Below are positions 1 through 50,061 of a DNA stretch of 50,061 bases, in pieces (position 1 is the stretch's first letter; every line of letters starts with the position of its first letter). A program made the position numbers and the translations under genes. Origin of the DNA: Chitinophaga pinensis (GTDB lineage: Bacteria > Bacteroidota > Bacteroidia > NS11-12g > UBA9320). The stretch is from NCBI GenBank assembly GCA_945907065.1, contig CAMDSC010000017.1, positions 1 to 50,061 of the forward strand. Reading direction: 5' to 3'. Under the pieces are notes generated by a model. It was not told the origin of the DNA. It was given only the letters and a program-made list of their open reading frames with translations, and searched no databases.

Positions 1-70
1 AGATCCTTCTCGTTTTCCTTCGGATCTCCTTGATGTAATTTTCGGTGGTTTGTTTCTTTTTTGTTTCCAT
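1..70 (-). CDS. IS3-family transposase OrfA, N-terminal fragment
   Basis: An ATG at 70 opens a frame that runs without a stop to the window edge and gives 23 residues beginning METKKKQTTENYIKEIRR. A basic start with a KxIRRKTRR stretch is typical of the DNA-binding OrfA subunit of Bacteroidota IS3 elements, which carries a helix-turn-helix and is normally joined to the DDE integrase OrfB by programmed frameshifting. Only the N-terminus is visible, so neither the helix-turn-helix nor the catalytic part can be checked. The assignment rests on similarity of this short segment to remembered family members. Confidence 0.6.
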   Translation of the reverse strand, partial: METKKKQTTENYIKEIRRKTRRI

Positions 71-157
71 CTTTTGTAAAATTATAATTTTTTGGAAACA
101 CTCCCTTATATTTGAATAATATTAGTCCACTTTATGCTGACGATTTACAGGGGTCCA
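1..157 (-). mobile_element. End of an IS3-family insertion sequence (cut by the window edge)
   Basis: The window begins inside an element whose first ORF reads leftward off the edge. The 70 edge-proximal bases encode the start of an IS3-type OrfA, and about 80 bases of non-coding leader lie between its ATG and the neighbouring ORF. The outer end is uncertain. IS3 elements normally begin with TG, and reading leftward there are TG candidates at about 157 (TGGACCCC) and 148 (TGTAAATC). The other terminus, the target duplication and OrfB are outside the window, so the boundary is inferred. Confidence 0.55.
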
Positions 158-429
158 TAAAAATGAAGCTGACCAATAGCAGTTAAACTTTTGTGAGTGC
201 TAAAAGCTATCTCAAATTTCTCAAGCCCGTTTACACATACTGCTCCTCCTTTTTCATGCCCCATCATAAAAAATTTAACCTTTTTTGATGTATCTTTAGG
301 TTCATTAAAATTAAAGGATTTCGAAACAGAATCGGGTTTGTGACTTAAAACATCCGACCTATTATCTTGTGCTTTTGTTTTAAAAATTAAACCTAAAACA
401 CAAACAATTGATAAAAACAGTGCTTTCAT
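145..429 (-). CDS. Small secreted protein, C-terminus possibly cut by the adjacent IS
   Basis: A 94-residue ORF with an ATG start and a clear signal peptide (residues 1-20, ending TKAQ, a typical Bacteroidota SPI cleavage context). The mature part is hydrophilic, with SDVLSHKPDSVSK followed by a segment containing MMGHEKGGAVCVNGLEKFEI. I recognise no family. The last residues (YGPL) and the stop fall in the stretch that may already belong to the insertion sequence, so the native gene may have been longer. Two TGAC-N4-GTCA dyads lie about 110-145 bases upstream of the start and could be its operators. Confidence 0.5.
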   Translation of the reverse strand: MKALFLSIVCVLGLIFKTKAQDNRSDVLSHKPDSVSKSFNFNEPKDTSKKVKFFMMGHEKGGAVCVNGLEKFEIAFSTHKSLTAIGQLHFYGPL

Positions 430-538
430 TTGTAATTTATTTTTTAATCATTTGTCATATGCAATCATTAAACGAAAAAAGGGGAACACGTTTAAAAAGA
501 TTCGATTGCAAATATTGGAAGGTATATTTCGTTTTCAA

Positions 539-575
539 CTGACGAAGGTCAGCCGGATATAATGACTTATGTCAT
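539..575. promoter_or_regulatory. Pair of TGAC-N4-GTCA dyads
   Basis: Two perfect short palindromes are present: CTGAC-GAAG-GTCAG at 539-552 and ATGAC-TTAT-GTCAT at 562-575. Their centres are 23 bp apart, about two helical turns, so two bound dimers would face the same side of the DNA. The half-site and spacing resemble CRP/FNR-superfamily sites. The nearest gene that could be controlled is the small secreted ORF reading leftward from 429. The regulator is not in the window and function is inferred. Confidence 0.35.
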
Positions 576-673
576 GTTTCTTAGTTCTAATTATTCGAGC
601 ATCAAAAAGTAATTTTCAAGTAAAAATATGTTTGATTAACTTTTTTATTCACTGATTTATGCTTGTTTCAATG

Positions 674-970
674 GTGATCATGAACCTGCGGTGTCTTGAT
701 AAAAAAGTTACAAAAAATCAAGCCAAAAATATACTCCCTCAGCACATGCTTACCCACGCCCGTATTTTTGGCATCCCAGCGCACCTTAACCCGAAATTTT
801 TCCATTTAAACGGAAGTTAGTTAGTTTGCAGCCGTGTGGTGGGTGGTCAGAAAGGCGGGCCGCGACCCGGACTTGCGGGAGGAAGCATTTTTCTGACTTG
901 ATTTTTTTGTTTACTTTTTTCATCAAGGAAAAAAGTGAATAGGAGTTATAGAGGGCAAAGCCCTCTAATC
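674..970. repeat. Dispersed hairpin-rich repeat, copy 1 (composite, inverted arms)
   Basis: This non-coding stretch fills most of the 480-1116 gap. The left arm (about 681-787) holds CTTGATAAAAAAGTTAC. The right arm (about 880-966) holds an inverted version around TTTACTTTTTTCATCAAG, with CTTTTTTC/GAAAAAAG forming an 8-bp stem at 914-935. It ends in a GC-rich hairpin AGAGGGC-AAA-GCCCTCT at 950-966. Related sequence occurs at 22597-22762 (same terminal hairpin logic and the phrase 'gcacctgaacccgaa') and, inverted, at 34815-35095. No ORF is supported here. This looks like a family of intergenic repeats of unknown function. Confidence 0.7.
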
Positions 971-1116
971 GAAGAATTTTTTAATCAAAATCTGGCAAAT
1001 TTATTTGTCTTACTTTTAAAAGGGAATACCATGGTTATTGGGCTTAATATGTTTTTGAAGGTCGAATAATTAATTGAGTTAGAAATAATTTTTCAACCTT
1101 TAACAAGGATTAATGT

Positions 1117-2148
1117 TTAGCTTTTAATAACTCTATGAATCTGAAAAATCATAGCAGCAAATATTACAAAAGCCCCCGCCTGATGCACAACACCAAGCCA
1201 TAGAGGTACATTGTAAAGCAATGTAAAAATACCAAGCAATGCTTGAATTAATACAAAAATCATTGACAAATTGATTGCAAATAGTTGTTCATTGCTTAAG
1301 TTCCATCCGGCATTTTTGCGCTTTAGCCACATATATAATATTAGGCCAAAAACAATAAGTGCCAAAGTGCGATGAATAAACTGAACGGTTGAAATATCAT
1401 TAACTAAGCTAATAATTCCATCATGCGCAAATGCTGCTGATACAGATGAAGCCATCCATTCATCGCCCATCATTGGCCAGGTATTATATACCTGCCCGGC
1501 ATGCAGTCCAGCTACAAAAGCACCGTATGTAATTTGAATAATCAGAAGTGTAAATGTTAAAATACTTAATCGTTTTATACTCTTCGAAACATTTGTATTT
1601 TCATTGGTTCCATATTTTAAATCCTGTGAAACCCAAAATATATAGCCAAAGGTGATAAATGCATTTACCAAATGAATGGCCAAGCGATAATGACTTACAT
1701 AAGGAGCATTCATCAATCCACTTTTTACCATATACCAACCTAAAAATCCTTGCCAGGCACCCAACAAAAAAATAATAATAAGTTTGGGCAGCAGTTGTTT
1801 GCTGATTTGTTTTTTTATTAAAAAATAAAAGAAGGGAATAATAAAAACCATTCCCAACAAGCGGCCAATAAGGCGATGCAGATATTCCCACCAGTAAATA
1901 TTTTTAAAATCTTCAATACCAAAACCTGAATTTATCAATTGGAACTGCGGCGATTGTTGGTATTTAGAAAACTCTTCCTGCCATTGTATTTCATTCAGCG
2001 GGGGAAAAGTACCGGTAATTACTTTCCATTCGGTAATGGATAATCCGGAACCGGTAAGGCGGGTAATACCACCAATTACAACCATTGCAAAAACTAATAA
2101 GCATCCGGCATATAGCCAAATTATTATATTTTGTTTTGAATTATTCAT
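1117..2148 (-). CDS. ctaA: Heme A synthase (COX15/CtaA family)
   Basis: An integral membrane enzyme that oxidises the C8 methyl of heme O to a formyl group, giving heme A for aa3-type cytochrome oxidases. The 343 residues contain about eight membrane helices in two homologous halves. The four conserved heme-ligand histidines are visible: H91 (EYLHRLIGR), H159 (LAIHLVNAF), H259 (QFIHRTLAL) and H322 (GVVHQAGAF). The N-terminal GGITRLTGSGLSITEWK and the long first extracytoplasmic loop match the COX15-like subclass rather than the short Bacillus CtaA. No cytochrome oxidase or heme O synthase gene adjoins it here, so the pathway partners must be elsewhere. The ATG start is supported by a -7-like element shortly upstream. 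Confidence 0.95.
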   Translation of the reverse strand: MNNSKQNIIIWLYAGCLLVFAMVVIGGITRLTGSGLSITEWKVITGTFPPLNEIQWQEEFSKYQQSPQFQLINSGFGIEDFKNIYWWEYLHRLIGRLLGMVFIIPFFYFLIKKQISKQLLPKLIIIFLLGAWQGFLGWYMVKSGLMNAPYVSHYRLAIHLVNAFITFGYIFWVSQDLKYGTNENTNVSKSIKRLSILTFTLLIIQITYGAFVAGLHAGQVYNTWPMMGDEWMASSVSAAFAHDGIISLVNDISTVQFIHRTLALIVFGLILYMWLKRKNAGWNLSNEQLFAINLSMIFVLIQALLGIFTLLYNVPLWLGVVHQAGAFVIFAAMIFQIHRVIKS

Positions 2149-2161
2149 GAATTTGATTTGA

Positions 2162-2169
2162 CAAAACTA
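2162..2169 (-). promoter_or_regulatory. Putative -7 element of the ctaA promoter
   Basis: Reading leftward, TAGTTTTG matches the Bacteroidota -7 consensus TAnnTTTG, 13 bases before the ctaA ATG. Upstream, a TTTA lies about 21 bases away, a weak -33 match. The short leader is plausible for this phylum. Confidence 0.4.
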
Positions 2170-2227
2170 CACTTAGAAATAAGTATTATTTAAATAAAAC
2201 TACCAAAAGCGGAAATTTGTTTTTCTA

Positions 2228-5200
2228 CTATTTAAGAATGAGAGTTACTGTTCCCGAAAACAAAGGTTTTATTTTTTCTGACTCCCCTTTGTATTCGCAA
2301 ATATAAAAGTAGGTTCCTTCGGGACATGGCCTTTTTCCATTGTTTACATTGCCATTCCAACACTCGGTAAAATCTTTGGTTTCAAACATTTTTTGTCCCC
2401 AGCGATTAAAGATGGTAAGTTTAAATTTTGAACATTCATTCAATCCTCCGTCAAAATGAAAGCAATCATTTAGTCCGTCGCCATCAGGTGTAAATGCATT
2501 GACAGGTATTAATTTATCAGCCGGTGTTCCATTTATTTGTACCTCTAAAAAAGTGGTATCTGGACAAAGTTTATCTGCATCTACTATTAATAGAATTTTA
2601 TATACCCCCGCAGTTTTATATTCATGCACGCCCGGGTTATTTACATCACTGCTTGTACTATCTCCAAAATTCCAGATGATGGTTTCAAAATCGCTGCTTT
2701 TATTAATTATTTCTACCTGACTTGTGCATTCAAATTGTTTTATTTCAAAAGCGGCATCACTTCGTTTCACGATATTTACAATATGGGTGGCTGTGTCGGC
2801 CACATTGCAAGTGTTGGAGTCAATAGCGGTTAATTTTATGGTATATTTTCCAACATCCGGAAAACTATGTTTTGGGTGTTTGTCTGTAGAAGATTTACTA
2901 TCCCCAAAATCCCAAATGTAGTGATTGTTTCCTAAGCTTTGATTGGTAAATTGAACATCTGCGGGACCACAAGCTGTTACATCCGGAATAAATTTAGCTT
3001 TTACAAACGTGCTTATTTGAAAATCTATTTTAAACGCAGCATTACTGCAACGCCAGCTTACATTTATAGGAAAAGCAGAATTAGGAGTAGTTGGAAAATC
3101 ATTCAATGTGCCCCCGGGATCATCAGGGCAACTGGAACATACGGATTGGTAAATTACTCCCCGTTTATCAAACCGGCTAGTGCCTCCATCCACATGGTCT
3201 TCAGATTGATTACCTCCGTAATAGGTTGCAAACAGAAGGCTTGAAAGATTTTTACCAAACACAGCCAGATAAAAATCATTATTATCGGTAGTAGTTTGCA
3301 AAGCATTTGAAGTAATAGGTAAATTACGTGTGGTTCCTAATCTCACAATGGCCGAACCCCAGCCGGATAAATAAATATTACCACATGAATCCACTAAAAA
3401 TGCCGATGGCGAAATTTCAGGAACATGCTGACGAGCGCCAAATACTGTTTGTTTTTTTATAGTATTCAAATAAGCATCGGCAATAAGAATAAACTGCCCG
3501 GTATTGGCTTTGTTACTATAAACCCCTTTAGAAACTGCAATATCTCCTTCCGTTTGCCCGGTAGCATACACATTTCCAGATTTATCTATTTCCAAAAAAT
3601 AAATCTGGTCATATTTATCAGTGCCATAATAGGTGGCTTTTTGCAAAGCAAAAGTGGTTTTATTGTAAACTGCCATAAATCCATCGCGCAGCCCATTATT
3701 ATTTTTGCTTATAGCACCGATATGGGTTGGCAAATTTGAGCTCAAGGTTCCTCCGGCAATGTATATATTTTCGTTTTTATCAAACTCAAGGCTATAAATA
3801 CCATCGCTGCTATTTCCCCCAAAATAAGTGGACCATAGTAATTGATCCAAATCTTTCGAAAACTTTAAACACAACCCATCTGCCGGTCCTTCAAGTGCAG
3901 ATTTTGAGGCATTTTTTAAAGGTATATTATTTGAATTGGTTCCTGTAACGACAAATATATTATCTGCCTTATCGGTTAATACTTCCCCTCTAAATTCGTC
4001 GGCATAATTATATCGCAAAGCGGCATCTGTTAATCCATCGTGATTATTTCCTCCAAAAAAAGTGGAGCCGTTTAATTGATCTCCATTTTTTGATAGTTTA
4101 AAAATTACAATATCTGTAAATGTATCCTTTAATGTATAGCTATTATGCGTGTTATCATATCCATTTCCTTTCATAGGAAAGTTATCAGAATAGGTTGTTC
4201 CAAATACCACCAATTCAGTATCGCCATTAACAACCATACTGTGCGGATAATCATCATCACTTCCGCCTATATATGTAGCATAAAGCAGGGTTTTACCACT
4301 CGAATCATATTTGCTTATTGTAATATCACAAGGTAAATTTACTGGCGCTCGTCCTAATCCTCCTTTACAAATTGTTTGAAATGCGCCAACTGTTACCGGA
4401 TATTCGCCATGGGTATTATCTGTAATTCCTCCGGCATACAGGTTTCCTCTTAAATCAAATGTGGCTGTATAACCAAAATTATCACCCCGTGAGCCGGAGT
4501 AGGTTGAGAATATTAAAATCGGGTCAATTACTAACGGTAATTCATGGTTATAGCCATTGGGGAACTGATAAGAAATTCGGTTTTTGTTTAAAACATAATT
4601 GCATTGTAATCCTAAATAATAAACCTTTTTTAAGGTGCCGCCACTTTGCCAAGCTTCTAAATTTTTATCAATAAAACTTCCTATACTCGTATTTAATACC
4701 AAACTATTTCCTTTTGAAATTACTGAATCCAATCCTTCTAATTCTAACTCAATTTGCGAAGCATCAGCATTAGGGCTCACCATCCATTCGTATTTTATTT
4801 GCCCGTATTTTGAATACACTTTTAAATCAATTCCTCTATATACATTGGTATAAATAACCTCTGAAAATACCGAAACATTAGAAGCCCACTTGCTTTTGTT
4901 GTTTCCTAAAAAATAATTAAACTTTTCTTTAAAGGGTTTTTGGCCGTTGACCCCGATGTTATTTTTACTATTGTAAAATTTGTATTTAAAAACATGGCCA
5001 TGAATGATTGGATTTTTAATTAATGTATCCTTTTGCAAATGCTGATGGGCTTTGCGATATTCCGTTTCATTAAATACTTTAAAAGTAATGGCATTTTGTT
5101 CCAAAAAAACATAACCCGTATTTAACTGAACTCTAAAAAGAACCTCCTTTTCAAACTGGCCTTGGTTTTCAACAAATTGCAATGCCTCATTATCCTGAGC

Positions 5201-5263
5201 TACTGATAGCAAAGGAATAGTTATTAAAAATAATAGGTAATATTTACGAAGCCTAATGATCAA
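2228..5263 (-). CDS. Large secreted SBBP/PKD protein with type B T9SS sorting domain (paralog 1)
   Basis: A 1011-residue exported protein. A signal peptide (1-22, ending SVAQ) is followed by a DUF7948-like N-terminal domain (ENQGQF, VFLEQNAITFKVF). Next come beta-propeller-like SBBP repeats (about 250-750), each resembling 'GNLYAGG...ATYIGG..DD'. Two PKD domains (about 756-833 and 836-910) carry WDFGDS and WNFGDS. The C-terminal gliding-motility/T9SS type B sorting domain (about 919-1011) includes IPVNAFTPDGDGLND and FNRWGQKMFET. It should be exported by Sec, cross the outer membrane by T9SS and sit on or leave the surface; the ligand is unknown. The start is TTG at 5263, because no upstream ATG is in frame and the signal peptide follows directly. 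It is a tandem paralog of the next gene. Confidence 0.9.
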   Translation of the reverse strand: MIIRLRKYYLLFLITIPLLSVAQDNEALQFVENQGQFEKEVLFRVQLNTGYVFLEQNAITFKVFNETEYRKAHQHLQKDTLIKNPIIHGHVFKYKFYNSKNNIGVNGQKPFKEKFNYFLGNNKSKWASNVSVFSEVIYTNVYRGIDLKVYSKYGQIKYEWMVSPNADASQIELELEGLDSVISKGNSLVLNTSIGSFIDKNLEAWQSGGTLKKVYYLGLQCNYVLNKNRISYQFPNGYNHELPLVIDPILIFSTYSGSRGDNFGYTATFDLRGNLYAGGITDNTHGEYPVTVGAFQTICKGGLGRAPVNLPCDITISKYDSSGKTLLYATYIGGSDDDYPHSMVVNGDTELVVFGTTYSDNFPMKGNGYDNTHNSYTLKDTFTDIVIFKLSKNGDQLNGSTFFGGNNHDGLTDAALRYNYADEFRGEVLTDKADNIFVVTGTNSNNIPLKNASKSALEGPADGLCLKFSKDLDQLLWSTYFGGNSSDGIYSLEFDKNENIYIAGGTLSSNLPTHIGAISKNNNGLRDGFMAVYNKTTFALQKATYYGTDKYDQIYFLEIDKSGNVYATGQTEGDIAVSKGVYSNKANTGQFILIADAYLNTIKKQTVFGARQHVPEISPSAFLVDSCGNIYLSGWGSAIVRLGTTRNLPITSNALQTTTDNNDFYLAVFGKNLSSLLFATYYGGNQSEDHVDGGTSRFDKRGVIYQSVCSSCPDDPGGTLNDFPTTPNSAFPINVSWRCSNAAFKIDFQISTFVKAKFIPDVTACGPADVQFTNQSLGNNHYIWDFGDSKSSTDKHPKHSFPDVGKYTIKLTAIDSNTCNVADTATHIVNIVKRSDAAFEIKQFECTSQVEIINKSSDFETIIWNFGDSTSSDVNNPGVHEYKTAGVYKILLIVDADKLCPDTTFLEVQINGTPADKLIPVNAFTPDGDGLNDCFHFDGGLNECSKFKLTIFNRWGQKMFETKDFTECWNGNVNNGKRPCPEGTYFYICEYKGESEKIKPLFSGTVTLILK

Positions 5264-5344
5264 TTCTTATATCTCAAAATTACAATAATCCTGATTGAAT
5301 AGACTATGACTTGGTTAAATGTGTTGCATTTGTAAAAATACTAG

Positions 5345-5368
5345 AGCCCAATATTTTAATAATGGGCT
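5345..5368 (-). terminator. Weak hairpin between the tandem paralogs
   Basis: AGCCCA/TGGGCT arms (5345-5350 and 5363-5368) enclose a 12-base AT loop, just after the stop of the 1336-residue gene. On the leftward strand the stem is followed by CTAGTATTTTT, a poor U-tract, so it is at best a weak terminator. The downstream paralog may be partly co-transcribed. Confidence 0.4.
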
Positions 5369-5375
5369 ATAAATT

Positions 5376-8300
5376 TTAATCATTCCTTATTAAAGTCACC
5401 GTTCCTGAAAATCGAGATTTAATAAAAAGAGATTCGCCTTTGTATTCGCAAATATAGAAGTAGGTTCCTTCAGGACATTTTCGACCGGTATTTTTCACCC
5501 TTCCGTTCCAGCAGTCGTTGTAATCTGTGGTTTCAAACATTTTTAAACCCCAACGATCATAAATAATTAGTTTAAATTTAGAACATTCATTCAGAAATCC
5601 TCCAAAATGAAAGCATTCATTTAGTCCGTCACCATCAGGTGTAAACACATTAACAGGAATAAATTTATCAGCAGGTGTTCCTTTAATAGTAGCCAGAAAG
5701 TAAGCCGTATCAGGGCATTGCTTATCAGCATCTGTAATTAATCGGATGGTATAAATTCCGGAATCTTTGTATTCATAAGTTCCTGGGTTTTCATTGTTAC
5801 TGGTATTGCCATCGCCAAAATCCCAATCAGTGGTTTCAAAATCGTTGCCGGTATTCAGTATTTCAATTTGGCTGATGCATTCAAATCCTTTGGTGATAAA
5901 ACTTGCATGACTTTGTTTTACCACATTTACTGTTCTGAAAGCTGTATCATTTAAATTGCAGGTATTGGTATCATTAACTATGAGCCTAATATTAAAGGTT
6001 CCGAATTTAGTAAAACTGTGATTTGGGCTATTATCACTTGAAAAATTACCATCCCCAAAATTCCATTGATAATTTCCCGCACTACTTAAATTGATAAACT
6101 TTACTTGCCCAGTATCACAAAGTGTGGTATCAGGAACAAAGTCAGCCCTTACATAGGTATTTACTTTTATCTCAATTATTTTTGAAAGTGTATCCGAACA
6201 AAGAGTGTTATCGGCCACAAGTGTTATTTTATAACTACCCGGTCCTGGATATTTATAAATTCCCGGATTTGGGTTTTGGTTACTGTTTCCATCACCATAA
6301 TCCCAATGCAAAATTTCATAATCTTTGCTTTTATTAATAATATCAATTTGGCTTAAACATTTAAATTCTTTTATGTTAAAATCGGCTGTTGGATGAACTA
6401 ACACATTTACAAGGCGTGTAATACTATCGCTAATATTGCAGGTAGCCGAATCGGTAACCCGAAGTTTTATAGTGTATTTACCTGTAGAGGGATAACTGTG
6501 TAAAGGATTTTTCAGGGTTGAAAAATTACCATCGCCAAAATCCCATTTAAAAATTCTATTTCCAACGCTTTGGTTGGTAAATTGAATCTCGGCAGGACCA
6601 CAAAGTGTGGTATCGGGAATAAACTTAGCATAAGCATACGTTATTTCCTTTATTTCAAATGAGACAGAAGCGGTATCCGAACACAAATTTTTAGCATAAG
6701 TTATTAGTGTTATTTTATATTTTCCAGTGTCATAAGTGTGTATCCCGGGATTTGGATTTTGGTCTTTAGTACCATCACCATAATCCCAGTCTAAAACAGT
6801 GTAATCTTTGCTTTTATTAATAATCTCTACTTGCTTTTTACAATGCGAATTTATTATAACAAAATCTGCTGTTGGGCGCTGCAAAACTGTCACTTCCCTA
6901 ATTGCTGTATCCGAAACATTGCAGGTGTTGGAGTCAATAGCAATAAGCCTTAGAGTATATTTTCCTATATTAGGATAACTGTGGTTTGGATCTTTTAAAG
7001 TTGATGTTTTACCATCTCCAAAATCCCATTCATAGTGACCATTTCCGGTACTTTGATTGGTAAATTGAATTTGAGCCGGGCCGCAAAGTGTTGGGTCAGG
7101 AATAAATTTGGCTTTTACCAAATTGTTTATTTGAAAATCTATTTTAAAAGCGGCATTACTGCACCGCCAACTCACATTTTTTGGAAATGCAGAACCCGAT
7201 GTTGTAGGAAAATCATTTAAAGTGGCTCCTGGTGTATTGGGGCAGCTGGAACAAACGGATTGATAAATAACGCCACGTTTATCAAATCGGCTGGTACCAC
7301 CATCCACATGGTCGCGAGATTTATTACCACCATAATAGGTGGCAAACAAAAGGCCTGAAAGATTTTTACCAAATACAGCCAGATAAAAATCAGAACCATC
7401 TGTGGCAGTTTGAAGCGCATTGGCAGTAATTGGCAATCCTGTGGTGGTTCCAACATGCCCTGCTCCTACATTTGAACCCCAGCCTGAAATATAAATATTA
7501 CCACAAGAATCTACCAAAAAAGCAGATGGAGAAATATTTGGATTATTAGCTCTCGTTCCAAAAACAGTTTGTTTTTTTATAGTACTAAAATTAGAATCGG
7601 TCATCACAATAAACTGTCCTGAATTTTTGGTGTAGGTATAAACTCCCTTTGATGGTGTAATATTTCCTTCCGTTTGACCGGTGGCATAAACATTTCCAAG
7701 TTTATCAATTTCCAGAAAATAAATCTGGTCGTAGGCAGACGTTCCAAAATAGGTTGCCTTATTTAAAGCAAATGTTTTTTTGTTGTAAACAGCCATAAAT
7801 CCATCAATTCCGCCATTGTTGGTTTTATTAAAAACACCTGAGGTAGTTGGTAAATTATAACTGAATGTACCTCCGGCCACGTATATGTTTTCATTTTTAT
7901 CAAATTCCAAACTGTAAATACCATCACTTCCTTTCCCTCCAAAATAGGTAGACCAAAGCAAGGTATCCAACCCTTTTGAAAATTTTAAACACAGCCCGTC
8001 TGCCGGACCTTCGAGTGAAGATTTTGAAGCATTTTTTAAAGGAAGGCTATCGGAATTAGTACTACTTACTAAGTAAACGTTATTGGCTTTATCTGTTAAA
8101 ACTTCACCACGAAATTCATCAGCATAATTATATTTCAAAGCCCCATCGGTTAATCCATCGTGATTACTGCCTCCAAAAAAAGTGGCACCTTTCAAACTAT
8201 CGCCATGTATGGAAAGCTTAAAAATAATAATATCCGTGTAGGCTAAAGTGTCGGTATAACTATTGTGAGAAGTATCATAACCATTAGTTTTCATAGGAAA

Positions 8301-9386
8301 ATCACGGGAATAAGTAGTTCCAAAAACCACCAGTTCTGAATCTCCATTCACCACCATACTATGCGGATAATCATCTTCTACCCCACCAACATAAGTGGCA
8401 TAAAGCAAAGTTTTGCCTGAAGAATCGTATTTACTGATGGTAATATCACAAGGTAAATTTACCGGTTCAAAACCTTTACCACCTTTGCATTTGGTTTGAA
8501 ATGCACCGGTTGTTACCGGATATTCGCCATGGGTATTGTCGGTTATTCCTCCGGCATATAAATTTCCTCGTAAATCAAAGGTGGCAGTGTATCCAAAATT
8601 ATCACCTCGTGATCCGGAATAGGTTGAAAAAACTAGAATTGGGTCAATAATGAGAGGAAGTTCTTTGTTATATCCTTTCGGAAAAAGGTAAGATATTTGG
8701 TCATTTAAAAGTTTATACTTGCAAGGAATTGATTCTTGTGAATTGTCTTTCTGCAATCCATTACTTGTTTGAAAAACCTGTAAATTTTTATCCGCAAAAC
8801 TGCCAATGCTGGTTTGCAAAATCAAATTATTTTCTTTGACTGCCACCCCATCCAATCCTTCCAATTCTATCTGAATTTGCGAAACATCCGCATTTGGGCT
8901 CACCATCCATTCGTATTTTACTTGCCCATATTTTGAGTAAACTTTTAAATTAATCCCTTCATAAATATTTTTGTAAATTACTTCCGGAAACAGTGGAACA
9001 TTGCTGGCCCACTTGCTTTTATCATTTCCTAAAAAATAATTGAATTTTTCTTTGAACGGCATTTGGCCTTTAACTTCGGCTGCTTTATTGCTGTTATTGA
9101 AGTTATATTTAAAAACATGACCATGAATAATTGGGTCTGTTTTTAAAGTATCATCGTGTAAATGCCTGTGTGCCTTGTGATATTCCTGTTCATTAAATAA
9201 TTTAAAAGTGATGGCGTTTTGTTCCAAAAAAACATACCCCGTATTTAACTGAACCCTATATAAAACTTTGGAATCAAACTGACCTTTGTTTTGAATAAAT
9301 TGCAAAGCATCATCGTTTTGAGCACTTACAAACATTGGGAAAATTAATCCCAAAACAAAACCATATTTTAAAATCCGAATCAGCAC
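5376..9386 (-). CDS. Large secreted SBBP/PKD protein with type B T9SS sorting domain (paralog 2, six PKD domains)
   Basis: A 1336-residue paralog of the preceding protein with the same order: signal peptide (1-22, ending VSAQ), DUF7948-like domain, SBBP/beta-propeller-like region to about 755, PKD array, type B T9SS sorting domain (about 1243-1336, IPVNVFTPDGDGLNE). The array has six PKD domains alternating between two types. Type A (PDTTLCGPAEIQFTNQS, WDFGDG) lies at about 759, 920 and 1081. Type B (CxSQxEIINKSxDYE, WDYGDG) lies at about 841, 1001 and 1161. One A+B unit is about 161 residues. The start is GTG at 9386, directly before the signal peptide. Roles in adhesion or surface binding are inferred from PKD/T9SS architecture only. 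Confidence 0.9.
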   Translation of the reverse strand: MLIRILKYGFVLGLIFPMFVSAQNDDALQFIQNKGQFDSKVLYRVQLNTGYVFLEQNAITFKLFNEQEYHKAHRHLHDDTLKTDPIIHGHVFKYNFNNSNKAAEVKGQMPFKEKFNYFLGNDKSKWASNVPLFPEVIYKNIYEGINLKVYSKYGQVKYEWMVSPNADVSQIQIELEGLDGVAVKENNLILQTSIGSFADKNLQVFQTSNGLQKDNSQESIPCKYKLLNDQISYLFPKGYNKELPLIIDPILVFSTYSGSRGDNFGYTATFDLRGNLYAGGITDNTHGEYPVTTGAFQTKCKGGKGFEPVNLPCDITISKYDSSGKTLLYATYVGGVEDDYPHSMVVNGDSELVVFGTTYSRDFPMKTNGYDTSHNSYTDTLAYTDIIIFKLSIHGDSLKGATFFGGSNHDGLTDGALKYNYADEFRGEVLTDKANNVYLVSSTNSDSLPLKNASKSSLEGPADGLCLKFSKGLDTLLWSTYFGGKGSDGIYSLEFDKNENIYVAGGTFSYNLPTTSGVFNKTNNGGIDGFMAVYNKKTFALNKATYFGTSAYDQIYFLEIDKLGNVYATGQTEGNITPSKGVYTYTKNSGQFIVMTDSNFSTIKKQTVFGTRANNPNISPSAFLVDSCGNIYISGWGSNVGAGHVGTTTGLPITANALQTATDGSDFYLAVFGKNLSGLLFATYYGGNKSRDHVDGGTSRFDKRGVIYQSVCSSCPNTPGATLNDFPTTSGSAFPKNVSWRCSNAAFKIDFQINNLVKAKFIPDPTLCGPAQIQFTNQSTGNGHYEWDFGDGKTSTLKDPNHSYPNIGKYTLRLIAIDSNTCNVSDTAIREVTVLQRPTADFVIINSHCKKQVEIINKSKDYTVLDWDYGDGTKDQNPNPGIHTYDTGKYKITLITYAKNLCSDTASVSFEIKEITYAYAKFIPDTTLCGPAEIQFTNQSVGNRIFKWDFGDGNFSTLKNPLHSYPSTGKYTIKLRVTDSATCNISDSITRLVNVLVHPTADFNIKEFKCLSQIDIINKSKDYEILHWDYGDGNSNQNPNPGIYKYPGPGSYKITLVADNTLCSDTLSKIIEIKVNTYVRADFVPDTTLCDTGQVKFINLSSAGNYQWNFGDGNFSSDNSPNHSFTKFGTFNIRLIVNDTNTCNLNDTAFRTVNVVKQSHASFITKGFECISQIEILNTGNDFETTDWDFGDGNTSNNENPGTYEYKDSGIYTIRLITDADKQCPDTAYFLATIKGTPADKFIPVNVFTPDGDGLNECFHFGGFLNECSKFKLIIYDRWGLKMFETTDYNDCWNGRVKNTGRKCPEGTYFYICEYKGESLFIKSRFSGTVTLIRND
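5669..7112 (-). repeat. Three-fold tandem repeat of an A+B PKD module (about 483 bp period)
   Basis: Within the 1336-residue protein, the segment encoding residues about 759-1240 consists of three consecutive units. Each unit is one type A PKD (starting AKFIPDTTLCGPA or ADFVPDTTLCDTG) and one type B PKD (starting ADF/ASF and containing IINKSKDY). The neighbouring paralog has a single unit whose A domain resembles the first A here and whose B domain resembles the last B here, as expected for expansion or contraction by unequal exchange. Confidence 0.85.
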
Positions 9387-9483
9387 AATTTAATCTCAAA
9401 AATCGTTATTCCTACTGTAATAGACAACCAATTTACTAAAAGAGTTGCTTTTGATGACTTATATTCGCGGCTGTTTTTATACC

Positions 9484-10992
9484 ATGGAATTAAACGAGTT
9501 ACAAATTCAACGCAGAGAAAAATTAGTCCGGTTGCGCGAACTGGGCATCAACCCTTATCCTGCAAAACCTTACGATGTGAATGCATCGGCCGCCGATATA
9601 AAGGAAAACTATGAAAATGATAAATTAAATTACAAGGATATTTCATTTGCAGGTCGCATTATGTCCATCCGAATTATGGGAAAAGCAGCCTTTGCCGTAT
9701 TGCAGGATAGTACCGATAGAATGCAGATTTATGTTAACCGTGATGAAGTTTGTCCGGGTGAGGATAAAACCTTGTACAATGAAGTATTTAAAAAATTACT
9801 TGACATCGGTGATATAATTGGGGTAAAGGGTTATGTTTTTACTACCCAAACAGGAGAAATAAGCATTCACGTTTCTAGTTTCACCTTGCTTTCAAAAGCA
9901 CTGAACCCATTGCCATTGCCAAAAGAAAAGGATGGTGAAATTTTTGATGCCTTTACCGACCCTGAAATGCGCTACCGTATGCGGTATGTGGATTTGATAG
10001 TGAATCGTCAGCAAAAAGATATTTTTATAAAACGCACTAAAACCTTTAATTCCATGCGTCAGTTTTTGAATGATAAAGGCTACATGGAAGTGGAAACCCC
10101 GGTTTTGCAACCCATTCCAGGTGGTGCTGCGGCTCGTCCGTTTATCACTCATCATAATGCTTTGGATACTCAACTTTATTTACGAATAGCGAATGAACTG
10201 TATTTAAAACGCCTTATTGTAGGTGGATTTGATGCTGTTTATGAATTTTCGAAAGATTTTAGAAATGAAGGAATGGACCGTACCCATAATCCTGAATTTA
10301 CCATTATGGAACTTTACGTAGCCTATAAGGATTACTACTGGATGATGGATACCACAGAAGAAATGCTTCGTAAATTAGCCATTGATGTAACCGGTGATGA
10401 ACAAGTGCCATTTGGAGAAGTAGTGCTGGATTTTGGAAAACCTTTTGAACGTATCAGTATTATGGATGCCATAAAAAAATACGGAAATGTAGACGTGAAC
10501 GGAATGGACGAAGATACTTTGCGCCAAACCTGCAAAAAAAATAACATACACGCCGATGAAAAAATGGGAGTAGGTAAAATGATAGATGAATTGTTTGGCG
10601 AACTGGTGGAACACCATTTAATTCAACCAACATTTATAATTGATTACCCTATAGAAATGAGTCCGCTTACCAAGATACACCGAGACAAACCCGGACTGAC
10701 CGAACGCTTTGAATTGATAATTAACGGCAAGGAAATAGCCAACTGCTACAGTGAGTTAAACGACCCCATAGACCAACGCGAACGCTTTACTGAACAAATG
10801 CGATTGAGTGAAAAAGGCGATGACGAAGCCATGTTTATCGACCAGGATTTTTTAAGAGCTTTGGAATACGGAATGCCACCCACCGCCGGTATTGGAATAG
10901 GAATGGACCGACTTGTAATGCTTTTAACCAATCAGCAATCTATTCAGGAGGTGCTTTTCTTTCCTCAGATGCGACCTGAGCGTTGGGATTAG
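9484..10992 (+). CDS. lysS: Lysyl-tRNA synthetase, class II
   Basis: A cytoplasmic enzyme that charges tRNA-Lys. The frame opens at a TTG at 9445, but the ATG at 9484 gives the normal N-terminus ([21 protein letters not shown]) and the family-typical 502 residues. An OB-fold anticodon-binding domain spans about 50-145 ([21 protein letters not shown]). Class II motif 1 is near 195-210 ([13 protein letters not shown]), motif 2 is at about 258-276 ([17 protein letters not shown]) and motif 3 near the C-terminus is [13 protein letters not shown]. All key residues appear intact. It reads away from the PKD genes, and ftsX follows after 79 bases. Confidence 0.97.
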
Positions 10993-11071
10993 GATTATTA
11001 TTCAATAATCTTATTTTATCATCTCTTAAATTATTTCAAAAAATAATCGTTTTTTTGAAGGAAGCTAATTC

Positions 11072-11986
11072 ATGAGCAATTACAATAATTCCACCCCGCG
11101 AATTTCAAGGCACGATACATCGTCATTGCCTCAAGTGGTAAGCATTGCTATCATTATTTATTTGTTAGGATTATCAGGCTTAATGTTTTTTGCAGGGCAA
11201 AAAATGGTGGACAGCCTTAAGGAAAAGGTGTATGTAAATATTTACTTTTCGCAAAACACTGATGAAAGCAGTATTATTCAAATTTTGGAATCTTTAAAAT
11301 CAAAAAACTACACCAAAGATGCCTATTACCTGAGCAATAAAGACGCTGCCGTCGATTATAAAAAAGAATTGGAGCAGGATTTTGTAGATGTATTGGGCTA
11401 TAATCCGCTTCCATCAAGTATTGAACTATCGTTAAAAGCAAAATACAGCGACCGGGCCAGTCTTCATAAAATTGAAAAGGAATTGTATTTATACGATGGG
11501 GTTGAGGAAGTTTTAACCCAAACCAATCTTATTGAGCAAATAAATAAAAATAAAAAACTTGCCGCAGGAACCTTGGCCGGTATGGGTTTGCTGTTTATTA
11601 TCATTGCTTTTTTTCTCATCAATAGCACCATACGATTAAGTATTTACAGCAAACGGTTTTTAATACGAAGCATGCAATTGGTGGGAGCTACAGAATATTT
11701 TATCATAAAACCTTTTCTAAAAAAAGCGGCTTTTCAAGCGTTGATGGCGTTTATTGTTTCAACCGGTTTTTTGGTTATCACTTTTTATGTAATTGGTAAT
11801 TGGGCCAATGATTTAATCTTTTCAGGCAAGATGACATGGGTTGATTCCCAAAATCCGATGCGGGAAATATTGATTTATTCTTCTTTATTTGCATGTCTGT
11901 TTCTTATAGGGATGCTGATACCCATAATTTGTACCTATTGGAGCACAAAACGTTATTTATACTCAAACATAGAAGATCTTTATTAA
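11072..11986 (+). CDS. ftsX: Cell division protein FtsX (permease-like)
   Basis: 304 residues. A cytoplasmic N-terminus is followed by the first membrane helix (about 22-43, VVSIAIIIYLLGLSGLMFFAG) and a periplasmic domain (about 50-160) that in FtsX contacts peptidoglycan hydrolases or their activators. Three further helices follow in an FtsX/MacB-type permease fold, with the signature SIYSKRFLIRSMQLVGAT. FtsX pairs with the ATPase FtsE at the division ring; ftsE is not adjacent here, as is common in Bacteroidota. An AAGGAAG ribosome-binding-like stretch precedes the ATG. The next gene starts 9 bases after the stop, so lysS/ftsX/DUF3098/uppP probably form one transcription unit. Confidence 0.93.
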   Translation: MSNYNNSTPRISRHDTSSLPQVVSIAIIIYLLGLSGLMFFAGQKMVDSLKEKVYVNIYFSQNTDESSIIQILESLKSKNYTKDAYYLSNKDAAVDYKKELEQDFVDVLGYNPLPSSIELSLKAKYSDRASLHKIEKELYLYDGVEEVLTQTNLIEQINKNKKLAAGTLAGMGLLFIIIAFFLINSTIRLSIYSKRFLIRSMQLVGATEYFIIKPFLKKAAFQALMAFIVSTGFLVITFYVIGNWANDLIFSGKMTWVDSQNPMREILIYSSLFACLFLIGMLIPIICTYWSTKRYLYSNIEDLY

Positions 11987-11995
11987 ATAAAAATT

Positions 11996-12265
11996 ATGTC
12001 AAAAAAAATTCATGAAAAGGCAAAAGCTCCTGTCAAAGAAATTCCAAGTTCAAAAATTGACAGGGTATTTGTAAAGCAAAACTATATGCTAACAGGTTTG
12101 GCATTTGCTGTGGTAATAATTGGTTTTTTACTCATGTGGGGCGGCAAAGAAGATATTTATAGTTTTCGTAGGATAACATTAGCACCAATTGTAGTAATCA
12201 CTGGATTTTTAATAGGTGTATTTGCTATAATGTATAAGCCTAAAAATACCAATGGGGCTGATTGA
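11996..12265 (+). CDS. DUF3098 two-helix membrane protein
   Basis: 89 residues. A lysine-rich cytoplasmic N-terminus precedes two predicted membrane helices (about 30-49, [21 protein letters not shown], and about 62-80, [19 protein letters not shown]). This is the DUF3098 family, small Bacteroidota membrane proteins usually encoded between ftsX and uppP, exactly as here. The coding end overlaps the start of uppP by 14 bases, suggesting translational coupling. Function is unknown; a link to cell-envelope synthesis is suggested only by the conserved neighbourhood. Confidence 0.85.
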
Positions 12266-13049
12266 GGCCATCATTCTTGCTATTGTAGAAGGCCTTACAG
12301 AATATATTCCTGTAAGCAGCACCGGCCACATGATTATTGCGTCATCGTTTATGGGCATTCAGGCCGATGATTTTGTCAAACTATTTACCGTTTGCATTCA
12401 ATTGGGTTCTATCATGGCGGTGGTAGCTTTATATTTTAAACGCTTTTTTCAATCCGTTGAGTTTTATTACAAACTTTTCGTAGCCTTTATTCCGGCTGTT
12501 ATTCTTGGTCTTTTATTCAAAGACCAAATTGACAATCTTCTGGAAAATGTTATTGTCGTTGCCTTTGCCTTGATTGTTGGTGGATTCTTTTTGGTATTCA
12601 TTGATAGTTTTTTTGATAAGGGTAAAAAAAATACAGAAGAAAAAACAACCTATAAAAATGCATTGGTTATAGGGTTGTTTCAAACCATAAGTATGATTCC
12701 GGGAGTTTCACGCTCTGCGGCTACCATTATTGGCGGAATGAGTCAGGGATTGACCCGAAGATCTGCGGCTGAATTTTCATTCTTTTTGGCCGTGCCAACA
12801 ATGTTTGCCGCTACTGTCAAATCTCTTTATGATTATTTTGATAATGGAGGAATAGTGACCACCGAACAATGGAAATTATTTGCAGTTGGTAATATCGTGG
12901 CTTTTTTAGTTTCAATAATTGCCATTCGGTTTATGATAAATGTGCTTACCAAATATGGTTTCAAATTCTTTGGTTACTACCGCATTATCGCCGGCACTTT
13001 AATTCTTATTCTTTATTATTCAGGAATAAGTCTTTCTATAATTGATTAA
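12252..13049 (+). CDS. uppP: Undecaprenyl-diphosphatase (UppP/BacA)
   Basis: An integral membrane phosphatase that converts undecaprenyl diphosphate to the monophosphate, recycling the lipid carrier for peptidoglycan and other surface polymers; family members confer bacitracin tolerance. 265 residues. The two signature segments are present: [15 protein letters not shown] (about 13-27) and [10 protein letters not shown] (150-159), which bring the catalytic Glu, His and Arg together. About eight membrane helices are visible. The start lies inside the last codons of the DUF3098 gene, and no nearer ATG would keep the first helix. Confidence 0.96.
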
Positions 13050-13061
13050 CTTTGAAATACC

Positions 13062-13388
13062 ATGTTGCGGTTTTTTCTTTTTTTAGCAGTATTGTTTTTT
13101 GCCTCCAAGGGTTTTTGTCAATCTGCAACTTCTGATTCTACCAAAACCGGTATTTATTATTTTAAAAACAATAATATAATTTCTGTAAAAGGATATTTTA
13201 AAAACGCCAAACGTCATAAAATATGGACGTGGTATAATGCTGATGGCAGCCTGCATAAACAAATTAAATATAAACATGGCAGGCACCTTTGGATTATCTA
13301 TTTCGAAAAAAATAAACCGTGGTTAAAAATTAATCGACATGGCAAACGAAGAGTTATTAGAGCCTGCGATTGTAGAGAATATGGGTAG
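13062..13388 (+). CDS. Small secreted MORN/YwqK-like repeat protein
   Basis: 108 residues with a signal peptide (1-19, ending GFCQ). The mature part contains repeats of the form 'GYFKNAKRHKIWTWYNADGSLHKQIKYKHGR', with alternating glycine and aromatic residues as in MORN-variant/YwqK repeats, which are widespread in Bacteroidota secreted proteins. It starts 12 bases after uppP and is probably the last gene of that unit. It ends 7 bases before the convergent carboxylase gene, with no room for a terminator. Its role is unknown. Confidence 0.75.
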   Translation: MLRFFLFLAVLFFASKGFCQSATSDSTKTGIYYFKNNNIISVKGYFKNAKRHKIWTWYNADGSLHKQIKYKHGRHLWIIYFEKNKPWLKINRHGKRRVIRACDCREYG

Positions 13389-13395
13389 GCTTTTT

Positions 13396-14937
13396 TTATA
13401 AAGGAATATTCCCGTGCTTTTTCTTGGGCAAATTGGCCACCTTATTTTCCAGCATTTTAAACGCTTTGATAAGTTTGATACGGGTTTCTTCTGGTAATAT
13501 AACTTCGTCAATAAACCCTCTTTCAGCAGCTCGGTATGGATTTGCAAATATTCCGGCATACTCGGCTTCTTTTTGTTTCAAGGCTTCAGCCGGATCAGCG
13601 GCTTCGCTTATCTCTTTTTTAAAGATAATTTCAGCAGCTCCTTTGGCTCCCATCACCGCAATTTCAGCAGTTGGCCATGCAAAATTCATATCGGCACCGA
13701 TGTGTTTGCTGTTCATTACATCATAAGCTCCGCCGTATGCTTTACGCGTGATAACTGTAACTCGTGGCACGGTGGCTTCGCAAAATGCATAAAGTAATTT
13801 AGCACCGTTGGTAATAATAGCATTCCACTCTTGGTCGGTACCAGGAAGGAATCCGGGAACATCTTCAAATACCAATAATGGAATATTAAAAGCATCACAA
13901 AATCTTACAAAACGGGCTGCCTTCTGACTGCTTTTTACATCCAAAACTCCCGCTAAAAATGCAGGTTGATTGGCAACAATACCAATACTACGGCCTGCCA
14001 AACGGGCAAAACCTACTACAATATTTTCAGCAAAATCTTTGTGAATTTCAAAAAAACTTTCTTCATCAATTACTCCTTCAATCACATCGCGCATATCATA
14101 AGGCTGATTTGCATTTTCAGGAATAATAGTAGCCAATTGCTCACGCAATTCATTTGTTGTTAAAATATACTCCTCAAAAGGAGGTCGTTCTTCACAATTT
14201 TGAGGAATATAACTTAGTAATTTCCTTAGTTTATTCATAGCATCCAACTCGTTGGAGGCATTAATATGCGATACTCCCGATTTGGTTCCATGAACAGAAG
14301 CCCCTCCTAAATCCTCACTGCTTACTTCTTCATTAGTTACAGTTTTTACTACGTTTGGTCCAGTTACAAACATGTACGATGATTTTTCTACCATCATTAT
14401 AAAATCGGTAATTGCAGGGCTATAAACCGCTCCCCCGGCACAAGGCCCCATTATGACTGATATTTGAGGAATAACTCCGCTGGCTAATGTATTTCTGTAA
14501 AAGATATCAGCATAACCACCTAATGAAACCACCCCTTCCTGAATCCTAGCTCCTCCACTATCATTAAGTCCAATAACAGGTGCTCCATTTTTCATAGCCA
14601 TATCCATTATCTTACATATTTTTTCGGCATGGGTTTCACTTAATGAACCTCCAAAAATTGTAAAGTCTTGAGAAAAGACAAACATCAATCGGCCATTAAC
14701 TGTTCCGTATCCTGTAATAACACCATCACCTGGATAATGAATTTCCTCCATTCCAAAATCAGTGCTTCTGTGTTTTACAAAAGCATCTATCTCTTCAAAA
14801 CTTCCTTTGTCAAATAATAATTCCAGCCTTTCGCGGGCCGTAAGTTTGCCTTTTTTATGTTGAGATTCTATTCTATCGGCTCCGCCGCCAAGTTTGCTTT
14901 GTTCTCTTTTGAATATTAGCTTTTCGCGTTTGTTCAT
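13396..14937 (-). CDS. Acyl-CoA (propionyl-CoA-type) carboxylase beta subunit
   Basis: The carboxyltransferase subunit of a biotin-dependent carboxylase, 513 residues, moving CO2 from carboxybiotin to an acyl-CoA. The N-terminal crotonase-like half has the oxyanion motif [11 protein letters not shown] (about 126-136) and [12 protein letters not shown] (164-175); the C-terminal half has [19 protein letters not shown] (398-416). The Asp in GGAYDVM (about 406) corresponds to the residue linked to propionyl-CoA preference in actinobacterial PccB, so methylmalonyl-CoA formation is likely. A decarboxylase subunit of the MmdA type is the main alternative. No biotin carboxylase or biotin carrier gene is adjacent, so the partner must be encoded elsewhere. 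Confidence 0.9.
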
Positions 14938-14940
14938 TGT

Positions 14941-15050
14941 TTTATAGATATAAGATTGTGAGAAGTGAGATTGTGAGATTGTGAGAAGTAGAACTTAAAT
15001 TAATATTGCAAATATATCTTTTAGTCTTATATCTCGTAGTCTCATATCTA
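14941..15050. repeat. Degenerate purine-rich repeat tract
   Basis: Between the carboxylase and yebC the sequence consists of near-repeats of GATTGTGAGAAGT and TGAGATTGTGAGA (14953-14990). About 30 bases later there is a stretch whose complement reads AGATATGAGACTACGAGA. The two halves are roughly inverted. Such low-complexity gaga-rich spacers are common between Bacteroidota genes. No gene is seen. Confidence 0.5.
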
Positions 15051-15809
15051 TTAACTATTTTCCAATTCCTTAATCAATTCATCCGTCAATTCCAGATTAT
15101 GATAAACCGTATTTATATCATCGTCTTCTTCCAATTTTTCAATCATTTTCAAAAATTTTAAAGCTTCGGAAACCGGCAAAGATTTATAATTTAAGGCAAT
15201 TCGTTGCAATGAAGCATTTTCAACCTCGATCCCCAATTCTTCTAATTTTTTTTGCATCGCTCCAAAATTTTCAAAAGAAGTTGTTATTTCCCAATTCTCC
15301 TCTGCTTTTTCAATATCATCAGCTCCCCCATCAATTAACTCAAATTCAAGTTCGTCTTCGTTTTTGCCTTTGAGTTGTTCTTTTGGTACAATAAAAATTC
15401 CTTTATGAGCAAATACAAAACTTAATGAACCATTAGTTCCTAAGTTTCCTCCGCTTTTCATAAAAATGCTGCGAATATTTGCTACTGTTCGGTTCACATT
15501 ATCAGTTGCTGTTTCAATAAATACAGCTACTCCTCCATTTCCATAGCCTTCATAAGTTAGCTCCTGATAATTGGCGGCATCAGCTCCCGAAGCTTTTTTA
15601 ATTGCATTTTCTACCTTTTCTTTTGGCAAATTAGCTCCTCTTGCATTTTGCATGGCAAGCCGCAATGAGGGATTGCTATCAGGATTTTCGCCACCGCTTT
15701 TGGCAGCAATGGTAATGTCCTTAATTATTCGGGTAAATAATTTTCCTCGTCGCTTATCCTGTGCTCCTTTACGGTGTTTTATATTGGCCCATTTACTGTG
15801 TCCTGACAT
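15051..15809 (-). CDS. yebC: YebC/PmpR-family DNA-binding or translation factor
   Basis: 252 residues starting at the ATG that gives MSGHSKWANIKHRKGAQDKRRGK, the invariant YebC N-terminus; the frame also opens at a TTG four codons upstream, which is disregarded. The family was long annotated as a transcriptional regulator, and recent work on YebC proteins links them to relief of ribosome stalling at proline-rich stretches. Three domains are visible: a basic helical N-terminal domain, then GNLGTNGSLSFVF and VPKEQL. The acidic C-terminus LEEDDDINTVYHNLE is typical. No operon partner is evident. Confidence 0.95.
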   Translation of the reverse strand: MSGHSKWANIKHRKGAQDKRRGKLFTRIIKDITIAAKSGGENPDSNPSLRLAMQNARGANLPKEKVENAIKKASGADAANYQELTYEGYGNGGVAVFIETATDNVNRTVANIRSIFMKSGGNLGTNGSLSFVFAHKGIFIVPKEQLKGKNEDELEFELIDGGADDIEKAEENWEITTSFENFGAMQKKLEELGIEVENASLQRIALNYKSLPVSEALKFLKMIEKLEEDDDINTVYHNLELTDELIKELENS

Positions 15810-15874
15810 ATTGAGGTGCAAAGATAATTTTTAATACAGTTATTGTATTTACTAACCTCTCAATTAATTGGCAA

Positions 15875-15909
15875 AAAAAAACCTTCACTAATCAAGTAAA
15901 GGTTTTTTT
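15875..15909 (-). terminator. Intrinsic terminator after the T9SS-A protein gene
   Basis: AAAAAAACCTT (15875-15885) and AAGGTTTTTTT (15899-15909) form an 11-bp stem with a 13-base loop, ending in a T-run on the leftward strand 20 bases after the stop of the 241-residue gene. The A-run on the other arm makes it potentially bidirectional. Confidence 0.75.
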
Positions 15910-15928
15910 AATTTTTAAACTTAAGAAA

Positions 15929-16654
15929 TTAATCTACCATTAATTTATAGCGTTTTGAATCATTACCAATTTTAACTTCGTAAAAATATAAACCAGCTTC
16001 AAGTTCAGAGGTATTCAATTGTAAACTATTTTCTCCAGCTCCTTGTTTGTCAGTTATTGGGGCAATTACGAGTCTTCCATTCATATCATATAATGATACA
16101 GTTACAGTTTCAGGATTAATTAATTCATAGGAAATATTTGTAAAATTATTTGCAGGATTTGGGGATGCATTAATTTTTGTAGCAACAGTTAATCCATTAC
16201 CAAGTGTTTTAATATCAGCTGACATACTGATCACCTTACAACCTGAATTATTTGTTGTAACCGGATCATTTACTTGTTTATTACCCTCTATTCTATTTTG
16301 AACAATAAAAAATGCACAAAAATTTGAATTTGGATTCTCAAAAGCAAAGTTTATATTAAGTTTATTGTTAAATTTAATAACGAATGAATCTTTAGCCACT
16401 TGAGCATTTAAAACAGCTCCAGTAATATTTCCCAACACAGAACCATTAAGGGTAAATCCCCAAAAAATAGTATCTCCTGGCATTAATTTATCAGGACCAA
16501 GGTTTTTTACGGTGTATGCAACATCAAATGCAAAACCAGCAGCAACTTTTTGGCTTGCAGTAGGTTTAGTCATAACAACTTCCATATCACAAGTGCGCTG
16601 TGCAAAAGTTGAGACAGAAATTAAGGCCAATAAAATAGTAAAGAATTTTTTCAT
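15929..16654 (-). CDS. Secreted protein with type A T9SS sorting domain
   Basis: 241 residues. A signal peptide (1-18, ending STFAQ) precedes a beta-sandwich-like domain (about 25-150, PTASQKVAAGFAFDVAYTVKNLGPDKLMPGD) that resembles CARDB or adhesion-like Ig folds. The C-terminal T9SS type A sorting domain (about 163-241) includes ASPNPANNFTNISYEL, VSLYDMNGRLV and GLYFYEVKIG. It should be exported by Sec and carried across the outer membrane by T9SS. A TACATTTG -7-like element lies 27-34 bases upstream of the ATG at 16681-16688, and a clear terminator follows, so it is probably monocistronic. Substrate and role are unknown. Confidence 0.88.
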   Translation of the reverse strand: MKKFFTILLALISVSTFAQRTCDMEVVMTKPTASQKVAAGFAFDVAYTVKNLGPDKLMPGDTIFWGFTLNGSVLGNITGAVLNAQVAKDSFVIKFNNKLNINFAFENPNSNFCAFFIVQNRIEGNKQVNDPVTTNNSGCKVISMSADIKTLGNGLTVATKINASPNPANNFTNISYELINPETVTVSLYDMNGRLVIAPITDKQGAGENSLQLNTSELEAGLYFYEVKIGNDSKRYKLMVD

Positions 16655-16709
16655 GATTTGTTTTTTATGATTTTAAGTCTCAAATGTAACATTTTGGATT
16701 ATTAAATCA

Positions 16710-19694
16710 TTAACCCAAAATATTTTTTATGTCATTTACATCCAAAGTTTTATAAAAGGATTCTTCGGCAAGTACCATTTCAGAGGCAAGGTTTAGCTTT
16801 TTATTTTGAAGGTTTAATATTTTTTCCTCTACCGAATTTTTAGTAATAAATTTATAACTGAAGATATTTTTGGTTTGTCCGATGCGGTGTGTTCGGTCAA
16901 TGGCCTGACGTTCTACGGATGGATTCCACCAAGGGTCAATAATAAAAACATAATCCGCAGCAGTTAGTGTTAGCCCCACTCCGCCGGCTTTTAGTGATAC
17001 TAAAAAGATTGGTATTTCCAGTGTTTCCTGAAATATCTTGACCTGCTTTTGCCTTTCCTTCGCACTAAAACTACCATCAAAATAGCAATATTTCAGCCCA
17101 TCTTTATCAAAAGCCCTTTTTATTATTTGCAATTGCTGAACAAATTGAGAATAGATTAAAATTTTATGACCACTTTCGATGGCGGTATGGGTGCGGGACA
17201 TCAATTCAATAAATTTTCCGGAACTTCCTTCGTAATTTTTATCTACCAAATACGGATGATTGGCCAATTGCCTCAATTTGGTTAACCCCGCTATAATATT
17301 AAAACGTGCTTTGTTTATTCCTACTTCCTCTATGTTTTCCAACACCTGATTGCGGAATTGCGATTTCAACTCTTCATATATAGTTTCCTGCTCGGGTGTC
17401 ATATCGCAGTATAAAACTTGCTCCGTTTTTTCAGGCAATTCTTTGGCAACCTGTTGCTTGGTTCTTCGAAGGATAAATGGTTTTATTAAGGTTTTTAACT
17501 CTGCTAATTTTGCTTCGTCATGGTCACGTTCTATTGGTGTAACATAGGTATCTTCAAAAAACTTTAATCCTCCTAATAATCCCGGATTTACAAAACTTAT
17601 TTGCGACCAAAGGTCACGAATAGAATTTTCAACCGGTGTGCCAGTAAGCACCAATCGGTTGTCTGCATTCAGATTGCGAAGTGTTTTGGAAGTTTGGCTA
17701 TGCGGATTTTTTATGTTCTGGCTTTCATCCAAAATAATATAATGAAACCTGAAATTGATAAACAATTCTTCATCGTTTCTCACGGTTCCATAGGTACTGA
17801 TGATTAAATCGTATTTTTCAAAATGTTCGTTTTCTTTAACCCTTGCCTGACCCGTATGAATAAATACTTTAAGATTTGGGGTAAATTTTTTGGCTTCATT
17901 TATCCAGTTATAAATCAGAGAAGTAGGGACCACCAACAATGAGGTTTTACTTGGATTTGAAACAATCTTTGCTTTAGGTTTTGCCTGCTCAAATATGGAT
18001 AATTGAGCCACCGCAGGTTTTACTTCGGTTACTTCCTGTGCTATCGTTTCATGACTCGTTTCCTTTTCATTTTGCAGCATGGCAAGAGTTTGCACTGTTT
18101 TTCCCAAGCCCATGTCATCAGCCAAACACCCACCAAATCCGTATTCCTTTAAAAAATAAATCCAGTTATAGCCTGCAATTTGATAATCGCGCAAAGTACC
18201 TTTCAGTCCTTTGGGCAATGGCCGTTCTGCAATTTCTTCGAACGATTTTAAACCTTCCAGTTTGGTTTGTATACCGGCGGTGGTTTCAAAACTGTCCAAC
18301 AAACCCCAGTGTAATTTTTTAATTCTTATGTGTTGGCCACCTTCGTCATACCTCAAAATTCCCTGAAACTTGGCCATCCATTCTTCAGGTATCAGCGCTA
18401 TTTCGCCATTGGGCAATACAAATTCGCGATTGTTGTTTAGTATGTTTTCTTTCAGTTCAAGAAATGGAATTTCAAAATTCCCAAACCACACTTTGGTTTC
18501 CAAATCAAACCAATCCGCATTTTTGGCTATTTCTATTTTCAGGTTTTTTTCGCCCAAAAAGTACACTTCCTTGCCAATGTTTTGGTTTATTTCAAAGCCC
18601 CGGCCTATTAATGTGTTTTTTTGAAGTTCAAGCCATTCAATGGTTCGGTATTTTTGGGCGGTTTCGGTTGGTTCTGTTTTCACCAATCCTTTTTCTTTTA
18701 ATACAAACACCGACCCTTCCAATTGCTGCAAGCCAATGGATTCAATAAACTCACGTTTATGTTCTTCCCAATCGCGGCTTCGTCTTATTTTCCTGAACAA
18801 AAACGAATCACCTTTTTTTTCATAAATGGCATGTGCCATTTTTTTGGAGTGATAGGGAAAAACCTGCCCATCATATTTAAATGAAAGGATAAATCCATAT
18901 TCATTGGTCAATACCTTTTCAAATTTTAAAATGGCAGATGCCTTGTGGGTTTCCTGCACTATTTCAAACCCTTCTGCCCTTACATTAAATTTTTCAATCA
19001 GCTCCAGCCCAAATTTTTTAAAGAAAATTTCTTCCGACCTGCGGGCTACGGCTATGTAGTATTTGGTAATAAACGGTTCAATTTTTTTACCATCCACATC
19101 CTTTAGCACGATTAACTTGTCATCAATAATAATATGGGCCGGGTCATAAGTAAGTATGGCGCTGTTTCCCATTAATTTAAGCCGCTCGTTATTCACTTTT
19201 ATAGTTGCATAATACCGGGTTTCGGTTTCCATACGGTTAAAATGAAACAACACACTCACATTGTCTTTATGTATGGTTAGGTGCTTGGCCGTGGGGTTTT
19301 TGGTTTCGCTGGTAAAGTATAATTTAGTAGGATTAATAAGTTCCAAAGCCTCACTCAGCCGCAGTTCAATAAACGGGCGGATAATGGTGGCAAAGGTCTG
19401 TTCATCGCATTTTTTTTCAAAAAACTCCTTGGGTCGTATAGCTCCCTTTCGGTAAAATTTTTTAACAATCCTTTCTGGGGTTATTTCTTCTAAAATTTTG
19501 ATGGCTTTAAAATCATTTTCTTCCAGCAAATGGCTGTAAAGATTGGCATTGGCGGCAATCAGGCGTTGGTGGGCCAGCGAAAAATTTCCGGCTGCTGTTA
19601 CCTCCACCAAAAATGGCTCAATCACCAGCCCCAAATAGGGATGCTTTACAATGGAATACAGAAAAGCAATAGTTGCCTTTTCAGAAAGTATCAT
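16710..19694 (-). CDS. SNF2-family DEAD/DEAH-box helicase
   Basis: 994 residues. The N-terminal half (1-490) is poorly conserved and contains a helicase-associated bacterial SNF2 region. The SNF2 ATPase follows: motif I DDMGLGKTVQT (526-536), motif II DESQ (656-659), motif III LTGTPVEN (683-690), and in the second RecA lobe KAGGVGLTLTAADYVFIIDPWWNP and motif VI QAIDRTHRIGQT (930-941). A low-complexity insert of about 40 residues (545-585) sits between motifs I and Ia. These proteins translocate on double-stranded DNA; bacterial members are linked to transcription recycling or genome maintenance. It stands alone, and no methylase or defence partner is nearby, so I treat it as housekeeping. Confidence 0.92.
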   Translation of the reverse strand: MILSEKATIAFLYSIVKHPYLGLVIEPFLVEVTAAGNFSLAHQRLIAANANLYSHLLEENDFKAIKILEEITPERIVKKFYRKGAIRPKEFFEKKCDEQTFATIIRPFIELRLSEALELINPTKLYFTSETKNPTAKHLTIHKDNVSVLFHFNRMETETRYYATIKVNNERLKLMGNSAILTYDPAHIIIDDKLIVLKDVDGKKIEPFITKYYIAVARRSEEIFFKKFGLELIEKFNVRAEGFEIVQETHKASAILKFEKVLTNEYGFILSFKYDGQVFPYHSKKMAHAIYEKKGDSFLFRKIRRSRDWEEHKREFIESIGLQQLEGSVFVLKEKGLVKTEPTETAQKYRTIEWLELQKNTLIGRGFEINQNIGKEVYFLGEKNLKIEIAKNADWFDLETKVWFGNFEIPFLELKENILNNNREFVLPNGEIALIPEEWMAKFQGILRYDEGGQHIRIKKLHWGLLDSFETTAGIQTKLEGLKSFEEIAERPLPKGLKGTLRDYQIAGYNWIYFLKEYGFGGCLADDMGLGKTVQTLAMLQNEKETSHETIAQEVTEVKPAVAQLSIFEQAKPKAKIVSNPSKTSLLVVPTSLIYNWINEAKKFTPNLKVFIHTGQARVKENEHFEKYDLIISTYGTVRNDEELFINFRFHYIILDESQNIKNPHSQTSKTLRNLNADNRLVLTGTPVENSIRDLWSQISFVNPGLLGGLKFFEDTYVTPIERDHDEAKLAELKTLIKPFILRRTKQQVAKELPEKTEQVLYCDMTPEQETIYEELKSQFRNQVLENIEEVGINKARFNIIAGLTKLRQLANHPYLVDKNYEGSSGKFIELMSRTHTAIESGHKILIYSQFVQQLQIIKRAFDKDGLKYCYFDGSFSAKERQKQVKIFQETLEIPIFLVSLKAGGVGLTLTAADYVFIIDPWWNPSVERQAIDRTHRIGQTKNIFSYKFITKNSVEEKILNLQNKKLNLASEMVLAEESFYKTLDVNDIKNILG

Positions 19695-19839
19695 TTAATT
19701 TTTGAAAGAGAATAAACCCTCAAAATTAGGGGATTTGGAGTTGTATTTGAGAAAAAAATATGACGGAGGCACTAATGAATTAAGATTTAAAGACCCCCAT
19801 CTATAACAATCCTAAATAAGCCCACACTGATAAATATCA

Positions 19840-19870
19840 TTGGATTATATTGCTGCATCCTCTACCTTTG
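19840..19870 (+). promoter_or_regulatory. Bacteroidota-type promoter before the DUF2231-like gene
   Basis: TTGG (19840-19843), 19 bases, then TACCTTTG (19863-19870) matches the -33/-7 consensus of the Bacteroidota primary sigma factor. The ATG lies 17 bases further on, leaving a short leader. Confidence 0.6.
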
Positions 19871-19887
19871 ATTGAAATATAATAACC

Positions 19888-20382
19888 ATGGATCAAACGC
19901 ATATTCATTTACTCGTTACACATCTTCCAATTTTTGGCTCCATATTGGGTGGGCTTGTGCTTTCGCATGGCCTTTGGACCAAAAGCAATCAAACAAAAAT
20001 AGCTGCTTATAATGTTCTTATTATTGCTGCCATTGGTGCTGCCATAGCCTATTTTACTGGCGAAGCTGCTGAAGAAACTGTAGAAAATATTGCCGGCATT
20101 GCCAAAAGTATGATTGAGGAGCATGAAGAAGCCGCCGAGCTTGCTTTCATTTCCTTAATGATTTTGGGAGGTACATCGCTTATCGGACTTTTCTTAAGCT
20201 ATAAAAAATCAGCATTGGCCAATAAAGTGGCCTTGGTGGTTTTGCTTATTTCACTTGTTAGTTTTGGATTGGTAGTCCGCACCGGTTATTTAGGTGGACA
20301 AATTCGTCATACCGAAGTTGGCCCAAATGGTGTAAACACGCCAACACAGGAACAAGGGGGAGGAGAACAAGACGATGATTAG
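19888..20382 (+). CDS. DUF2231-like four-helix membrane protein
   Basis: 164 residues with four predicted membrane helices (about 8-28, 38-55, 84-101, 112-131). Conserved-looking polar positions lie near helix ends: HIHLLVTHLPIFG at the start, GEAAEETVEN, EEHEEAAE and GGQIRH. This pattern of histidines and glycines is like DUF2231-type membrane proteins, some of which are suspected to bind heme or a redox cofactor. The tail is rich in Gln, Gly and Asp. It is convergent with the next gene, 7 bases away. The function is not known. Confidence 0.6.
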   Translation: MDQTHIHLLVTHLPIFGSILGGLVLSHGLWTKSNQTKIAAYNVLIIAAIGAAIAYFTGEAAEETVENIAGIAKSMIEEHEEAAELAFISLMILGGTSLIGLFLSYKKSALANKVALVVLLISLVSFGLVVRTGYLGGQIRHTEVGPNGVNTPTQEQGGGEQDDD

Positions 20383-20389
20383 TTTGTTT

Positions 20390-21445
20390 TTATAAACTCA
20401 CAAAATTTATACTCAGATTAAAAAACATAAAGTCCGATAGTTTATTAATCATGGCATAATTATGGTCGCCCGTAATATTTCGGGTAAAATCTTTGCCGGT
20501 TCCCAAGTCATCCACTTTGCAATTTAATATTTTGCAATAACCTGTTTGAGCCGACAACCAAAAGGCTTTATAAAGTTTGCATTGGTATTCAATTTTGGTT
20601 CTTAACTCACCGCGTCGCAGTTCATAATTTTGAGTAGAAGTGGACATAAAATTTAAATGATAACTGGCTCCTTCCAGTTCATAGCCTGCCCTTAACAGGC
20701 TGTTTTTATTAATAGTCCTACGATACCATGCCCTTGCAGGAAGCGTAATTTCGGTACCCCATTTTTTGTTGGGAGCTGTGTAATTAAAAATAACCAATGG
20801 AAGAATACTGGATTGCCCTGCACCGTAAGTACGCCCAAAACCTACAGCCCATTGCTTATAATCGCTTGGCCTCCGGCCAATAAGGGCAATAGCCGAGTAT
20901 TTCAAATAGTGAAGCGATTGAATGTTGCTAAATTTATAATCTCCGTTTAGGTCGGCTGAGGTTTGGAAAATTACAAAGTGCTTTTCGTTCAAAGGTTTGT
21001 AAATGGAGGTATTTATTCCGGTAGTTGTTAAATTTTCACTACCAAGATATAAACCCAATCCATAATGCTTGGGGGTGGGCGAATTGAGGGTACTAATTGT
21101 ATAATTTGATTTCCAATAATTAAGCCCCACTTGCCATATTATTTTGGGTTTATTAATAATTGGGATTTTAGCTGTAAACCGTAAACCGCTTACCCTTTTA
21201 AACTTAGTGGTTTCAACAATTGGAGGCTGAGCCTTTCTATCAAAACTTCCTATGTCCGACCACTTTAAAGTTTGACCAAATTCATAATCATACCCTATGG
21301 ATAGAATTTTATTTGGGCTCATACCCACGATACGGGCAGCACAATACTTTGTTAGCCTTTTATCTTTTTTTGTAATTGCAGAATCATTTCCGGCCAAAGA
21401 AAACTGGCTCGACAGTATAAAAACAAAGAGTAAAAACCTGCTCAT
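20390..21445 (-). CDS. Exported outer-membrane-type protein, unknown
   Basis: 351 residues with a signal peptide (1-18, ending SLAG). The body is rich in aromatic and alternating hydrophobic residues (for example YCKILNCKV and GYELEGASYHLNFM), with a C-terminus ending FFNLSINFVSL, compatible with an outer-membrane beta-barrel. I recognise no family, and there are no lipobox or T9SS signals. It is encoded divergently from threonine aldolase with about 90 bases between starts and stands alone in its direction. Identity beyond 'exported, probably membrane barrel' is not supported. Confidence 0.6.
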   Translation of the reverse strand: MSRFLLFVFILSSQFSLAGNDSAITKKDKRLTKYCAARIVGMSPNKILSIGYDYEFGQTLKWSDIGSFDRKAQPPIVETTKFKRVSGLRFTAKIPIINKPKIIWQVGLNYWKSNYTISTLNSPTPKHYGLGLYLGSENLTTTGINTSIYKPLNEKHFVIFQTSADLNGDYKFSNIQSLHYLKYSAIALIGRRPSDYKQWAVGFGRTYGAGQSSILPLVIFNYTAPNKKWGTEITLPARAWYRRTINKNSLLRAGYELEGASYHLNFMSTSTQNYELRRGELRTKIEYQCKLYKAFWLSAQTGYCKILNCKVDDLGTGKDFTRNITGDHNYAMINKLSDFMFFNLSINFVSL

Positions 21446-21533
21446 AAAGGTTCAAATGTATTCAATATTTTTAGAATACAAATTGTTTCTTGCTGCCCAT
21501 TGAGGTTCTAAGGCTAATTATTAATTTTACACC

Positions 21534-22556
21534 ATGCTTATTGATTTAAGAAGTGATACTGTAACTCGTCCGACTGAGGCTATGAAAGCAGCCATGTTCA
21601 ATGCCCAAGTGGGTGATGATGTATTTGGAGATGACCCGACTATAAATGAATTGCAGCAACTTACTGCTGATTATTTTGGAATGGAAGCCGGTTTGTTTTT
21701 TCCCAGTGGAACCATGGCCAACCAGGTGGCTATAAAAACCCATACCCAACCGGGCGATGAAATAATATGTGACCAAACGGCGCACGTGTATCGCTATGAA
21801 GGTGGAGGAATTGCTTTCAATTCAGGGGCTTCGGTTCGCCTATTATTTGGTGAACGGGGAATTTTTAATAGCGACGATGTAATCACAAATATTAATAGCG
21901 ATGATATCCATTTTCCAAGTACCAGCTTAGTTTGCCTTGAAAATACGGTGAACAAAGGCGGAGGAATTTGCTGGACAGTGGAACAACTTTCTTCCGTTTG
22001 TGAAGCTTCAAGAAAACATGGTTTAAAAACCCATCTTGATGGTGCCCGACTTTGGAATGCTTTGGTAAAAACCAATCAAAACCCAAAAGATTACAGCCAG
22101 TGGTTTGATAGCATATCGGTGTGTTTTAGTAAAGGGTTGGGTTGTCCGGTTGGTTCGGTTTTAGTGGGTAAAAAGGACTTTATTACGGCTGCACGAAAAC
22201 ACCGTAAACGCTTTGGTGGTGGGATGCGGCAAGCCGGTTATTTAGCCGCAGCCTGTATTTATGCCTTGCAAAATAACATTAGCCGATTGGCTGAAGACCA
22301 TCAAAAAGCTTTAAAATTTGAAGCCATATTAAACAGTTTGCCTGCGGTAAAAGAAGTAATGCCTGTGCAAACCAATATTGTGCTTTTTAAAACTGAATCA
22401 GCAGAAAAGGCAAGTAGTTATTTACAATTACTGAAAGAACAAAACATACTGGCTGCCGCTACCGGTGGCGGCTGGATAAGATTTGTAACTCACCTTGATA
22501 TTTCAGATGAAATGATGGAAAGAGTGGAAGGGATTTTGAAAAAGGTGTTGGTTTAA
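21534..22556 (+). CDS. ltaE: Threonine aldolase (low-specificity, PLP)
   Basis: A cytoplasmic fold-type I PLP enzyme that cleaves threonine or allo-threonine to glycine and acetaldehyde. 340 residues, the normal length. It starts MLIDLRSDTVTRPTEAM, the family N-terminus. The PLP lysine is K200 in SVCFSKGLGCPVGS, with H84 (DQTAHVYRYEGGG) stacking on the cofactor and D169/R172 (HLDGARLWN) nearby. All signature residues are intact. The gene is followed by a dispersed repeat rather than by another gene in the same direction. Confidence 0.95.
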   Translation: MLIDLRSDTVTRPTEAMKAAMFNAQVGDDVFGDDPTINELQQLTADYFGMEAGLFFPSGTMANQVAIKTHTQPGDEIICDQTAHVYRYEGGGIAFNSGASVRLLFGERGIFNSDDVITNINSDDIHFPSTSLVCLENTVNKGGGICWTVEQLSSVCEASRKHGLKTHLDGARLWNALVKTNQNPKDYSQWFDSISVCFSKGLGCPVGSVLVGKKDFITAARKHRKRFGGGMRQAGYLAAACIYALQNNISRLAEDHQKALKFEAILNSLPAVKEVMPVQTNIVLFKTESAEKASSYLQLLKEQNILAAATGGGWIRFVTHLDISDEMMERVEGILKKVLV

Positions 22557-22596
22557 GGGATTTTAATTCTCCGTTGTAAAAAAATTGAATTGAATT

Positions 22597-22762
22597 AGGG
22601 GCTGTCCGCCCCTATAACCCGGATTTACTTTTTTTCTTAGTCAAAAAAAGTAAACAAAAAAGACAAGGCAAAACGATGCTCCCAAGCTAAATCCAGCACA
22701 CCCCCGCCGTTTTGCCGAGGCCACCGCACCTGAACCCGAACATTTTGCTCTAAAGCAAGTTT
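22597..22762. repeat. Dispersed hairpin-rich repeat, copy 2
   Basis: The element begins with AGGGGC-TGTCC-GCCCCT (22597-22613). It continues with a perfect 12-bp inverted repeat TTTACTTTTTTT/AAAAAAAGTAAA around a 7-base loop (22624-22654) and ends with 'gcacctgaacccgaacatttt', which is nearly shared with 781-800. It occupies the gap after threonine aldolase and may also act as a terminator there. See the copies at 674-970 and 34815-35095. Confidence 0.7.
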
Positions 22763-22781
22763 GTACCTTTAAGTATAAGAA

Positions 22782-23309
22782 TTAATCCTTCAAACTGTAA
22801 AATATCTTTTGAAAATCGGCCTTGTAGGTGTCTTTAGTTTCCAAGGTTCCCCAGCATAAAATTTTATAATAGGCATTGGCAGTTTCTACAATTCCCACAA
22901 AATAATAGATTTCAACTTTAGAGTCGTTGTCATAGTATGAAACATCTGTTTCTATAAAATTAGTAGTTCCATTTTTTTTATTAATTGGTGTGGATACTTT
23001 CCGTTTAGGTTCATCTTTCAAAAAATCCTTTATAAATTCATCATAAAAATCCTTTGCTGAAGCATACTTCACATCAGCCAACTGCAAATCTTCTTTGGTA
23101 TCCTCTATCACAATTCCTGCCACATCTTTTTCTACATTTATAAATTGAATGGTTGCAGCCGAATTTAAACCAGCAGTTTTGCTCATATAATCAGGCAAAC
23201 TGATATTAAAAATATGCCCGGCTTTGTATTCTTTCATGGCAGTTTGGGCAAATAGTGATGTACTTACTAAAAGTAAAATAGAAGTTAAAATAGTAATTAT
23301 CTTTTTCAT
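22782..23309 (-). CDS. Small exported protein, unknown (PsbP/DUF1795-like guess)
   Basis: 175 residues with a signal peptide (1-21, ending SLFAQ). The mature part has alternating strands and helices (HIFNISLPDYMSKTAGLN, YASAKDFYDEFIKDFLKD, KVEIYYFVGIVETANAYYKILCWG, TYKADFQKIFYSLKD). That order, including an 'IYYFVGIVE...YY.ILCWG' strand pair and a terminal 'F..IFYSL', is reminiscent of PsbP/Mog1-like (DUF1795) folds, but this is only a resemblance. It lies 37 bases after the metallo-hydrolase gene in the same direction and may be the third gene of the EF-G2 operon. Confidence 0.6.
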   Translation of the reverse strand: MKKIITILTSILLLVSTSLFAQTAMKEYKAGHIFNISLPDYMSKTAGLNSAATIQFINVEKDVAGIVIEDTKEDLQLADVKYASAKDFYDEFIKDFLKDEPKRKVSTPINKKNGTTNFIETDVSYYDNDSKVEIYYFVGIVETANAYYKILCWGTLETKDTYKADFQKIFYSLKD

Positions 23310-23346
23310 GTGTTCAAATTTTTAACGAAAGTAACTTTTTTTAGGG

Positions 23347-24336
23347 TTAAAGCTTTATCACTGCCCCAAACCTTGCAATTTTAAATCCTTGTTTAATTAC
23401 CAACTTACTTTGTTTGCTTTTTGGATTCAATAGTGGATTGGTATGATTGAAATGGATAAAGTATATTTTTCCTTTTTCAGAGGCTGGCAAACCTTTAAAA
23501 AGCTCTATACTTTCAATTACAAACGGATGCGGTATTTCAGAAATCTTGCGGGAGTTAATTTCATTGCCATCATAAAAAGTGGCGTCAATAAAGGCATAAT
23601 CTACTTTGGCTATTTCCGCTATTATGCTCCTGTTCCAAATATCCCATTTGTTAATGTCGGGAATAAATAAAGCGGTTTTATTTGGGCCTGTAATTTTATA
23701 ACCCACCGTTTCTGAAAATTCATCACGGTGAGGAACGATGAAAGGAATGATAGAAAAATTACTGCTTAATTTTAGAGTGGAATCATTTTTTAAAGGTTTT
23801 ATATAAATGTTATTTTGAGACACCAACTGACTCCAAGGCCCGTTGGTTTCCAAATACGATTTCATTCGAGGCATGGCATAAACAGGAACTTCATTGGCTC
23901 CCATGGCTTCTTTGCCTAGATACATCAGCCCGGCATAATGACCAATATGGGCGTGGGTAATAAAAATTCCATCAGGTGTTTCGGCTTCCTGAAATTTTGA
24001 AGCTTTTTTCAGTAGTTTAAGTTGCGCTGAAATATCCGGTGTGGCTTCCATTAGCCAAGTCTGTTTATTTTCGGAATCGATTAATCCCAATGAAACCACT
24101 TTACGGCTTAGGTCTGGTTTGTCAAAAAGGTTTTTGCAACAGTCTTTTTTACAGCCTATATGCGGCGAACCTCCATCTTGCAAGGTTCCTAAAATAACGA
24201 GAAAAGCCTCTGAATTTTCAACTTCATGGCTTGTTGCTTTCTGTTTACCACAGGAAGCAACACCCATAAAGATTATTAAAAAATAAGATAAATATTTTAT
24301 TCGTTTGCTTCTACTCACTGGTGGCAGTAGCTGCAT
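23347..24336 (-). CDS. PqqB-like metallo-beta-lactamase-fold lipoprotein
   Basis: 329 residues. The N-terminus carries a hydrophobic segment and a lipobox-like VASC (Cys at about 29), so the mature protein is probably lipid-anchored in the periplasm or outer membrane. The MBL fold is recognised from LGTLQDGGSPHIGC, the metal-binding THAHIGHYAGL (about 126-136), a later VPHRDEFSETVGY, ALFIPDINKWD and IHFNHTNPL. The closest named family is PqqB-like, but no other pqq gene is present, so a role in PQQ synthesis is unlikely. The start overlaps the last 26 bases of the EF-G2 gene, implying translational coupling. The substrate is unknown. Confidence 0.82.
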   Translation of the reverse strand: MQLLPPVSRSKRIKYLSYFLIIFMGVASCGKQKATSHEVENSEAFLVILGTLQDGGSPHIGCKKDCCKNLFDKPDLSRKVVSLGLIDSENKQTWLMEATPDISAQLKLLKKASKFQEAETPDGIFITHAHIGHYAGLMYLGKEAMGANEVPVYAMPRMKSYLETNGPWSQLVSQNNIYIKPLKNDSTLKLSSNFSIIPFIVPHRDEFSETVGYKITGPNKTALFIPDINKWDIWNRSIIAEIAKVDYAFIDATFYDGNEINSRKISEIPHPFVIESIELFKGLPASEKGKIYFIHFNHTNPLLNPKSKQSKLVIKQGFKIARFGAVIKL

Positions 24337-26440
24337 GATGTGCTTTTAATAAGTCGTCCTGAATATTTTGAGGCACATGGCTATAACCCGAAAATTTATT
24401 ACTAAACGAACCCTTACCCTGTGTCATTGACCTTAAGGTGGTTGAATATTGATATAATTCAGCTTGAGGAGTTTTAGCTTTTATTACCTGATAATGTCCC
24501 GCACCTTCCATTCCTAAAATTACGGACCTTCTTCCCTGTAAATCGGTTATAATATCGCCCATAAGTTCTTCCGGAACTTTTACTTCCAAATCCTGAATAG
24601 GTTCCAGTAAACGTGGACTTGCATTTAAAAAAGCTTCTTTAAACGCATGACCTCCGGCTATTTTAAAGGCTATATCATTTGAATCTACAGCATGCATTTT
24701 ACCATCATATACCATCACTCTTATATCACGGGCATACGAACCTGTTATGGGGCCGTTTTCCATCACTTCCATAATTCCTTTTTTGATTGAAGGTAAAAAT
24801 CGCATGTCAATTACTCCACCAACAATGCAGTTATAAAAAATTAATTTTCCGCCCCAAGGCAAAGTAATTTCTTCTTTTCCTCTAAGTTGGAATCCTTGCG
24901 GTTCAGGCATTCCTTCAAAATAAGGTTCGATTTTTAAATGCACTTCACCATATTGCCCACTACCACCGGATTGTTTTTTATGACGGTAGCTGGCCGTGGC
25001 CGAGCGTTGTATAGTTTCACGATATGAAATTTTTGGAGCTGAAAATTCTACTTCTACCCCATATTCATGATTCAAAATCCATTCTACTATTGAGAGATGA
25101 AGTTCGCCCTGACAACCAATCAACAATTGCCGTACTTCACTATTAAAGGATACTTGAACGGTTGGGTCCTGGCTATGAATTTTGCGCAACACCTCACTCA
25201 TTCGTTCTTCATCTTTTTTGTTAGCAGCATTTATGGCTTTAAGTATTCTTGGCTCGGGAAACTGTATTGGTTGAATAGTTATCTTTTTTTGAGAGGAATG
25301 AAGAGTATCGTTTGTTTCGGTTTGTTTTAGTTTTAGCGCAGCTCCAATATCCCCTGAACTAAGTTTCAAAACTGGTTCCCGTTTGTTTCCATCCATTATA
25401 AACAATTGATTGATGGTTTGCTCATCGCCTGTTCGCGAGTTAATTAATTTATCCCCCGGTTTTATTTCGCCCGATTTCACTTTAAAAAAACTTACCTGAC
25501 CCAAGTTTGCTTCAAACAAAGTCTTAAAAACAAACAAGGCCACCGGTTTAGTTGGGTCGCTTTTTATTTCATCACCTTCTAGGCTTTGTTCAGGTTTTAG
25601 TTCGGAAGCAGCAGGAGCTACATTATCAATAAATCCCATTAATCTTCCGCTTCCCATATCTTTAAGTGCCGATACACAGAAGATAGGAAATAATTCGTGA
25701 TGCAACATTCCTTGTTTTATTCCTTCGCGCATTTCCTCTTCATTTAGTGTTCCTTTTTCAAAGAAAAGCTCCATAAGTTGTTCATCGTTTTCAGCCGCTT
25801 TTTCTACCAATTCATTGTGCAAAGCTTCTGCTTTTTCAAGTTCTTCTTTTGGTATTGGTAGCTTTTCAGGTTTACCGCCATCAGGTCCAAACTTGTAAAC
25901 TTTCATTTTTAACACATCCACAATAGCCCTATCTCCTTTTATTTTAATTGGGTATTGCATCAACATTGCATTTTTCCCAAATGCATTTTTTATCGATTGA
26001 TAACTATCTTCAAAATTGGCATTGGGATGGTCAATCTGGTTTATAACAAAAAGGGTGGGTTTCCCCATCCTGTCAATATAATTCCAAATAATTTCGGTAC
26101 CCACCTCTACGCCATGCACTGCATTAATAACCATGGCAACGGTATCCGCTATACGCATGGTGCCGGCTATTTCGCCAATAAAATCATCCAACCCCGGAGT
26201 ATCAATCAAATTTATTTTATAATTCCTCCATTCGGTATGCAAGGGTGTTGCAAATATTGTAGTTTCTCTGTCCTGCTCAACCTGATGATAATCAGATACT
26301 GTATTTTTGGCTTCTACAGTGCCTCGGCGGTTAATAATACCCGCTTCAAAAAGCATAGTTTCTGCCAAAGTGGTTTTACCACATTTATGCGCCCCAACCA
26401 ATGCTAAATTTTTGATGTGTTTTTCGTCATATACTTTCAT
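24311..26440 (-). CDS. EF-G paralog (EF-G2 type) lacking the catalytic histidine
   Basis: 709 residues with the five-domain EF-G layout: GTPase (about 1-270), domain II (295-380), III, IV (about 475-595, SYRETIQRSA) and V. The P-loop is GAHKCGKT (16-23). The G3 motif reads DTPGLDDFIGE (81-90), with Leu where canonical EF-G has the GTPase-activating His in DTPGHVDF. The switch I segment is DRETTI instead of ERGITI, and G4 is NQID instead of NKxD. These are hallmarks of the FusA2/EF-G2 clade. In Bacteroides thetaiotaomicron an EF-G2 paralog has been reported to support translocation without GTP hydrolysis, so this is probably an accessory translation factor for starvation. It is not the main EF-G. 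Confidence 0.9.
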   Translation of the reverse strand: MKVYDEKHIKNLALVGAHKCGKTTLAETMLFEAGIINRRGTVEAKNTVSDYHQVEQDRETTIFATPLHTEWRNYKINLIDTPGLDDFIGEIAGTMRIADTVAMVINAVHGVEVGTEIIWNYIDRMGKPTLFVINQIDHPNANFEDSYQSIKNAFGKNAMLMQYPIKIKGDRAIVDVLKMKVYKFGPDGGKPEKLPIPKEELEKAEALHNELVEKAAENDEQLMELFFEKGTLNEEEMREGIKQGMLHHELFPIFCVSALKDMGSGRLMGFIDNVAPAASELKPEQSLEGDEIKSDPTKPVALFVFKTLFEANLGQVSFFKVKSGEIKPGDKLINSRTGDEQTINQLFIMDGNKREPVLKLSSGDIGAALKLKQTETNDTLHSSQKKITIQPIQFPEPRILKAINAANKKDEERMSEVLRKIHSQDPTVQVSFNSEVRQLLIGCQGELHLSIVEWILNHEYGVEVEFSAPKISYRETIQRSATASYRHKKQSGGSGQYGEVHLKIEPYFEGMPEPQGFQLRGKEEITLPWGGKLIFYNCIVGGVIDMRFLPSIKKGIMEVMENGPITGSYARDIRVMVYDGKMHAVDSNDIAFKIAGGHAFKEAFLNASPRLLEPIQDLEVKVPEELMGDIITDLQGRRSVILGMEGAGHYQVIKAKTPQAELYQYSTTLRSMTQGKGSFSNKFSGYSHVPQNIQDDLLKAHHAATATSE

Positions 26441-26622
26441 AACTTTTCTAATTAATTTTATCCTGCATTATACCTGCAGCAACATGCGATACAGCCGCAG
26501 CTTATGAATTACATTACATCAAAGGAAAATAAAAATTTGCAAATACAAAACGTTTTTTAAACTTAAAAAACTGAAATATATCAGTTTTGAAATTCGGGTA
26601 ATTAATGCATTAAAAGAAAAGG

Positions 26623-29070
26623 CTAAATTTTTAGGAACTTAAATATTTTGCAAAAATAAGGACCTGAAACTGCAATAAAATAAGTACCCGATTTCCATGT
26701 TTCTGTATTTATTATTTCTAAACCTTTTTCTAAAAAAGTTTGTTGAAACACAATCTCTCCTTTTGCGTTGTTTACTTCTAACTTGTCAATAATGGTTCCT
26801 CCATTAAAGTTTAAAGCAAGTTTAGTATCAAAAGGATTGGGCCAAACTGATATCTTATTTATAGGATTGAATTTTAAAATTACTGGGCCAAAGACTTCAC
26901 TTACCCCGTTATAATCATGCTGCGAAATACGATAATAATTAAATGAACAAGCTACAGGTTTATCATCAATAAATGAATAATTAAGAATAGCGCTTGAATT
27001 GCCTGCTCCTTTTATTTTTCCAATTATTTCATAATTTCCTTTTTGCGTTTTTCTTTCAATGCTAAAATATTCATTATTTAATTCGGTTGCCGTTGCCCAT
27101 GAAATAAAAGCGGTTTCATTAACTAAAGTTGCCTTAAGATATAGAAAGAACACAGGTAGAGCACCTCCAGAGCCTACACTAAATGGCGAGAAAGTAACTA
27201 TACCTGATCGGGAAATTGTATATGGGTCAGACCCTGAAGCAGCTCCGGCAGTTGTTGAATTCCATGCCCCTGAACTAAAATGCGATAAATAGCATGAACT
27301 ATGATCGAATGAAGTTAATTCATCCGAAGCATTCCATTGAACGGTTAAAGTAACATCTGAACCACCGGTAGTTTCTTCTGTTATTGTCCAAGTTTTATTT
27401 ACTGCATTGGCAGTAAGTGCTGAACCAACAGTACCTGAATCTAAAACATCATTGGTGGCAATTATCCTAAAATTATCTGCAGTTCCAGCATTTACAATAT
27501 TTACAGGATTAAAACTCGAAACGGAAGGACCGACAGGAAAATCGGTAGAGGTTGTAATATCATTGCGTTGCAAATATCCTGTACCATCTGTTACAATAAA
27601 ATTGGAAGCCGTTGCCCCACTAATAATTGCACCACTCGCCAATATTAAATTATTGGAGCCAAGTGTTATTTTGCCTGCCGTGAATGTTAAGGTTCCACTT
27701 ATTATAGGTGTGCCACTTAAAGTAAAACCTCCAGCATTATTTAATTCAATATTTTTAATAGATACTCCAGAAATGGATTGGTTACTTCCTGTCATTTGTA
27801 TTTTTCCTGAACCCGTATGGCTTCCTGTTCCTGTTATATTGCCACCAACAGTTATTGTGTTTCCACCATCAGCTAATGTGCCTGAAGTTAAAGCAAGATT
27901 GCCGCTAATACTTCTATTACAAGAACTTGGGAAGGAAACACCACTACTATTATTTATTATTAAGCTTTGTGGGCCGCCTGAACTTGGAAATTCTGCCGCA
28001 GTAATTGTTTGAGGAGCGTTTCCGTTATAAGTTAAAATACTATTACCACTATATTGTATGGTACCCGTTCCAGTTAATGTAACCGTGGTTCCGCTATTTC
28101 TTGAAAAATTACCATTAATAGTTAAAGTTACACCATTGTCAACTATTATAGTTCCACTGTTTAAAGTTAAATCATTTAATGTTTGATTAGATGAAAACTG
28201 AAATATTCCTCCATTAACAGTTGCATTATTTGTTGATGGCAAAGTTCCTCCACCAGATTTATTAAGCTGTAAAGTACCTCCCAAAACGGTGGTTAATCCA
28301 GCATAGGTATTAGTACCCGTAAGAATAATAGGTCCCGACCCACTCCCTGTTATTGTTAATCCGGCTCCACTACTTCCTGTTATTACTCCTGAAAAAGTAC
28401 GGCTGCCACTTGTAATATTATTCGTAATCGTTCGGGTAGATGAACCAATATTATTTGTCATATTCCAGATATCCGCTCCGGTGCCCGAAAAAGTAAAATC
28501 ACCTCCAATAGTTAAAGAGGTGACCGCAAAGGTGTGCGATCCGGTAGAATGAATTATTCCTCCATTAATTGTAAGTGCTCCGGATCCTAAAGATTTTAAC
28601 CCAGAAACCTTAATGGTTCCAGTATTAAGTGTTAATCCCCCAGTGTAAGCATTGGGTTGACTTCCAATATCCCAAGTACCCGTCCCATTTTTAATAAATC
28701 CCGTTCCTCCTGCGGTTGATATAGCTTGATTATTAAAATCTAAATAACCACTACCATCCACATCAATTGTTCTAACATTTCCATTTGTTCCTAAAGTTCC
28801 AGCAGCGGTAAGTGTTGCAGTAACCCCATTATTTACTTTAATATTTCCAATTGAAGTTGTAGCAAAAGTTACAGAAGAGTTCGCAGTAAACTCTGTATTT
28901 GAATTACTTACCCAAGCATTTGTAAACGGCCCTGATCCTGAAGTTCCCCAATTACTAGCAGTCCAGCTAGCAGATGAGCCATTAGTATTCCAAAATAATT
29001 GTGCCAAACAAACTAAAGGCATTATCGAAAAAAGAAAAAGTAAGCTTACTAAAAAGGTTAGTTTTTTCAT
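26623..29070 (-). CDS. Secreted beta-strand-repeat protein with T9SS sorting domain
   Basis: 815 residues. A signal peptide (1-23, ending CLAQ) is followed by a Ser/Thr/Gly/Asn-rich region (about 25-600) with several passenger-associated transport repeats: 'GTWDIGSQPNAYTGGLTLNTGTIKVSG' near 130-155 and 'GTNTYAGLTTVLGGTLQLN' near 255. These are typical right-handed beta-helix strands best known from autotransporter passengers. A typical Bacteroidota pre-sorting region follows (LKATLVNETAFISWATATELNNEYFSIER), then a type A T9SS sorting domain (about 742-815, ISVWPNPFDTKLAL). It is a probable surface or released beta-helix protein with unknown target. The downstream A/T-rich gap holds nothing else. 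Confidence 0.88.
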   Translation of the reverse strand: MKKLTFLVSLLFLFSIMPLVCLAQLFWNTNGSSASWTASNWGTSGSGPFTNAWVSNSNTEFTANSSVTFATTSIGNIKVNNGVTATLTAAGTLGTNGNVRTIDVDGSGYLDFNNQAISTAGGTGFIKNGTGTWDIGSQPNAYTGGLTLNTGTIKVSGLKSLGSGALTINGGIIHSTGSHTFAVTSLTIGGDFTFSGTGADIWNMTNNIGSSTRTITNNITSGSRTFSGVITGSSGAGLTITGSGSGPIILTGTNTYAGLTTVLGGTLQLNKSGGGTLPSTNNATVNGGIFQFSSNQTLNDLTLNSGTIIVDNGVTLTINGNFSRNSGTTVTLTGTGTIQYSGNSILTYNGNAPQTITAAEFPSSGGPQSLIINNSSGVSFPSSCNRSISGNLALTSGTLADGGNTITVGGNITGTGSHTGSGKIQMTGSNQSISGVSIKNIELNNAGGFTLSGTPIISGTLTFTAGKITLGSNNLILASGAIISGATASNFIVTDGTGYLQRNDITTSTDFPVGPSVSSFNPVNIVNAGTADNFRIIATNDVLDSGTVGSALTANAVNKTWTITEETTGGSDVTLTVQWNASDELTSFDHSSCYLSHFSSGAWNSTTAGAASGSDPYTISRSGIVTFSPFSVGSGGALPVFFLYLKATLVNETAFISWATATELNNEYFSIERKTQKGNYEIIGKIKGAGNSSAILNYSFIDDKPVACSFNYYRISQHDYNGVSEVFGPVILKFNPINKISVWPNPFDTKLALNFNGGTIIDKLEVNNAKGEIVFQQTFLEKGLEIINTETWKSGTYFIAVSGPYFCKIFKFLKI

Positions 29071-29168
29071 AAGAATAAGAATTAGTTAAACAAATCAATG
29101 AATTTCTAATTAAAATTCAAATTTTTTTTAATTTTCTGTCCAATACTGTCATAAAAAATTAACTCAAA

Positions 29169-29203
29169 AAAAAAGCTTTCAGTATTTCACTGAAAGCTTT
29201 TTT
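29169..29203. terminator. Bidirectional intrinsic terminator next to tRNA-Val
   Basis: A perfect 15-bp stem (AAAAAAGCTTTCAGT at 29169-29183, its complement at 29189-29203) encloses a 5-base loop. It ends in a T-run on either strand, 10 bases beyond the 3' end of tRNA-Val. Confidence 0.88.
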
Positions 29204-29213
29204 AAATTATTAG

Positions 29214-29288
29214 TGGGAGCTACTGGGTTCGAACCAGTGACCCTCTGCTTGTAAGGCAGATGCTCTGAACCAGCTGAGCTAAGCTCCC
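29214..29288 (-). tRNA. tRNA-Val (anticodon UAC)
   Basis: 75 nt reading leftward: acceptor GGGAGCT paired with AGCTCCC and discriminator A, D-arm GCTC/GAGC, anticodon stem TCTGC/GCAGA with loop CTTACAA (anticodon TAC), variable loop GGGTC, and T-arm ACTGG-TTCGAAC-CCAGT. All stems are perfect. The genomic 3' end reads CTA, so CCA is added after transcription. Confidence 0.97.
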
Positions 29289-29301
29289 GTTTAGAGGGCT
29301 G

Positions 29302-29332
29302 CAAAATTATAGGAATTTCTTTTTAATCCAAA
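29302..29332 (-). promoter_or_regulatory. Promoter of tRNA-Val (consensus -33/-7)
   Basis: Reading leftward, TTTG (29332-29329), exactly 19 bases, then TAATTTTG (29309-29302) gives a perfect match to the Bacteroidota TTTG-N19-TAnnTTTG promoter. The mature tRNA starts 14 bases beyond the -7 element. Confidence 0.82.
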
Positions 29333-29409
29333 TTTTTATTTAATTATTTTTTTTACTCGCAACAATTAGTCGTTATTTCGGTTTAAATCAAGTGAGAAAA
29401 TAAAATAAG

Positions 29410-29417
29410 TACATTTG
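29410..29417 (+). promoter_or_regulatory. Putative -7 element of the ECF sigma operon
   Basis: TACATTTG matches TAnnTTTG, 30 bases before the TTG start of the sigma gene. I see no good -33 TTTG at 19 bases, so the promoter may be weak or use the operon's own sigma factor. Confidence 0.35.
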
Positions 29418-29446
29418 CCCTCCCTAAAAAAACAACTTCCTAGCTG

Positions 29447-29986
29447 TTGGATATAGCTCAATTTGAAATAGTATATAAAACCTACCAACCAGCCTTGGTT
29501 AATTTTGCTTTTTTTTATCTTAAAAATGAGCAGGAAGCTATTGATACCGTTCAAGAAGTGTTTATGACTATTTGGGAAAAGAAAGACACTTTTTTAGATA
29601 CCAAAAACCCAAAAGCCTACTTAATGACCTCGGTAAAAAACCGCTGTCTTAATAAACTGACTCGAAAAAAAATCGAACAAAACTCAGTCGATATTTTAGA
29701 TGATATTATAATTAGTCCCGATACAACTTTATCAAATATTGAGGCAAAAGAAATGGAAGCCAAAATAAAAACTTTACTAAATAATTTGCCCGATAAGTGC
29801 AAAGAGATATTTATTCTAAGCCGGTTTGAGCAATTGAGCTATAAAGAAATTGCTGGGCTGCTAGATGTTTCTGTAAAAACTGTAGAAAACCAAATTAGCA
29901 ATGCTTTAAAAATACTTAGAAAAAATTTGTTTACTTTTTTGGCATTGGCATTCAGCATTTTACAAAATACTATAAAAAACTTATAG
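29447..29986 (+). CDS. ECF RNA polymerase sigma factor
   Basis: 179 residues. Sigma region 2 spans about 8-75 (FAFFYLKNEQEAIDTVQEVFMTIWEKK) and region 4 about 115-165 (LPDKCKEIFILSRFEQLSYKEIAGLLDVSVKTVENQISNALKILR). The C-terminus is an unusually hydrophobic tail (LFTFLALAFSILQ), a feature of the Bacteroidota-expanded ECF group. The start is TTG at 29447: an in-frame TAG at 29441 leaves only CTG or TTG before the domain begins. It leads a sigma/peptide/FecR/TonB-receptor/DUF4249 operon, so it should be controlled by the FecR protein through signals sensed by the receptor's STN domain. Confidence 0.93.
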   Translation: MDIAQFEIVYKTYQPALVNFAFFYLKNEQEAIDTVQEVFMTIWEKKDTFLDTKNPKAYLMTSVKNRCLNKLTRKKIEQNSVDILDDIIISPDTTLSNIEAKEMEAKIKTLLNNLPDKCKEIFILSRFEQLSYKEIAGLLDVSVKTVENQISNALKILRKNLFTFLALAFSILQNTIKNL

Positions 29987-30036
29987 GGGTAAGGGAGTAA
30001 AAATGTGTCTTAACTAATATCACTTAAAAAGCAATC

Positions 30037-30192
30037 ATGGAATTCGCAAAAGGAAATGTTATAGCAAGGTATATTTTGAACCTGTGCAACACAGAAGAAA
30101 AAGAGTACATGCAAGGATGGTTGAACGAAAGCCAATACAATCGCTACATCTACAACCACATTGCCCAGTCTCTTACAGAAGTTAGTAATTAA
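30037..30192 (+). CDS. 51-residue peptide resembling a FecR N-terminal domain
   Basis: A small ORF with an ATG at 30037, 50 bases after the sigma stop, ending 5 bases before the FecR start. The peptide begins MEFAKGNVIARYILNLCNTE and continues with EYMQGWLNES. The pattern 'xxARYxxxxxxxEExxxxxxWL' matches the N-terminal, sigma-binding part of FecR-type anti-sigma factors, and the FecR that follows has the same kind of start (LLIRYMDGEVTTEE). It has no membrane segment. It could be a stand-alone sigma-binding peptide or the remnant of a duplicated fecR. Support comes from the tight spacing and the family-like pattern. Confidence 0.55.
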   Translation: MEFAKGNVIARYILNLCNTEEKEYMQGWLNESQYNRYIYNHIAQSLTEVSN

Positions 30193-30197
30193 GCAAA

Positions 30198-31163
30198 TTG
30201 GATTACAACGAAATCTATAATCTCTTAATTCGTTACATGGATGGCGAAGTAACAACTGAAGAAACAGTTGTAATGGAAGAATTATTGAGAACGGATGCCT
30301 ACTGGAAAAATGAGTTTGAAATTTTAAAAACAATCAATCAAACTGCACCAGATTTGATAAATCCTCAAACCGATTCAAATTGGGAAGCTCTTAAATCACA
30401 AATTTCAATAACTAGTCCTCGCAAACCAGTTAATTATTGGTTATCGTTTTCAAAATATGCCGCTGCGGCGCTAATTATTTTTGTGGCTGGATGGTTTTTA
30501 TTAAAACCGAACAATTCTGAATTTTCAGCATTCAATAACGGGAACACTTATAAAACTGGGGCAAAAGAAACCCGCTTTATAAAACTGGTGGATGGCACCA
30601 AAATAATTTTAAATGAAAACTCTAGTTTAATTGTAGATAATGATTTTAATAAAACTAACAGGCTTATAACACTGAAAGGTGAAGCATATTTTGAGGTTGC
30701 TAAAAACACTAAAAAGCCCTTTATAGCAAATAGCCTCAATACCTATACAAAAGTTTTGGGTACTACTTTTGAAATAGAAGCCCATGCGGTGAACAGTATT
30801 GAAGTATGTTTGTATGAAGGAAAAGTTGAATTTAGTACGGCCATTAATAAAACTATTTTGTTGCCTGGCGAAAAACTAGCTTGCTCACTTAGCAACAATT
30901 CTATTGAAAAAATTAAAGTAAACAATCTTACCAAAGATAGTTGGATTACCAGCCTTTCTTTTAAAGACGCTTCCTTGGAAGAGATTGTGGGAAAATTAGA
31001 ATCCCTATACAAAATATCCATCTTAATACCTGCCGATAGAAAAAACGAACACTACACAGTTTCGTTTGAAGGCCTTAATCTTCAAAGTTCTATCAAACTT
31101 TTAGAAGAACTTACTGATTCTAAAATTACAAAAAAAGATTCGTATTACATCTTAAATCCATAA
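30198..31163 (+). CDS. FecR-family anti-sigma factor
   Basis: 321 residues. The cytoplasmic N-terminal anti-sigma segment (1-70) is followed by one membrane helix (about 82-98, AAAALIIFVAGWFLL), the periplasmic FecR domain (about 110-215, ETRFIKLVDGTKIILNENSSLIV, LGTTFEIEAH) and a C-terminal DUF4974/STN-like domain (about 250-320, FKDASLEEIVGKLESLYKISI). It would hold the sigma factor inactive until the TonB receptor signals. The start is TTG at 30198; an in-frame TAA at 30186 leaves no upstream ATG, and the first internal ATG would cut into the domain. Confidence 0.93.
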   Translation: MDYNEIYNLLIRYMDGEVTTEETVVMEELLRTDAYWKNEFEILKTINQTAPDLINPQTDSNWEALKSQISITSPRKPVNYWLSFSKYAAAALIIFVAGWFLLKPNNSEFSAFNNGNTYKTGAKETRFIKLVDGTKIILNENSSLIVDNDFNKTNRLITLKGEAYFEVAKNTKKPFIANSLNTYTKVLGTTFEIEAHAVNSIEVCLYEGKVEFSTAINKTILLPGEKLACSLSNNSIEKIKVNNLTKDSWITSLSFKDASLEEIVGKLESLYKISILIPADRKNEHYTVSFEGLNLQSSIKLLEELTDSKITKKDSYYILNP

Positions 31164-31172
31164 TTTTACGGG

Positions 31173-33800
31173 GTGTTAACCCGCCTCCTTCTTCATTTCT
31201 TTCGAATAGGCTTTTTATTACTGATTTTACTGCAATCAGGGGTTTCCTATTGTCAAGTTTCCAACCCACTGGATAAAGTAATTTCGGTTTCACTTACCAA
31301 CAAAAATTTAAAGGAAATATTAAAAACTCTTAAAAACAAAGCCGGAGTTACATTTAACTACAAATCCGCTATTCTGCCAAAAGAAGAGTTAAAATTATTT
31401 GAAGCAAATAATGAAAAATTGTCTGAAATATTAATCCGACTGCTCAAACCATATAATATTGAATTTAAATATTTTGGGGGAAATTCTATTATTTTAAAAC
31501 CTTTAAAAATTCGTTCTAACCTCAGTTATACAATTTCTGGATATGTATTTGATAAAAATAATGGGGAAAAACTAATTGGAGCTACTGTGTTTTGCCGCTA
31601 TAACAAACGTGGAACCGCAACCAACGACTATGGTTTTTTCACTCTTACACTTCCCGAGGATTCATTGCATTTAGAAATACGGTATGTTGGCTATAAAAAT
31701 TACAAAGAACAAACGATTAATAAAGCCAATTCGTTTAAAATAATAAGTTTAGAACCTCGAGTTGATCTCAAGGAAATAGAAATTCGTGATGAAGGAATTT
31801 CAAAATCTGAACAAAAGCCAAATGGTTTTTATTTTAACCTCAGAGGTATTAAAGACATTCCGTCATTTATGGGCGAAACTGATATTTTAAGAGCTATGCA
31901 AATGGTTCCTGGAGTGCAGGGAGCTGTTGAAAGTGTAGGAGGAATAAATGTGAGAGGCGGCGGAACTGATCAAAATCTGGTATTAGTGGATGGCGTTCCA
32001 GTATACAATATTGTTCATGTTTTTGGGCTGTTTTCAATTATTAATCCAGGAGCTGTAAATTCTGTAGAAATAATAAAGGGAGGATTTTCGGCCAAATACA
32101 ATGGCAGGTTGTCATCCATTTTAGATATAAAATTAAAAGACGGAAACAATCAAAAGATATCGGGCAAAGTAAATATAGGAATGTTACTATCATCGGCTAC
32201 TATCGAAGGTCCGTTATTAAAAAACAAGTCTTCATTTTTAGTTTCGTTTAGACGAACCTATTTTGATGCTTTTTATCAACCCATTCAATATTTTTCTAAT
32301 CGAAAAAATGTAAATGATTACTCAGGCTGGTACTATTTTTATGATGTAAATGCTAAAGTAAATTTTAAAATAGGTAACAGGGACAAGATTTCTGTGAATT
32401 ATTTTAGTGGAGTAGATAGGGGACGAATTACTGAAAAACAAACTTTTTCGGATACAGTTAAATTTAATCATGTTAAAAATTTAAAATGGTCTACAATGAT
32501 GAGCAGTGCTCGATGGGATCATATTTTAACCGACAAGGTTTTTATGGTTACTACTATTGGTATCACTGAGTATAGTACCCAATTTGAAGATGAATTGAAT
32601 TGGGAAACCACCATAAAACCAAAAGTTAATTTATCCTCTCTTGATTATACTCAAACCAGTGGCAATAGAGACTTGTTTGTAAAATCAATTTTTGAAATTA
32701 ACAAAATAGAAAATCATCAAATAAAAACTGGTGCCGATTTAATATATCACCACTATAACACCGGAACTTTAAATTATAAAGCCAAAGATGCCAATACCGA
32801 CCAAGACACTTCCATTGGTGACAAACAAATTTATAGCGACGAAGAGGTTGTTTATCTTGAAGATAATTGGAAACCCAACCGAAGATTGAATTTAAATTTT
32901 GGTTTAAGTTTTAATTCCATAAATGTAAAAAAAACACGTTATCATTTGCTTCAACCTCGGATTTCAGGAAACTATGCTTTTACAAACAACTTTTATATAA
33001 ATACGTCCTTCACCCGAATGCAGCAAAACCTTCAAATACTGCCTAATAATAGTATTGGGCTACCTATTGATATTTGGATTCCTGTAACGGATTACCTAAA
33101 ACCTCAAATTTCTGATCAGTTTACCTTTGGAATTGGATATTACTTTAAAAATAAATATAAACTTTCGGTTGAAGGCTATTACAAATCCATGAAAAACCTT
33201 GTTGAACTAAAGGAAGGAGCATTCTTTGTTTTTGGAGGATATAATTGGGATAAGTCATTTTATACCGGCAAAGGGTTGGCTAGAGGAATAGAAGTAATGT
33301 TGGAAAAACAAACCGGAAAAGTAAAGGGTTGGGTTGGCTATTCACTGTCAAAATCAGATAGACAATTTCAAAGTATCAATAATGGACACGCTTTTCCTTT
33401 TAAATATGACAGAAGACATCAAATCTCCGTTTTATTAAAATTTCCTACCACCAAAAAGCATTGGAATTTTTCGGTAAGTTGGTTGTTCAGCTCTGGAAGC
33501 CCGGTTACAGTCCCTACCTCTGTTTATACCATTAATAACAAAACGTATTACGAATTTACTCAACGCAATAATATCAGGATGTCCAATTATCACCGAATGG
33601 ATTTGGCTTTTACCAAAACAATTGTATTTAATAAAAACACCCGCGTTTGGAATATTGGAGCCTATAATTTATACAGCCATGTTAATCCGCTTTTTATTTC
33701 TACAAGCTTTTTGGTTTCCAATACAAGTTCAAAACTTAAATTTTATGAGGTTGGGCTTTTACCACTAATACCATTTATCAGCTATGAAATTAGTTTTTAA
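31173..33800 (+). CDS. TonB-dependent outer-membrane receptor with N-terminal STN signalling domain
   Basis: 875 residues. After a signal peptide (to about 28, SYCQ) comes a secretin/TonB short N-terminal (STN) domain (about 35-105, VISVSLTNKNLKEILKTLKNKAGVTFNYK). A CarboxypepD_reg-like domain follows (about 115-195, ISGYVFDKNNGEKLIGATV), then the plug (about 225-325, GVQGAVESVGGINVRGGGTDQNLVLVDGVPVYN) and a long barrel ending YEISF. The STN domain is what links receptors to FecR/sigma signalling. The start is GTG at 31173, 9 bases after the fecR stop and in the same frame. The substrate is not evident: no SusD is present, but the DUF4249 lipoprotein overlaps its end. Confidence 0.93.
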   Translation: MLTRLLLHFFRIGFLLLILLQSGVSYCQVSNPLDKVISVSLTNKNLKEILKTLKNKAGVTFNYKSAILPKEELKLFEANNEKLSEILIRLLKPYNIEFKYFGGNSIILKPLKIRSNLSYTISGYVFDKNNGEKLIGATVFCRYNKRGTATNDYGFFTLTLPEDSLHLEIRYVGYKNYKEQTINKANSFKIISLEPRVDLKEIEIRDEGISKSEQKPNGFYFNLRGIKDIPSFMGETDILRAMQMVPGVQGAVESVGGINVRGGGTDQNLVLVDGVPVYNIVHVFGLFSIINPGAVNSVEIIKGGFSAKYNGRLSSILDIKLKDGNNQKISGKVNIGMLLSSATIEGPLLKNKSSFLVSFRRTYFDAFYQPIQYFSNRKNVNDYSGWYYFYDVNAKVNFKIGNRDKISVNYFSGVDRGRITEKQTFSDTVKFNHVKNLKWSTMMSSARWDHILTDKVFMVTTIGITEYSTQFEDELNWETTIKPKVNLSSLDYTQTSGNRDLFVKSIFEINKIENHQIKTGADLIYHHYNTGTLNYKAKDANTDQDTSIGDKQIYSDEEVVYLEDNWKPNRRLNLNFGLSFNSINVKKTRYHLLQPRISGNYAFTNNFYINTSFTRMQQNLQILPNNSIGLPIDIWIPVTDYLKPQISDQFTFGIGYYFKNKYKLSVEGYYKSMKNLVELKEGAFFVFGGYNWDKSFYTGKGLARGIEVMLEKQTGKVKGWVGYSLSKSDRQFQSINNGHAFPFKYDRRHQISVLLKFPTTKKHWNFSVSWLFSSGSPVTVPTSVYTINNKTYYEFTQRNNIRMSNYHRMDLAFTKTIVFNKNTRVWNIGAYNLYSHVNPLFISTSFLVSNTSSKLKFYEVGLLPLIPFISYEISF

Positions 33801-34746
33801 TAAAAACAGTTTACCACTTTTTTTGCTGCTAATAATAAGCGGCTGTGTAAAAGAACTGATTCCAGAAACCAATGGCTATATAGCAAAAACTGTGGTGTGG
33901 GCCATATTAAATCCTGACAGCGCCATTGCCATTATCACTTCCGGCAACCAAGGTTTGGAGGAAAATGATGAAGTAAATATTTCGAATATTGATATGTTTT
34001 TGTATGAAGACGGAGTGAAAGTGGATTCGCTTTTATCCCAAAAAATAATAAACACCAACCAAATTCATAAATTTAAAATCACCCCAAAAAACACAAAAAC
34101 TTATACCCTGAAAATTTCAAATAAAGATATGGAAATTAGCGGTGCAACTGCCATTCCAGGCATATTGCCAAAGCCATATGAAATAAAACTAACTCAAGGT
34201 GAAAATGCACAATTATCCTACACAATTACTGATAATCTTTTGTCAGTAGATGCTTATCAATTTGATGTTGAAATTTATCATTACGGCACTCTTACCGATA
34301 CCGCCACCGATGACACACTTAGTAAATCCTATTCGTTTGTAAAACCATTTGAAAAATATGATGAACCCACCTTGAACTATAATTTTTTAGGGTTAAATAA
34401 TTTTGGAACCAGTAAATTAACCTATCCGGTAATTGATAATTTGTTCAATGGAAAAAATCGCACCTTTTTATTTACGCTTCAAAATCCGGTGAGTACTATT
34501 TTTTATATACCCCGAAACTCTATTAAAGTTTCTGATAAATTTATATGTACCAAGCAATATGTATTAATTAAATGCCGCAATATTTCACAGGATTATTACA
34601 AGTTTATTATTTCGGAAAATAAGAACAGTGCCATTTTTGGAACCCCTTATTTTAACCCAACCAATGTGTATAGCAATATTACCGGAGGGCTTGGCTTAAT
34701 TGGCGGAATGACTGAACGAACCGATACAGTTTGGATTAGGAAATGA
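33784..34746 (+). CDS. DUF4249 outer-membrane lipoprotein
   Basis: 320 residues. The signal and lipobox LLLIISGC put the lipid-modified cysteine at residue 21. The mature protein is beta-rich (GYIAKTVVWAILNPDSAIAIITSGNQGLEENDEVNISNIDMFLYEDG), matching DUF4249, lipoproteins typically encoded directly after a TonB receptor and thought to be the surface partner of that receptor. The coding start overlaps the receptor's last 17 bases, so translation is probably coupled. The transported compound is unknown. Confidence 0.88.
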   Translation: MKLVFNKNSLPLFLLLIISGCVKELIPETNGYIAKTVVWAILNPDSAIAIITSGNQGLEENDEVNISNIDMFLYEDGVKVDSLLSQKIINTNQIHKFKITPKNTKTYTLKISNKDMEISGATAIPGILPKPYEIKLTQGENAQLSYTITDNLLSVDAYQFDVEIYHYGTLTDTATDDTLSKSYSFVKPFEKYDEPTLNYNFLGLNNFGTSKLTYPVIDNLFNGKNRTFLFTLQNPVSTIFYIPRNSIKVSDKFICTKQYVLIKCRNISQDYYKFIISENKNSAIFGTPYFNPTNVYSNITGGLGLIGGMTERTDTVWIRK

Positions 34747-34814
34747 GTCCTCTTATAAATTCTATATTTTCTTTTTTGCTCATCCGCTTATGTTTATTTT
34801 TCAAAGGCATTAGC

Positions 34815-35095
34815 TAACTGTTGGTTTGCTTGCCCAAAAAAGAAACAAAAAAAAGGCACCAACAAAACCAGCTTTTTGAGAGTGAACTAACCAAGCTTTA
34901 TTTAAAAACCGAGCTATGTTGTAAAGGTGCGATGGATTGCCAAAAATACGGGCATGTGCTAGATAATGCAGAGGGAGTATATTTTTGGCTTTATTTTTTT
35001 GGTTACTTTTTTCATCAAGACACCTTAGGTTCATGAACACCTTTGAAAGAAGACATAAACAAGTGAATAAAAAAAGTGACAAAAGTATCACCTTA
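34815..35095. repeat. Dispersed hairpin-rich repeat, copy 3 (inverted relative to copy 1)
   Basis: 34925-35038 is, in the opposite orientation, closely similar to 681-787 over about 110 bases. Shared phrases include 'aaggtgcg', 'gccaaaaatacgggc', 'gagggagtatatttttggct' and 'catcaagacacc'. The left part (34829-34860) has CTTGCCCAAAAAAGAAACAAA, again the AAAAAAGxxAC core. Short ORFs across it are artefacts of the repeat. The element sits between two converging transcription units. Confidence 0.75.
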
Positions 35096-35123
35096 AACCG
35101 AAGTGTGGGCAGGCAAACCCAAT

Positions 35124-36464
35124 CTATAATCCAACCCTCTTCTCCACCATCTCTATCCCAAACCCTTTAAGCTCCTCAAGTATTGGATTATAAAATTCAG
35201 GGAGAATAGGAATTACCGTGCCCCGCGTTTGTATTTTATTTTGCAAAATAAGTTTGGTAGCAATACCCAGCGGCAGCCCAACGGTTTTACTCATGGACGT
35301 GTGCTTTTGGTCTTCACCTTTCACCACGATGGATCCGTGCAATTCCTTGTGTTGGTCGCCATCCATGTACACAAACTTATGCCACATCACTATCATGTCT
35401 TTTTCATGTTCCTGAATTTTCCATTTGGGCTCCAGGATGTGTTGCAGAATTTGAGCCGGAGTAGCATTTTTTAACCCGATTTTTATAGGTTTAAAAATAT
35501 CCAGCCATACCAGTCTATCCCAAAGTTCGGTTTCGTCCTGGTCAATATCAAGATAGTATTTCAGTTTTATTTCTACCGAATCAGTGGGGTGATAGGCCAA
35601 AAAGGTATTAATAAAATCGCGGTAGGTCATGTGTTCCGAGTTTTCTAAGATATAGCTGTCGTCGGTAGCACCCAAACTCACAAACACATTCCATGCTTTG
35701 CAAAAACCCGGTCGTCGCAGGGTTCCTCGGTACATGGTTTTTATATCCTGCAAATTGTAAGTTTCAATATATTTTAACGAATCGCGGTTGGCATAGCCTT
35801 CAAATTTTCCGTAGCCGGCTATATCAATAATTTCGGTTCGCCTAAAAATTTTGTGGTAGGGAATATACTTGTACTGGCCTTCCTGCAAAAACTTAACCGC
35901 ACCGCCTTGCCCTGCTACTACCACATTTCGGGGGTTCCAGGTAAATTTATAATGCCATGGGTTGTCATCATCTTCAGGAGCCACCAGGCCGCCCGTAAAA
36001 CTTTCAAACTCGCGGATGGTGTGGCCTTCGCTTTTTATGTGGTCTATTATTTTCATGGCCGTTAGGTGGTCAAGCCCGGGGTCGAGGCCCACTTCGTTTA
36101 AAAAAATCAATCCCGCTTGTTTCACCGCTTCGTTCATGGCTTTCATGTCTTCCGACAAGTACGAAGCCGTTACCATATTTTTTTTATGCTTTAGGCAGCA
36201 CACTGCCACAGGTATATGCAAATGAGCCGGCAACATGCTTATCACAATATCATGTTCGGCCACCAATGCATTCAGGTTTTCGGTATTGGTGGTATCAATA
36301 AACCGGGCGGTGGTATTAGCATACACGGCCTTTGATTTAGCCAGCTGTTCATCGCGGTCGGTAATGGTTATTTGCCAATCGTTCACCAAACCTTCGGTGG
36401 CCAGATAATCAATAAGGTGGGTGGTGGAAAGCCCTGCGCCAATAAGCAAAATTTTGTGTGACAT
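35124..36464 (-). CDS. Saccharopine dehydrogenase-family oxidoreductase (LYS9-like)
   Basis: 446 residues. An N-terminal Rossmann domain starts KILLIGAGLSTTHLIDYL and contains ITDRDEQLAKSKA. The central and C-terminal catalytic part has NEVGLDPGLDHLTAMKIID (about 125-143) and SFTGGLVAPEDDDNPWHYKF, which closely resemble eukaryotic LYS9 saccharopine reductase. It may act in lysine degradation (saccharopine to aminoadipate semialdehyde plus glutamate) or on a related opine-like substrate. No other lysine-degradation gene is adjacent. The ATG start leaves a normal Rossmann N-terminus. Confidence 0.88.
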   Translation of the reverse strand: MSHKILLIGAGLSTTHLIDYLATEGLVNDWQITITDRDEQLAKSKAVYANTTARFIDTTNTENLNALVAEHDIVISMLPAHLHIPVAVCCLKHKKNMVTASYLSEDMKAMNEAVKQAGLIFLNEVGLDPGLDHLTAMKIIDHIKSEGHTIREFESFTGGLVAPEDDDNPWHYKFTWNPRNVVVAGQGGAVKFLQEGQYKYIPYHKIFRRTEIIDIAGYGKFEGYANRDSLKYIETYNLQDIKTMYRGTLRRPGFCKAWNVFVSLGATDDSYILENSEHMTYRDFINTFLAYHPTDSVEIKLKYYLDIDQDETELWDRLVWLDIFKPIKIGLKNATPAQILQHILEPKWKIQEHEKDMIVMWHKFVYMDGDQHKELHGSIVVKGEDQKHTSMSKTVGLPLGIATKLILQNKIQTRGTVIPILPEFYNPILEELKGFGIEMVEKRVGL

Positions 36465-36716
36465 AGCGGCAAAATTAGTGAGGAACGAGGAGTTAATACT
36501 GATGAGTTATGAACTTTGAATGCTGAACGTATGAAAATAAAAAAAGGGAGGATTTGGGATTTTAATATACTTTCGTGAAGATATTAGACATATTTATGAG
36601 ACTTATCGGTTTGCAGCTAAAAGAGGTTGGCGATTTCGGAACACAAAACTGTCTGCCAGCAGCGAACTTGATACGAAGCACAAAGCTTCATTTTACTAAT
36701 GAACCGCTAATTTCTT

Positions 36717-37511
36717 TTAGATGCTTTTAGGATTAATTCTTCTTTCTGTCAACTGTCTGTATACACCGTTCCACAATTCAATTCTTTGTTTTAATGAAAT
36801 TATAACTGATTCTTCTGCTTCTTTCCAATATTGTTCGTTGTCTTTGCAAAGATTGGCTGTCATTTGTATTGCAAGATGGCTATGGTGGTCGCCATCAACT
36901 TCAATGTGCCTCTCGATATAGTATTTAAAAATAGAAATTTCGTCAGGAAAGTTTTTGTGCATTTCATTTATTATGGAGATAAACATACCTGGGATAAGGT
37001 CTTCACGTCCAAAAGTGAAAATAGCTGATTGCAAATAATCTTTATCACTCTCAATAACTTTGAAAGTAAAGTCAACAAAATCTTTCGCTTCTTTTGGAGT
37101 TTCTGAAGACAAATAAGCGAAGTTAAAGTCGCCTGTATTTTTTAATTCATCTGTAAAAACTTCAATTTTAGAGGTATCTGCTCCACACTGTTTCATAGCA
37201 TCTAAATACAATTCAAAATGACTTTTCCTTTTGCCATTAAGGTCTATGTCAGATTCTTCACCTACAACAATTTCGTTAATAAGATATCTTGTGTCTGCTG
37301 TTCCTTTGGGAAACCAAGGAACAGATGTGCAAGTCAAGTTGTTTTGTAGAGTTTTTAATAAAGACATAAAGTCCCAGACAGCGTAGACGTGGAATTGCAT
37401 AAATATTTTCAAGTCGTCTATGTCTTTAATAGCTGAATAAACTTTATGATTGATTATTTCTTGTCTTAAGGGTTCAATTGTCTTTTTAATTTTTTCAATT
37501 TGATCTGTCAT
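36717..37511 (-). CDS. DUF3050 (heme-oxygenase-like fold) protein
   Basis: 264 residues, all-alpha, with FMQFHVYAVWDFMSLLKTLQ (about 38-57), TADTRYLINEIVVGEESDID and VDGDHHSHLAIQM (about 210-222). These are DUF3050 signatures. The family belongs to the heme-oxygenase/TenA-like superfamily, and the His and Glu residues could bind a metal or cofactor, but no activity is established. The gene lies alone among other small accessory genes of unknown function. Confidence 0.85.
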   Translation of the reverse strand: MTDQIEKIKKTIEPLRQEIINHKVYSAIKDIDDLKIFMQFHVYAVWDFMSLLKTLQNNLTCTSVPWFPKGTADTRYLINEIVVGEESDIDLNGKRKSHFELYLDAMKQCGADTSKIEVFTDELKNTGDFNFAYLSSETPKEAKDFVDFTFKVIESDKDYLQSAIFTFGREDLIPGMFISIINEMHKNFPDEISIFKYYIERHIEVDGDHHSHLAIQMTANLCKDNEQYWKEAEESVIISLKQRIELWNGVYRQLTERRINPKSI

Positions 37512-37672
37512 TATTGCGTTTTCCTATTCATATATTAACATTTTAATTTAACTAATGTTTGAATTTGTTTTCCTGCCTGTCCTTGCAACGCATAGCCCTG
37601 TATTTTTGGAGATTTGGCTGGGAAGGAAAAGCATTTCTGAAAAGAAAAATGGAATTATAAAATTGCTTATTT

Positions 37673-38254
37673 TTGTTTGGTAGAAGCACCTACATTGAAG
37701 CTGGCCACACAGTAATAATGGGTGCTAAATTCCCTTTGAGTGAAAAATCAATACACCTTGCCACCAAAATAGGTGAAGACCGATTTGCTTCAGTTGAATA
37801 TGCAGCTAAACAATGTGAGGTGATTATTATCACCACACCACCCGATGCCGTATTGCAACTTATCCCTCAACTTGGTAATTTGGAAGGCAAAACACTTATT
37901 GATGCTACAAATTCAGTAAGAAGCAGGCCTGAACCCTACCCAACGGCCTTCCATGCTATTAAAGCCATTACAAAATTAGAAACCGTGGTGAAATGTTTTA
38001 ACACCACAGGATTTGAAAATATGCTTAATCCACTTTATAAAGAAGAAGGAATAGATATGTTTTGTGCCGGTAATGACAAAGCCTCCAAGCAAATAGCTGA
38101 GCAATTAGCCAAAGACATAGGATTTGCATCTTGCTATGATTTTGGCGGTGACGATAAAGTAGAATTGCTTGAAAAATTTGCCTTGAGTTGGATAAATCTA
38201 GCCATTCTGCAAGGACAGGGAAGAGATATAGCGTTTAAAGTTGTGAGGAGATAA
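37673..38254 (+). CDS. NADP-binding oxidoreductase, 5'-truncated (probable pseudogene)
   Basis: The 193 residues cover most of an NADPH-dependent F420-reductase-like Rossmann protein (EAGHTVIMGAKFPLSEKS, VIIITTPPDAVLQLIPQL, TLIDATNSVRSRPEP, VKCFNTTGFENM, LQGQGRDIAFKV). The first strand and the GxGxxG loop that bind the dinucleotide are missing. Just upstream, in another frame at 37659-37673, the bases read K-I-A-Y-F, the usual start of this family, so a small deletion with a frame change seems to have removed the glycine loop. The only in-frame start is a TTG at 37673. A sequencing or assembly error is the alternative. Confidence 0.65.
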   Translation: MFGRSTYIEAGHTVIMGAKFPLSEKSIHLATKIGEDRFASVEYAAKQCEVIIITTPPDAVLQLIPQLGNLEGKTLIDATNSVRSRPEPYPTAFHAIKAITKLETVVKCFNTTGFENMLNPLYKEEGIDMFCAGNDKASKQIAEQLAKDIGFASCYDFGGDDKVELLEKFALSWINLAILQGQGRDIAFKVVRR

Positions 38255-38275
38255 TTGAAGTTATTAATAAAAAGT

Positions 38276-38638
38276 ATGAACACCACCAACCACGATGAAC
38301 GTATAGCAAAAATGACCTTCGCTACTGTGTATCCATTATACATAGCAAAAGTGGAGAAGAAAGGCAGAACAAAAGAAGAATTACTAAAAGTGATAGAATG
38401 GTTAACCGGCCTTAATAATAAGAAGTTGCAAGACTTAATTGAAAAAAAAGCAACGTTTGAATCCTTCTTTGAAAATGCTTCACTAAACCCAAATGCAAAC
38501 CAAATAACCGGTGTAATATGCGGTTATCGTGTGGAAGAAATAGAGAATCCTTTGACACAAAAGGTTAGGTATTTAGATAAGTTGGTGGATGAATTGGCCA
38601 AAGGCAGAAAAATGGAAAAGATATTGAGGATTGCATAG
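38276..38638 (+). CDS. DUF2200 family protein
   Basis: 120 residues from the ATG at 38276 (MNTTNHDERIAKMTFATVYPLY); the frame opens 21 bases earlier at a TTG, which is not used because the family begins with this ATG. Family features are AKMTFATVYPLYIAKVEKKGRTKEE, IEWLTGL and a conserved VICGYRVEEIENPL. DUF2200 proteins are small, cytoplasmic and uncharacterised. It starts 21 bases after the truncated oxidoreductase, and the DUF1801 gene follows after 27 bases, so the three may be one accessory cassette. Confidence 0.87.
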   Translation: MNTTNHDERIAKMTFATVYPLYIAKVEKKGRTKEELLKVIEWLTGLNNKKLQDLIEKKATFESFFENASLNPNANQITGVICGYRVEEIENPLTQKVRYLDKLVDELAKGRKMEKILRIA

Positions 38639-38665
38639 AATATTGAAAATAAAACAAATTTTTAT

Positions 38666-39091
38666 ATGGCTGAAAAAAAATCAAAATTCGTTGAAATTAA
38701 AACAAAACCAACCACGGCAAGTGTTGAGGATTTTATTAATAATGTAGCGGATGAACAAAAGCGAAAGGACAGTTTTGTAATTTTGGAAATGATGAAAAAA
38801 GCTACTGGCGAAGAACCGGTATTATGGAGCAGTTCCATTATTGGGTTTGGGAATAAGCGATACAAAAGCCCTGGCACCGGAAGAGAATTAGATTGGCTAC
38901 GGATAGGTTTCTCGCCTCGAAAGGCCAATCTCTCATTGTATATAAGTCTTGGAATTAAAGAACATTCAGTAGCTCTTGAAAAACTAGGAAAACATAAAAC
39001 AGGTGTTGGGTGCCTCTACATTAAAAAGCTTGAGGACATTGACCTGAATGTGCTAAAAGGAATGATTGAGGATTCGTTAAATAGAATGTAG
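38666..39091 (+). CDS. DUF1801 family protein
   Basis: 141 residues with TTASVEDFINNVADEQKRKDSF, EMMKKATGEEPVLWSSSIIGFGNKRY, WLRIGFSPRKANLSLYIS and GVGCLYIKKLEDID. These are hallmarks of the DUF1801 (YdhG/iron chaperone-like) fold, a frataxin-like alpha/beta domain of uncertain function. It ends 3 bases before the convergent HTH regulator, with no terminator visible. Confidence 0.87.
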   Translation: MAEKKSKFVEIKTKPTTASVEDFINNVADEQKRKDSFVILEMMKKATGEEPVLWSSSIIGFGNKRYKSPGTGRELDWLRIGFSPRKANLSLYISLGIKEHSVALEKLGKHKTGVGCLYIKKLEDIDLNVLKGMIEDSLNRM

Positions 39092-39094
39092 TAT

Positions 39095-40108
39095 TTAGTA
39101 ACTACTGGCCACTCCTCTAATATTTCTTTCTAAGGCAGAAATCTGATCTTCCATTTTTTTGAAGAATTTGGCTCGTTGTTTTTCAGCCGTTCCGCTAAGT
39201 AGCAATGATTTTTTTGTAAGGTTTTCCATCCAAAGTTTAGTTTCTTTAACGAAGGAGGCATTGTAGGTAGAAATACTATTAAAGGTATTGTGCCCCAAAA
39301 ACACCCGTTGGCCCATTTTGGAATCGCCCGGCTCAATTAATACCTGATTGTTTCCAATCATAACTTCCGAATTATAAAGCATAAACTGGCCTCGTGTGTT
39401 CGGATCATTTTTATAACTGTTTTCACAATTGGTTTTCAATTCATCCATCATCTGTCGCATTTCATCTGTAACCAGTAATGCCTGATCACTATTTTCAAAT
39501 AAATCCGATTCCCAAAAAAACTCAACCTGTTTGAGGGAGCTGATAAGTGTTTCCTCTGTCCAAATTTCAATGCTGTTAATTTGCGAATATGCATTGTAGG
39601 TTTTTTTATTAATATCTATTATTTCTTGAGGAACGATATCAGGATTAAATTTTTTACCCTGAAAAAACTCACTGTTTAAAACCGCTTTGCTCCAATAAAA
39701 ACTTTTAAAGGCTGATAGATTAGAATAATTAAAATGCCTAAATAATGGAACATCATCCGCAGCATAAATAATTCTGGTTCCAGGAATTGCAGCCAATTGC
39801 GTAAGATAATCCGAAAACCATTTCAAGTACTTTCCAAAGTTTGATTTTTCTTCAAACATGGGATTAAAGTTAAAGTTAACTTGCAATGAATCTACAGCCA
39901 ATAAGCCATCTACCGATACTCCAAATTTTTTGGATATGGTAGCTACCTCATCAAATGAAAAACCGCTTTGACATCTTAATCGTCTGTAAATACTATCGGT
40001 TGAAACATTTAGTAAATCAGCCAATTCATCGGCCAAACTGATATTTGGAGCAATTAATGATTTAAGTTGTGCTACAAATTTTTCCTGAAACTGAAATCCG
40101 TCATTCAT
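39095..40108 (-). CDS. XRE-like HTH transcriptional regulator
   Basis: 337 residues. The N-terminal helix-turn-helix (about 20-72) is visible as ISLADELADLLNVSTDSIYRRLRCQSGFSFDEVATISKKFGVSVDGLL. The remaining 260 residues form an alpha-rich effector or dimerisation region (FYWSKAVLNSEFFQGKKF, LKQVEFFWESDLFE, MMDELKTNCENSY) of a type seen in Bacteroidota regulators, with no recognised ligand. It is divergent from the SDR operon across 218 bases that contain TTGCA-N5-TGCAA and several TGCAACT half-sites, which are its most likely operators. Autoregulation and control of 40327-42935 and 43242-44381 are inferred. Confidence 0.82.
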   Translation of the reverse strand: MNDGFQFQEKFVAQLKSLIAPNISLADELADLLNVSTDSIYRRLRCQSGFSFDEVATISKKFGVSVDGLLAVDSLQVNFNFNPMFEEKSNFGKYLKWFSDYLTQLAAIPGTRIIYAADDVPLFRHFNYSNLSAFKSFYWSKAVLNSEFFQGKKFNPDIVPQEIIDINKKTYNAYSQINSIEIWTEETLISSLKQVEFFWESDLFENSDQALLVTDEMRQMMDELKTNCENSYKNDPNTRGQFMLYNSEVMIGNNQVLIEPGDSKMGQRVFLGHNTFNSISTYNASFVKETKLWMENLTKKSLLLSGTAEKQRAKFFKKMEDQISALERNIRGVASSY

Positions 40109-40196
40109 ATATTTTAAATATTATCTGCAATCCAAACAACTTTTTATGATCTGGCCTGCAATTGAACTAACAAATGAACATTTAAATAATTGAATA

Positions 40197-40243
40197 TTGC
40201 AACTAATTTTAATAAAAAATTAGTATTGTTGCAAAAAATGCAA
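40197..40243. promoter_or_regulatory. Operator region in the divergent regulator/SDR intergenic space
   Basis: TTGCAACT at 40197-40204 is followed by a 9-bp inverted repeat ACTAATTTT/AAAATTAGT with a 5-base spacer (40202-40224). Then comes the dyad GTTGCA-AAAAA-TGCAAC (40228-40244; core TTGCAAAAAATGCAA, 40229-40243). Another TTGCAACT half-site lies at 40302-40309, just before the SDR gene. The core dyad is identical to one upstream of the CsgG-like gene. Confidence 0.5.
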
Positions 40244-40326
40244 CTATTTTAAAAATAATTGCCCAACCATAATTAGTATAAATTCGGCAATTAATAAACA
40301 TTTGCAACTGTGAATTTTAATATATA

Positions 40327-41313
40327 ATGAAAAGAGTTTTTGTAACCGGAGCAGATGGAATGCTAGGCAGCAGTATATGCCGAGAATTATTACAACAGGG
40401 TTTTGAAGTGAAAGCATTATGCTTTCCTGCCAGTAAAACTGGCACTTTAAATGGGCTGCCAATAGAAATTGTACTTGGCGATGTATCGGATAAAGACTTT
40501 TTATTGCGTGAAATGAAAGGTTGTCAATTTGTAATTCATGTGGCTGCATTAATGACTTTATGGCCCAGACGCAATGATAAAATGAAGTTTGTGAATATTC
40601 AAGGCACCAAAAATGTGATGGAAGCAGCCCAAGAACTTAAATTAGAGCGTATGATTCATATTGGCACTGCAGCCTCCTTTGCTAATGGCTCAAAAGAAAA
40701 TCCCGGCAATGAAAATAACCCATTTGTTGGAGGCAAATTTAAGATGGACTATATTGATAGTAAATTTCAGGCTCAGCAGATATTATTGGAAAACCACAAG
40801 AAAACAGGATTTCCGGTGATAATTCTAAATCCAACATTTATGATTGGCCCCTTTGATTCAGGACCATCGTCAGGTCAGATGTTGATTGCTATTTTTAAAA
40901 ATACCTTAAAATGGTATAATCAAGGAGGGAAAAACTTTGTGTGCAGCACTGATGTGGCCAAAGCTGCAGTAAATGCAATATCAAAAGGTACTTTAGGCCA
41001 ATGTTATATTACCGGTAACGAAAATCTGGAATACAAAGAGTTTTTTGTAAAAGCGTTTAAACAAATGAATAAACCTTTTAAAATGAAAGGTGTTCCAAAC
41101 GCGGTGCTGCTAAGTGCCGGGTTTTTAAGTTCGATACTGGCCCGAATTACTGGCAAAAAGCCAAAACTAAGTTATGGCATCGCTTTGCTAGCTAAGGAGG
41201 ATAATTACTTTTCATCAGCTAAAGCGATGAAGGAATTAGATATGCCTCAAACTCCTATTGAAATAGGAATTGAGCAATGTTTAGAATGGTTTAAAGCAAA
41301 TAAATATCTATAA
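40327..41313 (+). CDS. Extended SDR (NAD-dependent epimerase/dihydroflavonol-reductase-like)
   Basis: 328 residues. The extended-SDR nucleotide loop TGADGMLG (7-14), HVAAL (71-75) and the catalytic YxxxK as Y142-I-D-S-K146 are intact. It is followed by an extended substrate-binding part (NPTFMIGPFDSGPSSGQ, CSTDVAKAAVNAI). This fold acts on nucleotide sugars, ketones or sterol/terpenoid-type alcohols; the specificity here is unknown. The gene is first in a unit with CPBP and a second SDR, divergent from the HTH regulator. Confidence 0.88.
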   Translation: MKRVFVTGADGMLGSSICRELLQQGFEVKALCFPASKTGTLNGLPIEIVLGDVSDKDFLLREMKGCQFVIHVAALMTLWPRRNDKMKFVNIQGTKNVMEAAQELKLERMIHIGTAASFANGSKENPGNENNPFVGGKFKMDYIDSKFQAQQILLENHKKTGFPVIILNPTFMIGPFDSGPSSGQMLIAIFKNTLKWYNQGGKNFVCSTDVAKAAVNAISKGTLGQCYITGNENLEYKEFFVKAFKQMNKPFKMKGVPNAVLLSAGFLSSILARITGKKPKLSYGIALLAKEDNYFSSAKAMKELDMPQTPIEIGIEQCLEWFKANKYL

Positions 41314-41403
41314 TTGCAGAGTAAATCAATAATTATTATTAATAACCCCATTACAATTAGTTTTATTTTTTCACTACATCATTTAATAAAATAAAAAACC
41401 TGA

Positions 41404-42123
41404 ATGACCCCTAACTATAATTGGAATCCTGAATATGCCGATGCCACAATAACCATTCTTTCTGTTTCAATTGGCTTTGCCATTTATTGGTTTTTATCAT
41501 TGAGTGAAAAGATAAAAACACTTTTTTTTAAAAAATTCTCAACCGAAAATGCATGGATTGCCTATGTGTTTTTTCAAAAAATGATGGGTGTATTGTTTTT
41601 GGGAACAATTCCAGGAATAATTTTACTTTTAAATTCAAACTATACCTTGACTGATTTAGGAGTAGCAACAGGAAACTATAAAGAATCATTGATTTACATT
41701 GCTATAATTGGTTCGGTAATATTTGTAATTAACTTTTTTGCATCCAAAAATCCTTTCAATTTGGCCATTTATCCGCAGATGCGAATAATGGAATGGAACC
41801 GGAAAAAAATCATCATCAACTCAATTGGGTGGGCTATGTATTTATTTTCTTATGAATTGATGTATCGTGGTTTATTGCTAATGGTTTGTTATCACTCATT
41901 TGGGTTTTGGCCTGCCGTAGCTATTAATCTTTGCTTTTATTCAGCTACTCATATTGCCAAAGGATTAAACGAAACTATTGGAACTTTTCCATATGGGCTG
42001 TTACTTTGTTATGTTACTATTTCTACAGGAAGTATAGCTGTGGCATTTGTAACCCATTTAATTTTGGCACTTACCAATGATTATTTTTCAGTGTACCACA
42101 ATCCTAAAATGAAATATGTATGA
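41404..42123 (+). CDS. CPBP-like intramembrane protein (degenerate motif)
   Basis: 239 residues with about seven membrane helices. The CPBP (ABI/Rce1-type) signature region is recognised, but motif 1 reads YELMYRG (150-156), where the usual EExxxR begins with two glutamates; the first is Tyr here. Motif 2 is YSATH (H183) and motif 3 begins at H218 (THLILALTND). CPBP proteases cleave peptides in the membrane or process prenylated proteins. With one Glu missing this one may be altered or inactive. It overlaps the next SDR gene by 4 bases (ATGA), so the two are translationally coupled. Confidence 0.75.
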   Translation: MTPNYNWNPEYADATITILSVSIGFAIYWFLSLSEKIKTLFFKKFSTENAWIAYVFFQKMMGVLFLGTIPGIILLLNSNYTLTDLGVATGNYKESLIYIAIIGSVIFVINFFASKNPFNLAIYPQMRIMEWNRKKIIINSIGWAMYLFSYELMYRGLLLMVCYHSFGFWPAVAINLCFYSATHIAKGLNETIGTFPYGLLLCYVTISTGSIAVAFVTHLILALTNDYFSVYHNPKMKYV

Positions 42124-42935
42124 AATCCTTTTTTAATCAAAAGGTAGTTATCATTACGGGTTCATCGATGGGTATTGGCAAATCATTGGCAATGCTTTTA
42201 GGGAAACAAGGATCTCATGTTGTTTTAAATGCAAGAAATGAGGATAAATTATTGGCAACCGAAACCGAATTGAAAAATGCCGGATGCAATGTAATAAGTT
42301 ATGCAGGTGATATGAGCAAGGAAGAAGATTGTAATGGGTTAATTGCTAAAACCATTGAACACTATGGTAAAATAGATATCCTAATAAATAATGCAGGTGT
42401 ATCCATGCGAGGTATGATGGAACAATTATCACCCAACTTAGTTTCAACAATTTTTAATACAAATACTATTGCCCCAATTATACTTTCTCAAAAAGCAATA
42501 CCATACATTAAGCAAACCAAGGGAAGTATTCTGTTCATATCAAGTTTGGCCGCAATGCGGGGATTGCCATTAATATCCATTTATTGTGCCTCTAAAATGG
42601 CTTTGACCGCTGTATCGGAATCTATGAGGATAGAAACCAAACCTGATGGTATACATATAGGAATAGTGTATATTGGTTTTACAAAAGCAGAAGACGATAA
42701 AACAGTATTAAATACTGAAGGAATACCAATATTATTGGGCGAAAGAAATGGTGCATTTAATTTAACCACCAATAAAGTTGCAAAAAAAATAAGCCAAAAT
42801 ATTGAATTAAGGAAAAATAAAACTGTGATTGGAATATCCGGAAATCTGTATTATTTCCTCTCAAAATTCTTCCCTAGGCTTTTGGAATTAATAATCACAA
42901 GGTCACAAAAACAAGTAAAACAGCTTTCCAAATAA
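42120..42935 (+). CDS. Classical SDR oxidoreductase
   Basis: 271 residues. The TGSSMGIG cofactor loop (13-20), NNAG (90-93), catalytic Ser141 and Y155-C-A-S-K159 are all present, so it should be an active NAD(P)-dependent dehydrogenase/reductase. The C-terminal segment YYFLSKFFPRLLELIITRSQKQVKQLSK is amphipathic to hydrophobic, suggesting membrane association as in Dhrs7/11-beta-HSD-like SDRs. It is the last gene of the three-gene unit. The substrate is unknown, but two SDRs and a CPBP membrane protein suggest a lipophilic metabolite. Confidence 0.9.
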   Translation: MKSFFNQKVVIITGSSMGIGKSLAMLLGKQGSHVVLNARNEDKLLATETELKNAGCNVISYAGDMSKEEDCNGLIAKTIEHYGKIDILINNAGVSMRGMMEQLSPNLVSTIFNTNTIAPIILSQKAIPYIKQTKGSILFISSLAAMRGLPLISIYCASKMALTAVSESMRIETKPDGIHIGIVYIGFTKAEDDKTVLNTEGIPILLGERNGAFNLTTNKVAKKISQNIELRKNKTVIGISGNLYYFLSKFFPRLLELIITRSQKQVKQLSK

Positions 42936-43110
42936 CTAGACTAAGTTTTTAAACGAGGATGAACGTATTACTGTCCGTTTAAAAGATTGATTTATTTATA
43001 ATATTTACCCTTTTTTTAGATAAAAAGATTTCACAATACGCAAATAGTCCTAATTTATTTTGCAGGGATTACTAAAGCAAAATCAACCCAACTTTCAAAT
43101 TATTAAAAAA

Positions 43111-43157
43111 CGCAACTTTACTTGCGATATATCAATTAATAATTGCAAAAAATGCAA
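43111..43157 (+). promoter_or_regulatory. Two dyads upstream of the CsgG-like gene
   Basis: The dyads are CGCAA-N6-TTGCG (43111-43126) and TTGCA-AAAAA-TGCAA (43143-43157), the latter identical to the one at 40229-40243. They lie 85-131 bases before the ATG at 43242 in a 306-base gap with no other gene. Control by the HTH regulator at 39095-40108 is inferred from the shared sequence. A 9-bp inverted repeat TTTTAAACG/CGTTTAAAA is also present at 42947-42984. Confidence 0.5.
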
Positions 43158-43241
43158 ATTTTGTAAACATTAGCTGTATTGCCAATTTTAATAACCTATT
43201 TAATTAGCCAAAATTTGTATCAACAAATAAATTATAAAATC

Positions 43242-44381
43242 ATGAAAAATCTAAAAAACACAATCGAAAAATTATTCCTCTCATTATTACTATTAGGAGC
43301 ATCGGCTTTTGCAAAAGCACAAAATGAAGCCAAACCTTTAGCGGCGGTGCTTAGTATTGAAAGTAAAGGGGTTATTAACAACACCGAATCGGTAAGCTAT
43401 ATGGTACGGCTTGAACTTGAAAAATTAAATGTTTACAATATCATGGATAAATATGACATGGCTGAATTGGTGAAAAAAAATGGAATTGACATAGCTTCTT
43501 GTTATGGAAAATCATGTGTGGTAGCAGCTGGAAAGAGCCTTGGTGCAGATAAAATGATAACTGGAAGTATTGAACGCTTTGGCGAAAAAATTGTAATTTC
43601 ATTAAAAGTAATTGATGTAAAAACTGAAACTGTTGAAAAACATGATGCCACTGAATATCAAAATTTACAACCTGAATTGCAGCGTATGATTACAATTTCT
43701 GTTCAAAAACTTTTAGGCATTCCTACCAATATAGATGTGGTGAATGTATTGGTAAACTATGAAGCACCTATTTCCAGTCCTCAAACTCAAGTAAAACTAA
43801 GCGGCCCACGGATGGGTGCATCTATGGCATTTGGCGATGCTGGCACAGTGCTTACTGCCCCAAAAAGCCAAGGCGGATTTGAAATGTATCCTGCCAATTT
43901 TCAAATCGGATGGCAATTTGAAAAACAATATATAAGCGCCGGAAATTTTCAAGCTTTGGTAGAGTTTGTTCCAATGATAGGTGGATTGGAGTCTGGAAAA
44001 TTTATACCTTCTTTTACTTTTCTCAATGGTTTTAGAATGGGTAAAGGGGGTTGGGAATTTGCATTTGGACCTAATTTTAGGGTAGTTACAAAAGCAGATG
44101 GTTTTTTTGATACTGACAATACTTTAGGTAAAGGAAATGATGCCTGGCATTTGGAAAAAGATTGGACTCTTCCTGCTGAAAATCCTTACACTATTGAAAA
44201 CCGTTTGGATAGCCGTGGATACGGAACACTTTCTACTAGCCTGTTTATGGGAATTGGTCGTACTTTCAAATCAGGATACTTAAATATTCCGGTCAACATA
44301 TATGTATTACCGCGCAAAGAAGGAACCATTGCAGGTTTTTCATTCGGGTTTAATATTTATAAAAAACCTAAAGTGATTTAA
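43242..44381 (+). CDS. Secreted CsgG/TolB-N-like protein with beta-barrel-type C-terminus
   Basis: The ATG at 43242 gives 379 residues with a signal peptide (about 1-26, FAKAQ); the frame opens upstream at a TTG that would spoil the signal, so it is not used. The N-terminal domain (about 30-140) is CsgG/TolB-N-like: AAVLSIESKGVINNTESVSYMVRLELEKLNVYNIMDKYDMAELVKK, then KSLGADKMITGSIERFGEKIVISLKVIDVKT, an alpha/beta fold seen in periplasmic and outer-membrane assembly proteins. The rest is glycine- and aromatic-rich, possibly a small barrel. The role is unknown. Its upstream dyad is shared with the SDR operon. Confidence 0.75.
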   Translation: MKNLKNTIEKLFLSLLLLGASAFAKAQNEAKPLAAVLSIESKGVINNTESVSYMVRLELEKLNVYNIMDKYDMAELVKKNGIDIASCYGKSCVVAAGKSLGADKMITGSIERFGEKIVISLKVIDVKTETVEKHDATEYQNLQPELQRMITISVQKLLGIPTNIDVVNVLVNYEAPISSPQTQVKLSGPRMGASMAFGDAGTVLTAPKSQGGFEMYPANFQIGWQFEKQYISAGNFQALVEFVPMIGGLESGKFIPSFTFLNGFRMGKGGWEFAFGPNFRVVTKADGFFDTDNTLGKGNDAWHLEKDWTLPAENPYTIENRLDSRGYGTLSTSLFMGIGRTFKSGYLNIPVNIYVLPRKEGTIAGFSFGFNIYKKPKVI

Positions 44382-44402
44382 TAATTTTTAATATTATGAA
44401 TC

Positions 44403-44720
44403 ATGCGCAACTTAATAATCATAACATGTATGGGGCTTTTATTAGTCTCCGCAGTTATACAAAAAGACTGGCCCGACCTTTCAAAAAAGGAGGATTTGAA
44501 GGCACTTGGCACAGGCAAAATAGTTGAAACGGATAAGTGTATTATTACAAAAATAATTTTAGAAGAAGTAAATGATTATTCAATCGTTTATATAAAAAAT
44601 GAAAGCCAGCACGATATGGCAATAGATAAAATAAGTCGTATTGAATTTAACGAAACAAAATGGGGTCCCTTGAAAATTGAATTTGAAAATGGCAAACCAA
44701 GGATAACTCTTTTTGAATAA
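44403..44720 (+). CDS. Small exported or membrane-anchored protein, unknown
   Basis: 105 residues, starting 21 bases after the CsgG-like gene and therefore probably in the same transcript. The N-terminus is hydrophobic (NLIIITCMGLLLVSAV), a signal or anchor. The rest is acidic and lysine-rich with strands such as CIITKIILEEVNDYSIVYIKNES and GPLKIEFENGKPRITLFE. I recognise no family. A 56-bp perfect palindrome follows its stop. Confidence 0.55.
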   Translation: MRNLIIITCMGLLLVSAVIQKDWPDLSKKEDLKALGTGKIVETDKCIITKIILEEVNDYSIVYIKNESQHDMAIDKISRIEFNETKWGPLKIEFENGKPRITLFE

Positions 44721-44732
44721 CTAGACCTTTTG

Positions 44733-44788
44733 AATAAAAATAGCAAAACGAATTTTGAAATTTCAAAATTCGTTTTGCTATTTTTATT
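44733..44788. terminator. 56-bp perfect palindrome, probable bidirectional terminator
   Basis: The sequence 44733-44760 is the exact reverse complement of 44761-44788: 28-bp arms with no spacer. The sequence is AT-rich with a central GAAATTTC. It lies 13 bases after the stop of the 105-residue gene, and T-runs close both ends, so an RNA hairpin could end transcription from either side. Confidence 0.7.
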
Positions 44789-44867
44789 TTACAGACACCT
44801 GTATTTCAAATGTCTAAATTGATAATGCAGTAAGTTGTATTTTTACAAACTCATTCTACTAAAATAA

Positions 44868-45554
44868 ATGTCTGAACTATTCCATTTCATCTGGATATCA
44901 TTGGCGGGTATTGTGCTAATTTCATTAGCTGAATGGATGTATCATACCCAAAAAGTTCATGTAGAAATTACCCGAAAAATAGTTCACATAGGGTCGGGAT
45001 TGCTGGCACTGCTGCTTCCGGTTTATATTCATAATCAATGGTTGGTTTTGTTAATGTGTGGGTTAGCCCAATTGGTTTTGGTTATTAGTATTAATCGCGG
45101 TTTTCTAAAAAGTATTAATGCCGTGAAACGAAAATCCTATGGAAGTATCCTTTTTCCAATGGTAGTGTATTTGGTTTACTTGGCGTGGTATTACTCCGGC
45201 AGCAGGCAAGATGAAGTGGTTCAATCGTATGCATATTTTCAACTGCCCATATTAATTCTGGCCCTTTGCCATCCTTTGGCCAACTGGATTGGGTTATACT
45301 ATCCCATCATCAAATTCAAACATCAAAATAAAAGTTTAGGCGGCATGCTGGCTTTTTGGAGTCTGGCATTTTTGCTAAGTTGCATTATACTTCTTGCCAC
45401 ACACCTTTTTAATACCAAAGACATAACATGGGTAGCCATATTTATAGCCACCCTTACCACCACCACCGAAATTTACAGCAAAAAAGGATTTAGTAACCTG
45501 TTTATACCTGTTGTGGTATTGCTGGCACTTTATGTGGTGGAGTATTTCTTTTAG
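44868..45554 (+). CDS. Polyprenol/phytol-kinase-like (CDP-alcohol/dolichol kinase superfamily) membrane protein
   Basis: 228 residues with about seven membrane helices. Family signatures are TRKIVHIGSGLLALLLPV (35-52), KRKSYGSILFPMVVYL (87-102) and KSLGGMLAFW (155-164). These fit VTE5/SEC59-type kinases that phosphorylate isoprenoid alcohols or diacylglycerol. The strongly conserved Asp of the DPLA segment is replaced by His here: LCHPLANWIG (133-142). It may be inactive or use a different mechanism. The gene is monocistronic and ends before a shared terminator. Confidence 0.78.
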   Translation: MSELFHFIWISLAGIVLISLAEWMYHTQKVHVEITRKIVHIGSGLLALLLPVYIHNQWLVLLMCGLAQLVLVISINRGFLKSINAVKRKSYGSILFPMVVYLVYLAWYYSGSRQDEVVQSYAYFQLPILILALCHPLANWIGLYYPIIKFKHQNKSLGGMLAFWSLAFLLSCIILLATHLFNTKDITWVAIFIATLTTTTEIYSKKGFSNLFIPVVVLLALYVVEYFF

Positions 45555-45588
45555 ATTACCATGAAGGCTCTAAAGCACAAAAACTCAC

Positions 45589-45628
45589 AAAAAAACCTGA
45601 CAGGTTTCAAAATCTGTCAGGTTTTTTT
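45589..45628. terminator. Bidirectional terminator between converging genes
   Basis: AAAAAAACCTGACAG (45589-45603) and CTGTCAGGTTTTTTT (45614-45628) form a 15-bp perfect stem with a 10-base loop. It serves both the kinase-like gene and the leftward cyanophycin synthetase. Confidence 0.88.
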
Positions 45629-45654
45629 GTAGGAATTGAAGATTAATATTTTTT

Positions 45655-48288
45655 CTAAAAACTTCTTCCCAAAATCTTTGTATCCTCAGCCTCTTTCATT
45701 GCTATAATCATATCCAAAGCTACTGGTACTACATCACTACAAATAGTAATAAAACTATCTTTAGTGGCATTACTCATCACAAAATTAATGGCTTCTACTT
45801 CATTGGGAATGGCATGAACAATTTTATTAGGGTCTACCGAATGAACTCCTTTTGTTATTAAATCTATGATTTCCTGGCCGCTTTTTCCCCTTAAATTTTT
45901 ATCCTGACGAATTACAATTTCATCAAACAATTGAGCAGCTTCTGCTCCTAATGAAATAGTATCTTCATCGCGGCGGTCACCTACTCCAGCTACTACACCT
46001 ACTTTACGAGGGCTTTCTACTTTTTTCAAAAATTTACCCAAGGCCTGCAATCCGGCGGTGTTATGAGCATAATCTACCATTACAGTAAAGTTATTAAAAT
46101 AGAACATATTCATTCGTCCCGGAGTTTGGGCAGGTGATGGAATAAAGGTTTGCAATGCTAGCCGAATATCTTCCAATTTAAAATTTCTAAGATAGGAGGC
46201 CATAACTACCGGCAAGGTATTGGCAATATTAAATTCAGCTCTTCCTCCAAATGTTATCGGGATATTGGTTACTTTTTCTACCCGTATTTTCCATTCGCCT
46301 TTTAGTATGGTTACATAGCCATTTTCAAGAACTGTGGCCAATCCTCCTTCTTTACAATGTTCCTTAATACGAGGATTGTTTTCATCTAAACTAAACAACG
46401 CTACTTTACAGTCCACCTCCTTTCTCATTTCATATACCAAATCATCATCGGCATTTAAAATGGCATAGCCCTCGGGCAATGCACTTCGGGGAACTACCGA
46501 TTTTACTCTGGCTAATTGCTCAATGGTATCAATACCTTGCAAGCCCAAATGGTCGGCAGCAATATTGGTAACAATAGCTAAATCGCAATTATGAAAACCT
46601 AAGCCGGATCTTAAAATTCCGCCTCTGGCACATTCCAAAACGGCTAAATCTACAGAAGGATCTTTCAATACAAACTCAGCAGATACAGGACCTGTGCAGT
46701 CGCCACGCATCATCAATTCGTTTTGAATATAAATTCCATCGGTGGTTGTATACCCAACTTTGTGACCTATTTGTTTGCAAATATGTGCCATTAATCGAGT
46801 AGTGGTTGTTTTTCCATTAGTACCAGAAACCGCAATAATTGGAATACGGGCTGAGGTTCCGGGAGGATAAAGCATATCAATTACAGGCTCAGCCACATTT
46901 CGTCCAATACCATCTGTAGGGTCAAGGTGCATACGGAAACCAGGTGCTGCATTTACTTCTAATACTGCTCCTCCATTTTCTGAAATTGGTGTGCTTAAAT
47001 CGGGAGCCATTATATCAATACCACAAATATCCAATCCTATAATTCGGGCTATTCGTTCGCACATAAATATATTGCTAGGATGCACCAAATCGGTTACATC
47101 CGTTGCAGTTCCACCTGTGCTTAAATTTGCCGTAGGCTTTAACCAAAGTTCTTCTTTATTGGGTAATATAGTTTCTAATGTAATTCCCTTTTCAGTTAAA
47201 ATATTTTGTGTAAAATGGTCCACTTTTATTTGGGTCAATACTTTTTCATGCCCATAACCACGCCGTGGGTCAGAGTTAACTTTATCAATTAATTCCTGAA
47301 TTGTACTTTTGCCATCTCCTACTACAGCAGCCGGTGTACGCTTGGCAGCACAAATAAATTTGTAATTAATAACTAATATTCGGTGGTCGTAGCCTGTTAT
47401 GTAACGTTCTACTATTATTCCCCTACCATATTTTTGAGCAGCATTAAAACCGATTAATAAGTCATCCCAATTGTTTAAATCGGTGGTAACCCCCTTACCA
47501 TGATTTCCATTTACAGGTTTGGTAATTAAAGGATACCCAAGTTTATTGGCTGCTGCTTTCAATTCTTCTTCGTCATAGCAAATCCTTCCCTTTGGTACAG
47601 GAATTTCAGCGGCCTCCAAAAGATTTTTAGTATCTTCCTTATCGCAGGCTATCTCCACCGCTATACTACTTGTAGTACTTGCAATTGTTGCTTGTATCCT
47701 GTGTTGGTTTACCCCATAACCCAATTGCACTAGGGAATGATTATTTAATCGTATGTATGGAATTTTACGTTTTACAGCTTCGTCTACAATGGAACCGGTA
47801 CTAGGTCCCAATCGGTCGTTTTCCCTAATTTCACGCAATTCTTGAATAACCTCATTTACATCATAATCCTCGCCTGAAATAAGTGCTTCCGCAATTCTAA
47901 CCGCTGATTTAGCGGCATGTATTCCAGCTTTTTGTTCATAATAACTAAACACTACATGATAAATACCTTTAGTAGCTGTTTCGCGAGTTCGGCCAAATCC
48001 ACATTCCATGCCTGCAAGGGTTTGTATTTCTAAAGCTATGTGCTCAATTACATGCCCCATCCATGTACCATCTTTTACTCTGATAAAGAACCCTCCGGGC
48101 TTTCCGGGAGAGCACCTATGCGAATGCATACTCGGAAACATTGCCTCTATTCGTTCTGAAAATCCATCTATGGTATTTGTCGGCCGTTGTTCCAAATCTT
48201 CCAAATCCAAACGCATCACTATCAATTTATGCCGCTTTACATTCCAGTAATTTGGCCCGTTCATTACCTTTATATCTACTATCTTCAT
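45655..48288 (-). CDS. cphA: Cyanophycin synthetase (CphA)
   Basis: 877 residues from the ATG at 48288 (MKIVDIKVMNGPNYW); an earlier in-frame TTG is rejected because CphA begins this way. The enzyme builds multi-L-arginyl-poly-L-aspartate, a cytoplasmic nitrogen store, from Asp and Arg with ATP. An N-terminal domain (1-160) is followed by an ATP-grasp domain (about 215-475) with KPVNGNHGKGVTTD and EVNAAPGFRMHL, then a Mur-ligase-like domain (about 485-877) with P-loop GTNGKTTTT (489-497), NIAADHLG and VDYAHN. Both catalytic centres look intact. It is divergent from cyanophycinase at 48590, the standard synthesis/degradation pair. Confidence 0.95.
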   Translation of the reverse strand: MKIVDIKVMNGPNYWNVKRHKLIVMRLDLEDLEQRPTNTIDGFSERIEAMFPSMHSHRCSPGKPGGFFIRVKDGTWMGHVIEHIALEIQTLAGMECGFGRTRETATKGIYHVVFSYYEQKAGIHAAKSAVRIAEALISGEDYDVNEVIQELREIRENDRLGPSTGSIVDEAVKRKIPYIRLNNHSLVQLGYGVNQHRIQATIASTTSSIAVEIACDKEDTKNLLEAAEIPVPKGRICYDEEELKAAANKLGYPLITKPVNGNHGKGVTTDLNNWDDLLIGFNAAQKYGRGIIVERYITGYDHRILVINYKFICAAKRTPAAVVGDGKSTIQELIDKVNSDPRRGYGHEKVLTQIKVDHFTQNILTEKGITLETILPNKEELWLKPTANLSTGGTATDVTDLVHPSNIFMCERIARIIGLDICGIDIMAPDLSTPISENGGAVLEVNAAPGFRMHLDPTDGIGRNVAEPVIDMLYPPGTSARIPIIAVSGTNGKTTTTRLMAHICKQIGHKVGYTTTDGIYIQNELMMRGDCTGPVSAEFVLKDPSVDLAVLECARGGILRSGLGFHNCDLAIVTNIAADHLGLQGIDTIEQLARVKSVVPRSALPEGYAILNADDDLVYEMRKEVDCKVALFSLDENNPRIKEHCKEGGLATVLENGYVTILKGEWKIRVEKVTNIPITFGGRAEFNIANTLPVVMASYLRNFKLEDIRLALQTFIPSPAQTPGRMNMFYFNNFTVMVDYAHNTAGLQALGKFLKKVESPRKVGVVAGVGDRRDEDTISLGAEAAQLFDEIVIRQDKNLRGKSGQEIIDLITKGVHSVDPNKIVHAIPNEVEAINFVMSNATKDSFITICSDVVPVALDMIIAMKEAEDTKILGRSF

Positions 48289-48421
48289 ACTTTTGAAATT
48301 TGCAAGTGGCAATTTATAGTTTTATAAATTAAAAATACAAGCACAATAAATTTTACCTGCAAGGTTTTAATCGTTGAACCTTAATTAAATTAAAAAAAAT
48401 AATATCATTTGTTAAAAAACC

Positions 48422-48520
48422 ATGAAGGATTGCAAACTAATAATACTTATTTATGTTTATTACTTGTTACTTAAAAAAGGGTTTATCCTTAACTTTCTGT
48501 TAATAATGGCCTATTTTTGA
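48422..48520 (+). CDS. Possible 32-residue hydrophobic peptide
   Basis: An ATG at 48422 starts MKDCKLIILIYVYYLLLKKG, continues with a second hydrophobic stretch and stops at 48520. Hydrophobic chance peptides are common in AT-rich leaders, and no ribosome-binding site is evident, so this is weak. Confidence 0.15.
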   Translation: MKDCKLIILIYVYYLLLKKGFILNFLLIMAYF

Positions 48521-48589
48521 AGCTTTTTAAACAATAATCTCAAATCACAGATTCATCATTAGTTGATTTATAAAACAGAAATAGATTAA

Positions 48590-49459
48590 ATGATCAAAGG
48601 AAAATTAATCTCAATAGGCGGAGCAGAAGACAAAGGCACAGAGGCCGAGCCTGATTTTATCCAAAAAAATAACCTTAATTTTTTTGAACTTGGAATACTA
48701 AAGCGAGTTGTTGAAGAAATTGGCGGCAGCCATTCAAATATTGAAGTTATCACTACAGCGTCATCCATACCCGAAGAAGTAGGTGAAAATTACCTGAAAG
48801 CTTTTGGTAAAATTGGGTGTGATAATGTTGGTATAATTCATATAAAGTATAGGGAAGATGCGGATAATCCTGATTTTATTAAACGGATAAAAAATTGTGC
48901 CGGTGTAATGTTTTCGGGAGGAAACCAATTGCGATTAACTACTATTTTAGGTGGCTCAGAATTAATGAAAATTATTCATGACCGCTATGAAAATGAAAAT
49001 TTTATAGTAGCCGGAACTAGTGCCGGAGCTATGGCCATGAGCAATACAATGATATATCATGGAAATAGTACCACCGCTCATTTAAAAGGCGAGGTTAGAA
49101 TAACCACCGGTTTGGCTTTTTTACAAAATGTAATTATTGATTCACACTTTGAAAAACGCGGCCGTTTTGGGCGCTTGGCTCAGGCTGTGGGTTGCAATCC
49201 ATCGTGTGTTGGTATTGGGTTGGGCGAAGATACTGGCTTAATAATTAGTGAAGGCAATCATTTTGAAGCCATTGGCAGTGGTTGTGTTATTATTGTTGAC
49301 GGGCACAAAATCCGTCATTCCAATATTGCAGATATACCTGAAGGTAGCCCTATTTCGTTAGAAAACTTAATTGTACATGTAATGGTGGATGGCGATAGTT
49401 ATGATTTGAAAGAACGCCAATTTCACGGTAATTTTATATCACTGATGCAGGAGCATTAA
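48590..49459 (+). CDS. cphB: Cyanophycinase (peptidase S51)
   Basis: 289 residues, a serine exopeptidase that releases beta-Asp-Arg dipeptides from cyanophycin. The nucleophile lies in GTSAGA (Ser144), with FSGGNQ (108-113) and the substrate-binding region DSHFEKRGRFGRL (184-196, including His186) intact. The start ATG gives the usual MIKGKLISIGGAEDKG. It is divergent from cphA across 301 bases; the upstream TATTTTTG at 48512 could be a -7 element with a leader of about 65 bases. Confidence 0.95.
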   Translation: MIKGKLISIGGAEDKGTEAEPDFIQKNNLNFFELGILKRVVEEIGGSHSNIEVITTASSIPEEVGENYLKAFGKIGCDNVGIIHIKYREDADNPDFIKRIKNCAGVMFSGGNQLRLTTILGGSELMKIIHDRYENENFIVAGTSAGAMAMSNTMIYHGNSTTAHLKGEVRITTGLAFLQNVIIDSHFEKRGRFGRLAQAVGCNPSCVGIGLGEDTGLIISEGNHFEAIGSGCVIIVDGHKIRHSNIADIPEGSPISLENLIVHVMVDGDSYDLKERQFHGNFISLMQEH

Positions 49460-50061
49460 GCACTACTTGCGTCATGGAAAAGTTTACATAAAAACAACTT
49501 GACAAAAATTTATTCCATAAAATTTCTGCTATTTTTTTCTTTTCTATTTCTTTTTTAAATTGGCTCTTATAGCCAAATACCAAGTAAATATATTTTAAAT
49601 TCTTTACCCGTTGAACACTATAAATTTCAAATCTTACAAGCATTGTCGCATTACCCTGAACTTAAAAATACCAGAATTGAATTTAAGTGTAAAAATATAA
49701 AAACAACTCTTCTTTGTCGGCCTAAAATACTTACCATTTTTTTACCTCCAAAAAAAACGCAGCTTTACAAGTAAGAAAAGTATTCAGAATATAAAAAGCC
49801 CTTTGACGACTTGTAATAAACCACTATGTTTGAATAATAAAGTATCCTAAAAGGTATACAAAGCCAACCATTTTGGAAGGTATATATATACTTTTATGAT
49901 ACATATATACTAGTTATGGGAAAGTTTAAAACGACAAAGCGGTTCAAGGCAGGCTGATCATCTAAAGTGACAGACAAAAAAGTGGAGACAAGTAAACCAC
50001 TTAAAAAAAACAGGGAGTATTCCGAAAATCCATAAGAGTAGGAACAAAATTTAAAAAAATA
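49460..50061. other. AT-rich region without a supported gene
   Basis: About 600 bases after cyanophycinase. Short ORFs exist but none has a plausible start, length or family signal. The stretch around 49845-49912 has repeated 'ggtatacaa', 'ggtatatatatac' and 'catatatac' elements. The only lysine-rich reading frame near the right edge (from 49916) is interrupted by a TGA after 13 codons. Confidence 0.5.

Follow-up and report, generated by a model that had tools for sequence, protein, structure and literature searches.

Regulators of the archaeal TrmB family join an HTH to an effector domain, and a palindromic operator with an N5 spacer, TATCAC-N5-GTGATA, is described for this family (PMC4158304). 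The regulator encoded in the stretch of DNA analyzed here (the window, 50,061 nucleotides) is predicted to have the same two-part build. In its structural model, the C-terminal part can be aligned over 120 residues with TrmB (Z 7.3, rmsd 3.4) and over 132 with TrmBL2 (Z 7.5, rmsd 3.6), among other PLD-type matches; in contrast to the family, it comes from a member of the Bacteroidota, has an XRE/BetR-type HTH, lacks a TrmB Pfam match, and is associated with a different candidate operator. Its N-terminal alignment and BetR match liken it to XRE/cI-type proteins such as lambda cI and the C-proteins, from which it differs by about 260 further residues with a PLD-like prediction and by sites that lie well upstream of the promoter. 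The position of these sites, which we read as centered near -72, is like that in CRP class I promoters, whereas the protein is unrelated to CRP and the promoter here would carry a TAnnTTTG-type -7 box. Weak N-terminal similarity links some members of a CsgG-like group of proteins to CsgG, TolB_N, and LpoB, whereas the window member has no match above the cut-off and has a long C-terminal half outside those matches. In a literature search covering mostly papers available without subscription, no description of the regulator family or its operator was recognized, and no protein that combines an XRE-type HTH with a PLD-like, TrmB-like domain came up.

A 15-bp dyad, TTGCA-N5-TGCAA, is quite probably the operator of the divergently transcribed BetR/XRE-HTH regulator, from which several targets in this genome would be activated. 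The features of the locus are as follows.

39095 to 40108, minus strand: regulator, 337 aa, N-terminal BetR/XRE HTH and predicted PLD-like C-terminal domain, no HKD motif (Pfam, AF2, VIA-align)
40171 to 40174, minus strand: TTTG, candidate -7 element for the regulator gene itself, on the other side of the dyad at 62 bp from its center
40197 to 40204, plus strand: TTGCAACT, half-site preceding the first dyad by 32 bp
40229 to 40243, no strand: dyad TTGCAAAAAATGCAA, operator candidate in the regulator/SDR1 divergent region
40301 to 40304, plus strand: TTTG, candidate -7 element of SDR1, 65 bp from the dyad center
40327 to 41313, plus strand: SDR1, extended SDR (Epimerase/3Beta_HSD; the nearest NCBIfam family is HpnA, whose cut-off is not reached)
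41404 to 42123, plus strand: CPBP (Rce1-like) membrane protein
42120 to 42935, plus strand: SDR2, classical SDR (PRK06181-like, 220.9 bits against a cut-off of 215)
43111 to 43117, plus strand: CGCAACT, half-site preceding the second dyad by 33 bp
43143 to 43157, no strand: dyad TTGCAAAAAATGCAA, operator candidate upstream of the CsgG-like gene
43183 to 43187, plus strand: CAATT, -33-like element 31 bp upstream of TTTG, in the same place in genomes G003, G004, and G005
43214 to 43217, plus strand: TTTG, candidate -7 element of the CsgG-like gene, 64 bp from the dyad center
43242 to 44381, plus strand: CsgG-like secreted protein, 379 aa
44403 to 44720, plus strand: small secreted protein, 105 aa, no Pfam match at E 0.001

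The palindrome shared by 40229 to 40243 and 43143 to 43157, first noticed in a sequence-only reading, was confirmed: the exact 15-mer TTGCAAAAAATGCAA has two copies in the 2.7-Mb genome (G000), both in the window. The pattern TTGCAN5TGCAA was found twice in the window against 0.20 expected, and 1 of 100 shuffles reached two. That reading also placed the dyad only between genes, which holds for the two window copies and fails for the genome as a whole, where 14 of the 22 places with the pattern lie within an open frame of at least 70 aa; among the remainder, one looks by eye like a tRNA gene and another like the last part of a coding frame. The open-frame count and the shuffle that matched the single window pair are what could be said for a chance pairing of AT-rich words, which the reading had itself raised. 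The orthologous and distant conservation, the spacing, the promoter distance, and the enrichment described below contradict it and make its probability negligible. The half-site word TGCAACT, which starts at 40198, 40239, and 40303 in the divergent region, shows no enrichment in the window (11 instances against 7.62 expected, with 11 reached in 19 of 100 shuffles). Of the claimed half-sites, those at 40197 and 43111 lie 32 and 33 bp upstream of the dyads, a spacing also seen in relatives, and the word at 40303 overlaps the probable SDR1 -7 box at 40301 to 40304 and is likelier a piece of promoter than a half-site. A proposed further dyad, CGCAA-N6-TTGCG at 43111 to 43126, is not kept in G004 or G005, where only its GCAACT part is preserved.

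Among the orthologous regions of the genus (genomes G001 to G006), whose comparison the sequence-only reading had asked for, the exact dyad is present in three of five regulator-SDR1 regions and in four of the six that precede the first CsgG-like gene, with a one-mismatch copy in G005. A half-site 31 to 33 bp upstream accompanies 9 of the 14 genus regions. No exact dyad was present upstream of SDR1 in G001 or G002, upstream of the second CsgG-like copy in G005, or in the regions read in G003 and G006, both of which have intact regulators. Across the genus genomes, half-site and dyad occur together in 23 places, some of which fall in coding frames; the window genome has three, the two window copies and one inside a frame.

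The wider sample comprised 58 regulators, with that of the window included and L181 left out, which formed 25 clusters when grouped at 60% identity. A search for TTGCA-N5-TGCAA, as had been suggested, found 18 exact dyads in the 19,860 bp upstream of these regulators, spread over 16 of the 58 loci, and 2 in the remaining 612,428 bp of these loci; the CsgG promoter site of G004 accounts for one of the two. Dyads were found in 10 of the 25 clusters, and 8 of the 25 first cluster members carried one, compared with a shuffle mean of 0.06 and a maximum of 1 in 300 shuffles. Among perfect 5+5 dyads with spacers of 0 to 15, TTGCA-N5 ranks first in both count and ratio; with one mismatch allowed, a spacing of 5 gave 31 instances versus 1.95 expected, the runner-up being a spacing of 8 with 9 versus 2.04. 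Locus L134 has three dyads, 31 bp apart. The idea of correlating the recognition helix with the operator was dropped, as the L065/L168 regulator (VNVDAAYRRIRG) resembles dyad-less relatives yet has the dyad.

These distributions bear on whether a different transcription factor binds the dyad, with the regulator gene being merely one of its targets. Such a factor would explain why G001 retains dyad and half-site before its CsgG-like gene when its regulator gene is reduced to the 3' end and the family profile finds no other member in that genome, and why 42 of the 58 loci, including a 12-member cluster, have no exact dyad within 350 bp of the regulator. On the other hand, the G001 remnant is still recognizable, which would fit a recent loss, and 10 of 25 clusters have the dyad at the regulator gene with differing neighbors (CsgG-like, SDR1, and others, including genes read by eye as lipoprotein and ferredoxin-like); we regard this explanation as very unlikely. 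Because the dyad is tied to the regulator in lineages with different neighbors, the best reading is that one regulator governs both the SDR1-CPBP-SDR2 operon and the CsgG-like gene, as the sequence-only reading had proposed. Its further suggestion of a single pathway is not established, and partner counts are uneven.

Binding as a dimer to the dyad is the form of recognition we would expect, and a second, weaker half-site 31 to 33 bp away, or about three helical turns, may aid binding at many promoters. The -7 box considered here, TAnnTTTG, covers -12 to -5 in Flavobacterium psychrophilum (PMC9723704). The count took in every TTTG of 61 regions, tolerated one dyad mismatch, and used 3-bp bins; the distances from the dyad center peaked at 64, 114 to 115, and 147 bp (10, 9, and 10 matches), whereas 2,000 random shifts gave a highest bin of 8 at most and a third peak of 6 at most. 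Members of a single cluster (L134, L136, L139, L146, and L170) contribute to the peaks, so the loci are not independent, and 64 and 115 bp are about 4.9 turns apart, so the phasing is approximate. The sequence CRATT, an element picked after the data were seen, stands 31 bp before TTTG in 20 of 68 regions, whereas no other distance between 15 and 45 gave more than 4. Sites upstream of the promoter at these preferred distances are what a class I activator would show, and transcription would be activated from a position centered near -72, with the regulator's own gene probably driven from the same dyad as SDR1; its candidate TTTG lies 63 bp from the dyad center in G004 and G005.

Many XRE proteins are repressors, and the same regulator and operator could serve repression, or self-repression combined with divergent activation depending on a ligand. 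In several relatives, such as L140, L149, L131, L148, L168, L142, L135, and L136, the dyads start 14 to 58 bp from the regulator start, with their centers 106 to 148 bp from the TTTG of the partner, an arrangement that would suit autorepression. Repression is nevertheless rather unlikely in our judgment: the dyads lie clear of TTTG at preferred distances of 64, 115, and 147 bp, the trans targets are also at 64, and the window regulator's own candidate TTTG, 62 bp away, is not overlapped. We prefer activation.

At distance 64, the genus list holds eight places, six of which are promoters of SDR1, CsgG-like, FA_hydroxylase, and secreted-protein genes; the other two (G002 15530 and G005 150233) were read by eye as coding and set aside. 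The list is also populated at 61 (six places), 65 (five), and 69 (five), and the peak is modest before coding rows are removed. The dyad-TTTG rule at this distance found a gene of the fatty-acid hydroxylase (FA_hydroxylase) family elsewhere in the window genome, which would join the SDR1-CPBP-SDR2 operon and the CsgG-like gene as a distant target. The dyad also stands at 64 before a secreted-protein gene of G004, a homologue of which (32%, E 3.7e-52) is the divergent neighbor of the dyad-bearing regulator L168. L002 and L004, two places in the window's own genome, have TTTG at 146 and 145, respectively; with gene starts at distances of 302 and 270 bp, they are weak cases and are not claimed. 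L208, in G032, is a candidate only: its distance is 64, and an open frame of 125 aa overlaps it on the opposite strand. A pair of sites, G004 C56 and G005 C16, lies between an FA_hydroxylase-like gene (31% identical, TTTG at 145) and an opposite-side gene that reads like thymidylate synthase, which leaves the target of the pair uncertain.

The regulator matches BetR (PF08667) with 24.9 bits against a cut-off of 21.6, and over its N-terminal 70 to 87 residues it can be aligned with XRE domains, that of lambda cI among them (Z up to 8.9), which places it among the XRE/BetR HTH proteins. At a threshold of E 0.1, BetR is matched by 53 of the 58 members of the family. Five Pfam families match it at E 0.1, none of them TrmB (PF01978 or PF11495). 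The AF2 model built from an alignment has a pLDDT of 89.5 (35.5 for single-sequence folding), and its C-terminal part mixes strands and helices. Foldseek gave no PDB match to the model at E 0.001, with ComR, an RRNPP peptide receptor of the group with TPR-like helical C-terminal domains (ComR, Rgg, PrgX), listed at E 0.04, TM 0.17, and rmsd 17; the viral structure library gave none at E 0.001 either, and its named top matches were HTH or repressor proteins. Among the 50 matches listed by VIA-align, 22 span the C-terminal domain with middling Z values of 7 to 9; 19 of these are proteins that we take to be of the PLD superfamily, such as F13 (Z 8.6, rmsd 3.8, 157 aligned) and FAM83B (Z 7.6, rmsd 3.5, 137 aligned), and 3 are PrgX/Rgg2 at rmsd 7.4 to 9.0. 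The PLD catalytic motif HxKxxxxD has no match in the window regulator and occurs as a word in 2 of 58 family members (HFKIDTAD and HLKFDAND, not placed on the model); we take Y245-x-S247 as the equivalent position, with Y in 53 and S in 46 of the 58. The C-terminal half is thus predicted to be phospholipase-D-like without the catalytic motif, as in TrmB, and this degenerate domain would be the likely ligand sensor. A PH domain (PF16652 in 10 of 58 at E 0.1, intersectin chain at E 0.14) was rejected, the folded model having given PLD-type matches. Joined to an XRE-type HTH, the PLD-like domain makes the question of the ligand testable.

The CsgG-like gene is the usual partner of the regulator, present at 28 of the 58 loci and the nearest divergent gene in 21 of 54, compared with SDR1 at 9, SDR2 at 6, and CPBP at 2 of the 58. 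Marinoscillum sp. MHG1-6 (locus L154) carries the regulator together with the CsgG-like gene and has no exact dyad. The CsgG-like protein is an unnamed partner of the regulator family, and the earlier label CsgG-like is a weak one. The N-terminal part has weak DUF3280/TolB_N similarity, with LpoB and CsgG in some homologues, and two homologues out of 27 match PF03783 at E 0.1, the better of them at 1.6e-4, but the window protein has no Pfam match at E 0.001 and no PF03783 even at E 0.1. A search of PDB sequences with the CsgG-like profile returned nothing at E 1. The C-terminal half, read by eye, resembles an outer-membrane beta-barrel. CPBP was found at the genus loci of the window, G004, and G005 only, and the G006 contig ends in SDR1.

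In the favored explanation, the targets may have a part in the synthesis or placement of an envelope lipid. Partners that vary by lineage (CsgG-like, the SDR pair, lipoprotein-like, FA_hydroxylase, and in L141 a gene read by eye as CDP-alcohol-transferase-like) would also suit a regulator that answers the state of the envelope and switches on several unrelated envelope functions; since a single lipid could be the substrate of SDR1, SDR2, and FA_hydroxylase alike, we put this slightly below an even prospect. A bolder scheme, distinctly unlikely as a whole, has a family widespread in the Bacteroidota that senses a lipid or head group through its dead PLD fold, reads a multi-slot operator with a spacing of about three turns, and switches on an undescribed system: the reductases, CPBP, and hydroxylase would make a modified membrane lipid that the CsgG/TolB-like outer-membrane protein places or monitors. 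Sequence alone has yielded a regulator family, a 15-bp operator candidate, preferred promoter distances, and a search rule that led to more candidate target genes elsewhere in the genomes. The gene for the 105-aa secreted protein also lies behind the CsgG-like gene in G001 to G005.

The regulator and its candidate partner genes lie in one cluster of the window:

39095-40108, minus strand: regulator (BetR/XRE-type HTH protein, 337 aa), leftmost gene of the cluster
right of the regulator, plus strand, in this order: SDR1 (reductase), CPBP (membrane protein), SDR2 (reductase), CsgG-like secreted protein, 105-aa secreted protein

The palindrome by which the sequence-only reading linked these genes is real. 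Both identical 15-mers are present, one in the regulator/SDR1 divergent region (40229-40243) and the other before the CsgG-like gene (43143-43157), and the whole 2.7-Mb genome contains no further copy. The dyad TTGCA-N5-TGCAA occurs at 22 places in the genome, 14 of which are inside open frames of at least 70 aa, so that the dyad by itself does not define a regulon. One place (contig C1, 246505) lies within what reads as a tRNA gene and is a false positive.

Alignment of the regulator yielded 58 loci, all with titles naming Bacteroidota taxa or simply "bacterium" apart from one Rickettsiales title that we take as mislabelled. The 19,860 bp upstream of these regulators contained 18 exact dyads, distributed over 16 of the 58 loci, and the remaining 612,428 bp of the same loci contained 2, namely, the CsgG-promoter site of genus genome G004 and one in locus L176. 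With one mismatch allowed, a spacing of 5 stands out (31 versus 1.95 expected); spacings of 8 (9 versus 2.04) and 12 (6 versus 0.88) were also counted. Loci belonging to one cluster are not independent; after grouping at 60% identity, the dyad was present in 10 of 25 regulator clusters, and it accompanies the regulator next to differing neighbor genes. An exact dyad within 350 bp was missing in 42/58 loci, including one 12-member cluster. Judged from these sequences, the palindrome most likely serves the adjoining regulator as its operator, in an activator-like position. The 42 loci without an exact dyad count against this reading, as does genus genome G001, which retains an exact dyad before its CsgG-like gene while its regulator is a 3' remnant (L028, 8159-8278). 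In locus L134 (upstream of 557), the regulator is preceded by three dyads spaced 31 bp apart, and L136, L146, and L170 carry paired dyads exactly 83 bp apart with a TTGCAA word between them, the second having one mismatch and the first being exact in L136 and L170 and having one mismatch in L146.

Six other genus genomes were compared; apart from G001 with its remnant, they contain regulators with 62 to 91% identity. Conservation of the dyad in orthologous promoters, a check proposed with the sequence-only reading, was partial: an exact dyad was present in 3/5 regulator-SDR1 regions and, ahead of the first CsgG-like gene, in 4/6. The region before the CsgG-like gene contained a dyad with one mismatch in G005 and half-sites only in G003; no dyad was found upstream of SDR1 in G001 or G002 or in the region of the second CsgG-like copy in G005, where the CsgG-like/105-aa gene pair is tandemly duplicated (L023, 8640-11735). 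Of 14 regions read, 9 have a half-site (TGCAACT-type word) 31 to 33 bp upstream from the dyad, about three helical turns by arithmetic on the positions, a count in which the reference is a second half-site in G003 and the one-mismatch dyad in the G005 CsgG-like region. Gene order differs among the genomes: the CsgG-like gene is the closest neighbor of the regulator in G002 and of the remnant in G001, and neither CPBP nor SDR2 was found within the stretch read in G003. A 228-aa membrane protein (window 44868-45554), also encoded in the cluster stretches of G002 to G005, reads like a dolichol/phytol-kinase type, with no Pfam match at an E value of 0.001.

Among the 58 loci, CsgG-like genes were present in 28, SDR1 in 9, SDR2 in 6, CPBP in 2, and either CsgG-like or SDR1 in 32, counts in which contig ends may conceal additional partners. 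The closest divergent gene of at least 90 aa was CsgG-like in 21/54 and SDR1-like in 7/54. The N-terminal part of the CsgG-like proteins (27 members) showed weak similarity to DUF3280 (8), LpoB (4), TolB_N (3), and CsgG (2), and the C-terminal half looks like a candidate outer-membrane barrel. The best NCBIfam match of SDR1 was HpnA (253.6 bits, below the cutoff of 367.65), and that of SDR2 was PRK06181 (220.9 bits, above the cutoff of 215).

Distances from the dyad centre to TTTG, a candidate -7 promoter box, were counted for every TTTG across 61 regions with one mismatch allowed in the dyad and peaked at 64, 114-115, and 147 bp (10, 9, and 10 matches per 3-bp bin); in 2000 trials with random shifts, the top bin never exceeded 8 and the third peak never exceeded 6. 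The window promoters have distances of 65 and 64. A study of Flavobacterium psychrophilum places the TAnnTTTG box at -12 to -5 (PMC9723704), which would put the dyad centre at around -72. CRATT, an element picked after the sequences had been viewed, precedes a TTTG by 31 bp in 20/68 regions, and no other distance between 15 and 45 has more than 4, a pattern that supports these regions being promoters; several other promoters have CCGTT at its place. The regulator's own candidate TTTG lies on the other side of the dyad, at 62 bp in the window (63 bp in both G004 and G005), and thus a single dyad may serve both directions. In nine dyad-less loci (L155, L160, L162, L163, L164, L167, L171, L178, and L181), TTC[G/A]ATT precedes the TTTG of the region upstream of the divergent gene by exactly 33 bp, indicating that the dyad is unnecessary for some family members. 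TTCGATT with this spacing occurs six times in the 58 loci, always (6/6) within the 550 bp that precede a regulator; the element is possibly an alternative operator or an extended -33 element.

Residues 1 to about 75 of the regulator form an XRE-type HTH, and the rest was modelled from 58 sequences with a mean pLDDT of 89.5. This C-terminal part had no Foldseek match at an E value of 0.001. In a second structure comparison, 22 of the 50 matches listed span it: 19, with Z 7.0 to 8.9, belong to what we take to be the PLD superfamily, TrmB and TrmBL2 domains included, and 3 are PrgX/Rgg2 (rmsd 7.4 to 9.0). The TrmB domain is PLD-like, and the HKD motif was not found in the window regulator. From the model, we infer that the C-terminal part may be a TrmB-like, noncatalytic sensor.

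The targets found by rule, though few, are the best sign of a putative trans regulon in these sequences. In this genome, another intergenic dyad, on contig C25 (4291), has TAGTTTTG at distance 64 and is followed after 92 bp by a gene with an FA_hydroxylase match (4.7e-24). In G004 and G005, a dyad and a half-site separated by 31 bp, with TTTG at 145, stand ahead of another gene, which shares 31% identity with the C25 FA_hydroxylase; the target is uncertain because this region also has a second gene pointing away from it. A further G004 dyad, with distance 64, precedes a gene whose secreted product has a homologue (32%, E 3.7e-52) in L168, encoded divergently from the dyad-bearing regulator there.
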